Below are positions 1-64,000 of a DNA stretch of 64,000 nucleotides, in pieces. This stretch comes from Spiroplasma melliferum (GTDB lineage: Bacteria; Bacillota_I; Bacilli_A; Mycoplasmatales; Mycoplasmataceae). Made by a program: the position numbers and the translations under genes. Each line of letters opens with the position of its first letter. The first letter of the stretch is position 1. The DNA is taken from contig CP029202.1 in the NCBI GenBank assembly GCA_005222125.1, forward strand, positions 248,001 through 312,000, given 5' to 3'. The notes beneath the pieces are model-generated. The model had not been told where the DNA came from, ran no database searches, and worked only from the letters and a program-made list of their open reading frames with translations.

Positions 1-33
1 ATTTATTAAAATTATTTTAAGAAGTTTTTCCGT

Positions 34-39
34 TATAAT
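34..39 (+). promoter_or_regulatory. possible -10 box upstream of rplI
   Basis: A perfect TATAAT lies 18 bases before the rplI start. A transcript starting about seven bases downstream would have a leader only about a dozen bases long. No -35 box is convincing, and the sequence upstream of the window could hold other genes of the same operon. Confidence 0.35.
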
Positions 40-57
40 TTGTAGTAGGTGATTATG

Positions 58-507
58 ATGAAAGTTATTTTAATTAAAGAAGTTAAAGGAAAAGGCAAAG
101 TTAATGATGTAATTGAAGTTGCTGATGGATATGCAAAAAATTATTTAATTAAAGAAGGTTTCGCAATTCCAACAACTTCTGCTAATTTAGCTAAGTTAAA
201 TATTGTTTTATCACAACAAGCAGCACAAGAGGCAGCTACAAAAGCTTCTTTAGAAGAATTAAAAACAGCATTAGAACAATTAACATTGAATTTTAAACTA
301 AAAGTTCATAATAATAAAACGTTTGGTTCTATTTCTTTAACACAAATTGAAGATCGATTAGCGAAAGAATTTAACTTAAAAATTGATAAAAAGAAATTTA
401 TTGATAATAATAATTTAACAAGTTTTGGATTACATTACTTAAAAATTAAATTAGCTCCAAATATAATTGCAACATTAAAAGTGATGGTAGAAAAAAAGGA
501 GAGTTAA
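58..507 (+). CDS. rplI: 50S ribosomal protein L9
   Basis: L9 binds 23S rRNA near the base of the L1 stalk. The N-terminal domain is typical: MKVILIKEV followed by KGKVNDVIEVADGYAKNYL, then a long helix (about residues 45-80) and a C-terminal domain; about 149 residues, normal for the family. The start at 58 is preferred over GTG 49 and ATG 55 because the ribosome-binding site AGGTGA (47-52) is five bases upstream of it and the family begins MKVIL. It ends four bases before dnaB, the gene that commonly follows rplI in Firmicutes and Mollicutes. Confidence 0.97.
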   Translation: MKVILIKEVKGKGKVNDVIEVADGYAKNYLIKEGFAIPTTSANLAKLNIVLSQQAAQEAATKASLEELKTALEQLTLNFKLKVHNNKTFGSISLTQIEDRLAKEFNLKIDKKKFIDNNNLTSFGLHYLKIKLAPNIIATLKVMVEKKES

Positions 508-510
508 TTA

Positions 511-1887
511 ATGGAAAACATCAGTAAAACAGAATTAAATAAACTTAATGTTATTAATGATGCGGAAAAAAATGTTTTAGCAATAATTGCTCACTCTATT
601 ACTGCAGCGGAAGAAGTTTTTTCAATTTTGACAGAAGAAGATTTTACTGTAATGAATTACAAAGTGATTTTCAAAGCTTTACAAGAACAATTTTCAGCGA
701 AGGTTGCAATTAATATTACAACATTAAGTAATTACATGTTAAAAAATAATATTTTAAATAAAATTGGTGGTATTGAATTTTTAACTGATTTATTTCAATC
801 CTATACAACAGATGCTAATTTATCTGAATATTTAGATATTATTATTAAAAATACAACCTCACGCCGCTTGAAGGCTGTTGTTGATAGTATTAATCGTCAG
901 ATTGATGCTCATCAGCCAATTGATGAAGTTGTTAGTCATGCAGAAAAAGAAATCTTAGATGTTAAAAAGGAACGAAAAGGTAATTTATTTAAAACTTCAT
1001 ATGCTGAAGTTGATAAAGTCTTACAAAAAATTGAATTGTTAGAAAATTCTGGAGAAATGTTAACAGGAAGTCCAAGTGGTTTTCGTGATTTAGATCGTAT
1101 GACATCAGGTTTTCAAAAAGGGGATTTTATTATTTTAGCGGCACGTCCTTCAATGGGAAAAACAGCATTGGCTTTAAATTTTGCTGTTAAATCAGCTGCG
1201 CAATCAAAAAAAGCAGTTGCTATTTTTTCCGTTGAAATGCCAGCAGAACAATTAATTCAAAGAATGCTAGGAAGTTATTCAACAGTCGATTCTGTTAAAG
1301 TTCGAACTGGTAAAGGGTTACAAGAACGCGATTGAGAAAATATTACTAAGGCGGCAGATTTTTTAAAACAAACAAAATTATTTATTGATGATACGCCAGG
1401 TTTGAAAGTCATTGAATTGCAATCAAAGTTAAGAAAATTATGTCGTGAAAACGAAGTTGGTTTAGTTGTTATTGATTATTTACAATTACTTAGCACTGGA
1501 ACTCATTTTGGTGATTCACGTCAACAAGAAGTTTCAACAATTTCCCGTCAGCTTAAGGCATTAGCACGTGAATTAGAGGTTCCGATTATTTGTTTATCAC
1601 AATTATCACGGTCGGTTGAAAAACGAGAAGACAAAAGACCAATTATGTCTGATTTACGTGATTCAGGAGCAATTGAACAAGATGCTGATATTATTATGTT
1701 TTTATTTCGAGAAGAATATTATACTGCCCACGATTCAACCAATTTGGGGGCACCAATGTTAGAAACAGAAAAGGCACAATTAATTTTATCAAAGCATCGA
1801 AATGGTCCAACTGGGAGTGTTGAATTATTATTTGTAAAAAAACATGGTTCATTTGCTGATTATGGTTTGCAAAATACAAAAATTTAG
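511..1887 (+). CDS. dnaB: replicative DNA helicase DnaB
   Basis: Hexameric helicase that unwinds DNA at the replication fork. The 458-residue product has the N-terminal all-helical domain (about 10-110), a linker, and a RecA-like C-terminal ATPase domain with Walker A motif RPSMGKTA near residue 213 and the helicase segments VVIDYLQLL and SDLRDSGAIEQDAD. The in-frame TGA at 1333 reads as Trp, joining two partial reading frames. The ATG has AAGGAGAG just upstream and lies three bases after the rplI stop, so the two genes are co-transcribed and probably translationally coupled. Length is normal for a DnaB without intein. Confidence 0.97.
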
Positions 1888-1942
1888 GATACCATATTAA
1901 GTAGTGAAAAAATAAATTAGTGTTTAAGAAACGAGGTCTACA

Positions 1943-3166
1943 ATGCGTAAGTTATTATCAATTTTTGCAGCAACAACTTTAGTTACAACATCAGCAGCAT
2001 CAGCTGTCGCTTGTAGTGGCGCGCCACAAGGAAATCTTATTCCTATTTTTATGTATAATGGAAATCAAAAATTTAGTCATGCGCCAACAGTAACTCGTAA
2101 ATCAATAAATGGAATTGATGATGTAACACAATCAGGAAAAGATGAAAATGGTGCTCCTTTTGAATACAGTTTACAGGGAGGACGAATGGGTTTAATTAAT
2201 AATGCAATTAACCCTATTTTAAATGGGATAAATTTAACAAAAGATAATAGTGCAACAACTGGTAAGGGAGCAAAGTGAACTGATGAGCAAATTGCAGCTG
2301 GGTTAGAAGGACAAAAAGAGCAACTAATTCAAACTGCAAAAACTGATGCGCAAGACCCTTTTGATAGTAGTAAAAAAATTAATCAAAAAGCAATATGAAA
2401 AGATTTGTTCAACAATTATTCGACTAGTTTTGACTCATCCTATAGTCAAGTTGCTTTCCTTGCAAATGAAAATAAAGCAATTTTAAATAAAACAAATGAT
2501 AATTTGGTTACAATGACTGGAAATGCAGAAAAAACAAACAATAAAGATTGAGTTAAAGAACATACTTGACCAGATGGCAAAAAAAGTCCTTATACACCTT
2601 CATCATTAAAAGTATTATCACCTATAGCATCAATTCTTGAATGATTCAATGATCCAAAAAATGGTTATAGTCAAGGTTATGATCAAATTGACCAAAATCG
2701 AGGATATCAATCAGCACGTTATCTTGCAATTGCTATTCCTAATGTTACAATTCGCTTTGAGTTTCAAGGAGAACATAATCGTTTTACCTTTACAGTAACA
2801 ATTGATAAATTAGTAGCATATGCAAATTACCTTGTTTACGAAAATCCAAATAGTACAAAAGATAATCCAAGTTACGGTCACCAATGATTTTTCTTAAGTT
2901 ATGGTTTTTATGACTTTGAGAGTTTAAAAGATGATGAGTATCATCACTATAATTTTAATGCGCTTCCAGATGATGTTAAGATTGATAAAAATATTAAAGT
3001 TGCATTAGGATTTGTCAAAAAAAATGATGACAAAGGAATCTTGACAGCGGATGAAGATAAGGAAGTTGGTAAACGTGGTCAATTCCCGACGCCAGAAACA
3101 GATTATACTTTCCCAGCTCTAAAATGAAAAATTAATGTTGATTCGATTACTGACCAATATAAATAA
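1943..3166 (+). CDS. predicted surface lipoprotein, function unknown
   Basis: A 407-residue product with a classical lipoprotein signal: MRKLL, a hydrophobic Ala/Thr-rich stretch and a lipobox ending AVAC, so Cys24 should be diacylated and anchor the mature chain outside the membrane. The signal resembles those of many Spiroplasma lipoproteins. The mature part is rich in Asn, Lys, Asp and Ser, has many TGA-encoded Trp codons, and shows no domain I recognise. The stop TAA overlaps the rlmH start by one base. Start chosen from the weak site CGAGGTCT and the signal peptide. Such lipoproteins usually mediate host contact or solute capture, but nothing here shows which. Confidence 0.85.
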
Positions 3167-3636
3167 TGGATATTAAAATTCTGGCAATTGGTTCATTAGA
3201 TAAAAAGTATTTGGTAATAGGTTGTGAAACTTTTCTTGAACGAATTAAGCATTATGCAAAATTAGAAATTATTGAATTAAAAGAAGTTAACAATAAAACT
3301 GAACAAGTAACAATTAATGAACAAACGGCATTAGTAATAAAAAAACTATTAGATTATCCGGAATATTATAAAATATTATTAGCCTCACAAGGACAAATAT
3401 TAACAAGTGAACAAATTGCTGCATACATTACGGAAGTTAAAGATTTTAAAAAAGCAAAGTTATTATTTATTATTGGGGGTAGTCATGGTTTTAATAATAA
3501 TGAACTATTACCAAAAGTTAATTTTCACCTGAGTTTTGGAGCAATAACTTTACCGCATCAATTATGTCGATTAGTATTATTAGAACAAATATATCGTAGT
3601 TTTAAGATAATTAATAATGAAATTTATCATAAGTAA
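3166..3636 (+). CDS. rlmH: 23S rRNA (pseudouridine1915-N3)-methyltransferase RlmH
   Basis: SPOUT-family methyltransferase that methylates pseudouridine 1915 in helix 69 of 23S rRNA using SAM. 156 residues, the family's usual length. Diagnostic features are the N-terminal MDIKILAIGSLDKKYL, the SAM-loop segment LFIIGGSHGF around residues 102-111, and the C-terminal LPHQLCRLVLLEQIYRSF. It starts on the last base of the upstream lipoprotein's stop codon, so it probably depends on that gene for translation. The gene right after it lies on the other strand. Confidence 0.96.
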   Translation: MDIKILAIGSLDKKYLVIGCETFLERIKHYAKLEIIELKEVNNKTEQVTINEQTALVIKKLLDYPEYYKILLASQGQILTSEQIAAYITEVKDFKKAKLLFIIGGSHGFNNNELLPKVNFHLSFGAITLPHQLCRLVLLEQIYRSFKIINNEIYHK

Positions 3637-3658
3637 TTTTAAAAAAAGAACAATCAGA

Positions 3659-4153
3659 TTATATTTTTTTGGTTTTAGTTCTTTTTTTATTTTGGAGAGC
3701 TTGTTCCATCATTGCAATTTTTCGTTTTCGCGCTAATTCTGATAAAGCATTTGTATTTTTTTCTAATAATAATTGGCGATAATAAGGACTATTTTTTTTA
3801 GCTAATTTGATAACTTTAATTCGATCAGCAACAGTCATATTATTAACATCAATATAATTAGGATCATTTGCTTTAAAAGCTTGTTTTTTTAATTGATTAT
3901 TCTTTTTTTCCACATTTAATAAAATTTTATACATTGGATTATTTTTGTCAATAATTTTCTTTTTATCTAATTGTGGTTTTTTCTTTGTTTTACGGTAAAT
4001 TTCATGACTTCGTGATGTTTTGCGTGCTAAACTTTCAAGTTGGAGTTTAACCACTTGTGCTTTATGTTCTTGAATTTTTTGATAACGCAAATCATGCTCA
4101 TTATCTTTTGTTTTTTTTCATATAATAGTTTTATTTTCTATCTGTTTTGCCAT
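3659..4153 (-). CDS. basic hypothetical protein
   Basis: I do not recognise this 164-residue protein. The start at 4153 (MAKQIENKTIIWKKTK) is preferred over an internal start because AAGGAGA lies just upstream on the minus strand and an in-frame TGA reads as Trp. The product is very rich in Lys, Gln, Asn and Arg, has no membrane segment or signal, and looks largely helical; the C-terminus (KRTKTKKI) is strongly basic, which suggests nucleic-acid or ribosome contact but proves nothing. A TATAAT on the minus strand (4198-4193) could be its -10 box. It is transcribed away from the S10 operon and towards rlmH. Confidence 0.7.
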
Positions 4154-4270
4154 TTTTCTCCTTACTTTTTAATATGTAGTTATTCTAGTTCTATTATAAT
4201 ATTAATTATAATGAGATGAAACAAAGAAGTAAAAAAGATAAAATATTTCATTTTTTTTCTTAAAAAAGAC

Positions 4271-4299
4271 TTGCATTATTGATTATTATCCAATAAAAT
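4271..4299 (+). promoter_or_regulatory. probable promoter of the S10-spc-alpha operon
   Basis: TTGCAT (4271-4276) and TAAAAT (4294-4299) are separated by exactly 17 bases, giving a leader of about 105 bases before rpsJ. The same TTGCAT/17-base arrangement occurs before the hpt-guaA riboswitch. The -35 is a weak match to TTGACA. Confidence 0.5.
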
Positions 4300-4338
4300 A
4301 AATAAGCATGTATATTTTGTGGGAACATCTTTTGTGGT

Positions 4339-4359
4339 CTATCACTGATACACTGATAG
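4339..4359 (+). promoter_or_regulatory. possible hairpin in the S10 operon leader
   Basis: CTATCA (4339-4344) can pair with TGATAG (4354-4359) around a nine-base loop, and ACTGATA occurs twice (4344-4350 and 4352-4358), so two alternative pairings exist. It lies between the probable promoter and rpsJ, where a ribosomal-protein feedback site could sit. No known leader motif is recognised. Confidence 0.25.
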
Positions 4360-4409
4360 GCGTTGTCAATGTTTACACAAAAAATATGAATAAATTAGGA
4401 GGAAAAGTA

Positions 4410-4718
4410 ATGGCTCAAACTAAAATGAGAATTAAATTAAAAGGTTTTGATCACCGTGTGGTTGATCAATCAATTAAAAAAATCATTGAAGCAGCTCAAG
4501 CCGCAGGAGTACAGGTAAAAGGGCCAATCCCTTTACCAACTGATCGTAATATCATTACTATTTTAAGAGCAACTCATAAATATAAAGATTCAAGAGAACA
4601 ATTTGAAATGAGAACACATAAAAGAATTATTGATATTATTAATCCTGATGGTCCAAAGGTAATTGACACTTTAAAAAGAGTGCAACTACCAAGTGGTGTG
4701 GAAATTGAAATGAAATAA
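4410..4718 (+). CDS. rpsJ: 30S ribosomal protein S10
   Basis: S10 sits in the 30S head and in other bacteria is also the NusE antitermination factor. The 102-residue product shows [31 protein letters not shown], and the family's C-terminal [12 protein letters not shown]. The reading frame is open upstream to 4308, but the start at 4410 is chosen because TAGGAGGA precedes it at the right spacing and the family starts just before this segment. It opens the S10-spc-alpha operon. Confidence 0.97.
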
Positions 4719-4782
4719 ATAACCATTCTTAAGTTTAATTTATAGACAAGATATACATGACGTATTTTCAAGGAGGAAAGAA

Positions 4783-5559
4783 ATGAAAGGAATCTTAGGA
4801 CGCAAAATTGGTATGACACAAATTTTTGCTACCGATGGTAGATTAATACCAGTTACAGTAGTTGAAGTAGAACCAAATGTTGTTTTACGAGTGTTAACAA
4901 AAGAACAAAATGGTTATCAAGCGCTTCAATTAGCTGTTGAAGATAAAAGAATTAGCTTGGTTTCAAAACCAGACCAAGGACAATTCAAAAAAGCGAATAC
5001 AACACCTAAGCGCTTCGTTAAAGAAATCAGAAATATGGATGGTTATAATCCTGGTGATATTATTAAAGCTGATATCTTTACTGCTGGGGAATTCGTTGAT
5101 GTTACAGGAACTTCAAAAGGGAAAGGATTTACAGGTTCAATTAAAAGACACAACTATTCACGGGGACCAATGGGACATGGTTCAGGTTATCACCGTGGCG
5201 TTGGGTCAATGGGAGCTATTGCCCCAAATCGAATTTTAAAATCTAAAAAAATGCCTGGACATATGGGAACCGAAAAAGTAACAATTCAAAATTTAGAAGT
5301 TATTGCAATTGATACTGAAAAAAATGCTTTATTAGTAAAAGGTTCAATTCCAGGTCCCAAAAAACAATTTGTAGTTATTAAAGAAGCAATTAAAGGTTTA
5401 GAACCAAATACACCAACAGCACTAGTTAAAATAACTGTTGAAACAAAAACACCAGAACCCACAATAAAAGAAGAAAAACCAGTTGAAGGAGTTGTTGATG
5501 CAACAGTTGATACAACACCAACAGCAGTCACTGATGCACCAGCATCAAAGACAGAATAG
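4783..5559 (+). CDS. rplC: 50S ribosomal protein L3 with C-terminal extension
   Basis: L3 is an early 23S rRNA-binding protein near the peptidyl-transferase centre. The core (residues 1-215) has [15 protein letters not shown], the [16 protein letters not shown] loop and [14 protein letters not shown]. Unlike the usual protein of about 210 residues, this one continues about 40 residues with an acidic/Pro/Thr/Ala-rich tail (for example [18 protein letters not shown]) that is probably disordered. Start has a clear AGGAGGA site. The tail belongs to a pattern seen also in L29, S5 and S16 in this window. Confidence 0.96.
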
Positions 5560-5581
5560 TTTTGTAGAAAGGGATTTTAAA

Positions 5582-6208
5582 ATGAAATTACAAGTACTTG
5601 ATGCGAAGGGAACGAGCGTTAAAGAAATTAGTGTAAATGATGCCATTTGAGGAATTGAGCCACATCAGCAAGCAATGTTTGATGCTGTTATTGCGCAACA
5701 AGCCGCAATGCGTCAAGGCACACACAAAACTAAGACAAGAACTGAAGTATCTGGTGGGGGAAGAAAACCTTGAAGACAAAAAGGAACTGGTCGTGCTCGC
5801 CAAGGTTCAATTAGAGCACCACAATGAAAAGGAGGAGGGATTGTTTTTGGTCCAACTCCGGAGAAAAATTATTTAAAACATGTCAATAAGAAAGTTAGAA
5901 AATTAGCAATTAAATCTGCATTATCATTAAAAGTTCAAGATAAAAACATTATGATAATTGATCAATTTGGAATTGACAAACCTTCAACAAAAGCAATGGT
6001 TGAAGTCTTAAATAATTTAAAAGTTAATGGTGAAAAACTATTAATTATTACCACAGAAGGTGATGAAGTTAATTTTAAATCATCACGTAATATTGAAAAA
6101 GTAAATATAATTACATCAACTGGTATTAATATTTATGATTTATTAAATGCAAACAAATTATTAGTAACAGAACAAGCATTAAAAGCAATTGAGGAGGTGT
6201 ACGCATAA
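5582..6208 (+). CDS. rplD: 50S ribosomal protein L4
   Basis: L4 binds domain I of 23S rRNA and lines the exit tunnel with its extended loop; in E. coli it also represses the S10 operon. The 208-residue product has the loop motifs [15 protein letters not shown] and [16 protein letters not shown], in which the Trp residues are TGA codons, so the gene appears broken under the standard code. Start ATG 5582 follows AGAAAGGGA. The stop overlaps the rplW start (TAATG), indicating translational coupling. Confidence 0.95.
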
Positions 6209-6495
6209 TGCATATTACAAATGTCATTAAAAAACCAATTTTATCAGAAAAAACATATCGTAATATGGCGAATGGGGTTTATACTTTTGAAGTTGCGCGT
6301 ACTGCAAACAAAGTTCAAATTAAAAAAGCTTTTGAAAAAATCTTTGAAGTAAAGGTTGAAAAAGTTAATGTTATTAATTATGACCCAAAAGAAAAGAAAA
6401 TGGGAAAATTTGTTGGAGAGACAACATACACAAAACGTGCAGTTATTAAATTAAAACCAGGTGAGAAATTAGATTTATTAGGAGAAGATAAATAA
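6208..6495 (+). CDS. rplW: 50S ribosomal protein L23
   Basis: L23 sits at the tunnel exit and is the docking site for trigger factor and SRP. 95 residues, normal length, with [14 protein letters not shown] at the N-terminus and [16 protein letters not shown] in the conserved C-terminal half. It starts one base inside the rplD stop with GAGGAGGTG 12-20 bases upstream. Confidence 0.96.
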
Positions 6496-6550
6496 TTCCA
6501 GGATACACTATCTGGGACTGTTTATTGGCGAAATAGGAGGATAAATAACA

Positions 6551-7387
6551 ATGCCAATTAAGAGTTTTAAACCAGTCACACCGAGTCGTCGTAATATGAC
6601 GTCATTAGATTATTCCGTGCTGACAACTGACCGCCCGGAAAAATCATTAGTTGAAACTCGGAAAAAACATGCTGGTCGTAATAACCAAGGAGTTATTACA
6701 ACAAGACATAAAGGTGGCGGCCACAAAGTTAAATATCGTATTATTGACTTTAAACGTAATAAGGATAATATTGTTGGAAAAATTGCAACAATTGAATATG
6801 ATCCAAATCGTAATGCCTTTATTTGTTTAGTTAATTATGTTGATGGTGAAAAAAGATATATTTTGGCACCAAAAACCATTAAAATTGGAATGCAAATTGT
6901 TAGTGGTGAGAAGACGGATATTAAAGTTGGAAACTGCATGAAATTAAAAAACATTCCAGAAGGGACTGTTCTACATAATTTAGAATTACGTCCAGGCAAA
7001 GGTGGACAATTAGCTCGTTCAGCAGGTTCATCAGTGCAATTATTAGGGAAAGATGAAGATGGCAAATATGTCACAATTCGGTTAACATCAGGTGAAGTTC
7101 GTAAGGTTTTAGGAGAATGTCGAGCAACAGTTGGTGAAGTTGGAAACGAAGATTATGCCCTAGTAAATTGAGGAAAAGCGGGACGAAACCGTTGACGTGG
7201 AATTCGTCCAACTGTTCGTGGGTCAGTTATGAACCCAAATGACCACCCGCATGGTGGGGGAGAAGGTAAAGCTCCAGTTGGGCGAAAAGCACCAATGACA
7301 CCATGAGGTAAAAAAGCATTAGGGGTCAAAACTCGTAACAAGAAAAAAGCTTCAACTAAATTAATCGTTAGAAGACGTACTAAATAA
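6551..7387 (+). CDS. rplB: 50S ribosomal protein L2
   Basis: L2 is required for subunit association and lies near the peptidyl-transferase centre. The 278-residue product has [30 protein letters not shown], the central SH3-like segment ending around residue 200, and the conserved [17 protein letters not shown] region. Four Trp positions in the last third (WGKAGRNRWRG and PWGKK among them) are TGA codons. Start ATG 6551 follows AGGAGGA. The 55-base gap after rplW contains a small imperfect hairpin (6499-6517) of unknown meaning. Confidence 0.96.
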
Positions 7388-7470
7388 TCTTGCTAATTAG
7401 GGTCAATCCGACAAATAATAGTTGAAAGTAAAAATCAAAATTAGAGAGATTATATATAGGAGGTAAAACA

Positions 7471-7746
7471 ATGTCACGAAGTCTGAAAAAAGGGCCATTT
7501 GTTGATAAACATTTACAAAAAAAAGTTGAAGCGTTGAATGCTGCGAATAAAAAAGAAGTTGTTAAAACTTGATCAAGAAGAAGCGTTATATTCCCAGAGT
7601 TTATTGGTCATACTTTTGCTGTCCACAATGGAAAAGAACATATTCCAGTTTATGTTACCGAAGATATGGTTGGTCATAAATTGGGAGAATTCTCACCAAC
7701 GAGAAAATTTGGTGGACATGGCGACGATAAGAAGAAGAAAAAATAA
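7471..7746 (+). CDS. rpsS: 30S ribosomal protein S19
   Basis: S19 lies in the 30S head, near the A-site finger contact. The 91-residue product begins [15 protein letters not shown] and contains [20 protein letters not shown] and [14 protein letters not shown], as in all S19 proteins; the Trp before SRRS is a TGA codon. Start has a strong TAGGAGGT site. The C-terminus is a short lysine run. Confidence 0.96.
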
Positions 7747-7775
7747 TTAAATTCAGAAAGTGAGTATTTATATAA

Positions 7776-8114
7776 ATGGATGTAAGAGCAAACTTAAGAA
7801 GTATTAGAATATCGCCGCGAAAAGTAAGACTAGTTACCGATTTAATTCGGAATAAAAAAGTGGGAGACGCAATAGTTATTCTTAACAACACAAACAAAAA
7901 ATCATCAGTTCCAGTTCAAAAATTAGTTAAATCAGCGGTAGCAAATGCCGTTAATAATAATGGATTGGATGCTGATCGCTTATTTATTAAAGAAATCTTC
8001 GTTAACGAAGGACCAACATTAAAACGTTTCCGTCCGCGTGCACATGGACGAGCATATGAAATATTGAAGAGAACAAGTCATATCACAGTTACTGTTAGTG
8101 ATGGGCAACAATAA
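7776..8114 (+). CDS. rplV: 50S ribosomal protein L22
   Basis: L22 contacts all six 23S domains and its hairpin narrows the exit tunnel. 112 residues with [20 protein letters not shown] at the N-terminus, the helix [15 protein letters not shown] and the beta-hairpin segment ending [18 protein letters not shown]. The ribosome-binding site upstream (GAAAGTGAG) is weaker than those of its neighbours. Confidence 0.96.
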
Positions 8115-8133
8115 GAAAGGAAGATAACAAGAG

Positions 8134-8892
8134 ATGGGTCAAAAAGTTAGTCCAACAGGATTACGAGTTGGAGTTATTAAAACGTGAGATTCAAGATGAT
8201 ACGCTGAAAAGCAAGAATATGTCAAATGATTGCATCAAGATATCAAGATTAGAAAAGCTCTAATGAAAGAATTAAAAGGAGCAAGTGTTTCTAAAATTGA
8301 AATTGAACGAACAAAAAAAGAAATTGTTATCTTTATTAGAACTGCTCGTGTTGGTGTTGTCTTAGGACAAGAAGGAAAAAACATCGCAAAATTAGTAAAA
8401 TTAGTACATATTACAATTGGCGATCGTAAAATGGAAGTAAAAATTAATGTTGTTGAAATTAAAAACCCGGACACTGATGCACAATTAGTGGCAAATACCA
8501 TTGCTGAACAGATTGTTAATCGTGCATCATTTAGAAGTGTACAAAAATTGGCAATTAAAAAAGCAATGAAAGCTGGAGCACAAGGAATTAAAACTTCCGT
8601 TTCAGGACGTTTAGGAGGCGTAGATATGGCGCGAACAGAAGGATATACCGAAGGAACCGTCCCATTAGCAACTTTACGTAGTGATATTGATTATGCTTTA
8701 GCAGAAGCTTTAACAACCTATGGCCAAATTGGAGTTAAAGTTTGAATTTGTAAGGGAGAAATCTTAAGCAAAGAATTAGTTTCCACAAGTGATGAAAAAC
8801 CAAAGTTTGAAAAACGCGATTTTAATCGTTCAAACAATAATCGTCGTGATCAAGCACCAAAATCACATCCTGTTGCTAAGGAGGCAAAATAA
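8134..8892 (+). CDS. rpsC: 30S ribosomal protein S3
   Basis: S3 forms part of the mRNA entry channel. The 252-residue product begins [18 protein letters not shown], has the KH-type domain ([16 protein letters not shown] around residues 70-90) and the C-terminal domain with [19 protein letters not shown]. Trp residues in the first and last parts are TGA codons. A hydrophilic tail rich in Asn, Arg and Lys follows residue 215. The stop overlaps the rplP start by one base. Confidence 0.96.
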
Positions 8893-9305
8893 TGTTATTA
8901 CCAAAAAGAACAAAATATCGTCGTCCGCATCGTATTAAATATGAAGGAAAAGCAAAAGGAAATACGAAAGTAGATTTTGGAGAATTTGGATTAAAATCAC
9001 TAGATGGAGCGTGAATTACAAACCGCCAAATTGAAGCAGCGCGGATTGCGATGACACGTTATATGAAACGTTGAGGAAAGGTTTGAATTAGAATTTTTCC
9101 TCATATGGCAAAAACAAAAAAACCATTAGAAGTTCGAATGGGTTCAGGAAAAGGTTCACCTGAAGAATGAGTAGCAGTTGTTAAAACAGGAACTGTTATG
9201 TTTGAAGTAGCAGGGGTTTCCGAAGAAACTGCCCGTGAAGCATTACGATTAGCAATGCATAAATTACCAGTAAGATGTAAGATTGTTAAAAAAGGAGAAG
9301 AGTAA
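8892..9305 (+). CDS. rplP: 50S ribosomal protein L16
   Basis: L16 organises the A-site region of the large subunit. The 137-residue product, normal length, reads [20 protein letters not shown], then [33 protein letters not shown] and a typical C-terminus [16 protein letters not shown]. Five Trp residues are encoded by TGA, so no long reading frame exists under the standard code. Starts on the last base of rpsC. Confidence 0.95.
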
Positions 9306-9308
9306 GAG

Positions 9309-10328
9309 ATGAATGATTTAACCAAAAAATCAGTTGAAGAATTGAAAAAACTGGAAGAAGAATCACGTGCTGAATTATTTGCGTTACGATTCCAATCAGC
9401 AATGGGGAATTTAGAAAAACCACATCGCATTGGGGAATTAAAAAAGCAAATTGCTCGCATTTTAACAATCTTATCTGCTCGTAAAAATGCTGGGGAAAAT
9501 ACGGCAATTAATGTTAAAGTTAATTTAAATGAAACATATGCGAAAATTGAAAAAGAATCACAAGCATTTGCAAAACAACGCAAGGCAAAAATTGAACAAA
9601 TGATGGCTGAGCAACAAGCTGCTGAAGGAAAAATGGCAAATTTAATGGATTTACCATTAAATGATGCAATGGATTTAACAGAAGAACAAGCTGTTGCTTC
9701 AACACCAATAGGAGAAACAAATGGTCTTGATGAACAAAAAGCACCAGTTGCTGCAAAGAAACCAGCTGCTGCTAAAGATTCTCCTAAGCAAAAAGATGTT
9801 GCGGAAGAAAAAACTGCAACTGGAAAAGCAGCCACACCATCTGCTAAAAAAGCACCAGTGGCTAAAAAAGATGTTGCACAAGAAACTAAAACTGATAAGG
9901 ATGCAGCATTAAAAGCTTTAATTAAAGAAAAAGCTGCGGAAAAGAAACCAACCGCAAAAAGTAAAACATCAACACCAAGCGACAAAACAACAGTGACTGT
10001 TAAATCAGTTACTTCTGCTAAAGCAGATATTGAAGTACCGAAAGAAACAAAAAAAGCAGCATCAACAAAAACTGTCAAAAAAGCAACTGAACTTAATGCA
10101 AAAGAAAAATTAGCAGCAATCAAAAGTTCTGTTGCGATGGGTGGTACTGCAAAAGGGCGTGGGTCAGGAGTTAAGATTGATTTAGAATTAAAAGCAAAAG
10201 ATCCTAACGCAAAAGAATATACTTACGGCACAAATTGAAAAGAAAATCGTGATAAAATTTTAACCGCTAGTAAAACAACAAAAAAAGCCGATGACAAAAC
10301 AACTAAGAAAGGGACAGGAAAAAAATAA
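9309..10328 (+). CDS. rpmC: 50S ribosomal protein L29 with a very long C-terminal tail
   Basis: L29 sits beside L23 at the tunnel exit. The first 60 or so residues are a normal L29 ([23 protein letters not shown], then [14 protein letters not shown]). The protein continues to 339 residues, about five times the usual 65. The extra part is a helical, charged segment (about 75-110), then a long tail built from Lys, Ala, Thr, Pro and Glu with near-repeats such as KKAPVAKKD; a TGA Trp near residue 310 is read through. The gene lies between rplP and rpsQ exactly where rpmC belongs, with three-base and overlapping spacing, so the extension is part of the gene and not a separate one. Confidence 0.93.
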
Positions 10329-10585
10329 TGGAAAGAAATAGTCGTAAAGTCTTACAAGGACGTGTTATTTCAGATAAATCTGAAAAAACAATTACTGTTT
10401 TAGTTGAAACATATAAAAATCACCCCTTATATAAAAAACGTGTAAAGTATTCAAAAAAATATTTAGCACACGATGAACAAAATCAAGCCCATATTGGAGA
10501 TAAAGTAAGCATTATGGAAACGCGTCCTTTATCAAAAACTAAACACTTTCGTTTAATTGAAGTTATTGAAAAAGCAATTGGTTAG
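10328..10585 (+). CDS. rpsQ: 30S ribosomal protein S17
   Basis: S17 is a primary 16S rRNA-binding OB-fold protein. 85 residues with [37 protein letters not shown] and [17 protein letters not shown]. The start overlaps the rpmC stop (TAATG). It must be translated by ribosomes finishing rpmC or by re-initiation; no strong ribosome-binding site is visible. Confidence 0.96.
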
Positions 10586-10606
10586 TAAGAAGAGGATAAT
10601 AAAAAA

Positions 10607-10975
10607 ATGATCCAACAAGAATCAAGATTAAAAGTTGCTGATAACTCTGGGGCAAAAGAAGTGTTAGTAATTAAAAATTTGGGTGGTTCATGACGAAAGT
10701 TTACTAATATTGGGGATATTGTTGTATGTACAATTAAAAAAGCAACCCCTGGTGGAATTGTTAAAAAAGGGCAAGTTGTTAAAGCGGTTATCGTGCGTAC
10801 TAAACGTGGTTTGAAACGAAGTGATGGAACACAAATTCAATTTTCAGAAAATGCTGTCGTATTAATTAAAGATGATAAAAACCCACGAGGAACACGAATT
10901 TTTGGGCCAATTGCCCGGGAAGTTAAAGATGCTGGTTTTGTAAAAATTGCATCATTAGCACCAGAAGTATTATAG
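10607..10975 (+). CDS. rplN: 50S ribosomal protein L14
   Basis: L14 is a five-stranded barrel at the subunit interface and the RsfS contact site. The 122-residue product has the start [35 protein letters not shown] and the conserved [15 protein letters not shown]. One Trp (GGSWRKF) is TGA. Start follows GAAGAGGA. Confidence 0.96.
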
Positions 10976-10986
10976 GAGGCTATATT

Positions 10987-11307
10987 ATGAATAAAGTTAA
11001 ATTTAAAAAAGGTGACTTAGTGAAAGTTATAGCCGGAAAACACAAAGGAACAGAAGGACCAATCATTCGTGTCTTACGTGAAAAAAGTCGTGTGGTAATT
11101 GAAGGAATTACAAATATTAAACATGTAAAACCTTCGCAAGATAACACTGAAGGAGGAATTCAACAAGTTCCCGCTTCAGTTCATATTTCAAATGTTGCAT
11201 TAATTGATCCAAAAAATAAAAAAGAAATTACTAAAATTAGTTATCAAATTGCTGATAATGGTAAAAAAGTTCGCATTGCTCGTAAATCAAAAGCGCATTT
11301 AGCGTAG
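10987..11307 (+). CDS. rplX: 50S ribosomal protein L24
   Basis: L24 initiates 50S assembly and lies at the tunnel exit. 106 residues with a KOW motif (KKGDLVKVIAGKHKGTEG, residues 6-23) and the segment NIKHVKPSQDN. TAGGAGG precedes the start, which lies 11 bases after rplN. Confidence 0.96.
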   Translation: MNKVKFKKGDLVKVIAGKHKGTEGPIIRVLREKSRVVIEGITNIKHVKPSQDNTEGGIQQVPASVHISNVALIDPKNKKEITKISYQIADNGKKVRIARKSKAHLA

Positions 11308-11326
11308 AAAGGAATAATGATTAATA

Positions 11327-11869
11327 ATGAATGTTAATTTAGAAAAAAAATATAAGAATACAATTGTTAAAGAATTATTCAAAGAGCAAGGCTTTCAATC
11401 AATAATGCAGGTTCCTGTTGTTAAAAAAATTGTTGTTAACATGGGAGCTGGTGATGCAACACAAAATAGTAAAGTAATTGAAGATATTACAAATGAATTA
11501 GCATTAATAACTGGCCTACGACCAGTTGTTACCAAAGCTAAAGGTTCAATTGCTTCCTTTAAATTACGTGAAGGAATGCCAATTGGAGCAAAAGTTACTT
11601 TACGTGGGAAAAAAATGTATCAGTTTTTAGACAAACTAATTAACATTGCTTTACCACGAGTAAGAGATTTCCGTGGGCTTAATAAAGATGCCTTTGATGG
11701 GCGTGGAAATTATACCCTAGGAATTAAAGAACAAATTATTTTCCCTGAAATTGACTATGATAAAGTTAAAAGAGTACGGGGAATGGATATTACAATTGTC
11801 ACAAGTGCAACTAATGATGCTGATGCTCAAGCATTATTAAACAAAATGGGAATGCCATTTAAAAAATAG
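11327..11869 (+). CDS. rplE: 50S ribosomal protein L5
   Basis: L5 binds 5S rRNA and the P-site tRNA. 180 residues, normal length, with [56 protein letters not shown] and a C-terminus close to other L5 proteins. AGAAAGGAAT precedes the start. Confidence 0.96.
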
Positions 11870-11882
11870 GAGGAAAGAAGAT

Positions 11883-12068
11883 ATGGCCAAAAAATCATTA
11901 AAAGTTAAACAACAATGCCATCCAAAATTCAAGGTAAGAGGTTATACTCGATGTGGAAACTGTGGGCGACCTCATGCTGTGTTACGTAAATTTGATTTAT
12001 GTCGTTTATGCTTTAGAAATTTAGCAAGTAAAGGACAAATTCCTGGGGTTAGAAAAGCTTCATGATAG
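11883..12068 (+). CDS. rpsN: 30S ribosomal protein S14, zinc-binding type
   Basis: The short, zinc-binding form of S14 (61 residues; also called rpsZ). Two CXXC pairs, CGNC and CRLC, form the zinc site. The last residue is Trp encoded by TGA immediately before TAG, giving the family's C-terminus VRKASW; under the standard code the gene would simply end one codon early. TAGGAGGA precedes the start. Confidence 0.95.
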
Positions 12069-12087
12069 AAAGAGAGACTAATTAATT

Positions 12088-12477
12088 ATGATGATTGATA
12101 CAATCGCTGATATGCTAACAAGAATTCGCAATGCTAATCAACGTTTACACAGAAGTGTAAAAATGCCATCAAGTAAAATGAAAGTAAGAATTGCTGAGAT
12201 TTTGAAAGAAGAAGGCTATGTCGAAGATTTTAAAGTATCAGGGGATATTAAAAAAGACTTAACGTTAACTTTAAAGTATAAAGGTAAAACAAAAGTTATT
12301 TCAGGATTAAAACGAATCTCAAAACCAGGTTTAAGAGTTTATGTAACCGTTGAAAAAGTACCTCAAGTTTTAAATGGGATGGGAATTGCAATTATTTCAA
12401 CAAACCAAGGAATTATGACAGACAAAGCAGCAAAACAAGCTCACTTAGGTGGGGAAGTTATTGCTTATGTGTGATAG
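12088..12477 (+). CDS. rpsH: 30S ribosomal protein S8
   Basis: S8 binds the central domain of 16S rRNA and in E. coli represses the spc operon. The 129-residue product starts [18 protein letters not shown] and ends GGEVIAYVW, the final Trp being TGA followed at once by TAG. ATG 12088 is kept because the family begins with two residues before DTIADML, and the site GAAAGAGAG lies upstream. Confidence 0.95.
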
Positions 12478-12501
12478 AAATATTTAAAGGAGAGCAAAAC
12501 A

Positions 12502-13041
12502 ATGTCTCGAATTGGTAATAGAGAGTTAAAAATTCCAGTTGGTGTTGAAGTAACAATTCAACCAAATAATGTTATTGTAAAAGGCGCAAAAGGACAATTA
12601 GAGCAAACAATTCCAAGTGTTATTACTGTTGTCGCCAAAGAAGGTGTTGTGACAACAACTAGAGCAAATGATGTGAAACATAGTAAGCAATTACATGGCA
12701 CAATTAATTCTTTAATTCAAGGAATGTTAGAAGGTGTCAGCAAAGGTTTCAAAAAAGAATTAGAAATTAATGGAGTAGGGTATCGTGCGGCGTTAGCTGG
12801 TGATAAGTTAACGTTAAGTTTAGGATATTCACATCCAGTTGAATATAAAATTCCGCAAGGAATTACAATTACACTTCCAAAGCCAACACAAATTATTGTG
12901 GAAGGAATTTCAAAACAATTAGTTGGTGAAGTAGCTGCAAACATCAGAAATTATCGTAAACCAGAACCTTACAAAGGTAAAGGAGTTAAATACAAAAACG
13001 AACACATTATCCGTAAAGAAGGAAAATCTGCTGGTAAATAG
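12502..13041 (+). CDS. rplF: 50S ribosomal protein L6
   Basis: L6 lies near the sarcin-ricin loop. 179 residues with [34 protein letters not shown] and the C-terminal [27 protein letters not shown] precedes the start. Normal length and two-domain duplication. Confidence 0.97.
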
Positions 13042-13062
13042 CAGAAGAAAGGAATATCAACA

Positions 13063-13428
13063 ATGGCAAATTTACAAAGTCAAAGTCGTAGTGCAAAACG
13101 AAAAAGAAGACATTTTCGTGTTCGTGCCAAAATTAATGGTACAACAGCTGTTCCTCGTTTAAATGTGTTTAAATCAAATGGGCATTTTTATGCCCAATTA
13201 ATTGATGATGTGAAGCAAAAAACAATTGTTGCAGCCTCAACATTAAAAATGGCTGGTTTAAAATCAAGAAGCAATATCGCTGCGGCAGAAAAAGTTGGCA
13301 CTGAAATTGCAAAAAAAGCACTTGAAAAAAAAGTTACAACGGTAGTATTTGATCGTGGTGGATATTTATACCATGGAAAAGTAAAAGCATTTGCAGAGGC
13401 TGCTCGTAAAGCAGGATTGAAATTTTAA
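13063..13428 (+). CDS. rplR: 50S ribosomal protein L18
   Basis: L18 binds 5S rRNA. 121 residues: a basic N-terminus ([19 protein letters not shown]), [19 protein letters not shown] and the C-terminal [29 protein letters not shown] precedes the start. Confidence 0.97.
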
Positions 13429-13446
13429 AAGGAGCAATAAGAAGAT

Positions 13447-14058
13447 ATGGCAGAGAATAAAACAGATTTAAAACCAAATACAGGAAACCCAGTTCATCCA
13501 GCAGCAAAAAAAGAAGGGCCACAACATAATCCTCGTCAAGGCAATCAACGTTTTGAGCGTAATGATCGCCGTGGCGATGAAAATATGTTTGAAGAAAAAG
13601 TCGTAACAATTCGTCGTGTTACTAAAGTAACAAAAGGAGGACGTCATTTCCGCTTTGCGGCAGTTGTTGTGATTGGTGATAAAAAAGGTCGCGTTGGTTT
13701 TGGGACTGGGAAAGCAAACGAAGTTCCTGATGCAATCAAAAAAGCAATTAAAGAGGCAAAAAAACAATTAGTAAAAGTGCCACTAGTGGGAACAACTGTT
13801 CCGCATGAAGTTATTGGTCATTTTGGAGCAGGAAAAGTATTAATTAAACCAGCTCGCAAAGGGACAGGAGTTATTGCTGGAGGGCCAGCCCGAGCTGTGA
13901 TTGAATTAGCAGGTTTAGCAGATGTTTATACAAAATCATTAGGATCAAATACCCCAATTAATATGATTCGTGCAACATTAGATGGTTTAAGTAATTTACG
14001 AACAATTGATCAAATTGCAAAATTACGTGGTAAAACCGTAGAAGAGTTACAAGGATAA
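13447..14058 (+). CDS. rpsE: 30S ribosomal protein S5 with N-terminal extension
   Basis: S5 contributes to decoding fidelity and the mRNA entry channel. The core begins around residue 47 ([18 protein letters not shown]) and carries [18 protein letters not shown] and the second-domain segment [20 protein letters not shown]. The first 45 residues are an added Pro/Asn/Gln/Arg-rich segment that appears disordered. The start at 13447 has AAAGGAGC upstream; a Met at residue 46 (DENMFEEK) could in principle be an alternative start but has no good ribosome-binding site. Confidence 0.95.
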
Positions 14059-14070
14059 GAGGACAGAACA

Positions 14071-14508
14071 ATGAAATTAAACGAATTACAGTATACTGAT
14101 GGAGCCCGTCATAGTAAGAAACGACTAGGACGAGGAACTTCATCAGGATTAGGAAAAACAGCTGGTAAGGGACATAAAGGGCAAAATGCCCGCACAGGTG
14201 GGGGTGTTCGCCCTGGATTTGAAGGGGGACAAACCCCAATCTTCCGTCGTTTACCAAAGGTTGGTTTTACTAATTTAACAACCAAAAAATATGTCTTGTT
14301 AAACTTAAGTGATTTGGAAAAGTTAGGATTAAATGAAATTAACCATCAAACATTAGTTGCCAAAAAAGTGCTAAAAAATGAAAAAGAATTAATTAAAATC
14401 TTAGGTAATGGTACAATATCTAAGAGTGTTAATGTTAAAGTTAACAAAGTTTCGCAAACTGCAAAAACAGCAATTGAAAAAGCTGGAGGAAAAGTGGAGG
14501 TAATATAG
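14071..14508 (+). CDS. rplO: 50S ribosomal protein L15
   Basis: L15 is a late 50S assembly protein. 145 residues with [20 protein letters not shown], the glycine-rich [20 protein letters not shown] and the C-terminal KAGGKVEVI. It follows rpsE by 12 bases: the gene for L30 (rpmD), usually between them, is absent. The stop overlaps the secY start by one base. Confidence 0.96.
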
Positions 14509-15935
14509 TGAAAACTAAAGCGAAAAAAAGAAAAACAACTCGCCGTAATCGTGAGGTTGACATTGTTAAATCATCAAATTTTTTTGTTAAAAATAAAGAT
14601 TTGATTAAACGAATTGGCTTTACTTTATTAATTTTAGTTTTAATTCGTTTAGGTAGTTATTTAACAGTTCCAGGCGTAAAAATTTCACCTAACTTTCAAG
14701 ATTTATCAAACAATGATCAGTTCTTTAGTTTGATTTCGATGTTAGGGGGAGGAACACTTGGAAAGTTTTCAATTTTAGCTTTAGGAGTATCACCTTATAT
14801 TACTGCATCTATTATTGTGCAGTTATTATCAACCGATGTAATTCCGCCCTTATCACGCTGAGCAAAAAGTGGTGAACGTGGGCGGAAAAAATTAGATCGT
14901 TTAACAAAATGATTAACAATTCCGTTTGCAATTATGCAAGGAATTGCCACAATTTTTACTATGGCAAACCAAGGCATTATTTCTCCAAAATGAGATTCAT
15001 CTGATTTTGGAACTGGAAGTCCAATCTTTTATTATACATTAGTTCCGACAGCCTTAATTGCAGGAACAATGTTAATGCTTTGATTAGCTGATCAAATGAC
15101 AATTAGAGGGATTGGTAATGGGGTCTCATTAATTATTTTTGCTGGAATTGTTGCGCAATTACCAAATAATTTACAAACAACCTTTAAATTCTGAATTTCA
15201 GGACAAGAAGATATTAACTTATTATTTGATGGAATTTTAAAATTCTTAGTGTATGTCGTAATGTTCTTATTGGTTGTTTTATTTGTTGTAATGTTAAATG
15301 AATCAGAACGTAAATTGCCAATTCAGCAAACAGGAAGTGGTTTAGTATCAGGAAATGAAGAAAACCGCCCCTTCTTACCATTAAAAATTAATTCCGCCGG
15401 AGTTATTCCCGTAATTTTTGCCTCGGCATTAATTTCAGCCCCAATTACTGTTGCACAAATTATTAGTGTAAGTAATCCAAATAATGGTTTTGTGCAATTT
15501 ACAAATAATTATTTATCGTTTAGTACATGACCAGGAATTATTATTTATGCAATTTTAACAATTTTATTTACTTTCCTATATTCACAAGTACAAATGAATC
15601 CTGAAAAAATTGCTGAGAATTTTCAGAAGGCCGGAACTTTTATTCCTGGCGTTCGCCCTGGGAAAGAAACGGAAAAATACATTAAAGGAACAATCAACCG
15701 TTTAAGTATTTTAGGATCAGTCTTTTTAGCAGCAATTGCGATTTTACCCTATGTGATTAGTAAATTAACAGCTTTACCAAGTGCATTAGCAATTGGAGGA
15801 ACAGGGTTAATTATTATGGTATCAGTAGCATTAGAAACAATGCGTCAAGTTAAAGGGCGAATTACGCAACAAGCGTTTATTGATAAAAAATCACAACAAT
15901 TAACTGATGATACTAAAGATTCATATTTATGATAG
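14508..15935 (+). CDS. secY: protein translocase subunit SecY
   Basis: Channel-forming subunit of the Sec translocon. The 475-residue product starts with GTG (GTGGAGG upstream, start overlapping the rplO stop) and has ten hydrophobic segments. Family landmarks are GSYLTVPGV in the first loop, [35 protein letters not shown], and the cytoplasmic loop [22 protein letters not shown]. Several Trp codons are TGA and the last codon is TGA before TAG. The N-terminus is unusually basic ([14 protein letters not shown]). Confidence 0.96.
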
Positions 15936-15953
15936 AAAGCCAGAGGAAAGTTA

Positions 15954-16592
15954 ATGCGAAATTTTATTTTGTTAGGAGCTCCTGGAAGTGGAAAAGGAAC
16001 CCAATCAGACCATTTAGTCAAAAAGTTTGGTTTTACTCATATTTCAACTGGCAATATTATTCGAGATAATATTAAGCAAAAAACACCATTAGGTATTTTG
16101 TGTCAACAGTATGCTGACCAGGGAAAATTAGTTCCGGATGATATTATGATTCAAATGGTTGAAAACCATTTACAAATAGTAAGTGGTGATTTAATTTGAG
16201 ATGGTTTTCCACGCACAATTGCACAAGCAAAAAAATTAGATCAATTATTGCAAAAACTAAATAGCAAAGTTGACCATACGTTATATTTTGAAATTGATGA
16301 AGCAAAGTTAATCGAACGAATTACGGGACGTTTAACTTGTCTAACTTGTGGGCGAACATATCATAAAACAGCATTGCCACCAAAAGTAGCATGAATTTGT
16401 GATGATGATCAAACCCCATTAGTACAACGAAAAGATGATAACGAAGAAAAAATTAAAATTAGATTAGCGGCATATCATGCTGATACTGCACCGTTAATTG
16501 AATATTATTTAAATCAGCAAGTATTAACCGTTATTGATGCTGATATGGAAGGACATGCTGTTTGAGATCAAATTATGGCAGTTTTAAAATAA
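15954..16592 (+). CDS. adk: adenylate kinase
   Basis: Catalyses AMP + ATP to 2 ADP in the cytoplasm. The 212-residue product has the P-loop GAPGSGKGT (residues 8-16), [14 protein letters not shown] for AMP binding and DGFPRT. The LID carries the zinc-type pattern C129-X2-C132-X16-C149-X2-D152, the Gram-positive long form. Trp residues include TGA codons. Placed between secY and infA as in many bacteria, but map is not beside it here. Confidence 0.96.
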
Positions 16593-16616
16593 CGGAGATT
16601 GGAGGTAATAGATAAA

Positions 16617-16835
16617 ATGGCCAAAACTGATTTATTAGAAGTACAAGGAACAATTTTAGAAGTATTACCAAATACAATGTTTAAGGTGCAATTAGAAAAT
16701 GGCGCAACTATTTTAGCTCACGTTTCGGGTAAAATCCGGATGAATTACATTCGCATTTTACCCGGCGATACAGTAGTTGTGGAAATGTCACCTTATGACT
16801 TAGAACGTGGGCGTATTGTTTTTAGACATAAATAA
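16617..16835 (+). CDS. infA: translation initiation factor IF-1
   Basis: 72-residue S1-type OB-fold protein occupying the A site during initiation. [19 protein letters not shown] and [20 protein letters not shown] are diagnostic, and the C-terminus is [12 protein letters not shown]. The frame is open upstream to a TTG at 16599, but ATG 16617 is chosen because TTGGAGGT lies directly before it and the protein then has the normal length. Confidence 0.97.
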
Positions 16836-16872
16836 ACAAAATAACAAAAATTTTGGTAAAGGAGAATACACG

Positions 16873-16986
16873 ATGAAAGTAAGATCATCAGTTAAAAAAA
16901 TCTGCGACAAATGTCGTGTAATTAGAAGAAAAGGGCGTGTGATGATAATTTGTTCACAGCCAAAACATAAACAACGACAAGGTTAA
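16873..16986 (+). CDS. rpmJ: 50S ribosomal protein L36
   Basis: Small 37-residue protein: [20 protein letters not shown], then a segment ending [11 protein letters not shown]. The zinc ligands C11, C14, C27 and H32 of the classical L36 are all present. AAAGGAGAA lies before the start. Confidence 0.96.
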
Positions 16987-17003
16987 AAAGGGAGGAAAAG
17001 AAA

Positions 17004-17369
17004 ATGGCACGTATTGGCGGAGTAGATATTCCAAATGATAAGCGCGTAGTAATTGCGTTAACATATATTTATGGAATTGGAAAACCACAATCACAACAAA
17101 TTTTAAAAGAAGCAAAAATATCAGAAGATATTCGTGTTAAAGATTTATCAGAAGATGAATTAACAACAATTAGAAATGAAATTGCCAAATTAAAAACCGA
17201 AGGAGACTTACGACGTGAAGTTGCCTTGAATATTAAACGTTTAATGGAAATTGGTAGTTATCGTGGAATGCGTCATCGTAAAAGTTTGCCTGCACGCGGA
17301 CAGTCGTCAAAGCAAAATGCACGAACAGTTAAAGGACCACGTAAAACAGTTGCTAATAAGAAAAAATAG
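17004..17369 (+). CDS. rpsM: 30S ribosomal protein S13
   Basis: S13 forms inter-subunit bridges from the 30S head. 121 residues with [20 protein letters not shown], the helix-two-turns-helix region and the C-terminal [29 protein letters not shown] precedes the start. Confidence 0.97.
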
Positions 17370-17387
17370 TAGATAAGGAGAACAATT

Positions 17388-17777
17388 ATGGCTGTTAGAA
17401 AAAAAACGAATAAGAAAAAAGTTAAAAAAAATGTCCTAAAAGGAATTGCACATATTCATTCAACTTTCAATAATACAATTGTTACCCTTTCTGATGAAGC
17501 GGGTAATGTCATTTCATGAGCATCAGCAGGGGCAATGGGTTTTAAAGGAAGCAAAAAGTCAACTCCTTATGCTGCTCAAATGGTTGCTGAAGCAGCTGGG
17601 AAAGCAAGCCAAGAACACGGAATGAGTAGTGTTCAAGTTGAAGTAAAAGGGCCAGGCCCAGGGCGTGATGCTGCGGTACGGAGCATTCAAGCAATTGGAT
17701 TAGAAATCACTTCAATTAAAGATGTAACGCCAATTCCTCACAATGGGGCACGTCCACCAAAAAGACCAAGAGGATAG
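17388..17777 (+). CDS. rpsK: 30S ribosomal protein S11
   Basis: S11 lines the platform near the mRNA exit. The 129-residue product has a lysine-rich start, then [40 protein letters not shown] (W by TGA) and [26 protein letters not shown] precedes the start. Confidence 0.96.
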
Positions 17778-17792
17778 GAGAAAGATTAGGCG

Positions 17793-18746
17793 ATGAAACA
17801 ATTTATTAGACCAGAATTTAAATTACAAGCAGAAGATAAAGCCAATAATTACGGAAAATTTTTAGTTGAACCATTAGAACGAGGATTTGGTGTAACATTA
17901 GGAAATGCGATACGTCGAACATTACTATCAGCAACACCAGGAGCCGCCGTTTTTGCTGTTCGAATTAAAGGTGCCTCGCATGAATTTACTGCTATTCCCG
18001 GTGTTGTTGAACATGTTACAAAAATAATTTTAAATATTAAAAATTTAGTATTAAAAATTAATCAAGATATTATTCCCGATGGAGAATCGGTAATTTTAAA
18101 AGTTGTTTCTTCAAAAGAAGGAGAAATTTACGCAAGAGATTTAGTTGTCCCAACGGGAGTAGAAGTTATTAATGGTGATTTATTATTAGCAACAATTGCT
18201 AAAGGTGGAGAATTAGATTTAGAGTTACATGCTCGTAATTCACGTGGGTATAAATCATTTACAGATAATAAAAAAGAAAAAAAATATGCTGATTTAATTG
18301 TCATTGATTCAAACTATTGTCCAATTCAGCGTGTGGCATATAATGTTGATCCAACAAAGGTTGGAAAAAATGCTGACTTAGAAAAATTAGAATTAGAAAT
18401 TCAAACTGATAGTTCAATTACGCCAGTTAATGCTGTTGCAATGGCAGCAAAAGTTATTACTGAGCATTTAGAATTTTTTGTTAACTTGAATGAAGCAATT
18501 AAAGCAACCCAAATTATTTCATCGGAAGCAGAGGCTGAAGAAGATGAATTAGAGCGTAGCATTGATGAACTAGAATTTACGCAACGTTCACAAAATTGTT
18601 TAAAAAGAGCAAAAATTGATACCTTGCGTGATTTAGTTTCAAAATCAGAAGATGAAATTCAAGAAATTAGAAACTTAGGGAAAAAATCATTAACAGAAAT
18701 TAAAGATAAAGTGGCCCAATTAGGTTTACACTTTCGACGTGATTAA
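17793..18746 (+). CDS. rpoA: DNA-directed RNA polymerase subunit alpha
   Basis: Alpha dimerises to nucleate RNA polymerase assembly. 317 residues: the N-terminal domain (1 to about 230) with [20 protein letters not shown], then a linker, then the C-terminal domain (about 265-315) with two helix-hairpin-helix-like segments, [20 protein letters not shown] and [20 protein letters not shown], able to contact DNA and activators. Normal length. Confidence 0.97.
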
Positions 18747-18761
18747 GAGAGGTGAAATAGG

Positions 18762-19121
18762 ATGTCATATCAACAAAAAAGAGGGAAAAATACTGCATGA
18801 AGAAATGGCTTAATGCGTAATTTAGCAACCGAGTTAATTATTAATGAACGTTTAGAAGTAACAGAAACACGGGCAAAAGAACTACGCCGCCATGTTGATA
18901 AATTAGTTACATTAGGGAAACGACAAGATTTACATGCTCGTCGTCGTGCTGCTAGTTTTTTACGTGATATTGATGCAAATGAAAAAGAAACTGCATTACA
19001 AAAATTATTTAATGGCATTGCCAAAAAATATCAAACTCGTAATGGTGGCTATACACGCATTTTAAAATTAGATAATCGTAAAGGAGATAATGCTCCAATG
19101 GTGATTATTGAATTAGTCTAA
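18762..19121 (+). CDS. rplQ: 50S ribosomal protein L17
   Basis: L17 is at the tunnel exit. The 119-residue product begins [20 protein letters not shown] (W by TGA), with [20 protein letters not shown] and the C-terminal [33 protein letters not shown] precedes the start. Last gene of the superoperon. Confidence 0.96.
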
Positions 19122-19124
19122 ACC

Positions 19125-19157
19125 AAAAAACTAACTGTTGTATCGTTAGTTTTTTTC
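19125..19157 (+). terminator. intrinsic terminator of the S10-spc-alpha operon
   Basis: AAAAAACTAAC, a nine-base loop, GTTAGTTTTTTT. It begins four bases after the rplQ stop and separates the operon from map. Confidence 0.9.
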
Positions 19158-19194
19158 TTTTTATGATAAAATAAAACCTGAAAGGAATTTAACG

Positions 19195-19938
19195 ATGATT
19201 ACAATTAAAACAGACCAAGAAATTGAATATATGCGCAAAGCTTGCACAACATTAAAACAAATTCACCAAGAATTAAAAGCGATGATTAAACCAGGAATGA
19301 CAGGCATTATGCTTAATCATCGCGCAGAAGAAATTATTCGAGCAAATAATTGCGAACCAAATTTTAAAGGTTTATATGGTTTTCCAGCTGCAATTTGTGT
19401 TTCTTTAAATGAAGTTTTAGTTCATGGAATTCCAAATCATACGCCATTTATGGAGGGTGACCTTGTTTCTGTCGATGCAGGTTGTTCATATGAAGGTTAT
19501 AATAGTGATGGTGCTTTTACTGTAATTGTTGGTAAACCGCGAACAGCAGAACATGTGAAGTTATTAACTGTTACTGAAACAGCCTTAGCAAAAGCAACTG
19601 CAATTTTAAAACCAGGAGTGCGAATTGGTGATATTGGTGAAACAATTCAAACATATGTTGAAGGAGAAGGTTTTTTCTTGCCAACTGAATTTACCGGCCA
19701 TGGGATTGGGCGAGAATTACATGAAGATCCAATGATTCCTAATGTTGGAACAGCAGGTGTCGGAATGCGCTTACAAGCTGGAATGACAATTTGTATTGAA
19801 CCAATGGTTCAAATTGGAACTAAATCAATTAAAATGTTAGATGATAATTGAACGCCAGTGTCAGCTTTGCACTTATGCAGTGCGCATTTTGAAGATACCA
19901 TTTTAATTACACCAACTGGATATGAAGTTTTAACTTAA
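19195..19938 (+). CDS. map: methionine aminopeptidase, type I
   Basis: Removes the initiator Met from nascent proteins; metal-dependent. The 247-residue product carries the metal ligands in VDAGCSYEGYNSDGAF, TGHGIGRELHEDP, CIEPM and the C-terminal SAHFEDTI. One Trp (NWTPVSALH) is TGA. In many bacteria map lies between adk and infA inside the spc operon; here it stands alone behind the rplQ terminator, with GAAAGGAA at its start. Confidence 0.96.
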
Positions 19939-19955
19939 ATTTTCTTGTTAATAAA

Positions 19956-19984
19956 TTGAAAAATCGGTAATTATTGTGTATCAT
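19956..19984 (+). promoter_or_regulatory. promoter of the 59-residue orphan gene
   Basis: TTGAAA (19956-19961), exactly 17 bases, TATCAT (19979-19984). It lies in the short gap after map. The predicted transcript is about 245 bases and ends at the terminator at 20203-20236. Confidence 0.55.
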
Positions 19985-20024
19985 AAATAAATAGGGCTTT
20001 ATGTTTAACATGAAGGGAGATATT

Positions 20025-20204
20025 ATGCGATTTAAACAAAGAAATTGAGTTTGAAAAATTAATATTTTTGGCAAACATATTAAAGTTGGAGCAGGGAAAA
20101 GAAATCCGTTTGATTATGCCCGAGTTAAAAAAATGACACGAGAATTAATAAAAAAACAACGATTAGAAGCAAAAACAAATAAAAATAATAACTATCAATT
20201 TTAA
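20025..20204 (+). CDS. small basic protein, function unknown
   Basis: A 59-residue reading frame starting MRFKQRNWVWKINIFGKHIK, with AAGGGAGA at a good distance. Both Trp residues are TGA, which is why standard-code searches miss it. The product is strongly basic, has no membrane segment, and is Asn-rich at its C-terminus. It has its own promoter and terminator, and the ribosome-binding site is clear, so I take it as a real gene. An AU-rich palindrome (CTTTATGTTTAACATGAAG, 19997-20015) lies in its short leader. I do not recognise the family. Confidence 0.6.
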
Positions 20205-20236
20205 AAAACCATACTAAGAAAGTATGGTTTTTTAAA
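20203..20236. terminator. bidirectional intrinsic terminator
   Basis: AAAAAACCATACT, loop AAGAA, AGTATGGTTTTTT: a perfect 13-pair stem flanked by A and T runs, so it works for both the plus-strand orphan gene and the convergent minus-strand gene. Confidence 0.92.
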
Positions 20237-20713
20237 TTATTTATTAAAATGATAACTATTTTTAATTTTTTGATAAATCATTGTTTTGCAATCTTGATCA
20301 AGAAATCCAATAAAAGTAAAAACACCAACAAAATGATAACCAATGCCGAATTTTTTTTCATTTAATTTTGCAAAAGTAATTAATTGAGTTTTATGATGCA
20401 ATTGTTTTTCGCCTAATTTTTGTTGTTTTATAAGATTGTTTGTGCCATTAAAATAGTAAATGTAAGTTCAATCATCTGACATATAATTTGCATACCCTTT
20501 TTTAATTGCTAATTCTTTTTGCTGCAGAGGAACAATATTAGGAAATCAAACTTGCTGATAGTGATTAATATTATAACCACTTGTTAAAGTTGAAAGATGA
20601 TTTTCATCAGTAAACAAGGTGCTTAAGACATCAAAAATTGTCCGAAATATTATTTGATCATCAGTTGTAATTTCTTTTTGTTGTAAAATTTTTTGTAATG
20701 TTTCATTTGGCAT
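20237..20713 (-). CDS. hypothetical cytoplasmic protein
   Basis: 158 residues from ATG 20713 (MPNETLQKILQQKEITTDDQ), preceded on the minus strand by AGAAGGA. An upstream TTG at 20743 is in frame but has no ribosome-binding site. Two Trp residues are TGA (QQVWFPN and DDWTYIYY), so the standard code shows only the first third. The second half alternates aromatic and basic residues (KFGIGYHFVGVFTFIGFLD) and looks like a small beta-rich domain. No signal or membrane segment. I do not recognise it. Confidence 0.7.
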
Positions 20714-20790
20714 TTGAGGAATCCTTCTTTTTAAACTTGTCAATTATTTTACTTTTCTAATATAATAATTATACTAAAAAGAGATTAAAA

Positions 20791-20799
20791 TGTTATAAT
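20791..20799 (+). promoter_or_regulatory. extended -10 promoter of the glycosyltransferase operon
   Basis: TG-T-TATAAT, 34 bases before the glycosyltransferase start. No -35 box is evident. Confidence 0.5.
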
Positions 20800-20832
20800 T
20801 ATGGCAAGAATTGATTGAGAGAGGGGATTACA

Positions 20833-21807
20833 ATGTTTTTATCATTTCTTATTGTAGCACAAAATAATCAGACAAAATTAATGAAAACTTTACTATCAAT
20901 TAAAGAACAAACAAGTGATGATTATGAAATTGTTTTAATTGATGATAGTGGATTCCAACCAAAATCACCACTCTTAGAATTTATGAATGAATGTTTTTAT
21001 AATAATATTGGTAAACAAATTCAAATAATTACAAATTTACGAAGTCAAGGTTTTTCATATGGCATTAATACCGCTATTTCAATTGCGCAAGGAGATTTTT
21101 TTATGATTGTTGATGAAGGACAAACAATTCATAAAACAGCAGTTGCAGTTTTAAAAGAAAAAGTTGAAACATATCAAGTTGACCATAAAAAAATTGATAT
21201 GCTTGAATTTCGTTTACAGTATGCTAATTCAAAGGAAAAAAGCGAAATTTGAAATAAATGTAATGTTTTACTATCACCTAAAACTAATAAAGAAGTGTTA
21301 GCATATATTAATTCTTCACTTTTTACAAAGATATTTCGTCGAAACCTTATTTTGCAAAAAAATATTACATTACTTGATTATCGTCGTACCGATACTTTCT
21401 TTATTTATAACGCATTAGTTTATACTGGTGGTTTTGTTGCAATTAAAGATGTTTTAGTTGAGTATGACTTAGGAATTGTTAATTATAGTGTTTTTGATTT
21501 AATTAAACAATGAATTTATATTTTTAATTTATATCGTGATTTAAATTTATATCGTGAATATCAAGAAGAATTAGAGTATTCTTTTATTCGTTTTTGCTTA
21601 ATAACATTTTTAGAAATTGTTAGTTTACAAAACAATAAAAGATTATTAATTAAAGCTATTCATAGTGCCGAGAACAAGTTAGAACGTCGTTATAAAAGTT
21701 TTGTGAAAAATAAATATATTAAAAATGTGAAAGAACCACAATTTAAAATGATTGTTGCTGATATTAAAGGTTTTATTAAACATTGAAAACTGGAAAATAC
21801 AAAATAA
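20833..21807 (+). CDS. family 2 glycosyltransferase
   Basis: 324 residues. The N-terminal 110 residues are a GT-A fold: MFLSFLIVAQNNQTKLMKTL, LIDDSG around residue 37 for the nucleotide-sugar uridine, GFSYGINTAI, and VDEGQ in place of the usual DXD/DSDD metal motif. The rest is helical with no clear membrane segment. Several Trp codons are TGA. Start taken at 20833 with GAGAGGGGA upstream; an earlier in-frame start has no site. It probably adds a sugar to a lipid or surface polysaccharide, but the substrate cannot be read from the sequence. Its stop directly abuts the RDD gene. Confidence 0.8.
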
Positions 21808-22545
21808 ATGATGCAAGAGTTAGCAAACAATAAAAATTCAACCGTTACTACGATATCAGAACCGGAAGAAGAATATCAGCTTCATCAATTAGCGCGTCCA
21901 GTTCGTGTCATTTTTGCTCGTTTTTTCGATATTATTTTAGCGAGTTTAATTCCCTTAGCACTAACTTTAACGATGAAATATTGAGATCAAGCTCGAACAA
22001 TTTGAGCTCCTATTTTAGTTATTGGGATTACTTTTGTTCTTTTCTTTCTTTATTTTATTCTTATTCCTTATTTTTGAGATGGTAAAACAATTGGAAAGTT
22101 TTGTTTTCAAATTAAATTAGTTACTAGTGAAACAAAATTAAAATTAGCGGTTATTTTTACTCGTGAGTTATTTATTACATTTTTACCATGATTTGTTGTT
22201 TTATTAACAAATTTAAGTTTAAATTTAATTTTTAAAGTTAGTTTAAGTGATTTGTTTCGGGCAACTAATAAAAATCCAATAGCATTAATTATTATTCGAA
22301 CTATAACAACAATTTATTTTTTATGATATATTGGTTTAATCTTTGGTTTAGTATTAAATCCAAACCATCAAATTTTATTTGATCGTCATTTTCATTTATT
22401 TACTGTAAAGAAAAATCCCATTTCTAAAAAAGAACCAAAAGAACCAAAAAAATTAATAACAAGAAAAACAAAACATATTCATTTGCAAGAAAACCAACCA
22501 GGAAATATTTCTGATGAAATATTAAAAGAAATTGATGAATTATAG
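21808..22545 (+). CDS. RDD family membrane protein
   Basis: 245 residues, starting immediately after the glycosyltransferase stop. After a charged N-terminus comes the RDD motif region (RPVRVIFARFFDIILASL, residues 31-48), several hydrophobic segments, and the family's WDGKTIGKFCFQIKLV. The charged C-terminal tail (about 205-245) is cytoplasmic in type. Six or more TGA Trp codons hide this gene in standard-code translation. RDD proteins are poorly characterised; some act in ion transport. The tight pairing with a glycosyltransferase may mean a shared envelope role. Confidence 0.8.
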
Positions 22546-22583
22546 GGTAAAATGTAATTGTTTGTAAAGAAAGGCAGAATATC

Positions 22584-24776
22584 ATGCTCAATGAATTTAT
22601 TGAAAATTTAAATCCAAATCAACGCGAAGCTGTTTTAGCAATTACTGGACCAGTGCGAATTATTGCTGGCGCTGGAAGTGGCAAAACACGTATTATTACT
22701 AATAAAATTGCATATTTAATTAAATATGCTAATTTGCAACCATGACGGATTTGTGCTGTTACGTTTACTAATAAAGCTACTAATGAAATGAAAACACGTA
22801 TTGTTGATATGATTGGAAATAGTGGTCAGCGTTGTCTGATTGCAACTTATCACGCTCTATGTGTTCGTATTTTACGAGAAGATATTATTCATTTAAATTA
22901 TGATCGGCAATTTAATATTATTGATATGGCAGATCAAGATAGCATCATCCGCAATATTTATAAAACATTACCTGTGAAATATGATGCACAAGAAGCAAAA
23001 ATGGTCAAGAATTTTATTTCCAAATGAAAAAATGACTTTATTAGTCCAAATAGTGCAAAACAATTGGCAAGTGGGGATGAAGTACGATGAGCAGAAATTT
23101 ATGACGTTTATGAAAAACGTTTACGAGAGATAAATAGCGTTGATTTTAATGATTTAATTTTATTAACATATAAGTTATTTAAAAATAATGTGGAAGTATT
23201 GAAAAAATGACAAAATCGTTTTGATTATTTTTTAGTTGATGAATTTCAAGATACTAATGAATTACAATTTGATATTATTAAATGATTAGTTGGTGACAAT
23301 CACAATATTACCGTTGTTGGTGACCCTGACCAAACCATTTATTCGTGGCGAGGAGCAAAAATTAATTTAATTTTAAATTTTGATAAGTATTTTCCACACA
23401 CCCAAACAATTATTTTAAATGAAAATTATCGGTCAACACAAAATATTTTATCATTAGCTAATAATTTAATTATTCATAATAAAAATCGAATTGAAAAAGA
23501 TTTATTTACTATTAAAGCTTCAGGTCAATTACCAATTTTATATCACGGTGCTAATAGTAGCGATGAAAGTGATTTTGTAGCTCATAAAATTAAAACTTTA
23601 ATGAAAGAAGAAAATTATAATTATAATGATATTTTAATTTTATATCGTGCCAATTACTTATCGCGTGATTTAGAAGGAGCTCTTGCTGATTATGGCCTTT
23701 CATATCGTATTTTTGGTGCTTTTAAATTCTATGAACGAAAAGAAATTAAAGATGCCCTTGCTTTTTTAAAAATAATTATGAATAATGATCCTTTAGCCAT
23801 TGAACGGATTTTGTTGTTAACGCCAAAAATTGGACCAAAAGCATTTGAACAAATTATGCAAATATTAAAAGAACAGCAAATAATGTTTACAACATTATTG
23901 GAACAACATTTTGATTTGTTACCATTAAATCTTCAACATAGTTTAAATAAACTGCGAGAAGCAATTGTAATAGCATTGGGACAATTACCAACCGCTAAGT
24001 CAATTGAAAGCCTATTAGTGCTACTATTAGATAAAACAGGTTATTTGCAGCGCTTACGTGATAACTTTGAAGAAGAACGAGAAGAAAATATTTTAGAATT
24101 AATTGCTTCAGTTGTTAAATTTGATAAGCAAAATAAGGATTTAGAAGGAACGGAATTATTAAGTGAATATTTACAATTGATTTCATTACAAACTGACAGT
24201 GATAGTGATGATTTAACTGATAATACTATTTCTTTAATGACAATTCATAATGCAAAGGGATTAGAAAAAAAGGTTGTTTTTATTGTTGGTTTAAATGAAG
24301 GAATCTTTCCAACAACGCAGGCTATTAAAATGGGAACTGAACAATTAGAAGAAGAACGACGAGCCTTATACGTTGCCATTACAAGGGCAAAAGAATTGTT
24401 GTTTATAAGTTATGCTGATGGTTATTCATATATTACGGGTAATGAACGCTTTGAATCACGATTTATTAAAGAATTAAATGGTGATTTTTATGAAAAAGTT
24501 AATAGTGAAAGGTTGTTTAGTAAGCCAAAGTCAATTACTATTTCTTTTCATAATCAAAGTGAAAAACAATCACGCACTACTTTTCATCTTAATAAAAACC
24601 TTGAGTCATCTTTTAAATCTAATCCATGAAAAGTAAATGATACTGTTAGTCATGAATTATTTGGAATTGGAGTTGTTGTTAAAATCATTGCCCAAAATGT
24701 ACAAATTGCTTTTCCGAGTCCTTATAATATCAAAATTATTTCAGCAGATAGTCAAGCAATTAAAAAAGTAGAATAA
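22584..24776 (+). CDS. pcrA: UvrD/PcrA-type 3'-5' DNA helicase
   Basis: SF1A helicase for repair and replication-conflict removal. The 730-residue product has the Q-motif LNPNQREAVLA, Walker A AGAGSGKTR (about 29-37), VTFTNKATNEMK, DEFQDTNELQ, GDPDQTIYSWRGA, ENYRS and the C-terminal TIHNAKGLE and EERRALYVAITRAK. TGA Trp codons split it in the first third. The C-terminal 40 residues (HELFGIGVVVKI and on) resemble the PcrA Tudor-like tail that contacts RNA polymerase. The choice between PcrA and UvrD names is by convention for Gram-positive relatives. Confidence 0.95.
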
Positions 24777-24866
24777 TAAAAGAAAATAATAATGTCAATT
24801 ATTTGAAATTTTTATTTAAAAACATAAAAAATTGTTAAGGGATAATATACTTATTTTTATTTTTTT

Positions 24867-24875
24867 TGATATAAT
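24867..24875 (+). promoter_or_regulatory. extended -10 promoter of ptsH
   Basis: TG-A-TATAAT about 30 bases before the ptsH start, downstream of an AT-rich stretch. No -35 match is convincing. Confidence 0.55.
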
Positions 24876-24905
24876 AAGTGAGTATATTTTAAAGGAGGAA
24901 ATTTA

Positions 24906-25169
24906 ATGGCATCATTTAAAGCTGTTATCGCTGATCCTGTTGGGATGCATGCACGTCCAGCAGCATTAATTGTAGGAGAAGCAGGCAAATACCAGTCAGA
25001 TATTACTATTTTCTCAGGAGGAAAAACTGGTAACTTAAAATCAATCATGACTATTATTGCGTTAGGAATTCATCAAGGTGCAGAAGTAGAAATTGTTGCA
25101 ACTGGTTCTGATGAAGACGCAGCAATTGCAGGGATTGAAAAAGTAATGAAGGATAACAAGGTTATTTAG
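24906..25169 (+). CDS. ptsH: phosphocarrier protein HPr
   Basis: HPr relays phosphate from enzyme I to the sugar-specific EII proteins of the PTS. 87 residues with the active-site His15 in GMHARPA and the regulatory Ser46 in KSIM, the site phosphorylated by HPr kinase in Gram-positive bacteria. AAAGGAGGA gives a very strong ribosome-binding site. Monocistronic: own promoter and own terminator. Confidence 0.97.
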   Translation: MASFKAVIADPVGMHARPAALIVGEAGKYQSDITIFSGGKTGNLKSIMTIIALGIHQGAEVEIVATGSDEDAAIAGIEKVMKDNKVI

Positions 25170-25196
25170 GGTAATTTTATTAAATATACAAAAATT

Positions 25197-25228
25197 AAAA
25201 AATAATAGATTTATCTATTATTTTTTTG
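25197..25228 (+). terminator. intrinsic terminator after ptsH
   Basis: AAAAAATAATAGA, short loop, TCTATTATTTTTTT; AT-rich but perfect stem with a T run. Confidence 0.8.
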
Positions 25229-25302
25229 TATATTTTTGATACTTGTTTCTTTCTTAGTATTTTAAGGGAAAATTATTATATAATAATGAGGAGGTGTATG
25301 AA

Positions 25303-26259
25303 ATGGTAATTCTTGCAATTGAGACAAGCTGTGACGAAACTAGTATTGCGATTTTTAAGAATGGAAAAATTTTAGCAAATATTATTTCGTCACAAATTAA
25401 AGAACATACAAAGTATGGCGGAGTTGTTCCAGAACTTGCTTCGCGGTTACATTTAAAAAACTTTTCTTATGTTTTACTTGAAGCTTTGCAAAAAGCTAAG
25501 ATTAATATAACAGAGTTACAATACATTGCATACACAGCAAAACCAGGTTTAATTGGAGCATTACATATTGGGAAAATAATAGCAGAAACATTGTCTAATT
25601 ATTTAGAAATTCCAATTTTACCTTTAAACCATTTATATGGTCATATCTATGCTAGTGCAATCAATAATGATTTTTTATTTCCTCTTTTAGCAGTTCTAGT
25701 TAGTGGTGGCCATACTCAGTTAATATTGATGAAAAAACATTTGAATTTTGAAATTTTAGGCTCAACATTGGATGATGCAATTGGTGAATGTTATGATAAG
25801 GTTGCCCGAATGTTGGACTTAGGGTATCCGGGCGGGCCAGTTATTGATAAGTTAGCAGCGACAGGTACAACAACACAATATCACTTACCATTACCATTAA
25901 ATGACCAAAGTTATAATTTCTCTTTTAGCGGATTAAAATCAGCCGTGGCTAATTTAATTGTAAAAGAACAACGTAATACTAAAATTAACCTGTCTAATTT
26001 TTGCGCGACATTTCAAAAAACATGTGTTGATATTATTATGCGAAAAACAAAATTAGCAATTCAAAATTTTCAACCGCAAATGGTTACGTTAGTCGGTGGG
26101 GTTTCAGCTAATAGCGCATTACGAGCAGCAATTTTAAATTTGGCAGCACCAAATTTAAAAGTCATTATTCCAAAATTAGAATATTGTACGGATAATGCTG
26201 CAATGATTGCTCGGTTAGCAGCACAAGAACTACTGGAAAACAACATAAAAGGAGACTAG
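25303..26259 (+). CDS. tsaD: tRNA N6-adenosine threonylcarbamoyltransferase TsaD
   Basis: Transfers threonylcarbamoyl to A37 of ANN-decoding tRNAs. The 318-residue product has AIETSCDETSIA, the metal-binding NHLYGH near residue 110, VSGGHTQLILM and the C-terminal GGVSANSALR. ATG 25303 is chosen over an in-frame GTG nine bases earlier because GAGGAGG is then well spaced and the family begins at VILAIETSCD. A TATAAT at 25279 is a likely -10 box. Confidence 0.96.
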   Translation: MVILAIETSCDETSIAIFKNGKILANIISSQIKEHTKYGGVVPELASRLHLKNFSYVLLEALQKAKINITELQYIAYTAKPGLIGALHIGKIIAETLSNYLEIPILPLNHLYGHIYASAINNDFLFPLLAVLVSGGHTQLILMKKHLNFEILGSTLDDAIGECYDKVARMLDLGYPGGPVIDKLAATGTTTQYHLPLPLNDQSYNFSFSGLKSAVANLIVKEQRNTKINLSNFCATFQKTCVDIIMRKTKLAIQNFQPQMVTLVGGVSANSALRAAILNLAAPNLKVIIPKLEYCTDNAAMIARLAAQELLENNIKGD

Positions 26260-26264
26260 ATAAA

Positions 26265-27080
26265 ATGGCATCATTTTTATCAAAATTAGAAACATTTGAT
26301 TCAAAGAATTTTACTAAAAAAGAAAATGAAATTATTAAATATATTAAAGAAAATATGAAAGAAGTAACAACAATGAATATTGAAGTTTTAGCACAGCAGG
26401 TAAATACTGGTTATAGTGCAATATATGGTTTATTACGAAAAATGCAAATTAATGGTTATCGAGACTTTTTAATTGCGATTGCTGCTGATATTGAAATTAA
26501 ATCATTAGATTTTGAAAATATGGAAAGTCTAATGAAGAAGACATATTTTGATATTCTTAATCAAAATGATACGATGATTAATAATGAAAAGATGAATCAA
26601 ACAATTAATGCAATTAAAGGAGCATATCGAATTTTTGTAATTGGAATGGGTTCAACAAATGCTTTATCACAAACATTAGCGTTAGAATTATATCGTTTTG
26701 GCTTTAATGCTTTTAATCTAAATGAGAATGAAGAAGACTTAATGGTTCGTTCTCGTTTTATGAATAAAAATGATTTAATTTTAGCCTATTCATTATTCGG
26801 TGATAATGAAGCAGTTAATAAAGCATTAACAATTGCAAAAGAAAAAGGAGTAACTATTGTAGTAATTTCTGGGAAAGATATGTCAAAAGCAGTTAAATTA
26901 GCGAATTGGTCACACATTATTTCAACCCCAAATCAACGGGTAAATGATCATAAAATTTATGTTAACAAATTATTACCTTGAATGTATTTTACTGATGATT
27001 TAATTAATAAAGTTTGATCATCAGATATTGTTGATAAAGATTTTGTAATGGCTCAACAAGACAATCGTTGAGATTATTAA
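26265..27080 (+). CDS. RpiR-family transcriptional regulator (first of two)
   Basis: 271 residues. The N-terminal helix-turn-helix (about 1-75: TMNIEVLAQQVNTGYSAIYG, KMQINGYRDFLIAI) is followed by a SIS sugar-phosphate-binding domain (about 120-235) with IFVIGMGSTNALSQTLALEL and VVISG. Such proteins sense phosphosugars or amino-sugar phosphates and control their catabolic genes. It follows tsaD by five bases with AAAGGAGAC upstream, so it shares that transcript. Its target cannot be read from the sequence. Two Trp codons near the C-terminus are TGA. Confidence 0.9.
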
Positions 27081-27084
27081 AACA

Positions 27085-27915
27085 ATGGATAATATTTCAA
27101 TTCTCTCAAAGTTATCAATGATTCAAGGAACTTGCACAAAAAAAGAAATTAAAATTGCAAATTATATTCGTGAAAATATTCATAATATTCGAAATCTTAA
27201 AATTGAAGATTTGTCAAAAGCAACTGGAATAGGTTATTCACCAATTTATTCTTTAATTAAAAAATTAGGCTTTATTGGTTATCGTGATTTTATTATTGCA
27301 ATCGTTGCAGAACAAGAACGTTTGGAAACCAATAATTTGTATTTAGATGCAACAGAAAATATTTTTTTATATTATCAAGATATGTTAGAACGTAATCAAC
27401 AGACTTTTGATAATGTTAAAGTTTTAGAAACAGTTACTTTACTAAAAAAAGCGAAAGTAATTTATTTAGCTGGTTTGGGAATTTCATCGTTAGCAGTAAA
27501 AGAATTAGCTACCCGTTTATTTAGTTTTGGGTTTACTTGTAGTTTGTTGGTGGAAAATGAAAACAATATTATTACCCGTGCGAGTTTAATACAACCAGAT
27601 GATTTATTAATTTGTATAAGTTTAGAAGGAAAAACAATGGCTGTGATAGCAGCAGCTAAGGAAGCTAAAAATAATGGGGTAAATGTAATTGGTATTACAT
27701 CAAAATATAATTCGGATTTATCAAAATATACCGATATTATGCATACTATTGTTTCTTCAACTTTGTATGAAAAAAATGAAATTTTTATTTCTGCTTTATT
27801 ACCGTTAATATATTGAAATGATAATTTAATTAAAACTCTTTTATCTGTTGATAAAGAGCATCAATATTTAGAAAATAGAATTAAAAGTAATAAAATTTTA
27901 AAAAAATATTGTTAA
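27085..27915 (+). CDS. RpiR-family transcriptional regulator (second of two)
   Basis: 276 residues and the same architecture as its upstream neighbour: HTH (LKIEDLSKATGIGYSPIYSL, KKLGFIGYRDFIIAI) then SIS (VIYLAGLGISSLAVKELATR, GVNVIGIT). The two differ enough that the duplication is old. It starts four bases after the first gene with no visible ribosome-binding site, so translation is probably coupled. The C-terminus contains one TGA Trp. Confidence 0.88.
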
Positions 27916-27919
27916 AATC

Positions 27920-27945
27920 AAAGGAACTAATGTTCCTTTTTATTT
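27920..27945 (+). terminator. intrinsic terminator after the RpiR pair
   Basis: AAAGGAAC, loop TAAT, GTTCCTTTTT. It follows the second RpiR gene directly. Confidence 0.88.
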
Positions 27946-27995
27946 TTTATAGTACAATATAAATTAAATATAGAAAATGTTAAGAGGGAAACAAA

Positions 27996-28706
27996 ATGAC
28001 ACCACATATCAATGCTAAACAAGAAGAAATTGCCGAAACAGTCTTAATGCCCGGAGACCCATTACGAGCAAAGTTTATTGCGGAAACTTTTCTAGAAAAG
28101 ATAAAATTAGTAAATGAAATTCGAAATATGTATATCTATACTGGAACTTATAAAAATAAAACAATTACAGTTGCTGGAAGTGGAATGGGCTGTCCAAGTA
28201 TTGGGATTTATTCATATGAATTATTTAAATTTTATAATGTTGATAATATTATTCGAATTGGTTCAGCGGGTAGTTATGATGATGCACTAAAGATTTATGA
28301 TATTGTTAATGCAACAGCAGCTTATGGTGAAAATAATTATGCTAGAATTGTAGCAGGAATAGAAGATGAAGTTTTAAATTCTTCACAACATCTTTTTGCA
28401 ACAATTGAAGAAGTTGCTAAAGCAAAGCAAATTAAAACTTTCCCTGGAATTGTTCATTCATCTGATGTGTTTTATCGTAAAAATGAGGATGATTGAAAAA
28501 AAATTAAAGCCAAGTATAATACAGTATGTGTAGAAATGGAAGCATTTGCTTTGTTTGCGAATGCATTAACATTAAAGAAAAATGCAGCAGCATTATTAAC
28601 AATTTCTGATTCCTTTATTACAGGTGAATTAACAACAGCAGCCGAACGACAAAATAATTTTTACCAAATGGTAGAGTTGGCATTAGAAAGTGCAATTAAA
28701 TTATAA
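27996..28706 (+). CDS. deoD: purine-nucleoside phosphorylase, DeoD type
   Basis: Phosphorolyses purine nucleosides to base plus (deoxy)ribose 1-phosphate for salvage. 236 residues with MTPHINAKQEEIAETVLMPG, DPLRAKFIAE, AGSGMGCPSIGIYSYEL, IRIGSAGSY and VCVEMEAFALFANA, all typical of the hexameric DeoD family. TGA Trp in EDDWKKI. Own promoter likely (TACAAT at 27954-27959). The gene fits with hpt and guaA in this window. Confidence 0.96.
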
Positions 28707-28726
28707 AAGAAAAAAGGAGAAAAAAT

Positions 28727-30094
28727 ATGACAACAGTTTTACAGTTATACCAAGATCAAGTTAAAGATCAAAGTGAAGTTACAATTTTGGGATGAGTGCG
28801 TTCTAATCGTAGTAGTGGTAAATTAGGTTTTTTAGTTATGAATGATGGGACTGTTTTTGATAATGTGCAAATTGTTTATAGACCAGAGCAACTTGCTAAT
28901 TTTTTAGCAATTAGTAGTTTACGAATTTCATCAGCAATTAAAGTAGTTGGAAAGTTTTGCTTAACACCATCTGCAAAACAACCATTTGAAATTCAAGCAT
29001 CAGTAATTGAAATTCTTGATGAGGCAACTGAAGATTATCCATTACAAAAAAAAGAGCATTCTTATGAATATTTACGTGAAATTGCTCATTTGCGAGCAAA
29101 AACTAATACATTTAATGCAGTTTTCCGAATTCGTAGTAGTAGTTCTTTTGCAATTCATGAATTTTTTAATAAAAATAATTTTATTTATGTTCATACACCA
29201 ATTATTACTGGAAATGACGCTGAAGGTGCTGGTGAATCATTTATTGTAACAACGAGAACGGATGACAATTATAATGAAGATTTTTTTGGGAAAAAAGCTA
29301 GTTTAACTGTTTCAGGTCAGCTTCATGCTGAGGGTTTTGCACAAGCTTTTCGCAATGTTTATACTTTTGGTCCAACATTTCGTGCTGAAAATTCTAATAC
29401 AACAAGACATGCTGCTGAATTTTGAATGATTGAGCCTGAAATTGCTTTTATTGATCTAGAAGAAAATATGGCATTAATTGAAAAAATGATTAAGCATATT
29501 ATTAATTATTTATTTGTTAATAATAGCCATGAACTTGCCTTTTTAAATAGTAACGTTGATGATAAATTATTGAAAAGATTAAAAAGTGTTATAAATGATG
29601 AATTTGTTCGTCTATCATATACAAAGGCAATTGAAATTTTGCAAAAAGCTGTGACAAAAGGCCAAAAATTTGAAAATACGAATATTTTTTGAGGAATGGA
29701 TTTACAAACTGAGCATGAAAGATATTTATGTGAAATAGAAACAAAAAAACCAACCTTTTTATTTAATTATCCAAAAGAAATTAAAGCATTTTATATGAAA
29801 ATTAATGATGATAATAAAACAGTTGCGGCTTGTGATTTATTAGTGCCAGGAATTGGAGAATTAGTTGGTGGTAGTGTTCGTGAAAATGATTATGATAAAA
29901 TTGTTAACCGTTGCAATGAATTAAAAATTCCAACGATAGATTTACAATGATATATTGATTTACGAAAATATGGATATTATAAAAGTGCAGGTTTTGGATT
30001 AGGGTTTGAACGTTTTGTTATGTATGTGACAGGAATGACAAATATTCGTGATGTGATTCCATTTCCACGCACCCCACGAAACTTATTATTTTAA
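28727..30094 (+). CDS. asnS: asparaginyl-tRNA synthetase
   Basis: Class IIb synthetase charging tRNA-Asn. The 455-residue product has an N-terminal OB-fold anticodon domain ([20 protein letters not shown], about 20-110) and a catalytic core with motif 2 [20 protein letters not shown] and motif 3 [15 protein letters not shown]. Five Trp residues are TGA. GGAGAAAAAAT precedes the start, 20 bases after deoD, so the two are probably co-transcribed. The AEFW after motif 2 separates AsnRS from AspRS. Confidence 0.96.
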
Positions 30095-30136
30095 TTTGAT
30101 GCATATAAAAATTTTATTTAATTATAAATTTTTTTT

Positions 30137-30145
30137 TGTTATAAT
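30137..30145 (+). promoter_or_regulatory. extended -10 promoter before the XRE regulator
   Basis: TG-T-TATAAT after a T-rich run, 77 bases before the regulator start. Confidence 0.5.
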
Positions 30146-30221
30146 TTTAGCATTGCATAGATAGGGAGACATAAAATATTTAACTTAGTTACTTATGATA
30201 ATATGAAAGGAACATATATAA

Positions 30222-30539
30222 ATGAACGAAGTTATTAGACAATTACGAATTCATAAAGGATTAACTCAACGTGAATTAGCCAAAATGTCAGGGTTACAAC
30301 AATCAACTATTTGTCGAATTGAAAAAGATTGTTCAAAAACAAGTTGAAATAAAATTTTAAAATTACTCGTTGCACTAAAATTAGATGTTAAAAAATTTAT
30401 TGATAAATTATATACATACAATGAATATAAAGTATATGAGTTTTTATCATTAATTATTGATAACCCCAAAATTCGTAAAGAGCTTGATCAAAATCCACGA
30501 TTATTAGCATTAAAAGTATTACGAATTTTTACTAATTAA
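30222..30539 (+). CDS. XRE-family helix-turn-helix protein
   Basis: 105 residues. Residues 1-60 are a Cro/CI-type HTH: MNEVIRQLRIHKGLTQRELA, KMSGLQQSTICRIEKD. The rest is a helical tail with no recognisable ligand or protease domain. GAAAGGAAC precedes the start. One Trp is TGA. It is transcribed alone, ahead of the cysteine-rich pair, and could control either itself or that pair; no operator is obvious. Confidence 0.85.
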
Positions 30540-30597
30540 GAAAAAAGTTAGATAATTTTGTCTTACCATGCAGTTGAATTAACTATGAAAATAAAAC

Positions 30598-30624
30598 AAA
30601 GACCTATTAGGTCTTTTATCTTTT
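30598..30624 (+). terminator. intrinsic terminator after the XRE regulator
   Basis: AAAGACCT, loop ATT, AGGTCTTT followed by TATCTTTT. Confidence 0.85.
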
Positions 30625-30646
30625 AATAAACGGTTTAATTAAAAAA

Positions 30647-30655
30647 TGATATAAT
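30647..30655 (+). promoter_or_regulatory. extended -10 promoter of the cysteine-rich pair
   Basis: TG-A-TATAAT, 47 bases before the TTG start of the first cysteine-rich gene. Confidence 0.5.
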
Positions 30656-30701
30656 AATACTATATATTAATTATTAATTATAGTAATGTGAGGAATAAAA
30701 A

Positions 30702-31190
30702 TTGATTTGAGATTATTATTTTATCTTTGATGGTAATGGTGAAGAACAAAATTTACGATGTATTTGTAAAACAGCTGCTGATGCAGAACAAGCATTAGAG
30801 GATTGTTATTTAGATAATAAATATAATGTAGATATTATTAAAGCAATTTCATTTTGTTTAATATTTACATTTGATAGTACAACTGATAATTACGAATTAA
30901 ACAAACAAGGAACAGAAAGTTTTATTAAAAAATTATCAATTTGTCAACAATGTAATCGTGTTAAAAATAAATTAGATCGCCATCAACTTTGTTCAGAATG
31001 TGAAAGTGAATTAGTTGGTTTGGAAACTTTTCAATGTGATTTATGTAAAAAACACCGTCTTGTTCGAGATGACTTTAATCGCGAATTATTTGGAAAATTA
31101 TTAGTAAATAATAAAGAATATATAATTTGTTTTAAATGTGCTGCACAAAATTTTCAAAAGGACGCAAAAACAGAAGGGATGAAAAGATAG
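30702..31190 (+). CDS. cysteine-rich (four CXXC) protein A, unknown function
   Basis: 162 residues, not recognised. It starts at TTG 30702, supported by GAGGAA eight bases upstream; the third codon is a TGA Trp. The N-terminal 85 residues look like a small alpha/beta domain (WDYYFIFDGNGEEQNL). The C-terminal half has four CXXC pairs, CQQC-X12-CSEC-X11-CDLC-X27-CFKC, enough to bind two zinc ions. No signal peptide or membrane segment. The stop TAG overlaps the GTG of the next gene, which has the same architecture. Confidence 0.75.
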
Positions 31191-31660
31191 TGAATACAAT
31201 TAAAAATTTATATATTGTTTTTTATACTGATAATGCGCATTATCCTAACCAAGGGAAAATTGTTAAAGTTTTTACTGATAGTGAACCAGCAAGAAAATAT
31301 TTATTGACAAAAGTTAATTTAAACGGAAAAAAAATTACAAAAGATAATAAATGAATTTTAAAAGTGTATAGTTATGTTGGAGCTAATGATTTTTATGAAT
31401 ACTCAAAATGAGAAACAACTCAATTTAAAAATATGGTTGGCAATTGTATTCATTGTCATAAATATTTTTTACGAGAAAATAATGCTAATATGTGTGATGA
31501 GTGTTTAGGGCAAGTAAAACAAGGTTTAAAAGAATGTGAAGTTTGTCATAATTTTTTTAACCCAGTTGGGATTAAATTTGTTTCAAATGGTGATGTTTTT
31601 CCATCTTTAGCTTGTCAGGAATGCACACAAACATTATTACAAAATTTAAATATTAAATAG
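31190..31660 (+). CDS. cysteine-rich (four CXXC) protein B, unknown function
   Basis: 156 residues from GTG 31190, overlapping the stop of protein A by one base. The N-terminal domain (NLYIVFYTDNAHYPNQGKIV) again looks alpha/beta, and the C-terminal half has CIHC-X12-CDEC-X10-CEVC-X22-CQEC, nearly the spacing of protein A. The two are therefore paralogues that arose by tandem duplication and then diverged. Two Trp codons are TGA. Zinc-ribbon pairs of this kind bind nucleic acid or mediate protein contact, but I know no named family for this layout. Confidence 0.75.
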
Positions 31661-31735
31661 TTTTTTAAAAAATAAAATTTTAACAAAAAGATACCATCAA
31701 AATATTAAAATAATATTAATTATAGGAGGTTTTTT

Positions 31736-32585
31736 ATGTTAAAGTGGAATACTAAAATTTTATTTTATGTACGGTTAAATGTTTTATTTTTAATTTTATT
31801 TTTTTTAATTACTGATTTAGTATTAGCAATAATTAGTCCGCAACCCCAATTTTCTGATTTAGGATATGCAGAACGAGTATCAAATTATTATTCGTTTTTT
31901 ACAACGCAAACTAATTATATTGTTGCTGTCTATTTTTTCATTTATTTATTTGAAAATAAGTTTAAAATTCAAAGTCCTAGTTATTTAATTAAATTAGCGG
32001 TGACAACATATATTACAATTACAATGGTAGTTTTTTTGACTTGGAATTTTTACAAGTAAACAAGATGCTAATCAATACAATGTATATGCTTGAATATCAA
32101 CAATTGTTTTGCGCTTAGTAATTCCAATTAGTATGATTATTAGTTATATTTTAACAGCAGGTACTTTTCAATATAATTTAAAACAACATTATAAATTAGC
32201 ATTATGATTAATTTTAATTTATCCAGTTTGTTATTTTATTGTAATTTTAATTCGAGGAACATTACGTCATTTAGATGATAGACCATCTGATACTTGATAT
32301 CCTTATTTTTTTCTTAATGTTTATCAAGAGTGAGGATGATTAATTTTAACTTTTTCTTTTATTTGTATTTTAACTTTATTTATTGGTTTACAATATTTAT
32401 ATATTTTTTTAAATAATAAGTTATATTCGAAATATCAGGGAGAAACATTAAACAAACGAGTAAATGAAAAAATATTTGGTATTAGTGGAAAAAGAATGAC
32501 ATTGCATAAAAAAGATGTTTTCATTCCACAATCAGTGCTAAATGTTTTTAAAAATGATTCTTCTGAAGGAGGAAAATATGATTAG
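31736..32585 (+). pseudogene. Pr6Pr-like multi-pass membrane protein, frameshifted
   Basis: The reading frame from ATG 31736 (AGGAGG upstream) stops at TAA 32057-32059 after 107 residues, but the next frame continues without a stop to TAG 32583 (SKQDANQYNVYAW and on). A single extra base in T7 (about 32031-32037) or T5 (32047-32051) would explain it. Joined, the product is about 280 residues with five or six membrane segments and resembles Pr6Pr-family proteins: FFTTQTNYIVAVYF and the late RGTLRHLDD...YPYFFLNVY. It may be a decayed gene, a phase-variable gene or a sequencing error. Many Trp codons in the second part are TGA. Confidence 0.7.
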
Positions 32586-32593
32586 CAAAAAAT

Positions 32594-32626
32594 AAAGTGT
32601 TAAGTTAAAAAACTTGACTCTTTTTT
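32594..32626 (+). terminator. intrinsic terminator
   Basis: AAAGTGTTAAGT, loop, ACTTGACTCTTTTTT; one mismatch and one G-U pair in the stem, T6 run. Confidence 0.75.
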
Positions 32627-32700
32627 AATTTCGGGTATTATATAAAGGATGTTAAGTTTTATAGTTTAACATGAACACAGAATTAGAAAGGAAATTATTA

Positions 32701-33060
32701 ATGGTAAAATTACGTTTAAAAAGAATAGGTAAAAAGAAAGCAGCATTCTATCGAATTGTTGCAACAGATGCTCGTGTCAAACGTGATGGAGAATATATTG
32801 AGTTAATTGGAACATATAATCCTATTAATGGTGATGTGAAAATTAATCATGATCTTGCTTACAAATGATTATTAACAGGGGCACAACCAACTGATACTGT
32901 TCGTAATTTGTTGAGTAAAGAAGGTTTAATGACTAAATTGCATAATGAAAAATATGTTGCTAAAACAACAAAGAGTACAAAAGAAAAGATAGCAACAAAT
33001 TCAAAAGCAAAGGTAACAAAAAGTACAAAAGCAAAGACAACAACAGAAGCAAAAAAATAG
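32701..33060 (+). CDS. rpsP: 30S ribosomal protein S16 with C-terminal tail
   Basis: S16 is an early 30S assembly protein. The core (about residues 1-85) reads [39 protein letters not shown] and [15 protein letters not shown]. The remaining 30 residues are a Thr/Lys/Ala-rich tail ([14 protein letters not shown]). The open frame runs upstream to 32671, but GAAAGGAAA directly before 32701 and family homology fix the start. It opens the rpsP-khpA-rimM-trmD-rplS operon. Confidence 0.96.
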
Positions 33061-33087
33061 TTGTAATTAAGAATGTGGTGTTAATTA

Positions 33088-33339
33088 ATGTATATTACCG
33101 AACTTAAAAATTTAATTAATCCGTTAATTTGTCAGGCTAATAATGAATTATATTATGAAATTCGCCAAATGCCACCGACAAAACTAGGAGAAATTAACTT
33201 ATTAGTAATGTGTAGTGAAGAAGTGTTTGGGTATGTTGTTGGTAAAGCAGGAATAATTGCTAATAGTTTACGAATTTTATTAAATATTAGAGCACATGTT
33301 GATCAAAATAAAGTTAATATTAAGTTTGAGGTTTTATAG
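33088..33339 (+). CDS. khpA: KH-domain RNA-binding protein KhpA
   Basis: 83 residues forming one KH domain; the GXXG loop is in VVGKAGIIANSLRILLNIRA. The position between rpsP and rimM is typical for khpA (ylqC) in Firmicutes, where it binds RNA with KhpB and affects division. Stop and next start are adjacent (TAGATG), so coupling to rimM is likely. The sequence is divergent from B. subtilis; the call leans on position as well as the motif. Confidence 0.85.
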   Translation: MYITELKNLINPLICQANNELYYEIRQMPPTKLGEINLLVMCSEEVFGYVVGKAGIIANSLRILLNIRAHVDQNKVNIKFEVL

Positions 33340-33831
33340 ATGGAAGATTTATTAAAAATTTTTAAGATTAAAAAGCCCCATGCAATTAAAGGCGAGGTTA
33401 AAGCAACTTTATTAATAAACATTAAAAATATAAATAAATTACTTAATAAATTAATGTTTATTCAAGTTCAAATGATGTATACACCAGTAACATTAATTAA
33501 GATTACTGCTACCAAACAAGATTATATTTTAAAGTTTAAAGAGTTTACTAATATTAATGAGGTAATATCGTTTAAAGAATGCTATTTGTTTGGTCAAAAA
33601 ACAGATTTGAATTACGCAGAAGTTATTAATCAAGAAAATTTAATTAATTTTACAGTCTTTCATAGTCATAAAAAAATTGGAGTCTTAGTAAATCAATTTG
33701 AAACAAAAGCACATCTTGTTTTTGAAATTAAAACAACAGATGGTACATTAATGATGATTCCAAATGTTGATGCGTATGTTGAACAAGTTGATCTTCAACA
33801 ACAAAAAATTATTTTAAAAAGGATGATTTAA
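33340..33831 (+). CDS. rimM: ribosome maturation factor RimM
   Basis: RimM binds S19 and helps 30S head maturation. The 163-residue product has KIKKPHAIKGEVKATLL (family: PHGIKGE, here Ala for Gly) in the N-terminal barrel and a C-terminal PRC-barrel ending LMMIPNVDAYVEQVDL. It starts right after khpA and ends one base before trmD. The protein is divergent but the context is decisive. Confidence 0.93.
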   Translation: MEDLLKIFKIKKPHAIKGEVKATLLINIKNINKLLNKLMFIQVQMMYTPVTLIKITATKQDYILKFKEFTNINEVISFKECYLFGQKTDLNYAEVINQENLINFTVFHSHKKIGVLVNQFETKAHLVFEIKTTDGTLMMIPNVDAYVEQVDLQQQKIILKRMI

Positions 33832-33832
33832 G

Positions 33833-34564
33833 ATGAAAAAGTTTACAGTATTAACTTTATTTCCAGAAATGTTTAATAATTTTATGACAACATCAATTAT
33901 TAAAAAAGCACTTTGTGAAAAGATGATTACAATTAAAATTGTTGATATTCGTGATTATAGCATTGGCAAACATCATCAAGTTGATGATTACCAATATGGT
34001 GGTGGTGAAGGCATGGTTTTAATGATTGAACCATTAGTAGCAGCGATTAAAGCTCACCAAACAAAAGACAGTCTAACAATTTTGTTAACACCACAAGGGA
34101 AACAATATGCTCAGGAACAAGTGCAACAATTTGCAGCAAATAATAATGATTTAATCTTAGTTTGTGGGCATTATGAAGGCTTTGATGAAAGAGTTTTATA
34201 TTATATTGATTACGAATTATCAATTGGTGATTATATTTTAACTGGTGGTGAATTAGCTAGTATGGTTGTAATTGATAGTGTCACTCGTTTATGTGAAAAT
34301 GTAATTAATACACAATCACATTTAAATGATTCTTTTTCTAACAATCTATTAGATTATCCTGTTTATACAAAACCAGTTGAATATGATGGACATTATGTTC
34401 CTGAAGTTTTATTAAGTGGTCATCATCAGAAAATTGCCCAATGACGAGAATATGAAGCATTAAAAAAAACTTGATTAAAACGTCCTGATCTTTTAGAAAA
34501 AAAAGTTTTAACCACAGAACAACAAATATTATTAGAAAAAATTAAAAGCGAAAAAAAGGTTTAA
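33833..34564 (+). CDS. trmD: tRNA (guanine37-N1)-methyltransferase TrmD
   Basis: Methylates G37 in tRNAs reading CNN codons and prevents frameshifting. The 243-residue product has the N-terminal [38 protein letters not shown] and [13 protein letters not shown] of the trefoil-knot SAM site, and [13 protein letters not shown]. Three Trp are TGA. Starts one base after rimM. Confidence 0.96.
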
Positions 34565-34590
34565 TTACCGTAGAAAGGAAAAAAACAGTT

Positions 34591-34947
34591 ATGAAGATGA
34601 ATTTAACAGAAGAAATTACAAAGCCTCAACTTCGTAGTGATTTGCCACAATTTTCTTCAGGAGATACAGTTAAAGTACATTATAAAATCCAGGAAGGAAA
34701 TAAGTTTAGAATTCAGGCTTTTGAAGGAGTAGTAATTAAGTTACAAGGTAGCGGAATTGCTAAATCAGTTACAATTCGTAAAATTAGTAATGGAGCTGGA
34801 GTTGAAAGAAAATTCCCTTTACATTCACCATTAATTGATAAGATTGAAATTGTAAAATATGGACGAGTTCGTCGTGCTAGAATTTATTACATGCGTAATC
34901 GTACTGGTAAAGCTGCTCGAATCAAAGAGATTATTAAAACAAAATAA
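34591..34947 (+). CDS. rplS: 50S ribosomal protein L19
   Basis: L19 lies at the subunit interface. 118 residues with [37 protein letters not shown] and the C-terminal [28 protein letters not shown] precedes the start; ATG 34597 (third codon) is an alternative. Confidence 0.97.
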
Positions 34948-34951
34948 CCCT

Positions 34952-34975
34952 AAAAGACTGATAAAGTCTTTTTAA
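34952..34975 (+). terminator. intrinsic terminator after rplS
   Basis: AAAAGACT, loop GATAA, AGTCTTTTT. It ends the rpsP-rplS operon. Confidence 0.88.
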
Positions 34976-35013
34976 TTTGTATTAAAATAATAACACAAGG
35001 AGGAAACACAATT

Positions 35014-35862
35014 ATGTGTGATAAGAAATTTTCAATTCCCAAAGAATTTATTAAAAATAATAAAAAGGTTTATAAACTTGCTGAAACAGCTGATGTTATT
35101 ATTGAAATTGTTGATGCAAGAATTGCACATTCTGGTGGTAATCTTTTAAATTATGCAAAATTAAATGATGTGAAAAGAATAATTTTATTTTCAAACACAC
35201 AAAAAGCTGATGTTGAACAAACAAAAAAATGAATGGAATATTATCAAAGCCAAGGAATTTATTGCCAAATGTTATTGTGTCATGATGAGCAAACTAGTAA
35301 AGAATATCAGCAGTGTTTAGCCAATTTTAAGAAACTTTTAAAAAAGTATGCTAATAAGAAAATATTAATTATTAGTTTACCAGATAGTAATAAAGAGATT
35401 TTATTAGAAAAAATATTTGATAATAATGAATCCTTTGAGAAAGGAAAAGGAATATTTTTTGCTCGTGAAAAGATTTATCGTTATAATAATATTGAATTTA
35501 TTGACACAGTACCAATTACGGGGATTAATTTTTCTCAACCAAATGTTTATTGAAATACACAAATTTTAGGGCTTTTTAAAATAGAAGATAATACGGAAAT
35601 AGTAGCAATTAAAGCATTCCAATTATTATTAACAAAATATCAAAAAAAATTAGAAACAGCATATAGTGTCCGGATTCAACCAAAATCATCAGTAAAACAA
35701 ATTGTTAAAGAATTTATTAAATTAATGACAACAAATTTGTCTTTACCAGAAGGTGAAACAACCGATAATTTATTTCTTTGTGCTAAATTTTTAGAAGATA
35801 TTAAAAAAGGGAAAAAAATTCCCGCAATTTCATTAGAATGAGTTGAAGATTACGTTAAATAA
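35014..35862 (+). CDS. RbgA/YlqF-like pseudo-GTPase paralogue
   Basis: 282 residues, aligning along its length with RbgA, encoded just downstream. The start of the circularly permuted GTPase core is similar (ADVIIEIVDARIAHSGGNLL against IDLVIEIVDSRIPFSSSNPL), and the C-terminus KKGKKIPAISLEW matches the family end. The nucleotide motifs are gone: G4 NKKD is SNTQKAD, G1 GIPNVGKS is SLPDSNKE, and G3 DTPG is DTVPITG. The N-terminal FPGHMAK is also missing. The frame is intact with AAGGAGGA upstream, so it is likely expressed; a binding role without GTP hydrolysis is an inference. Confidence 0.8.
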
Positions 35863-35917
35863 TTTTTATTTAAAATTATAAAAGTTTTCAAAAAAAGGTT
35901 GAAAGGAGGAAAATAAA

Positions 35918-36808
35918 ATGACAACAAATATTCATTGATTTCCTGGCCACATGGCAAAAGCAATTAAACAAATTGATGAACAAAGTAAATTAATTGATTT
36001 AGTAATTGAAATCGTTGATAGTCGAATTCCGTTTTCCTCTTCAAATCCATTAGTTGATAACTTACGGGGTTTAAAACCAAAGTTAATTATTTTAAATAAA
36101 AAAGATTTAGCGGATCCAGTTGTGATTAAGGCGTGACTTGAATATTATCAATCTCAACAAATTGCTGTTTTACCATTAGATAGTAAGCATGGCAATATTA
36201 CAAAATTAATTATTGAAAAAATTTATCATGTTTTATCTGGTAAAATTGAGCGCGACCAAAATAGAGGAATTAAGTCACCAAAACTAAAAGTAATGGTGAT
36301 TGGGATTCCTAATGTTGGAAAATCTACTTTTATTAATGCTTTAATAAAGCGAAATTCAACTCGAGTTGGTAATAAACCAGGTGTAACAAAAGGTCAACAA
36401 TGATTAAAATTAAATCATCAAATTGATTTAGTTGATACTCCGGGAATTTTATGACCCAAAATTAATGACCCACAAGTAGCAATAAATTTAGCTTTTACTC
36501 GTTCAATCAAAGAAGATATTTTACCAAAAGAAGAAATTTGTTTAGCTGCAATAAAGTGAATGTATAAACATTATTTTTCTTTGTTAGCTAAGCAATATCA
36601 TCTTACAGCAAGTGACAATTTTGATGTAACAGATGAACAAAAACTTTTTGAGTTATTATTAATAATGCAACAAAACCGTTTTCATAAAGTTAATGAAGAT
36701 AATGTTAATGATATTGTTACTGATTTTTTAAATAATTTATGAAATAATAAGTTTGGGTTAATGTCTTTTGAGTTTCCACCTGGAAGAGGAATATTTAATT
36801 ATGAATAA
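35918..36808 (+). CDS. rbgA: ribosome biogenesis GTPase RbgA (YlqF)
   Basis: Circularly permuted GTPase required for late 50S assembly. The 296-residue product has the N-terminal WFPGHMAKA, G4 NKKD (about 59-62), G1 GIPNVGKS (about 129-136), the G2 Thr in GVTKGQQ and G3 DTPG (about 172-175), then the helical C-terminal domain. Four Trp residues are TGA. AAAGGAGGA precedes the start. The 3' end overlaps the rnhB start by eight bases. Confidence 0.95.
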
Positions 36809-37424
36809 ATTTGAAAAAGAGATTCTAATATCATATCCTAATACAACAATTCTGGCAGGAACTGATGAAGCTGGTCGCGGATGCTTAGCAGGTCCTTTAA
36901 TTGTTAGTGCTGTTATTTTACCACTAGATTATGTTAACGATGAAATTAAGGATAGTAAAAAATTAACAGCAAAACAACGAATTAAATTAGCAGATGAAAT
37001 TATGTCCATTGCAATTAGTTATACGATTGAAATTATTTCTGTTGCAATGGTTGAAGAATTGAATCCCAAGCAAGCAAGTATTTTTGGAATGCAACAAGCA
37101 ATTGACAACTTAATGGTTAAACCAGATATAATTTTAACTGATGCAGAAAAGTTAGGACCTTCTTATCATCACCAAGCAATTATTAAAGGAGATAGTCTTT
37201 CGCAATCAATTGCGGCAGCTTCAATTTTAGCAAAAGTAACAAGAGATAATTTAATGCTCAAATTTGATCAGGACTATCCACAGTATGATTTTAAAAATAA
37301 TAAAGGATACGGAACCAAAAAACATTTATTAGCATTGCAACAATTTGGAATTACATCATTGCATCGGAAAACATATCGTCCCGTTCGTGAAACTATGTTA
37401 AAAAATAATGTTAATTATAAATAA
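36801..37424 (+). CDS. rnhB: ribonuclease HII
   Basis: Removes RNA from RNA-DNA hybrids and misincorporated ribonucleotides. The 207-residue product has GTDEAGRGCLAGPLIVSA near residue 20 (first two acidic ligands), ILTDAEKL, the Lys/Ser segment IIKGDSLSQSIAAASILAKV and NKGYGTKKHLLAL. ATG 36801 is inside the rbgA end, with GGAAGAGGA upstream; an earlier in-frame codon would extend it 11 residues with no site. Confidence 0.95.
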   Translation: MNKFEKEILISYPNTTILAGTDEAGRGCLAGPLIVSAVILPLDYVNDEIKDSKKLTAKQRIKLADEIMSIAISYTIEIISVAMVEELNPKQASIFGMQQAIDNLMVKPDIILTDAEKLGPSYHHQAIIKGDSLSQSIAAASILAKVTRDNLMLKFDQDYPQYDFKNNKGYGTKKHLLALQQFGITSLHRKTYRPVRETMLKNNVNYK

Positions 37425-37502
37425 AAATAAAGAAAGTAAAACTGTTAATGTTATATTCTTTATGTTAATAAGATTCTAATTATTAAATAGAAAGGAATTA
37501 AT

Positions 37503-38240
37503 ATGCGTCAAGTTTTACTTTTTTTTGCTTTAAAATATGATGGTGATTGACTTAAAATTTATCAAGCTTTAGAAACAAAAGAAAAAATTGCTTACGAAGA
37601 TTTAATTGATATTGAAACTAAAATAACATGTCATTATGTTACTATTATTGACAGTGAATATCCAAAATCATTGTGCAATATTTATCGGCCTCCCTTTGTT
37701 TTATTTTATGTTGGTAACTTAGCCGTTCTAAATGACCAAAGACATAAATTAGCAATTTGTGGAACAACAGTACCAAATAAAAGAGGGCTAGTTACAGCTA
37801 AGATGTTAACAAAAAAAATCTTAAAGCGAAAAATAACCTTAATTGTTACTTCAGAAGCAGGCATTAATGAATGTGTGGTCAAAAATCTTGGCAATGGAAG
37901 TAGTATTTTAATTCTTAAAAATTTAAACGATTATAAACAAATAACAAAACAATATCCTAATACAAAATTTCAAATCATTATTTCTGAAGCATATCAAAAT
38001 AGTGTTAATAAAAGTCAGTATGAACTTTATCGTATTATGTCGGGGTTGATGGATGGTGTTGTTATTGTTCAATCAACTTTAGATGATGAAACACATCGGA
38101 TTGTAACATTGGCTAAACATGATGGCAAAGAAGTTTTTTGTTTTCCAGCTCAAATTACTGTTGCTAATAAAAATAATGGCTTTATTAAAAACGGAGCGCA
38201 ATTAGTAGAAAATGTTGATGATATTTGTGGAAAATTATAA
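37503..38240 (+). CDS. dprA: DprA/Smf-like protein, divergent
   Basis: 245 residues. An N-terminal helical segment is followed by a Rossmann-like domain recognisable as DprA by SEYPKSLCNIYRPPFVLFYV, GLMDGVVIVQS and the closing HDGKEVFCFPAQ...NGFIKNGAQLV. The signature residues of the Rossmann core are altered: GSR is GTT and SGXAXGID is TSEAGINE. It follows rnhB, the usual neighbour of dprA. Classical DprA loads RecA on incoming DNA; whether this divergent version still binds DNA is unclear. GAAAGGAA precedes the start; one Trp is TGA. Confidence 0.82.
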
Positions 38241-38345
38241 TTTTTAAAGGAATATGGATTAATTTATGCCATCATATTAACGAATAAAAAAGATCCAAAA
38301 GAGAACTTAGTTATAATGAAAAGTTTAAAAAATTAGTTGATAAAT

Positions 38346-38374
38346 AAAATGTATATATCATATACATTTTTTTA
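38346..38374 (+). terminator. intrinsic terminator after the dprA-like gene
   Basis: AAAATGTATA, loop TATCA, TATACATTTTTTT. It sits 106 bases after dprA; between them (38241-38345) I see only AT-rich sequence without a supported gene. Confidence 0.8.
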
Positions 38375-38409
38375 ATTAAATTACCTAATTAAAGATTTTA
38401 CAAATTATC

Positions 38410-38438
38410 TTGCATTAATACTAAGAATAAGTTATAGT
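38410..38438 (+). promoter_or_regulatory. promoter of the hpt-guaA operon
   Basis: TTGCAT (38410-38415), 17 bases, TATAGT (38433-38438). It lies 23 bases upstream of the aptamer. Same -35 and spacing as the S10 operon promoter. Confidence 0.6.
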
Positions 38439-38460
38439 TAACGTGTGATAAAAAAATAAA

Positions 38461-38530
38461 ATGCTGATATATGTTAGTATTATGGACTAATGTTTCTACA
38501 TCTTACCGTCATTAAGATACTATAGGGCAT
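38461..38530 (+). ncRNA. purine (guanine-type) riboswitch aptamer
   Basis: The three-way junction of the purine riboswitch is clear. P2 pairs GTTAGT with ACTAAT around loop ATTATGG; J2/3 is the invariant GTTTCTAC (38492-38499); P3 pairs ATCTTA with TAAGAT around CCGTCAT; J3/1 is ACTAT. The loop GG and CC able to form the loop-loop contact are present. C at 38520 is the specificity base, which indicates guanine or hypoxanthine rather than adenine, and the J2/3 T argues against the deoxyguanosine variant known from Mesoplasma. P1 (ATGC...GCAT) is imperfect. It lies upstream of hpt and guaA, as expected for purine control. Confidence 0.9.
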
Positions 38531-38572
38531 AATTTTTTTTGTTTTATTTTCGGAATTTAACAAAAATAATTT

Positions 38573-38621
38573 GCATAACCTATTTCGCATTAGCAATGAT
38601 AGTTTATGCTTTTATTTTTTT
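38573..38621 (+). terminator. riboswitch expression platform, intrinsic terminator
   Basis: GCATAACCTAT pairs with ATAGTTTATGC (one mismatch), with an inner CATT/AATG stem, followed by TTTTATTTTTTT. The 3' strand TTATGC can also pair with GCATAA in the aptamer's P1 3' strand (38527-38532). This predicts that ligand binding frees the terminator and turns the operon off; the alternative pairing is inferred. Confidence 0.75.
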
Positions 38622-38645
38622 ATTTTGTAAAGGAGAGTAACAATT

Positions 38646-39170
38646 GTGCAAACAGACAAATTAGAATTATATCTATCAGAAGATAAAATTCAAGATAAAA
38701 TTAAGGATTATGCGGAAAAAATAAATAAGTTATACGCGGGGAAAAAGTTATATTGTATTGGTTTACTAAATGGGGCATTATTTTTTATGAGTGATTTATT
38801 AAAACAACTTAAAGTCCAAATTGTGATTGATACAATGAATATTTCAAGTTATATTGGGACCCAGTCTACAAATAAGATTACTATTCATAAGGATATTTCA
38901 AAAGATATTATTGGACAAGATGTTTTATTAATTGAAGATTTGATTGACACTGGTAAAACATTATCGGTTGTCATTGAACAAATTCAAGCAAAAAAACCAA
39001 ATAGTTTACGAGTAGTTTGCTTAGCAGATAAGGTTGCTATGCATTCAAATTTTAATTATCCCTATGATGCACTATTTACTGTTCCAAATGAGTTTATTGT
39101 TGGTTATGGTTTTGATTACAATGATCAATTTCGACAATTACCAAATGTATATATATGGAGAGGTGAATAA
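38646..39170 (+). CDS. hpt: hypoxanthine-guanine phosphoribosyltransferase
   Basis: Converts hypoxanthine and guanine to IMP and GMP with PRPP. 174 residues with the PRPP loop VLLIEDLIDTGKTL (about 96-109), LLNGALFFMSDLL for substrate and the late VGYGFDYNDQFRQLP. Starts at GTG with AGGAGAG eight bases before it. Controlled by the guanine-type riboswitch; the stop directly precedes guaA. Confidence 0.96.
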   Translation: MQTDKLELYLSEDKIQDKIKDYAEKINKLYAGKKLYCIGLLNGALFFMSDLLKQLKVQIVIDTMNISSYIGTQSTNKITIHKDISKDIIGQDVLLIEDLIDTGKTLSVVIEQIQAKKPNSLRVVCLADKVAMHSNFNYPYDALFTVPNEFIVGYGFDYNDQFRQLPNVYIWRGE

Positions 39171-40709
39171 ATGAAAACAGCAAATAAAATTATTATTTTA
39201 GATTTTGGGTCACAATATACTCAATTAATTGCCCGTCGAATTCGTGACTTAGAGGTCTATTGTGAAGTATGACCGTATAATACAACATTAGAAAAAATTA
39301 AAACAACACCAATGAAAGGGATTATTTTATCAGGTGGCCCTGCTTCTGTTTATGCAGAAGATGCATTTATAATTGATAAAAAATTATTTGAATTAGAAGT
39401 TCCTATTTTAGGAATTTGTTATGGAATGCAATTAATAAGTCATCTGCATGGAGGCACAGTACAACGAGCAACAAAACAAGAATTTGGTTTTTCAGAATTA
39501 ATTATTGATAATCAAGAAGATTTGTTTGCTAAGGTTCCTATTAAATCACAAGTATGAATGAGCCATGCTGACCACATTGAAATAATGCCAACAGATTTTA
39601 TTCAAATTGCTCATAGCGAAAATTCAATTAGTGCAATTAAACATTCAGAAAAGAAAATTTATGGTTTACAATTTCACCCTGAAGTAACTCACACTTTAAT
39701 TGGTGAACAATTATTAAGCAATTTTGTTTTTAATATTTGTGGTTGCGAACCAACATGAAAAATTACAGAGTTTATTTCAACAGCAACAACCGAAATTAAA
39801 GGTAAGGTTGGAAGCGATAATGTTGTTTTAGCATTATCAGGCGGTGTTGATTCTAGTGTTTGTGCAGTTTTATTACATAAAGCAATTGGGAAACAATTAA
39901 CATGTATTTTTGTTGACACCGGATTGTTACGACAAGATAGTGGATGAAATGATTTACAAAAATTTCAAGAAAAATTTAAATTAAATATTATTAAAATTGA
40001 TGCTCAAGAAAGATTTTTAACTGCCTTAAAGGGAGTTACTAATCCAGAACAAAAACGAAAAATTATTGGAAATTTATTTATTGAGATTTTTAATGAAGAA
40101 GCGATAAAAATTAAAAATGTTAAATGATTAGGACAAGGAACAATTTATCCAGATGTTATTGAATCGATTTCCGTAAAGGGACCCTCTGCCACAATTAAAT
40201 CTCATCATAATGTTGGGGGATTACCAAAAGATTTACCATTTCAATTAATTGAACCATTACGCGAATTGTTTAAAGACGAAGTTCGCCGAACTGGCGAAGC
40301 ATTGGGAATTGATTCGAAATTTGTGTACAAGCATCCTTTTCCGGGACCAGGATTAGCAGTCCGCATTATTGGTGAAATTACAGCAGAGAAAGTAGCCTTA
40401 TTACAAGCAGCTGATCAAATTTTTATTGATGAATTATATCAAGCAAATTTATATGATCAAGTTGCACAAGCATTTGTTGTTTTATTACCTGTTCAGTCGG
40501 TTGGTGTAATGGGCGATGTGCGAACATATGGATACACTGCTGTTGTGCGTAGTGTTGATACAACTGATTTTATGACGGCAAATTGAAGTCGTTTACCATT
40601 TGAATTATTGGAAAAAGTATCAACTCGAATTGTAAGCGAAGTGCATGGAATTAATCGAGTTACTTATGATATTACATCAAAACCACCAGGAACAATTGAA
40701 TGAGAATAA
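39171..40709 (+). CDS. guaA: GMP synthase (glutamine-hydrolysing)
   Basis: Makes GMP from XMP, glutamine and ATP. The 512-residue product has the class I amidotransferase domain ([16 protein letters not shown]; nucleophile in GICYGMQ near residue 83; FHPEVTHT), the ATP-pyrophosphatase P-loop LSGGVDSSV near 222, and the dimerisation domain ending PGTIEWE. Several TGA Trp codons break it under the standard code. Starts immediately after the hpt stop. Confidence 0.97.
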
Positions 40710-40730
40710 TAAAAAAATATTAATGAATCC

Positions 40731-40759
40731 TTTACATTAGTGTTTAAAAATGTTAGTAT
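40731..40759 (+). promoter_or_regulatory. promoter of the uracil permease leader
   Basis: TTTACA (40731-40736), 17 bases, TAGTAT (40754-40759) with TG one base upstream of it (extended -10). Transcription would start near 40766, just before the leader open reading frame. Confidence 0.6.
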
Positions 40760-40785
40760 TACTTTCAGGAATGTTGAGGTATAAA

Positions 40786-40905
40786 ATGCAAATTGGTTTG
40801 ATGAAAGAATTTGAAATTTTTTTACAAAAAAAGAAGATTCTTTTTGATATCTTTAATATTCTACAAAATAAAACAATAATTAATATTAATAATGCAATTT
40901 ACTAG
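40786..40905 (+). CDS. putative 39-residue leader peptide
   Basis: A short frame (MQIGLMKEFEIFLQKKKILF and on to NNAIY) with GAGG and six bases before its ATG, a strong ribosome-binding site for this genome. Its stop codon TAG lies inside the 5' arm of the terminator at 40901. The coding RNA contains U runs (U7 and U5). The position is that of a leader peptide controlling transcription read-through into the downstream permease, as in the enterobacterial pyrBI leader; the analogy is mine. It could also be a chance frame. Confidence 0.5.
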   Translation: MQIGLMKEFEIFLQKKKILFDIFNILQNKTIININNAIY

Positions 40906-40935
40906 TTAGTAATAATTTACAAACTAGTTTTTTTA
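40901..40935 (+). terminator. intrinsic terminator / putative attenuator before the uracil permease
   Basis: ACTAGTT-A-GTAA, loop TAAT, TTAC-A-AACTAGT followed by T7: a perfect two-part stem. A ribosome at the leader stop codon (40903-40905) would cover its 5' arm. It lies between a promoter and the permease with no other promoter seen after it. Confidence 0.85.
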
Positions 40936-40965
40936 TGCAATTTTAAGAAAAAAGGAGAAAAAATA

Positions 40966-42414
40966 ATGGAAAAAGAACAAACTATTTTGATTGAAAATAA
41001 TATTAAGTTACTATTAGGACCACACGATCGCCCAAAAAGTTTTTTTCAATGATCAATTTTAGCATTACAACATGTTTTTGCTATGTTTGGTTCAACGGTG
41101 TTAGTACCATTAATTATTAATCAAACGGCTGGAGTTGAAGTTATGAACATTGCAATGGCCTTGTTTTGTTCAGGAGTTGGAACATTAATTTATATTGCAA
41201 TTACTGCCGCAAAAGTACCAATGTATTTGGGAAGTTCGTTTGCATATATGGGGGCAATGGGAGTGTGTTATCCTTTATATGGCAATGCGGTTTTTATTGC
41301 CGTAATGATGGTTGGTGTTATTTATATCACTTTTGGAATATTAGTATATTTTATTGGTAATAAATTTTTAGAACGAATTTTACCAGCCGTAATTGTTGGA
41401 CCACTAATTATTATTATTGGAATGTCAGTTGCACCGAGTGCAATTAATAATGCTGGTTTTAATCCAGATGCTTGAAAACAACCTTATTCACATTGAATTG
41501 GGATTGGAATTGCTGTTTTTACATTTTTAATAACAGCAATTATTGCTTTAAAATGTAAAGGATTTGCTAAGGTAGTTCCAGTCATTATTGGTGTTGTTGC
41601 AGGATATTTATTATGTGTAATTCTTCATTTTGCAATTGGAACAGAATATCAAATTTTAGATACATCAAAAATTACCGACCCAAGTCAGTGACAATGATAT
41701 CCATCATTTAAAAAAATTTGAGATTTAAAAGCAAGTAATATTGGACCAGCTATTTTAGCAATTAGTCCCTTGGCAATTATTGCTATTGCTGAACATATTG
41801 GTGATCATATTAGTATGGGCCAAATGACAGGGAAAAATTTTGTTAAAGATCCTGGAATGCATCGAACATTAATTGCTGATGGAGTTTCCATTATTTTTGA
41901 TGGTTTAGTTGGTGGACCAGCAAATACAACATATGGAGAAAATGCTTCAGTCGTTGGAATGACACGAATTGCTTCAGTATGAGTAACAGGGTTGGCTGCC
42001 TTATTTGCAATTGGATTATCATTTATTGCTCCAGTTAATCAATTAGTACAAATGTTGCCAGCACCAGTAATGGGTGGCATTAGTATGATTATGTTTGGTT
42101 TAATTGCTACAAACGGAATTCGAGTGTTAATTAATAATCAAATTGATTATACAAATATGAAAAATGTTTTTGTAACAGCAATTATGTTAGTGTTAGGTTT
42201 AGGAGGTGCAATTTTTAATTTTAATTTAGGAACTGGTAATTTACAATTTACAGGTGTGGCACTAGCAGCATTTGCTGGAATTTTCTTAAATTTATTACTA
42301 CCAGATCATCAAAATAATGGTTTTCAATGTTGGAAAAAATTAAAATTATTTATTAAAACACAAAAAGAGCAAAAAAGGGAAAAAAAGAGAGCAAAAAAAA
42401 GAAAAAATAAATAA
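40966..42414 (+). CDS. uraA: uracil permease, NCS2 family
   Basis: 482-residue proton-coupled nucleobase transporter with about 14 hydrophobic segments. The N-terminal segment has ILALQHVFAMFGSTVLVPLI. The substrate-site residues are in AIAEHIGDHISMG (Glu and His equivalents of UraA) and GGPANTTYGENASVVG (second Glu). Trp residues are often TGA. The last 35 residues are a Lys/Arg/Glu-rich cytoplasmic tail. AAAGGAGAA precedes the start. Uracil is the most likely substrate by motif; xanthine is less so. Confidence 0.92.
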
Positions 42415-42451
42415 TGCGAGTAAAATAAAAATGCATTTTACTCACATTATT
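42410..42451 (+). terminator. hairpin after the uracil permease gene
   Basis: AATAATGCGAGTAAAAT pairs with ATTTTACTCACATTATT around eight bases, one mismatch. No T run follows, so it may end transcription weakly or protect the 3' end. Confidence 0.65.
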
Positions 42452-42568
42452 ATGAAGGTTTATTTTGATGTTTTTATTAATTTTAGTTGCAAATAATAAA
42501 CTTTTATAGAATAATTATTAAAGAATAATTTGGTTTGTTAATTTTGAAATTTAAGGAAGTGATGAGTA

Positions 42569-45535
42569 GTGTTATTTTTAAAAAAATTAGAGGCATTTGG
42601 TTTTAAATCATTTGCTGATCCATTAACAGTTAATTTTGATCATGAAATGATAGGAATTGTCGGACCAAATGGGAGCGGAAAATCCAATATTAATGATGCA
42701 ATTCGTTGATGTTTAGGAGAACAATCAATTAAATCACTTCGTGGAAATAATAGTGAAGATGTTATTTTTAATGGTTCAGAAACAAAACAAGCATTAAATA
42801 TGGCCGAGGTTAAACTAATTTTTGATAATACAAACCGGATTTTTGCAATGGACTATGACGAAATTGAAATTATTCGTCGTGTTTTTCGAGGAACTGGTGA
42901 AAATGAATATTTTATTAATAAACAACGAGTTCGTTTAAAAGACATTCAGGATTTTGCGATGGATAGTGGCTTAACAAAATCATCATTAGCAATTATTTCG
43001 CAAGGAAACATTAATGCTTTTGCAGAAGCAAAACCATTAGAACGACGTGCTTTATTTGAAGAAGCTGCTGGAGTTGCAAAGTATAAACGCCGCAAATTGG
43101 AAGCTTTAAAAAAACTAGACCGTTCAAATGAAAATTTAGCGCGTTTAAAAGATATTTTGAATGAAATTGAACGAAAATTACCAAGTTTAAAACGTCAAAG
43201 TGAAAAAGCAATCAAATATACAACATTGAAAGACAAATTAAATCAAATTGAATTAGCGGTTTTAGTAAAAGATATTACTTTTTTTAATGACAAATTATTA
43301 GAATTACGTTTGCAGCAGAAAAAAATTATTAGTACGAAACAAGATGCTGATCGAGAATTAAAAAACAAGGAAATTGAATATAATGAATTAAGCAAAGAAA
43401 ATTTTAATTTGGATAGCAAAATTAATGTCTTAACTAAAGAATTTCAAAGTTTAGTTTCAGAAATTAGTGATTTGAAAGTACATAAAATTGAATTAGATAA
43501 CAAAGAAGCAGCCTTAAAAATGTCTAATAATGATATTACTATTACTAATATGGTTAATGATTATAATGAGTTAACTGTTAATTTACAAAATGAACGGGAA
43601 AAATTGACGACATTAGAAACACAGCAACAAGAATATCGTGCGCAACGTGAAGCTTTTAATACAAAGCAAGCTGTGTTAAATGAACAATTAGGAGCAATTA
43701 ATAAAACCATTATTCGCTTAGAAAGTGAATTAGAACGTGCTCAACATAATCTTGAAAATCAAGATAATTTACATGAAGGGGTTAAAAATATTATTAACAA
43801 TAAGACCGTTCTGCCTGGAATTATGGGATTAGTTCAAGATATTATTAATGTTGATGAAAAATATGAGCAAGCGATTGTAACTGCTTTAAGTGGGCGTTTA
43901 CAAGATATTTTAGTTAAAAATGTTGATAGTGCAAAACGAGCAATTTCATATTTAAAACAAAACCGTGCTGGACGAGCAACATTTATTCCGTTAGATGTAA
44001 TTTCGCCCCGTTATCTTAACAGTGATGAAGAATTTGTGATTAAATCAGTGCAAGGATATTTAGGATTAGGAAATAGTTTAGTTAAAGTAAAAAAAGAGTT
44101 TCGAATTGCAGTTGATTACTTGTTAAGCCGGTATTTAATTTGTACTGATTTTGATAGTGCGCAGGAAATTGGAAAATTAACAAAGTATCGCTATAACATT
44201 GTTACCTTAGATGGAGAAATAGTTCGCCCGCAGGGAGCTGTTACAGGGGGTTCACGTCGAACACGAATGACAATTGTTAATCCAGAAAAGGAATTAAGAG
44301 TTCTTAATGAAAAATTAGCAATGCGAACTGAAGAACATCATCATGTATTAAAACAATTAAATATGCTTCGACGCCAATTAGATGAAATTAATGAAGTTAT
44401 TGCTGAAAATCAAGCTTCAATTGGAGCAGGAAAACGACAAATTGAAATTATTATGTATGACCAAACGAAATTGCAAAATGAATATCAGTTACTAACAGCA
44501 AAAAATATTGATGAAACAAAAATAGTTGAAAATAAAGCAGTACTTAATATTGTGGATCAAATTAAACAAAAAGAACTTTTAAAAACAAAAATTGAACAAC
44601 AATTAAATGTTGCACGCAGTTTGAAAGATAAACAGTCATTAGCAATTAATGAACTTAATAATCAAATTGCTGAAAAACGATATTATATTTCAGCTTTACA
44701 AGAACAAATTAGCAAAATGAATACTGATGTATCAATTATTAATGTTAAGATTCAACAAAATCTAACAAGACTAACAGAAGAATATCAAATGACATATGAT
44801 CATGCTAAAACGTTGGAATTAAAGGTAATTGATAATGAAGATTTAATTCGTGATGAAATTAAGCAGTTACGAAGTGATTTAGCTCAAATTGGAAATGTTA
44901 ATTTAGAAGCAATTGAAGAATATAAAGAAGAAGATGCTCGTTTTCAATTTATGAATAATGAATATAACGATGCAAATGATTCAGTTAAAAATTTATTAAA
45001 GTCAATTGATGAGATGGATAGTATTATGAAAGAACAATTTGATAAAACAATTAAGGAGGTTAATGAGAATTTACCATCCACCTTTGAAGTATTATTTGGT
45101 GGTGGTTCAGCACGAATCATTTATACTGAGCCAGAAAATTTATTAGAAACAGGGGTTGATATTAAAGTATCGCCACCAGGGAAAAATATTACTAACTTAA
45201 ATTTATTATCTGGAGGAGAAAAATCATTGGTTGCTCTATCAGTTCTTTTTGCGATTTTAAAAGTACGACCAATTCCATTAGTAATTTTAGATGAAGCAGA
45301 AGCACCATTAGATCCAGCTAATGTTGAACGATTTGCTAAGTATATTCGTAGTTTTGTTGAAACCACTCAATTTATTGTTGTTACCCATCGAGTTGGGACA
45401 ATGGAACATTGTGATGTATTATATGGGGCAACAATGCAACAAAAAGGTGTCACAAAAATTGTTGGAATTAAATTACAACAAGCGGCAGAAATGATTAAAG
45501 AATTTGAAAATAAACTTGAAAATAAAAAAGCATAA
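42569..45535 (+). CDS. smc: chromosome partition protein SMC
   Basis: ATP-driven loop-extruding condensin subunit. The 988-residue product starts at GTG (AAGGAAGTGA upstream) with MLFLKKLEAFGFKSFADPL. Walker A is GPNGSGKS (about 32-39), followed by a coiled coil, the hinge (about 405-560, with NNKTVLPGIMGLVQDIIN), the returning coiled coil, then LSGGEKSLVALS (about 880) and Walker B LVILDEAEAPLD. The first part is hidden by a TGA Trp (IRWCLGEQS). Length is within the family range, slightly short in the arms. Confidence 0.96.
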
Positions 45536-45559
45536 ATTATTTATGATTTTTTATTTTTT

Positions 45560-45568
45560 TGATACAAT
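45560..45568 (+). promoter_or_regulatory. extended -10 promoter of the pst operon
   Basis: TG-A-TACAAT after a T-rich run, about 60 bases before pstS. No Pho-box-like repeat is visible. Confidence 0.5.
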
Positions 45569-45628
45569 TAATACAAATAAGTTTTAAAGGATAAAACCAT
45601 TTACTAAAAAGGGGAGGAAACTTAACGA

Positions 45629-46951
45629 ATGAAGCCAAACGAATCTACTAAGGCTACTGAGGAAAAGAAAGAAAAAAAGCATTTTCTTAAGAGTTTAGTA
45701 GGAGAGATTAGCCATCATAAAATGTTTACTTTAGTTGGTTCTGCTTTGGTATTAGTAATATCAATTATTATTTGAACAATTGCATCGGCGAGTAATGTAA
45801 TTGTTGCTGGAGGAAGTACATCAGTTGCCCAAGTAATGGCAAATATTACGGAACAATATAAACGTGATAACAAAGAAGATATTTTATATAATTCATTAGG
45901 AAGTGCTGCTGCCCTAGTTGGCGTAAAAAATGGTAGTTATGCTTTTGGTTTTTTATCAAAAGATGTTAATTCAACGCCTAAAGCAGGAGATAACCGTGCG
46001 AATGCTCAACAACTATGAGCAGAGTATCATACTGGTCGTTTTGTTTTTGCCCGTGATTATATTATCTTGGTATATCATTTACCAAATGGTTGTCAAATTA
46101 ATCCACAACAAGATTCCTTACAATTCAAAAGTTTTTTTGGTGGAGAAGGAACTGAATTAATTCGCAAAATTTATACCGATCCAACTTTTACTTGACAACA
46201 AGCCTTTGGGTCGCAATTAGTTTGCAGTAGTGGCAGCAATAAATTTTATACTTTAACACGTGAGTCTGGAAGTGGGACAAGAGATTTTTTTGAATCAGCA
46301 GTAATTAAAAGCAAAAAATATGAAACAAATCAAGTAGCTTCATCAAATGGTTCAATGTATCAAGCAATTTCAACTACTCCTGGTTCAATTGGTTATATTT
46401 CTTTTTCATATATTAAAAGAATTATTATCAATGAAGATTTAGGGGCAAAAGCAATTGCTAGTGTTATTAGCAAAGGAAGTGCTAAACCAGAGTTACCATA
46501 TAAAGTTGTTAATAATAATTATGAATTTAATCCGGCTTATTCTTTAACAAGACCCTTTACTGGAATTATTAATTATGAAGGAAAGCAATTCAATCGTGCC
46601 TTATCATTTATTGCGTGAATGCTAGATCCATTACCATATTCAAAAACAAAACCAAAACTACGAAATGGGGAAGTTAATCCTTATTATGACCCAGATTTTA
46701 TTTTAAGTCCACATGATGCTGCATATTGATATATTGAAGAAGGTGAAGAACCATTATCATTTGATGATTTTTTCTTCCGAAAGTATAATAATAATACAAC
46801 ATTTGCAAAAAGCGGGAAAACAACTGAAGATGAAAAAACACCTTGAAATTTTAAATCAGATTATAAGAGCATTTGAGATATTATTGTGGAAAAATTTCCC
46901 ACAAAATATCAAGCATATTTTGAATATGAATATAATGGAATGGAGAATTAA
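45629..46951 (+). CDS. pstS: phosphate-binding protein PstS, membrane-anchored by an N-terminal helix
   Basis: Periplasm-facing phosphate receptor of the Pst ABC importer. The 440-residue product has a charged cytoplasmic start (KATEEKKEKKHF), one membrane helix (about 34-54), and then the binding domain beginning NVIVAGGSTSVAQVM, with the second phosphate-loop TRESGSGTRDFFE. There is no lipobox Cys, so it is held by an uncleaved signal anchor instead of lipid. TGA Trp codons interrupt it four times. GGGGAGGA lies before the start. First gene of pstS-pstCA-pstB-phoU. Confidence 0.93.
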
Positions 46952-46953
46952 CT

Positions 46954-49044
46954 ATGGCGAAGAAAGAAGTCACGAAAGAAAAACAACCGTTTTCCCAAAA
47001 AATAGCATTATGAAAAATTCGTTTTGCAAATAATTTTCGTGGGCGAAAACAAATTATTGATTTCACCTCAAAAATTGTTATTTATTGTTTTGCAATTTTA
47101 ACAATTTTAATTTTATTGACTTTAGTTGGATTTATTATTTATAAATCAATTTATTTTTTTCAACATTATCCTGGTGGTTTTTGAGGCTTTTTATCGGGTA
47201 ATACTTGAAATGCTAATAACAGTCAATTTGGAATTTGACGAATTATTATTGCAACATTTTTTGTCTTATTAATTGCTTTACTATTTGCAATTCCATTAAC
47301 TATTTTTTCATCATTATATATTTCAGAGTATTTAAGTCCAAGGATTAAACGTAAAGTAATTGGCATTATTCAATTGCTAGCTGGAATTCCTTCTGTTGTT
47401 TTTGGATTATTTGCCTTAGCAATTTTAGGACCCCTTTTTATGTTGATGGGAGCTCCCTCAACCTCAAACTTATTAGTAACATCAATTACCTTAGCTTTTA
47501 TGGGTTTACCAATTATGATTTCATTATCAATCAATGCTTTAGAAAATGTTCCTGATTCATATCGATTTGGTTCGTTAGCATTAGGATTAAGTAAAACCCA
47601 TACAACTTATCGTATTGTTTTACGTTCAGCTTGATTTAAAATTATTACTGCCATTATGATGGGAGTTGCACGGATCATTGGAGAAACAATGGCGGTGATG
47701 ATGATTGCTGGAAATGCACCAGATGGCTTAAAACTTGGAAATGGTTTTATTAATTTTATTTTTTCATCAATAGCAACTTTAGCATCAACAATTGGATTAG
47801 AAATGCTAGAAAATTCCGGACCAATGCATGAATCAGCATTATATGCAATTGGACTAGTATTATTTATTATTGTTTGTATTATTAATATTTTTATTATTTC
47901 ATCACAAGCGTTTCATAATCGAAAACGAAACTATCATTCTCGAAAAACAACAAAAGGTTTACGATTAAGTAAATCATATAATGCTAATAAAATTAATAAA
48001 TTATTTTATGAACATATTGAAAAAACAAGAGGATTAAAAAAGTTTAAAGATGGACTTGGAATGTTCCTTTTAATCTCTTCAACTGTAATTGTCGTATCAT
48101 TTACATTAGTTATTTTAGCCACAATTATTTGAAAAGGATTATTTGGAATGGTATGAAGTGATTTAATTTCAACATCAACTTTTGATGGTGGAGCAGGAAT
48201 TCTTTCAACATTTTTAGTTACTCTGTTATTAGTAATTTGTTCAATAATTTTTGCGATACCGCTATCATTAATGGTTGCCATTTATTTAAATGAGTATGCC
48301 CGCCAAAATAGTATTTTTGCAAAAGTAGTTCGTTTTGCAATTGATGTTTTATCATCAACACCAAGTATTATTTATGGAACTTTTGGATTAGCTTTCTTTA
48401 TTGGTGTTTGTCATTTACCATTATCCATTTTAAGTTCTGGTTTAACATTAACAATTGTTATTTTACCAATTATGATTCGTAGTATTGAAGATGCTTTATC
48501 AGGTGTTGAAAACTCATTGCGACATGCATCGTTAGCATTGGGAGCTAACAAAACAGCAACAACATTGAAAGTTGTGTTGCCTAATGCAATGCCAGGTATT
48601 ATTACAGCAATTATTTTAGCAATTGGCCGTGTTATTGGTGAATCAGCCCCAGTTTATTTAACATTAGGAACAGCGGTGCGGTTACCAATTGCTGGTTTTA
48701 TGTCACCAGGGGCAAGTATGACAACCCAAATTTTAATGCTATCAAAAGAAGGAGCAACAGCAGGAGCAATGCGAATTATGTTTGAATTAGCTTTTGCAAT
48801 TATGGTTTTGATTTGATTATCAAATAGTTTAGCACATATTTTAGGAAAGAAATTTGCACCAAACTATGTTAATATTGGATTTAAAGCAAAATGAAAAAAT
48901 CGCATTAATAACTTAAAATTCTTCTTTTCAAAAGAGAATTATCTTCATCAAAAACAAAGTTTTAATAATTTTTGAAAAAAAATTTTACCAAAGAAAAAAC
49001 AACGCCATGAAAAAAATAAAACAAAGAAGAAGGGAGAAAAATAA
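46954..49044 (+). CDS. pstCA: phosphate ABC transporter permease, PstC-PstA fusion
   Basis: 696 residues holding both permease subunits in one chain. The first half (about 40-330) is PstC-like with LLAGIPSVVFGLFALAIL and VARIIGETMAVMMIAG; the second (about 365-640) is PstA-like with DVLSSTPSIIYGTFGLAFF and GRVIGESAPVYLTLGTA. Each half has about six membrane helices and one binding-protein-dependent transport loop with a conserved Glu/Gly (EAA-like) segment. The two are joined by a basic loop; the C-terminus is a basic tail ending KKKGEK. Fused Pst permeases are known from mycoplasmas. Overlaps pstB by one base. Confidence 0.93.
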
Positions 49045-49853
49045 TGGACCCAAAAGTAATTATTAAGAATCCAACATTTGATTCATCAGATAATAATCCA
49101 GATTTAATTACGGTTAAAAATGTTGACTTTTTTTACAAAGGAAACAAACAGGCGCTTTTTAATATTTCAATGAAAATTAAAGAACATACTGTTACTGCTT
49201 TTATTGGTTCATCGGGATCGGGAAAATCAACATTGCTGCGCTTATTTAATCGAATGAATGATGTTGAACCAAAGTCAGTTTTTAAAGGCGAAATTTTAAT
49301 TAATGGAAAGGATATTTATAGTCCTGAAACAGATATTGTTAAATTACGAACAGATATTGGAATGGTATTTCAAAAACCTTCACCATTTCCAATGTCAATT
49401 TATGATAATGTTGCTTATGGGCCACGGAATCAAGGGGTTCGTGATCGAAAATTAGTTAATAGTATTGTTGTTGAAAGTTTAAAACGAGCAGCATTATGAG
49501 ATGAAGTAAAAGATAATTTACGAGATTCTGCTTTTGCATTATCAGGGGGGCAACAACAACGTTTATGTATTGCCCGGGCAATTGCAATGAAACCGAAAAT
49601 TTTATTAATGGATGAACCAACTAGTGCGTTAGACCCAATTTCGACATCAAAAATTGAAGAATTAATTACCCAACTAAAAAAAGATTTTACAATTGTTTTA
49701 GTAACACATCATATGCAACAAGCAGCACGAGTTGCTGATTATACAGCTTTTTTTGCAAAAGGGAAATTAATTGAATATAATAAAACTAAGATTATTTTCT
49801 CTCGTCCGGCTAATAAAAAAACAGAAGATTATATTACTGGGCGTTTTGAGTAA
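49044..49853 (+). CDS. pstB: phosphate ABC transporter ATP-binding protein PstB
   Basis: ATPase of the Pst importer. The 269-residue product has Walker [10 protein letters not shown] (about 54-62), Q-loop [17 protein letters not shown] (the PFP segment is PstB-specific), signature LSGGQQQRL, Walker [12 protein letters not shown] and switch His in VTHHMQQA. One TGA Trp. Starts on the last base of pstCA. Confidence 0.97.
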
Positions 49854-49873
49854 TGAAAGGAGGGTGACAAAAT

Positions 49874-50533
49874 ATGAGCATAAAAATTGAAAATGATTTA
49901 GCACAAACAAAACAAATGATTATTGATATGATTGCGATGACAAAAAATCAATATGATGATATGGTTAAATGTTTAGAAACAAATGACACTGAGCTTGGTC
50001 AAAGTGTTATTTCCGCTGATGAAACAATTAATAAAATGCAAGAAGCTTTCATTGAAGTTTCATTATGAAAAATTGCAAAACAACAAATGGTTGCAAAAGA
50101 TTTACGCCGAATAGTTGGTTTCATTTTGATTGTCAAGGAAGTTGAACGAATTGCAGATTATGCAAAAAGTATTTGTCGTTATTATATCAAATATAAACCT
50201 TCAACAAAGTTAATTAATTTTTTAAAAAAATTAGTTGCAAAAGTCATTGAAATGTTAACAGAGGTATCAAATATTTTTGAAGAAGAGCGAATTGAATCAG
50301 CATATAATATTTTAAAATATGATACTGAATTAGATAAGATTTATAAAGTTGAAAATGATGCTTTAATTGAAAAAATTCGTGAAGCAAAATCAAAAGAAGA
50401 AATTAAAGTTATTACTTTAACAATGCAACAATTACGTTCAATTGAACGTGCCGGAACACATATCATTAATATTGCTGAAACATTAATTTATATTATTGAA
50501 GGAAAAATTTATGATTTTGAATTACCAATTTAA
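49874..50533 (+). CDS. phoU: phosphate transport regulator PhoU
   Basis: 219-residue helical-bundle protein with two PhoU repeats, LVKEVERIADYAKSI-like in each (EVERIADYAKSIC near 88 and SIERAGTHIINIAE near 190; E/DXXXD metal motifs). In other bacteria it restrains Pst and signals phosphate status. AAAGGAGGGTGA precedes the start, 20 bases after pstB. No PhoR/PhoB pair is seen here. Confidence 0.93.
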
Positions 50534-50562
50534 TATGGTCTTCATTATGAAGATCATTTTTA
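50534..50562 (+). terminator. intrinsic terminator of the pst operon
   Basis: ATGGTCTTC, loop ATTAT, GAAGATCAT (one G-U pair) then TTTTTA. Begins at the phoU stop. Confidence 0.85.
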
Positions 50563-50710
50563 ATGCAAAATTATAAATGAACTTGTGGGTGTACCAAAAT
50601 CATATTAATATGATTAAAATTATTGTTAAATATTTAAAAATAAAAGTATAATTTATAATGGATATAAAAAAATAAAGAAGGTGACAAGAAAATATGAAAA
50701 TCTGGAATAA

Positions 50711-50893
50711 ATGCAAAAAAATATTGAAAATGAAGAATCACGTTTAACGGGATCGTTAATAGGAAATGGACAAATTGACAATTTTTGTAAAGATTGTCTT
50801 GAGCGAAGAAGAAAATGATATTGAATTATAGTTGGTATTGCAATTATTGTTTTACTATTACTAATTATTTTAAGTATACATAAGATTATATAG
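50711..50893 (+). CDS. possible small membrane protein, maybe a frameshift remnant
   Basis: 60 residues (MQKNIENEESRLTGSLIGNG, then FCKDCLERRRKWYWIIVGIA and a Leu/Ile-rich end): one CXXC, a basic patch, then a membrane helix of about 22 residues, with two TGA Trp. It has no ribosome-binding site of its own. A good site (AAGAAGGTGA, 50676-50685) instead serves a start at 50694 in another frame that stops after 17 codons, so a single-base change could have broken a somewhat longer gene. The remaining sequence between the pst terminator and pgcA (50563-51057) holds no other supported gene. Confidence 0.4.
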
Positions 50894-50987
50894 ATTACAT
50901 ATTTCATTGAATAATATGAAAACAATAAAATGACTAACATCAAGATAGAAAAATTCACAATATAAGGTGAAAAATGTTGGTTGAAGA

Positions 50988-51028
50988 GAACAAGGTTATA
51001 TTTATGGTCAAACCCAAAAACCTTGTTC
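50988..51028 (+). repeat. inverted repeat before pgcA
   Basis: GAACAAGGTT and AACCTTGTTC, perfect ten-base arms with a 21-base loop. No T run follows, so it is a regulatory or mRNA-stability element or a weak terminator. It lies 30 bases before the pgcA start. Confidence 0.55.
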
Positions 51029-51057
51029 CTTGTTAAAAAAATAAAAGGAGAATTAAG

Positions 51058-52734
51058 ATGTCATATTTAGATAATTTAAATTTATGAAAAAATGCTAAAA
51101 ATTTAGATCCAACGTTAGCCACTGAATTTCAACAAATGTCTGAAGCAGATTTAATTGCTGCTTTTTCAGATGATTTAGAATTTGGAACCGCTGGATTACG
51201 AGGTTTATTAGGACCAGGAACCGGAAAAATGAATTTATATACAATTCGGAGAGCAACATTGGCTTTTATGCAGTATTTAAAAACAATTTATTCTGAGACA
51301 GATTTAAAAACAAAAGGAATCGTAATTGGACATGATAACCGTCATTTTTCAGCTGAGTTTGCGCAAGAAGTAGCAAATATTTTTGCTAGTAATAATATTA
51401 AAGCAATTTTATTTGCGAATAATGACCTTCGGCCAACACCAATGGTTTCATATACCATTCGTAAAATAAAAGCGGCAGCGGGTGTTATTATTACGGCAAG
51501 TCATAATTCACGTGAATATAATGGTTATAAAATTTATGATCATAATGGTTCACAATTTTTGCCAGTTGCGACCGATATTATTGGTGAAAATTACTTAAAA
51601 ATTAAAGAAGAAGTTTTTACTTTAACTTTAAACCCAAATTCAACTTTAATTACATATGTTGCAAAAGAGGTTGAGGATAATTATGTTAGTGATGTTAAAG
51701 CAATGCAGTTTTATCCAAATCAAAAACGTAATATTAAGATTGTTTTTTCTAATTTGCACGGAACAAGTAAAGAATGAACACCACGAATTTTAGAAGAATG
51801 TGGTTATGATGTCACGATTGTAGAAGAGCAATTTGACAATGACCCTAATTTTACTTTTGCACCTAATCCAAATCCAGAATTAACAGAATGTTATGATTTA
51901 GCATTAAAATATGCGAAAAAAGTTAATGCTGACGTTATCATTTTAAATGACCCTGATGCTGATCGGTTAGGAATTGGTGTTAAAATCAAGGACAATGAGT
52001 ATTATTTAATGACTGGTAATGAAACAGCTCCGGTATTAATTGAATATTTGTTTTCTCATTATCAACGTCAAAAAACATTACCTAAGAATGGGGTTATGTA
52101 TAATACCTTTGTTACTGGTAATTTATCAGATAAAGTTGCTGAAGGTTATGGTGTTCAAGTTATTAAAACATTAACTGGTTTTAAATGAATTGGTGATCAA
52201 ATGAGCAAAGCATCAGCTAAAGGATTACAATTTTTATTTGGATTTGAAGAAGCATATGGTTATGTTTTAAAAGACATTACTCGTGATAAAGATGGAATTC
52301 AATCGTCATTAGTCTTAGCAGAAGCTTGCTGATATTATCATAATCAAGGAAAAACATTATATGATGTTTTAGTTGAACAATATAATAAATTTGGTTATTT
52401 TTATTGTAAAACAGTTAATTTAGTTCGTGATGGAATTGATGGTAAAAAAGTTATTAATAATATGTTAAAAAAATTGCGACAAGAAACAATTACTAGTTTG
52501 AATAAAATTAAATGTATTAAGAAAGAAGATTATTTGAATGGCTTGTATGAAATGCCAGGACAAGACTTATTAAAGTTTTATTTTGCAGATGGTAGTTGAT
52601 TTGCAGTTCGGGCAAGTGGAACAGAACCAAAAATAAAATTCTATTTTGTTTGTGTTGATAAAACAAATGAAGAAGCAAAAAGAAAAATGGAAGCAATGTA
52701 CCAAGAATTAGAAACTAATTATTTAAAAGAATAA
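51058..52734 (+). CDS. pgcA: phosphoglucomutase/phosphomannomutase
   Basis: Alpha-D-phosphohexomutase interconverting sugar 1- and 6-phosphates. The 558-residue product has the N-terminal EFGTAGLRG, the catalytic Ser in ITASHNSREYNGYK (about 144-157), the Mg loop NDPDADRLG (about 297-305), the sugar-binding GFEEAYGYV, and the C-terminal phosphate loop RASGTEPKIKFY. Long form as in B. subtilis PgcA. Six TGA Trp codons. AAAGGAGAAT precedes the start. Probable roles: glycolipid or polysaccharide precursors, or salvage of sugar phosphates made by DeoD. Confidence 0.93.
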
Positions 52735-52775
52735 AAGTTATGCTAATATATAGTTAGAAAATAGGGGGTTTTGGT

Positions 52776-54632
52776 ATGGCAAAAATTATTTTTGAAGCTG
52801 ATGATAATCGTAAAGGAATTGTTGATAAAATTTTTGTTACAAATAAACAAGTTGTCCAAAAGGGCGATAAGATTGCTAACATTATTACACAAAATAAGGT
52901 TTATGAAATCAAAGCACCAATTACTGGTGAGGTGTTAAATCTTATTGTTTATGAAAATAAAGTTATTAATAGTGGTGATGTTTTATTAGATTTATTGCCA
53001 TTTGAGCCAACCCTTAATGAACAGCATAATCATTTTGAGCAACCCTATAATACTGTTTCCTTTAATGGTTCTGGAAAATATAATATGCAAAATCGACCAC
53101 CAATTGATGTTAAAAAGTCAGAAACAGAAATTTTTCGAGAAGAGTTAATTGAAACATTATTGGCACGTGAAGTAGCTGGTGAAAATCTTCAAGATGATTT
53201 TGATGATTCAATTGAAATTGATTTACCAGAAGAAAATATAGAACAAGATTCAACGCCATTTTTTAGCCAGGATAATAATTCAAAGACATTTCCTTTTAAA
53301 GATAAAGTTGAAAATGTTCTTGAAAATATTCCTAGTGAAGAGAATATTGAAACATTACAAAAAGATTTGGGTGATTTAAAAGAAGATTTGGCAATTGTTA
53401 AAGATGATTTAGCAACAATGACAATTGAAGAAGAAATTATTGAAGATCTTGAAAATTTAGAACGGGATTTAGCATTTACAGCAGAAATGGCCGAGAAAAA
53501 ACAAGTTGATGATAAAATATCAGAGCCATTAATTAATCATCACCCCTTTGATGTAAAAAAAGAATGCAAGCCAGAAAGTAATACAAAAGAAGAATTAAAA
53601 AGTAATTTTGCTTCAATTCAAAATAATGTTGATGATTCAAAAATGCAACCTATTATAAATTTAGAAAAAGATAAATTAGTAGATGATGAGTCGAAGGGAC
53701 ATCATGGAGAACAGTCAAAGTCGCATTCAACGGTGCATTCGTCTGCTTCGTCGCATTTAGAGAAGCATCAACCAGTGGATGATAAGTCAAAGGGACATCA
53801 TGGAGAACAGTCAAAGTCGCATTCAACGGTGCATTCGTCTGCTCCAACTTATCTTAAAAAACATAAGACAGAAGATGTAACATCAAGAGAACATGCTGCT
53901 TTTTCAGGCCATAAAATCAAAGAAAACACGCAGAGTTTGCAAGTTGACAAAGTTAAATTAAATCAAGAAGCAATTATTCGTGCAAAAGAAATTATGGAAA
54001 GTAAAAAAAATATTGCTCATGGTTTCATTGATGTTGAAGTTGATGTTAGCGAATTAGTTAGTTTATTATCAATTATGCGTGAAGCATATTCACAAAATGA
54101 TATTGAATTAACATTATTACCTTTTTATGTTAAAGCAGTCTATGATGGATTAAAAAAATTCCCTATTTTAAATGCATCTTTTATTAGTCAGGAAAAAGCA
54201 ATTTTATTAAAATGATTTTATAATATTGCTTTTAGTGTTGATAGTGATACTGCAGTGAAAATGCCAGTTTTATATAATTTAAAAAATGTTTCAATTAAAG
54301 AAATTGCTTCAAAGGTAACAAAATTAATAGGAAAAAGTATTAATAATGAATTAAAAGAAAAAGACTATCAAGATGCTTCATTTTCAATTGTAAATTATGG
54401 TGAATATGGAATAACACGGGGAACATTTACAATTCCAGATGATAATGTTGCTGGAATTGCAATGGGTATTATTTTTAAAAAACCTGTTGTTGTTGAAAAA
54501 AATGATATTGCAATTCGTGATATTATGGTAATTACATTAGGGTATAATGAAGCTGTAATTGATATTACCGAAGCAAGTAAATTTGTTCATTATGTTGCAT
54601 ATTTATTATCAAATCCAGGACTTTTATTATAA
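52776..54632 (+). CDS. E2-like acyltransferase homologue with lipoyl-type domain and degenerate active site
   Basis: 618 residues in three parts. Residues 1-78 are a lipoyl/biotinyl-type domain; Lys41 in ITQNKVYEIKAP sits at the modification position. Residues about 80-395 are a highly charged linker with a probable coiled coil (about 190-245) and two His/Ser-rich repeats. Residues about 396-618 resemble the E2 catalytic domain (LLPFYVKAVYDGLKKFPIL; SIVNYGEYGITRGTFTIPDD), but the catalytic motif DHRLIDG of the true E2 is replaced by GYNEAVIDI, without the essential His. Compared with pdhC at 60356 it has no clear E1/E3-binding domain. Intact frame; the start is preceded by GGGGG. A scaffold or regulator of lipoylated enzymes is conceivable. 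Confidence 0.8.
53682..53848 (+). repeat. two tandem 96-base repeats inside the E2-like gene
   Basis: The repeat starts at 53682 and again at 53778. About 70 bases of each unit are nearly identical, then the copies diverge. They encode ESKGHHGEQSKSHSTVHSSA and KSKGHHGEQSKSHSTVHSSA. Codons here (many TCG, GTG, ACG) are richer in G and C than the neighbouring sequence. Confidence 0.9.
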
Positions 54633-54676
54633 GATAAAAAGTCATTACTCACTTTTTTATTTTTAGGAGGGGAAAA

Positions 54677-55618
54677 ATGAATATTAAAGATTTAACAAAA
54701 GAAGTTAATAATGTAGAATTAATTGTGATTGCTGATAAGGTAACCCAAGGGACAGCTTCCAATGGAAGCACTTATTTATCAATAACCTTGAAAGACCGTA
54801 CTGGAACAATTGAAGCAAGGTTATGAGATGCTCGTCCAGCTGATATTGAGACTTGAATTAAAGGTAATTGTTACAAAGTAAATATTAATATTATTGAATA
54901 TCGTAAAGTTTTACAAGCAAAAATTAATAGTTATGATATTATTGATAATGCCAATATTAATTTAGATGATTTTATTGAAGTTGCGCCACTTCCAGCAGAT
55001 GCAATGTATGATGAAATTATTACAACAGTGAAAAAAATGAAAACAACTGAATATCGTGAAATTATGACTTTAATTTTAGCAAAATATGGTGAGCAATTTA
55101 AAATTTGACCAGCTGCCATTCGTAATCATCACGAAATTAAATCAGGTTTAATTTGACATAGTTTAACTATGCTACAAATGGCAAAAAATGTTGTCAATGT
55201 TTATCATGATCGTTTAATTGATTCGGAATTATTATATTGTGGTGTTATTTTACATGATTTAGGAAAAGTTATTGAAATTACAAGTGGAGCGACAAATGAT
55301 TTTTCATTTGAAGGAAAATTACTTGGGCATATTTCAATTATGGCAAATGAATTAAATCATCTTGCCCAAAGTAATAATTTAAATTCAGAAAAAATTGTTT
55401 TGTTAGAACATATGATTTTAGCTAGTCATGGCCGTTTGGAATATGGTTCACCTGTTGAACCACATTTATTAGAAGCAGAAATTTTGTCATTTTTAGATAA
55501 TTTGGATGCACGAATTTACCGCATTGATAAAGAGTTAGAAAAAACATTGCTTAATGAACAAACACAACGGTTATTATCTGTTGAAGGTCGTTGATTTTTA
55601 AAACATTTTGAAAAATAA
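54677..55618 (+). CDS. yhaM: 3'-5' exoribonuclease YhaM
   Basis: 313 residues: an N-terminal OB-fold (about 1-95, LSITLKDRTGTIEARLWDAR) and an HD-type domain with HHEIKSGLIWHSLTM, VILHDLGKVIE (HD at about 192) and ILASHGRLEYGSPV, the arrangement of B. subtilis YhaM (CBF1 family), which degrades single-stranded RNA. Trp residues are TGA. TTAGGAGGGG precedes the start. Length matches the family (about 314). Confidence 0.93.
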
Positions 55619-55628
55619 AGATTAATTT

Positions 55629-55684
55629 AATTGCAAAAAGTTTAAAATTTTTTTAAAATTTTATAATTTTTGCAATTTTTTTCT
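55629..55684 (+). terminator. long AT-rich terminator hairpin
   Basis: AATTGCAAAAA (55629-55639) pairs with TTTTTGCAATT (55667-55677), followed by a T run. The inner part (TTTAAAATT/ AATTTTAAA-like) can also pair. Confidence 0.75.
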
Positions 55685-55726
55685 GTTTTTCATTTCTTTT
55701 TTCTTTTTTCTTTTTTCTGAAAGGTA

Positions 55727-55732
55727 TATAAT
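55727..55732 (+). promoter_or_regulatory. -10 box of nox
   Basis: Perfect TATAAT after a T/C-rich tract; no clear -35. It implies a leader of about 118 bases before nox. Confidence 0.5.
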
Positions 55733-55779
55733 AACATTACGGTATGATTTAATTTTCAGGAATAAATGCCCTAGCAAAG

Positions 55780-55807
55780 ATAACTACCGGCATATTTAGT
55801 TAGTTAT
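55780..55807 (+). promoter_or_regulatory. hairpin in the nox leader
   Basis: ATAACTA (55780-55786) and TAGTTAT (55801-55807) pair around 14 bases. Part of an unusually long leader for this genome; meaning unknown. Confidence 0.3.
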
Positions 55808-55855
55808 ATCGAAAGAACTATTAATACTGCTAAGAATAGAAAAGGAGAATATAAA

Positions 55856-57214
55856 ATGAAGATTATTGTAGTTGGAACTAACCATGCAGGTACAACTGCT
55901 GTTAGAACCTTAAGACGACTAGATCCAAAAGCAGAAATTGTTACTTATGATAAAAATAACAATATCTCATTTTTAGGATGTGGAATTGCACTATGAGTTT
56001 CAGGAGAGGTAAAAGATCCAAATGGTTTATTTTATGCTTCACCAGAGGTGTTAAAAAATGAAGGTATTAAAGTAAACATGGAACACGAAGTATTATCAAT
56101 TGATAATAAAAATCAAAAAATTCGTGTAAAAGATTTAAAATCAGGAAAAGAATTTGATGATAATTATGATAAATTGATTTTAGCGATTGGTTCTTGACCA
56201 ATTATTCCACCAATTGAAGGAATTAAGCAAGAAGGTGTTCATATTGTTAAATGATATCAACATGGGGAATTAGTAAAAAAAGCAAATGATGACAAAAATA
56301 TTCAAAATGTTGTTGTATGTGGGGCAGGATACATTGGCGTTGAATTAGTTGATGCTTTTCATCAAAAAGGAAAAAATGTTACTTTAGTTGATATTTCAGA
56401 CCGAATTATGCCACGTTATTATGATCAACCTTTTACTGACAAAGTTGAAGGAGCAATGCGTAAAGCGGGTGTTAATTTACGTGGTGGCGAAAAAGTTATT
56501 AAATTTGAGGGAAATAATAACAAAGTAACAAAAGTAGTAACAGATAAAGGTTCATATGATGCTGACTTAGTAATTTGGTCAGTTGGTTTTAAACCTGCAA
56601 CAGAAATTTTAAATGGTGTTGTTTATTTAGATAAAAATACAGCCATTAAAGTTGATCAATACATGCAAACATCAGACCCAAATATTTTTGCAATAGGTGA
56701 TTGCATTGAAGTTTATGATAATGCTAAAAAGCAACCAGCATATATTGCTTTAGCAACAAATGCTGTACGAACAGGAGTTATTGCAGCTGTTAATGCTTTG
56801 AAACCAGCAGGTTTAGCATCACCAGGATTCCAAGGTTCAAATGCAATTAATGTTTTTGGTTGAGCATTAGCATCAACAGGAATGACAGAAACTGTGGCAA
56901 AAGATTTAGGATTTGACTACGAGCAAATTACATTTACAGATAATGATCGTCCAGAATTTATGAATTCTTATCAAGAAGTTTTAATTAAAATTCTTTGAGA
57001 CAAAAAAACAAGAAAAATTATTGGTGCACAAGTAGCTTCAGAAGCTAATCATACCGAAGTTATGTATATGTTTTCATTAGCGATTATGAAGGGAGTTACA
57101 ATTGATGAATTACCATTAATTGATATTTTCTTCTTGCCACATTTTAATAAGCCATATAACTTTATTACTTTACCAGGCTTAGAAGTATTAGGATTAAATT
57201 ACTTTAAAAAGTAA
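55856..57214 (+). CDS. nox: NADH oxidase (water-forming type)
   Basis: FAD enzyme that re-oxidises NADH with oxygen. The 452-residue product has the FAD motif [16 protein letters not shown] at the N-terminus, the redox Cys42 in [10 protein letters not shown], an NADH-binding [17 protein letters not shown] (about 147-163) and [10 protein letters not shown] for FAD. Cys42 as single redox cysteine fits the Nox/Npx family; water rather than peroxide formation is assumed from close relatives. GAAAAGGAGAAT precedes the start. It ends five bases before lplA. Confidence 0.93.
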
Positions 57215-57219
57215 GCAAA

Positions 57220-58206
57220 ATGATTTGTTTTAAAAATTCTTCTACAGATGTTTACTTTAATTTGGCTTTAGACGAGTATCTTTTAAAAAGTGATATTAAA
57301 GACAATATTTTCTTTTTGTGAAAAAATTTTAATACAATTGTTATTGGTCAAAATCAAAATACAATTGAAGAAATTAATTTACAAGCGGTTGAAGCTGATA
57401 AGGTGAATGTTGCACGGCGAATAACAGGTGGTGGGGCTGTTTATCAAGATGATGGTAATTTATGTTTTTCCATTATTGTTAATAAAGATGATAAAATAGC
57501 AAAAAATTATGAAAGTATTTTACAACCTATTATTAATGTTTTGCAAAAACTTGGTTTAAATGCTAAATTTGCTGGTAAAAATGATATTGAAATTGATGGT
57601 AAAAAAATCTCTGGTAATGCACAAATAAAATATAAAAATCGTTTGCTACACCATGGAACATTTTTATTTGATGTTGATTTAAGCAAAATGCAAAAATACT
57701 TAAATGTTAGTCAGGATAAAATTATTTCAAAAGGAATTAAATCAATTCCAGCACGAGTAACTAATATTCGTCCATTATTAGTAAATGATATTACAATTGA
57801 TGAATTTATGCTGTTTATTACTAATGAGTTTTTGGCACAAGGAACGCCAGTGTTAGATTTACCACCAGATATTATTGCTGCAGTTAATAAATTAGCTGAT
57901 GAAAAATATCGAACATGGGAATGAAACTTTGGTAATTCACCTGAATTTAGTTATCAGAATAAAATTCGATATGAAGGAAAAGGTACTGTTGATGTGCGTT
58001 TAAATGTTACTGAAGGAAAGATTACAAAGATTAAATTTTTTGGTGATTTTTTAGGTTCTGGTGGAACAGAACCACTTGAAACTCTTTTAACAGGTTGTGA
58101 ATATAATCTGGATAAAATTAAAACAAAATTATTAGAAGTGAATATTAAAGATATTTTTGGTGAAAAATTTGAAACACAAGAAGTTTTAGATGTTATTTTT
58201 ACTTAA
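57220..58206 (+). CDS. lplA: lipoate-protein ligase A
   Basis: Activates free lipoate with ATP and attaches it to lipoyl domains. The 328-residue product has NLALDEYLL, VARRITGGGAVYQDDGNLCF (the RRXTGGGAV(F/Y)HD lipoate motif), the Lys in KKISGNAQIK, and the C-terminal accessory domain (from about 245). TGA Trp in FLWKNFN and EWNFGNS. It starts five bases after nox and precedes pdhA by 37 bases, so its substrate is most likely PdhC and perhaps the E2-like protein. Confidence 0.95.
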
Positions 58207-58243
58207 AAATATTTAAAAAACAGGAAAGGCAGGAATCAAAAAA

Positions 58244-59347
58244 ATGTATTTTGACAAATTTGATTCGTTAAAAAATGAAATGCTTCAAATTATGGATGCA
58301 ACTGGAAAGATTGTTAAACCAGATTTGATGCCAAAAATTAGCGATGATGAGGTTTTAACAGCATATAAATTAATGTGCTTATCACGTCGCCAAGATGATT
58401 TTCAAAATAAAATTCAACGACAAGGAAGAATGCTATCATTTCTTTCATCAACTGGACAAGAAGCAACTGAAGTAGCATATGGAATGCAAATTATTAAAGG
58501 AAAAGACTGATTTTCATCAGCATATCGAAATAATGCTGCTTGATTAGCAACAGGTGTTCCAATGCGTAATATTATGTTATATTGATGTGGAAATGAAATG
58601 GGAAGTTACATGCCAGAAGGAATTAATACTTTACCTATTAATATTCCAATTGCAACACAATATTCGCATGCAACTGGATTAGCATTTTCTGAAAAATATA
58701 ATAAACGCGATGGTGTTGTTATTACAACAACCGGTGATGGGGGTTCTTCAGAAGGAGAATTTTATGAAGCAATGAATTTTGCTAAGTTACATGAAGTTCC
58801 AGCAATTTTTATTGTGGAAAATAATCAGTATGCAATTTCAACTCCTCGTCGTAAAGCAACAAAAGCAATAAACTTTGCAGTAAAAGGGATTGCGGTTGGA
58901 ATGCGTAATATTTTAGTTGATGGGAATGATTTTTTTGCAGTTTATGCTGCTGTGCAAGAAGCTATTAAATTTGCTCGTAAAGGTGAAGGACCATCATTAA
59001 TTGAATGTAGTACTTATCGAATTGGAGCACATTCCTCAGCTGATGATCCTAAGGTTTATCGTGATGAAAAATTACATCAAGAAGCATTAAAAAAAGACCC
59101 ATTAATTCGTTTAAAAGCTTATTTAATTAAGCAAAAAAAATGATCAGAAAAAGAACAAGAAAAATTAGATGCGGAACAAGATAAATTTATTAAAGATGAA
59201 TTTGCATGAGTAGAAGCAAACAATACTGTTTCAATTCGTGATATTTTTGCTTACAATTATGCTGAAATGCCAAAATTCTTAGAAGAACAATATCAAGAAG
59301 CCGAAGCATTTTTTGCAAAATATCCAAGTAAAGGAGGACACCACTAA
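58244..59347 (+). CDS. pdhA: pyruvate dehydrogenase E1 component, alpha subunit
   Basis: With PdhB decarboxylates pyruvate using thiamine diphosphate. The 367-residue product has SFLSSTGQEATEVAYGMQI, YMPEGINTLPINIPIATQYS and the TPP motif TTGDGGSSEGEF ... ENNQYAIS, with the phosphorylatable-loop region RIGAHSSADDP. Six TGA Trp codons. AGGAAAGGCAGGA precedes the start. The stop overlaps the pdhB start by one base. Confidence 0.96.
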
Positions 59348-60336
59348 TGCCAGTTGTAAATAATATCCAAGCATTAACACATGCTTTAGATTTAGCGATG
59401 GAAAAACATCAAAATATTGTGATTTATGGTGAGGATGTTGGTTTTGAAGGAGGAGTCTTTCGTGCTACCATTGGTCTACAAGCAAAATATGGTGAAGAGC
59501 GTTGTTTTGATGCACCAATTGCAGAAGCAACATTAGTTGGAACGGCGGTGGGAATGGCTATTAATGGAATGAAACCAATTGTTGAAATGCAATTTGAAGG
59601 ATTTTCATATCCAGCGTTTCAACAACTTTTTACCCATGTTGCACGATTACGTAATCGCTCACGCGGTCGTTTTACTTGTCCATTAATTGTTCGTATGCCA
59701 ATGGGTGGAGGAATTCGTGCGTTAGAACATCATTCTGAAGCAGTTGAAGCAATGTTTGCGCATAATCCAGGTCTAAAAGTAGTTATTCCGTCAACGCCAT
59801 ATGATACCAAAGGATTATTATTAGCAGCTGTTGAATCATCTGATCCAGTCATCTTTTTAGAACCAACGAAGATATATCGTGCTTTTAAACAAGAAATTCC
59901 TGATGAATATTATACTTTACCAATTGGTGAAGGTTATAAAATTCAAGAAGGAGATGATTTAACAATTGTTACTTATGGAGCACAAGTTAGTGAATGTGAA
60001 AAAGCTTTAGCACAATTAAAAGAAGAAGGATTCCCTATTAATGTTGATTTAATTGATTTAAGAACAATTCAACCATGAGATCGTGAAATTGTTATTGAAT
60101 CTGTTAAAAAAACAGGACGAATTCTAGTTGTTCATGAAGCTGTTCGTTCATTTTCAGTTGCATCAGAAGTTATTACAACTGTTAATGAAAAATGTTTTGA
60201 ATATTTAAAAGCCCCAGCAGGACGGGTAACTGGTTATGATATTATTATTCCATTTGATCGTGGTGAGCATTATCATCAACCATCAGTTCAAAAAATTGTA
60301 GTTAAAATTAAAGAATTAGTTAACTACCAATTTTAG
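59347..60336 (+). CDS. pdhB: pyruvate dehydrogenase E1 component, beta subunit
   Basis: 329 residues. VIYGEDVGFEGGVFRATIGL, FDAPIAEATLVGTAVGMAI, MQFEGFSYPAFQQL and HHSEAVEAMFAHNPGLKVVI are typical of branched alpha-keto/PDH E1 beta subunits. AAAGGAGGA at the end of pdhA serves this gene. TGA Trp in TIQPWDREI. Confidence 0.96.
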
Positions 60337-60355
60337 ATAGGAGTTGAAAGTAAAA

Positions 60356-63036
<2,681 letters not shown>

Positions 63037-63038
<2 letters not shown>

Positions 63039-63062
63039 AGTTACAGAAGTAACTTTTTTTAT
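63037..63062 (+). terminator. intrinsic terminator of the pdh operon
   Basis: AAAGTTAC, loop AGAA, GTAACTTTTTTT; starts at the pdhD stop. Confidence 0.92.
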
Positions 63063-63127
63063 TTAAAAATAATAACTAAAAAGATTAATTTTGTTTGAAA
63101 AGTCTGCTTTTCATTTAATATTAATTT

Positions 63128-63136
63128 TGTTATAAT
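63128..63136 (+). promoter_or_regulatory. extended -10 promoter of the last gene
   Basis: TG-T-TATAAT, 45 bases before the last gene. A seven-pair hairpin TGAAAAG-TCTG-CTTTTCA (63096-63113) lies where a regulator could bind. Confidence 0.5.
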
Positions 63137-63180
63137 AAACCCATTAAATCGGTCTATAAAGTTTACTAAAGGAGATTTCA

Positions 63181-64000
63181 ATGGCAAGAAAACCAGGCAG
63201 TTGACATAAACTTAATAATTTAACAAAAAATGTTACTGTAGCATCACGTAAAAAGGGATGACTTGCTGCAATTTGTGCTGTATTATACCTTAGCGCTTTA
63301 ATTCCCTCTGCTTATTTTGCCGTGGCATTTTTAGCAGATATTTTAAATTATGGTGGTATTGAAACCGATGGACCCTTGCCCGATGTTAATGATGGAGATT
63401 ATTTTGAAGTTAACTTTGCAAAAACAGAATTGCGAGATAATACAACAACAACTCCAGTCTTTGAAACTTATGAAATTCCTCCTGACCCTAATACTGGGCA
63501 AGTTGCACAAACTCGTGTTCGTGCAAGATCATTACGATTAGAATATGCTTATAATTTAATTTTTGAAAAAGCACCTAGTTTATATATTGCAAATAATATC
63601 TTTTTTAAACATAAATATAATCAGCCTAATCAAATTCAAATTTTAGATATTTTTACTGATTCACGAGGCACACAGCGGTTAAGTCTTGCTGATGTGCAGC
63701 AAAATCAATTTAATTTAATGAAAAATTTATTATTTTTAAAAATCAAATACCAAGGAGTACTACAAAAAAATTTAATTTGAATGCCAACATTATTTGCTGG
63801 TAATGAAGGATTTTTATCAAACTTTTTAAGTTTTAAATTAGGAGAAACAAGAAACAAAGATGATTTAAAACCAATAGTTTGAGAAAAACAAACAAATATT
63901 CTAGGTGAACAAGCTAATAATATTATGATTAATGGTACTAATGATAGTTTAGCGTTAGCAGATAGAGTTTATGCTGCTTATAAAGAACGTTTTGCTGCTT
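63181..64000 (+). CDS. membrane-anchored protein of unknown function, 3' end outside the window
   Basis: At least 273 residues are encoded and no stop is reached by the window edge. AAAGGAGAT precedes the start. A basic N-terminus (MARKPGSWHKLNNLTKN) leads to one membrane helix (about 27-52, CAVLYLSALIPSAYFAVAF) and an acidic region (DGPLPDVNDGDYFE), then a long soluble-looking part. TGA Trp codons occur four times. The topology suggests a domain outside the membrane. No domain is recognised from this part. Confidence 0.8.

Follow-up and report, generated by a model that had tools for sequence, protein, structure and literature searches.

Two small overlapping genes of Spiroplasma melliferum, called A and B here, each encode a protein that ends in four CXXC motifs. 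What kind of protein do they make, why are there two of them, and on what might they act? The genes lie within a window of 64,000 nucleotides (the whole stretch of DNA analyzed), which is part of a 1.41 Mb Spiroplasma genome; its nearest named matches are S. phoeniceum and S. poulsonii. A reading made earlier from the letters of the window (the sequence-only reading) took them for a tandem duplication of no known family, kept as a two-subunit zinc protein. The features of the locus are collected in Table 1.

Table 1. Features of the A-B locus, numbered by position within the window
Feature	Position	Strand	Remarks
XRE-type HTH gene	30222..30539	+	PF01381 E 6e-9; upstream neighbor, tie to the pair unsupported
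Terminator-like hairpin	30598..30616	+	Between XRE gene and A
Extended -10 promoter-like element TGATATAAT for A-B	30647..30655	+	55 nt before A
Gene A	30702..31190	+	162 aa, TTG start, TAG stop (code 4)
Gene A domains			Residues 1-80, acidic N-terminal alpha/beta domain; four CXXC motifs at residues 81, 97, 112, 143
A finger 1 (CX2C-X12-CX2C)	30942..31013	+	Likeness to C-terminal zinc finger of isoleucyl-tRNA synthetase (IleRS)
TAGTG stop/start overlap of A and B	31188..31192	+	TAGTG or TAATG in 11/11; probable translational coupling
Gene B	31190..31660	+	156 aa, GTG start sharing one base with the stop of A
Gene B domains			Residues 1-85, basic N-terminal alpha/beta domain; four CXXC motifs at residues 86, 102, 116, 142

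The gene pair and its conservation

The one-base overlap and the four motifs in each gene were borne out, and the spacers measured as the sequence-only reading had written them: CX2C-X12-CX2C-X11-CX2C-X27-CX2C in A and CX2C-X12-CX2C-X10-CX2C-X22-CX2C in B, in both cases the same in all 11 rows of the alignments described below. The reading was also right that A would go unseen under the standard code. Besides beginning with TTG, the gene has TGA as its third codon, and no open reading frame of at least 60 amino acids covers it when table 11 is used. Spiroplasma uses code 4, so the TGA poses no puzzle for annotation set to that code. The mechanical list of open reading frames offers an upstream ATG (31136) as an alternative start for B. 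We favor the GTG at 31190, since it gives the one-base overlap that all 11 genomes with the intact pair retain (as TAGTG in seven of them and as TAATG, with ATG at that position, in the other four). To judge from its form, this overlap probably couples the translation of A and B. Both proteins are small, and neither has an obvious membrane part.

The A and B proteins of the window were used as queries against a sample of 14 genomes of the genus. A was found in 12 of them (intact in 11) and B in 11, and it is the same 11 genomes that carry both genes intact. One further genome (G007) has an A broken by an internal TAA and no B, while two (G011 and G012) have neither gene. Whether A and B always occur together was a check proposed along with the earlier reading, and within this sample it came out in the pair's favor: a genome has either both intact genes or no intact copy of either, and none of the 14 has an intact A alone or an intact B alone.

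Alignments were made of the 11 intact A sequences and the 11 B sequences, leaving out the broken copy of A in G007. None of the eight motif cysteines varies in the 11 rows of A or in the 11 rows of B, and many positions other than cysteine are likewise invariant. Selection was assessed by the Nei-Gojobori omega for 12 chosen pairs of genomes, giving values of 0.08 to 0.44 for A and 0.04 to 0.52 for B. In each case, 10 of the 12 pairs fell below 0.25, and the highest value came from a very similar pair of genomes. It is well supported that A and B both encode working proteins; with 11 intact pairs, invariant cysteines, and purifying selection, the pair is more than an accident of reading frames.

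The N-terminal domain of A (N-domain) contains four cysteines beyond those of the motifs, C20, C22, C35, and C52 (window positions 30759-30857), that are invariant in all 11 rows of A and absent from B. Judging from this conservation, they could provide an additional metal or redox site.

The proposed tandem duplication is supported. B is found with A by BLASTP (E 2e-6 for that single comparison, 26% identity over 116 amino acids), and the profiles of the two, compared by hhalign, match with a probability of 94.3%. All copies of A are at least 59% identical to A of the window, and all copies of B at least 60% identical to B of the window, but the A rows are only 21-28% identical to B of the window. 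Since identity within A and within B far exceeds identity between them, the duplication predates the split of these Spiroplasma species.

The order asnS, XRE gene, A, B is found in all 11 genomes with the intact pair. On the 3' side of B lies a gene for a membrane protein (31736-32585), frameshifted in the window and open in G001 (273 amino acids). Several genomes, that of the window included, have it in split or broken form, and it has relatives, often in multiple copies, in 58 of 60 genomes of the family, with no Pfam family over its cut-off. A remnant of this membrane gene still precedes rpsP in G012 and G007. That A-B is intact beside decaying neighbors marks it as a conserved unit.

Two other neighboring pairs of genes in the window deserve mention in their own right. 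Two consecutive RpiR-type regulators (HTH_6 plus SIS) occupy 26265-27915 and are about 34% identical, as judged by cross-hits in other genomes; only one of the two was found in the corresponding region of G008. Farther on are two consecutive, similar-looking open reading frames, 35014-35862 and 35918-36808. The sequence GIPNVGKS and a match to MMR_HSR1 (E 8e-19) mark the second as a ribosome-type GTPase. Neither a GTPase match nor a P-loop of this kind is present in the first, which may be a degenerate copy of its neighbor that has nonetheless been kept.

The search for relatives

Matches of A and B to Pfam, NCBIfam, PHROGs, and PADLOC were at the level of chance and none was significant, so, within these libraries, the earlier claim that the pair belongs to no known family stands. 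By sequence, the best matches in the PDB had E-values of 0.42 (A) and 0.17 (B). A combined profile of A and B found two zinc-finger chains in the PDB (E 0.0026 and 0.0058), over some 27 residues, and these are dismissed as coincidences of CXXC. DUF6076 (PF19553) scored 14.8 bits with B, under its cut-off of 23.5, and reached an E-value of 1 or less with two of the 11 B rows; it was not found in 149 genomes or in 14 controls. A search of the literature found no paper describing the pair.

Relatives outside the genus were sought at two levels, by searching 298 genomes of the order with the A and the B alignment separately and 392 genomes of the phylum with the combined profile (18 of the 22 rows). 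The search of the order gave matches outside the genus with E-values of 1 or less in 10 genomes for A (best E 0.002) and in six for B (best E 0.011). Nine of these 16 were inspected (six of the 10 for A, three of the six for B), along with an additional match in G009. None has the cysteine pattern, and they are rejected as homologues; several look by eye like deacetylases, lipoproteins, or ATPases. In the search of the phylum, 13 of the 392 genomes gave matches with E-values of 0.1 or less: nine within the genus, one (G094) within the family and judged unrelated, and three from other families of the class. In every one of the last three (E 3.9e-4, 0.0027, and 0.061, each for a single genome), the matched segment is the zinc finger at the C-terminus of IleRS, identified by eye from its CxRCW motif and the context; the places where the family zf-FPG_IleRS matches in the 14 genomes of the genus (see below) agree with this. 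No relative of A-B was recognized outside the genus among the 298 genomes of the order or the 392 of the phylum.

A mobile origin was also considered. A has no match in the phages and plasmids searched, B has none in the phages and a single weak one in the plasmids (E 0.1, the level of chance), and neither has a relative in the viral contigs. Within those collections, an origin from phage or plasmid is rejected. Across everything searched, A-B is an orphan pair, restricted to its genus and conserved there, a pair of proteins that belongs to no searched family and yet is intact in 11 of the 14 genomes.

How good is the resemblance to IleRS? By hhalign, the C-terminus of IleRS matches A with a probability of 79.6% (E 1.5e-5, a value for this comparison alone) and B with 34.8%, while the N-domains alone give no match to it. 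Against a profile of six IleRS fingers, finger 1 of A scores 18.5 to 25.1 bits, matched by 0 to 2 of 2000 cysteine-preserving shuffles in the four of 11 rows tested. This profile is biased, in that three of the six are the outside fingers that had been selected for matching A-B. Finger 2 of A and both fingers of B have no comparable score on it. A profile was also made solely from the nine IleRS fingers of Spiroplasma, a set chosen without regard to likeness to A, and here the score was reached by 667, 1221, 3, and 25 of 5000 shuffles for rows 0, 4, 7, and 9, respectively. Given this mixed outcome, whether the likeness shows depends on the species: some have it clearly, others not at all. PF06827 itself has 32 listed places in the 14 genomes, none of them at the A-B locus even at an E-value of 10, and the 12 of those 32 places that were inspected look like IleRS and Fpg. 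The finger of Fpg was tried as well and set aside: A does not match it, and finger 2 of B has a weak match, its score equaled by 3 to 57 of 2000 shuffles. We take the relation of finger 1 of A to the IleRS finger to be one of resemblance rather than of membership.

The N-domains may have a relative of a different sort. Their predicted secondary structure is strand-strand-helix-strand-strand-helix in A and similar in B. AlphaFold2 models of the proteins are of low confidence, with mean pLDDT values of 45.2 (A) and 51.7 (B). They were compared with up to 1000 chains drawn from Foldseek, a comparison that barely covers the zinc halves. With the low-confidence model of B, entries for ERH take ranks 1-9 (Z 4.2-4.6, rmsd 4.3-6.0, 70-79 residues aligned), and with that of A, they take ranks 3-11 (Z 4.2-5.5, rmsd 3.3-4.2, 67-72 residues aligned), with Top7 and AcrIIC5 ahead of them; these entries are one family, to be counted once per model, and Z values below 8 are common by chance. 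In Foldseek, A matches 6s2w with an E-value of about 1, and the viral and PDB lists hold no match with an E-value of 0.001 or less. On these models, the N-domains come nearest, with low confidence, to the ERH/RAGNYA arrangement.

As a sequence relative, ERH is rejected on profile and hhalign, and conserved residues and length (compared below) speak against membership in its family too. PF01133 is not listed by hmmscan for A or B at E-values up to 10 and has no match up to that value at the A-B locus in the 14 genomes; its best matches in the genus (G000, G002) are to a membrane-type protein elsewhere. Comparison with human ERH by hhalign gave P 0.09 (A), 0.43 (B), and 0.51 (both), which amounts to no support, and an alignment of the three sequences was uninformative. 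Human ERH has no relative in the viral contigs.

What the pair might do

The two N-domains carry opposite charges. Their net charge is -5 to -9 in A and +4 to +6 in B, in all 11 rows of each, while that of the zinc halves is +2 to +5 in A and -2 to +1 in B. The background was taken from 82-residue segments of those open frames in the window that are at least 150 amino acids long. Among 202 such segments, 21 have a charge of -5 or lower and 62 have a charge of +4 or higher, and a random ordered pair would show the pattern of A and B in about 3% of cases, so it is uncommon but not rare. Considered alongside the overlap and the fact that the two genes are lost jointly, the charge pattern makes a heterodimer formed through the N-domains the simplest reading, and we infer that the heterodimer is obligate. 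The earlier idea that the duplicates were retained as two subunits thus gains circumstantial support, from co-occurrence, the invariant overlap, and a charge opposition that is found in 11 of 11 genomes.

The explanation we favor, at a probability of about 0.38, is that A-B is a zinc heterodimer that binds RNA or a ribonucleoprotein (RNP). A and B would together make up a small cytosolic zinc protein, one subunit each, and they go back to a tandem duplication older than the divergence of the Spiroplasma species. A single promoter and coupled translation would lead to their production in a fixed ratio, the acidic N-domain of A would pair with the basic N-domain of B, each needing the other, and the C-terminal half of each would hold two Cys4 zinc sites, CX2C-X12-CX2C followed by CX2C-X22/27-CX2C, around which it would fold. 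The heterodimer might then bind structured RNA (tRNA or rRNA) or an RNP partner, perhaps as a nonessential factor in translation or RNA metabolism. An RNA target is proposed because A has the more basic of the two zinc halves and because finger 1 of A resembles the RNA-recognition finger of IleRS. In the passage of PMC4861432 that concerns it, the C-terminal zinc motif of IleRS is called essential for aminoacylation, and the title of a 1996 paper that the passage cites mentions RNA recognition. Counting against this explanation are the fingers of B, which have no clear match to IleRS, the zinc half of B, which is not basic, and the low confidence of the structure models. The loss of the pair in three of the 14 genomes argues against an essential role in translation.

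Perhaps the target is instead a protein. The pair could be an adaptor that binds no nucleic acid, in which the two zinc modules of each subunit make a scaffold like that of LIM or B-box proteins and dock a partner specific to Spiroplasma, be it the cytoskeleton, RNA polymerase, or the membrane. Tandem Cys4 modules commonly serve as protein adaptors, and restriction to one genus suits a lineage-specific partner. The combined profile also gives matches in the PDB to LIM, ZZ, RING, and TRIM21 chains, weak and nonsignificant. However, no adaptor family matched significantly, and the best resemblance outside the genus is to a finger that recognizes RNA, so that we consider an adaptor possible but doubtful.

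A factor of the transcription machinery, binding RNA polymerase or a sigma factor as Gin/CsfB (PF10764) does in sporulating Bacillota, is improbable. A does have a similar short unit of paired cysteines, and the Gin profile touches its residues 81-111, but it does so at the level of chance (E 5.8) and far under its cut-off (7.4 versus 27 bits). Moreover, we know of no sporulation sigma factors in Spiroplasma on which a Gin could act.

The XRE gene that the sequence-only reading noticed just upstream is real, and one might suppose that it forms with A-B a three-gene regulatory or toxin-antitoxin-like module, in which the XRE protein controls or neutralizes A-B. The genes are adjacent and on the same strand, the HTH gene is detected in the same 11 of 14 genomes as A-B, and it resembles regulators of the HipB antitoxin type, though below the cut-off (38.5 versus 71.65 bits). 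The implied link is nonetheless not supported. A-B has a putative extended -10 element of its own, TGNTATAAT, 31-57 nt upstream of A in all 11 intact loci (and missing in G007), and a strict scan for a hairpin followed by T residues finds a terminator-like site upstream of the pair in eight of the 11. In G004 and G005, the HTH gene is detected only as broken pieces, seemingly frameshifted, beside an intact A-B. Neither A nor B has a match in PADLOC, and the pair occupies a single conserved locus and is not mobile. Such a module is very unlikely.

Least likely of all is a mere buffer of metal or redox state, whose cysteines would store zinc or sense oxidation with no specific macromolecular target: the eight motif cysteines per chain and the four further conserved ones of A would suit it, but invariant positions other than cysteine and spacing fixed to the residue are the marks of folded fingers, not of metallothioneins.

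Comparison with known systems

Finger 1 of A is like the C-terminal zinc finger of IleRS (zf-FPG_IleRS, PF06827) in having the form CX2C-X12-CX2C with a stretch KL(D/N) between the pairs. Unlike that finger, it follows an unrelated N-domain and precedes a second Cys4 module, within a small protein that comes as one of a pair. With LIM domains, A and B share two successive zinc modules per chain, and there is a weak match to LMO4 (E 0.29). However, LIM domains have 2 residues between their zinc modules, and the linker in A and B is 10-11 residues long. Gin/CsfB shares with A the small CX2C-X-CX2C unit but, unlike A and B, consists of a single module.

The N-domains of A and B are like ERH (PF01133, a RAGNYA-type fold) in the predicted order of their strands and helices, and a tyrosine that precedes the last helix in both corresponds, by eye, to one in ERH. 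According to the portion of a 2023 review that describes the family (PMC10605862), ERH is 100 to about 110 amino acids long with no added domain, dimerizes via its sheet, and conserves residues H3, L7, Q9, D66, and Y79. Unlike ERH, the proteins studied here (162 and 156 amino acids) have an added zinc half, and their first strands (WDYYFIFD in A and KNLYIVFY in B) do not have ERH's conserved His and Gln. RAGNYA folds are described in part of PMC11044054 as widespread in RNA- and DNA-binding proteins.

It would be a long shot to suppose that A and B are the first bacterial ERH-like proteins, forming a split, obligate A-B dimer with two RAGNYA-type sheets face to face and with zinc fingers of the IleRS type for recognition of RNA. 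If this were so, then A-B would be a prokaryotic relative of a eukaryotic platform for RNA processing, or else a striking convergence upon it. The same portion of the review calls the ERH fold unique and reports ERH to be absent from bacteria, and an N-domain that proved to be ERH-like would bear on the origin of that fold.

Follow-up and report, generated by a model that had tools for sequence, protein, structure and literature searches.

The window analysed here, a 64,000-nucleotide stretch of Spiroplasma melliferum DNA, carries a gene that resembles the E2 subunit of the PDH complex and in which the active-site motif has been replaced. This raises the question of what such a protein does, and whether it belongs to the PDH complex encoded nearby.

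Domain order and lost functional centres

The gene, referred to as class A, was found to be an uninterrupted frame of 618 residues, as a sequence-only reading of the locus had claimed, and intact copies number 39 across as many genomes, the window copy included. Its features are as follows.

52776-54632, + strand: pseudo-E2 gene (class A), 618 residues in genetic code 4, intact frame with one TGA read as Trp
52776-53003, + strand: N-terminal lipoyl/biotinyl-type barrel-sandwich domain, residues 1-76 (AlphaFold2, Foldseek, dN/dS)
52893-52898, + strand: Asn40, aligned with the lipoyl-lysine of E2, and Lys41 at +1 (alignments)
53004-53951, + strand: acidic low-complexity linker, residues 77-392 (~315 residues), net charge -32
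53952-54629, + strand: E2-type catalytic-domain fold without active site, residues 393-618 (PF00198, E=1.3e-42, over the gathering cut-off)
54540-54566, + strand: degenerate active-site motif GYNEAVIDI, residues 589-597, with Glu592 at the place of the catalytic His

Class A shares with bacterial PdhC (PF00198/PF00364/PF02817) the order of lipoyl-type domain, linker and catalytic fold, and it shares 32% identity over 205 residues with the PdhC of the window. It differs from PdhC in the loss of all three functional centres, in a linker several times longer and in forming a separate clade. Residues 1-77 were modelled by AlphaFold2 at a pLDDT of about 70-85 and matched lipoyl/biotinyl domains in Foldseek at TM 0.7-0.86. 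Against PF00364 the N-terminal domain of the window copy scored 18.3 bits, under the cut-off of 22.1 that orthologues exceed. The lipoyl-type domain previously assigned to this protein is thus supported as a fold, by the model and by the PF00364 scores of the orthologues, but is weak by sequence in the window copy. The class A N-terminus has the barrel-sandwich fold of the biotin/lipoyl attachment domains (PF00364), but its hairpin tip, unlike theirs, carries no attachment lysine.

The charged linker that had been described was borne out, with helices predicted at low confidence at about residues 175-247. In the window copy a His/Ser-rich block of about 33 residues is present in duplicate within 53004-53951. 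In G002, G005 and G011 (proteins of 751-762 residues) the linker is longer and abounds in His/Ser stretches of a similar kind, and the class A proteins of G003, G012 and G013 are 32-36 residues shorter.

E2 cores in the PDB matched the class A protein with E-values down to 1.1e-28 and a four-sequence profile down to 1.4e-57. When the C-terminal domain was modelled alone its Foldseek matches were E2 cores, at a mean pLDDT of 48.6 for a single chain and hence at low confidence, and full-length AlphaFold2 modelling with five sequences was confident for the N-terminal domain only. The structure prediction proposed with the sequence-only reading therefore gave a fairly confident answer for the lipoyl/biotinyl fold and, for the E2 core, a resemblance at low pLDDT. 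No match to the E3-binding domain (PF02817) was detected in the class A protein at E<=1, as compared to 6.9e-12 for the true PdhC.

Alignment of the active site revealed that DHRxxDG is replaced by Asn591 for Asp, Glu592 for His, Ala593 for Arg and Ile597 for the final Gly. The catalytic histidine is present in 0 of 39 class A orthologues, as opposed to 11 of 11 true E2s, and the suggestion that it might always be lost in homologues therefore proved correct; the E2-type catalytic domain without catalytic histidine, and with it an E2-derived protein without transferase centre, are confirmed. The column of the usual catalytic Ser/Thr, which precedes the His column, holds Y, F, V, I, W or L in 36 of the 39 orthologues. 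A new enzymatic activity in a remodelled pocket of the E2 fold is very improbable. Purifying selection on the C-terminal domain would agree with it, as would the glutamate that occupies the His column in all 13 sequences of the window's genus (g1). Elsewhere in the family, however, this column holds E, Q, N, S, C, A, K, L or T with no new invariant polar cluster, and in the more distant orthologues the domain has drifted almost past recognition.

Lys41 had been placed in the modification position of the N-terminal domain and the lipoyl lysine taken as apparently conserved. In an ungapped alignment, however, the lipoyl-lysine of PdhC (ETDKVNTEI) falls opposite Asn40, with Lys41 one residue beyond. 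The lipoyl-lysine column holds N, S, L, V, M, G, F, Q or R and is Lys in none of the 39 orthologues. At the +1 column Glu is found in 22, Lys in 12, Arg in 2, Asp in 2 and Ser in 1, such that 25 of the 39 orthologues have neither Lys nor Arg there; the two with Arg are g1 species. The conserved residues are instead KGI(V/I) at 13-16 and, in almost every orthologue, Thr38-Gln39 of the turn. One mixed MAFFT alignment misplaced the lipoyl domain of PdhC and was left out of these results. The homologue comparison proposed for Lys41 thus found the residue unconserved, which goes against the lipoylation part of the earlier reading. In the lipoyl domain of B. stearothermophilus, extra lysines at neighbouring places (D41K, A43K) are unmodified and a shift of the lysine by one place (D41K/K42A) abolishes lipoylation, according to a review (PMC6270654, section 4.2) that cites Wallis & Perham 1994.

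Relation to the PDH complex and LplA

The following two genes of the window bear on a link between class A and lipoate-dependent metabolism.

57220-58206, + strand: lplA, lipoate-protein ligase (domain search), not required for retention of the pseudo-E2
60356-61639, + strand: pdhC, the true E2 (PF00198 at E=4.8e-90, PF00364 and PF02817)

The true pdhC was confirmed to keep the normal motif, DHRLIDG. In the window the pdh operon begins 3.6 kb downstream of class A. The class A gene is nevertheless INDEPENDENCE from PDH: it is intact in G001, G006, G012 and G013, in all of which PDH is lost or broken. No PF00198 match to PdhC was found in G001, G006, G008 and G013, and the gene is interrupted by a stop in G012. 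E1-alpha is absent from G001, G008, G012 and G013 and truncated in G006, the weak residual matches being other proteins. Of these genomes, only G006 has an intact lplA; the ligase gene is broken in G001 and absent from G008, G012 and G013. Retention of an intact class A in four species whose PDH is lost or broken, three of them also without intact LplA, means that the protein is not an obligate PDH subunit, nor a carrier that depends on LplA. The link to the neighbouring complex implied by the sequence-only reading is not supported.

The closest known kind of protein is E3BP/protein X (PDHX) of the mammalian and fungal PDH complexes. Class A shares with it an E2-derived inactive C-terminal domain, an N-terminal lipoyl-type domain and flexible linkers, and human E3BP is found among its sequence and fold matches. 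E3BP, however, has working carrier domains and recruits E3, whereas class A has neither a lipoyl-lysine nor an E3-binding domain, is bacterial and persists in four species without a PDH complex. That class A serves the PDH complex as an E3BP-like structural subunit or as a regulator is accordingly considered quite unlikely. Its homology to E2, the pdh operon next to it in the window and nearby in several g1 species, and the precedent of E3BP as a catalytically inactive E2 (PMC7494870) would fit such a role. The missing domain and lysine and the persistence just described count against it, as do the distance of class A from pdhC in G004 and G010 and the fact that its deeply conserved neighbour is yhaM rather than pdh.

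The class A protein had also been proposed to be lipoylated, perhaps by LplA. A lipoylated carrier with Lys41 modified by the neighbouring ligase could draw on the lysine lying one residue off the modification site in the 12 orthologues, the window copy among them, and on lplA itself, which in the window lies 2.6 kb downstream and which G006 keeps intact without PDH. We nonetheless give this very little credence on the account of the +1 position of Lys41, at which the positional mutants reported in the cited review are unlipoylated, the Glu or Arg found there in other orthologues, including the two g1 species, and the intact class A proteins of G001, G012 and G013, whose lplA is missing or broken. 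The best reading of the alignments is that the class A protein is not lipoylated. G006 has kept lplA despite a truncated pdhA and the loss of pdhB, pdhC and pdhD, which reflects either a recent loss or another lipoylated protein.

Family, selection and a proposed scaffold

Class A orthologues were found in 13 of the 14 genomes of g1, the copy in G008 being broken, and in genera g6, g7, g8, g11 and g12 of the same Mollicutes family. In a class-wide sample of 395 genomes strong matches (E<1e-28) were confined to this one family. A contig search returned only two orthologues, both from S. phoeniceum, P40 (NZ_CP031088.1) and PmM2021_Spiro (CP110830.1), along with a weak irrelevant match, and the viral contigs scanned yielded no additional E2 sequence. 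Class A (support 100/99), true PdhC (98/95) and class C, a second pseudo-E2 described below (99/97), form separate clades, with long branches in class A.

Selection was evaluated from Nei-Gojobori dN/dS for pairs taken from the window copy, for which the near-identical G003 is uninformative. Against most g1 relatives dN/dS was 0.05-0.2 for the N-terminal domain and 0.16-0.23 for the C-terminal domain, rising to 0.31 and 0.37, respectively, against the most distant, G007. The folded domains are thus under purifying selection, and the linker, at 0.33-0.84, evolves fast. A decaying paralogue is ruled out by the 39 intact frames and by domain dN/dS values well below 1. In the PDH-less group the domain values increased about threefold, to 0.3-0.6, with each pair contributing between one and four dozen changes. 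As dN/dS of the control genes pgm and yhaM increased to a similar extent in most of these pairs, no special relaxation of class A after PDH loss is shown.

Since class A is kept intact in helical spiroplasmas even without PDH, it probably serves an independent structural function. The explanation we favour, at a probability of about one half, is a non-catalytic, non-lipoylated scaffold that derives from a duplicated E2 and acts outside the PDH complex. The E2 subunit would have been duplicated and turned into a pseudoenzyme that neither catalyses nor carries lipoate. Its C-terminal E2 fold most likely self-assembles into a trimer or larger, and the assembled core would display long flexible acidic arms, each tipped by a barrel-sandwich head that presumably serves as a binding module; the whole protein may act as a multivalent tether or scaffold. 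The drift of the C-terminal domain in distant orthologues fits a function driven by the head as well as it fits a core scaffold. Out of the lipoylated scaffold, regulator or carrier proposed by the sequence-only reading, the scaffold is still the best guess and the lipoylation is dropped.

Inactive E2s are already known as parts of PDH in the form of E3BP. If the favoured explanation is true, a bacterial inactive E2 without lipoyl lysine, E3-binding domain or active site that outlives PDH would be a case of an E2 scaffold fully exapted. Databases probably annotate class A as an acetyltransferase, an annotation that would mislead metabolic models of spiroplasmas.

Conserved yhaM pair, MreB pattern and a second pseudo-E2

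The genes that flank class A in the window are as follows.

51058-52734, + strand: phosphoglucomutase/phosphomannomutase-type gene (PF02878-PF02880), 41 bp upstream of class A and probably co-transcribed with it
54677-55618, + strand: yhaM-like gene, OB-fold and HD domain (PF01966, 5.3e-9), 44 bp downstream of class A

In 35 of the 39 genomes, spanning six genera, yhaM lies directly 3' of class A on the same strand with a gap of 9-126 bp, while the genes on the other side of class A vary. About 1.3 kb, probably an insertion element, separates the two genes in G013, and no yhaM was found in G050 and G052 within the stretch fetched beside class A. The conserved pair suggests that class A may act in nucleic-acid metabolism, as a partner of the YhaM-like nuclease or as its anchor. 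This is, however, rather doubtful as yhaM is present in 19 of 20 tested genomes without class A, and so does not need it, the gene order may simply be old, and a domain search found no nucleic-acid-binding domain in the class A protein. In five genomes of a separate family, f9, the mutase gene overlaps yhaM with nothing in between, an empty site. In several g11 genomes a trmFO-like gene is separated from class A by a gene for an uncharacterised protein of about 235-242 residues (L061:3550-4257, L062:5450-6157, L063:5319-6047).

The occurrence of class A was also compared with that of the cytoskeletal proteins. MreB (E<1e-100) and the Fibril protein are found in g1, g6, g7, g8, g10, g11 and g12 and not in g2, g3, g4, g5 and g9, the distribution of fib being almost equal to that of MreB. 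Class A is present in 39 of 42 MreB-positive and in 0 of 18 MreB-negative genomes of the family. The exceptions are G008, in which class A is broken beside MreB and Fib, and G022 and G029; both g10 genomes are without the gene. The broken copy in G008 and the absence from g10 imply that class A is dispensable for having MreB. Moreover, most of the joint loss of class A and MreB traces to a single event in the Entomoplasma-type clade, in which loss of mreB and fib came with many other gene losses (PMC6117150). As the two losses share few events, a role of class A in the cell architecture of helical, MreB-bearing spiroplasmas is a lead only.

A second pseudo-E2, class C, was observed outside the window at G000:C3:74670-77675 (L031:1671-4676). 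It encodes 1001 residues, with a lipoyl-like head devoid of the lysine and DQRIIDA in place of DHRxxDG. In the copies aligned class C shares with class A a lipoyl-like N-terminal domain without Lys, and it further shares a long low-complexity middle, the E2 fold and the loss of the His; it differs in its separate clade, its retained DQRIIDA, its locus and its occurrence in f9. The His column holds Gln in 37 of 38 sequences. Every one of the 42 MreB-positive genomes of the family has class C, a count assigned by score band with 38 read as sequences. Part of f9 has it as well: the gene is intact in G078, which has four MreB genes, and in G067, whose MreB is decaying; G088 and G083 have broken copies and G073 has none. 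No gene hinting at function is shared by the class C neighbourhoods.

A special case of the scaffold would place class A in the helical cytoskeleton or cell-shape machinery, that is the MreB/Fib ribbon or the tip structure. It would be favoured by the presence of class A in most MreB-positive and in no MreB-negative genomes of the family, by the closely matching distribution of fib, and by class C, which tracks MreB and decays in parallel with it in a separate family. Against this stand the few independent losses, the broken class A of G008 and the decay of the true PdhC in the same f9 genomes. In addition, the 16 proteins of the Triton-insoluble structure of S. eriocheiris in Table 1 of PMC5289999 include none annotated as E2-like. 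In the searched portions of papers on the Spiroplasma cytoskeleton, proteomes and gene loss, the class A protein is unmentioned. On balance this role is regarded as unlikely.

The Fibril protein is derived from a nucleosidase. We likewise hold it to be a tentative and rather improbable idea that two duplicated dead E2s were recruited as structural parts of helical cell architecture beside MreB and the Fibril protein. If true, they would be a further case of metabolic enzymes turned to the cytoskeleton in the same organism, and class A would widen the choice of genes worth testing in this type of motility, for which little is known of the accessory parts. In G083 and G088, which belong to one f9 genus, the MreB genes and class C are decaying in parallel and fragments of them remain.
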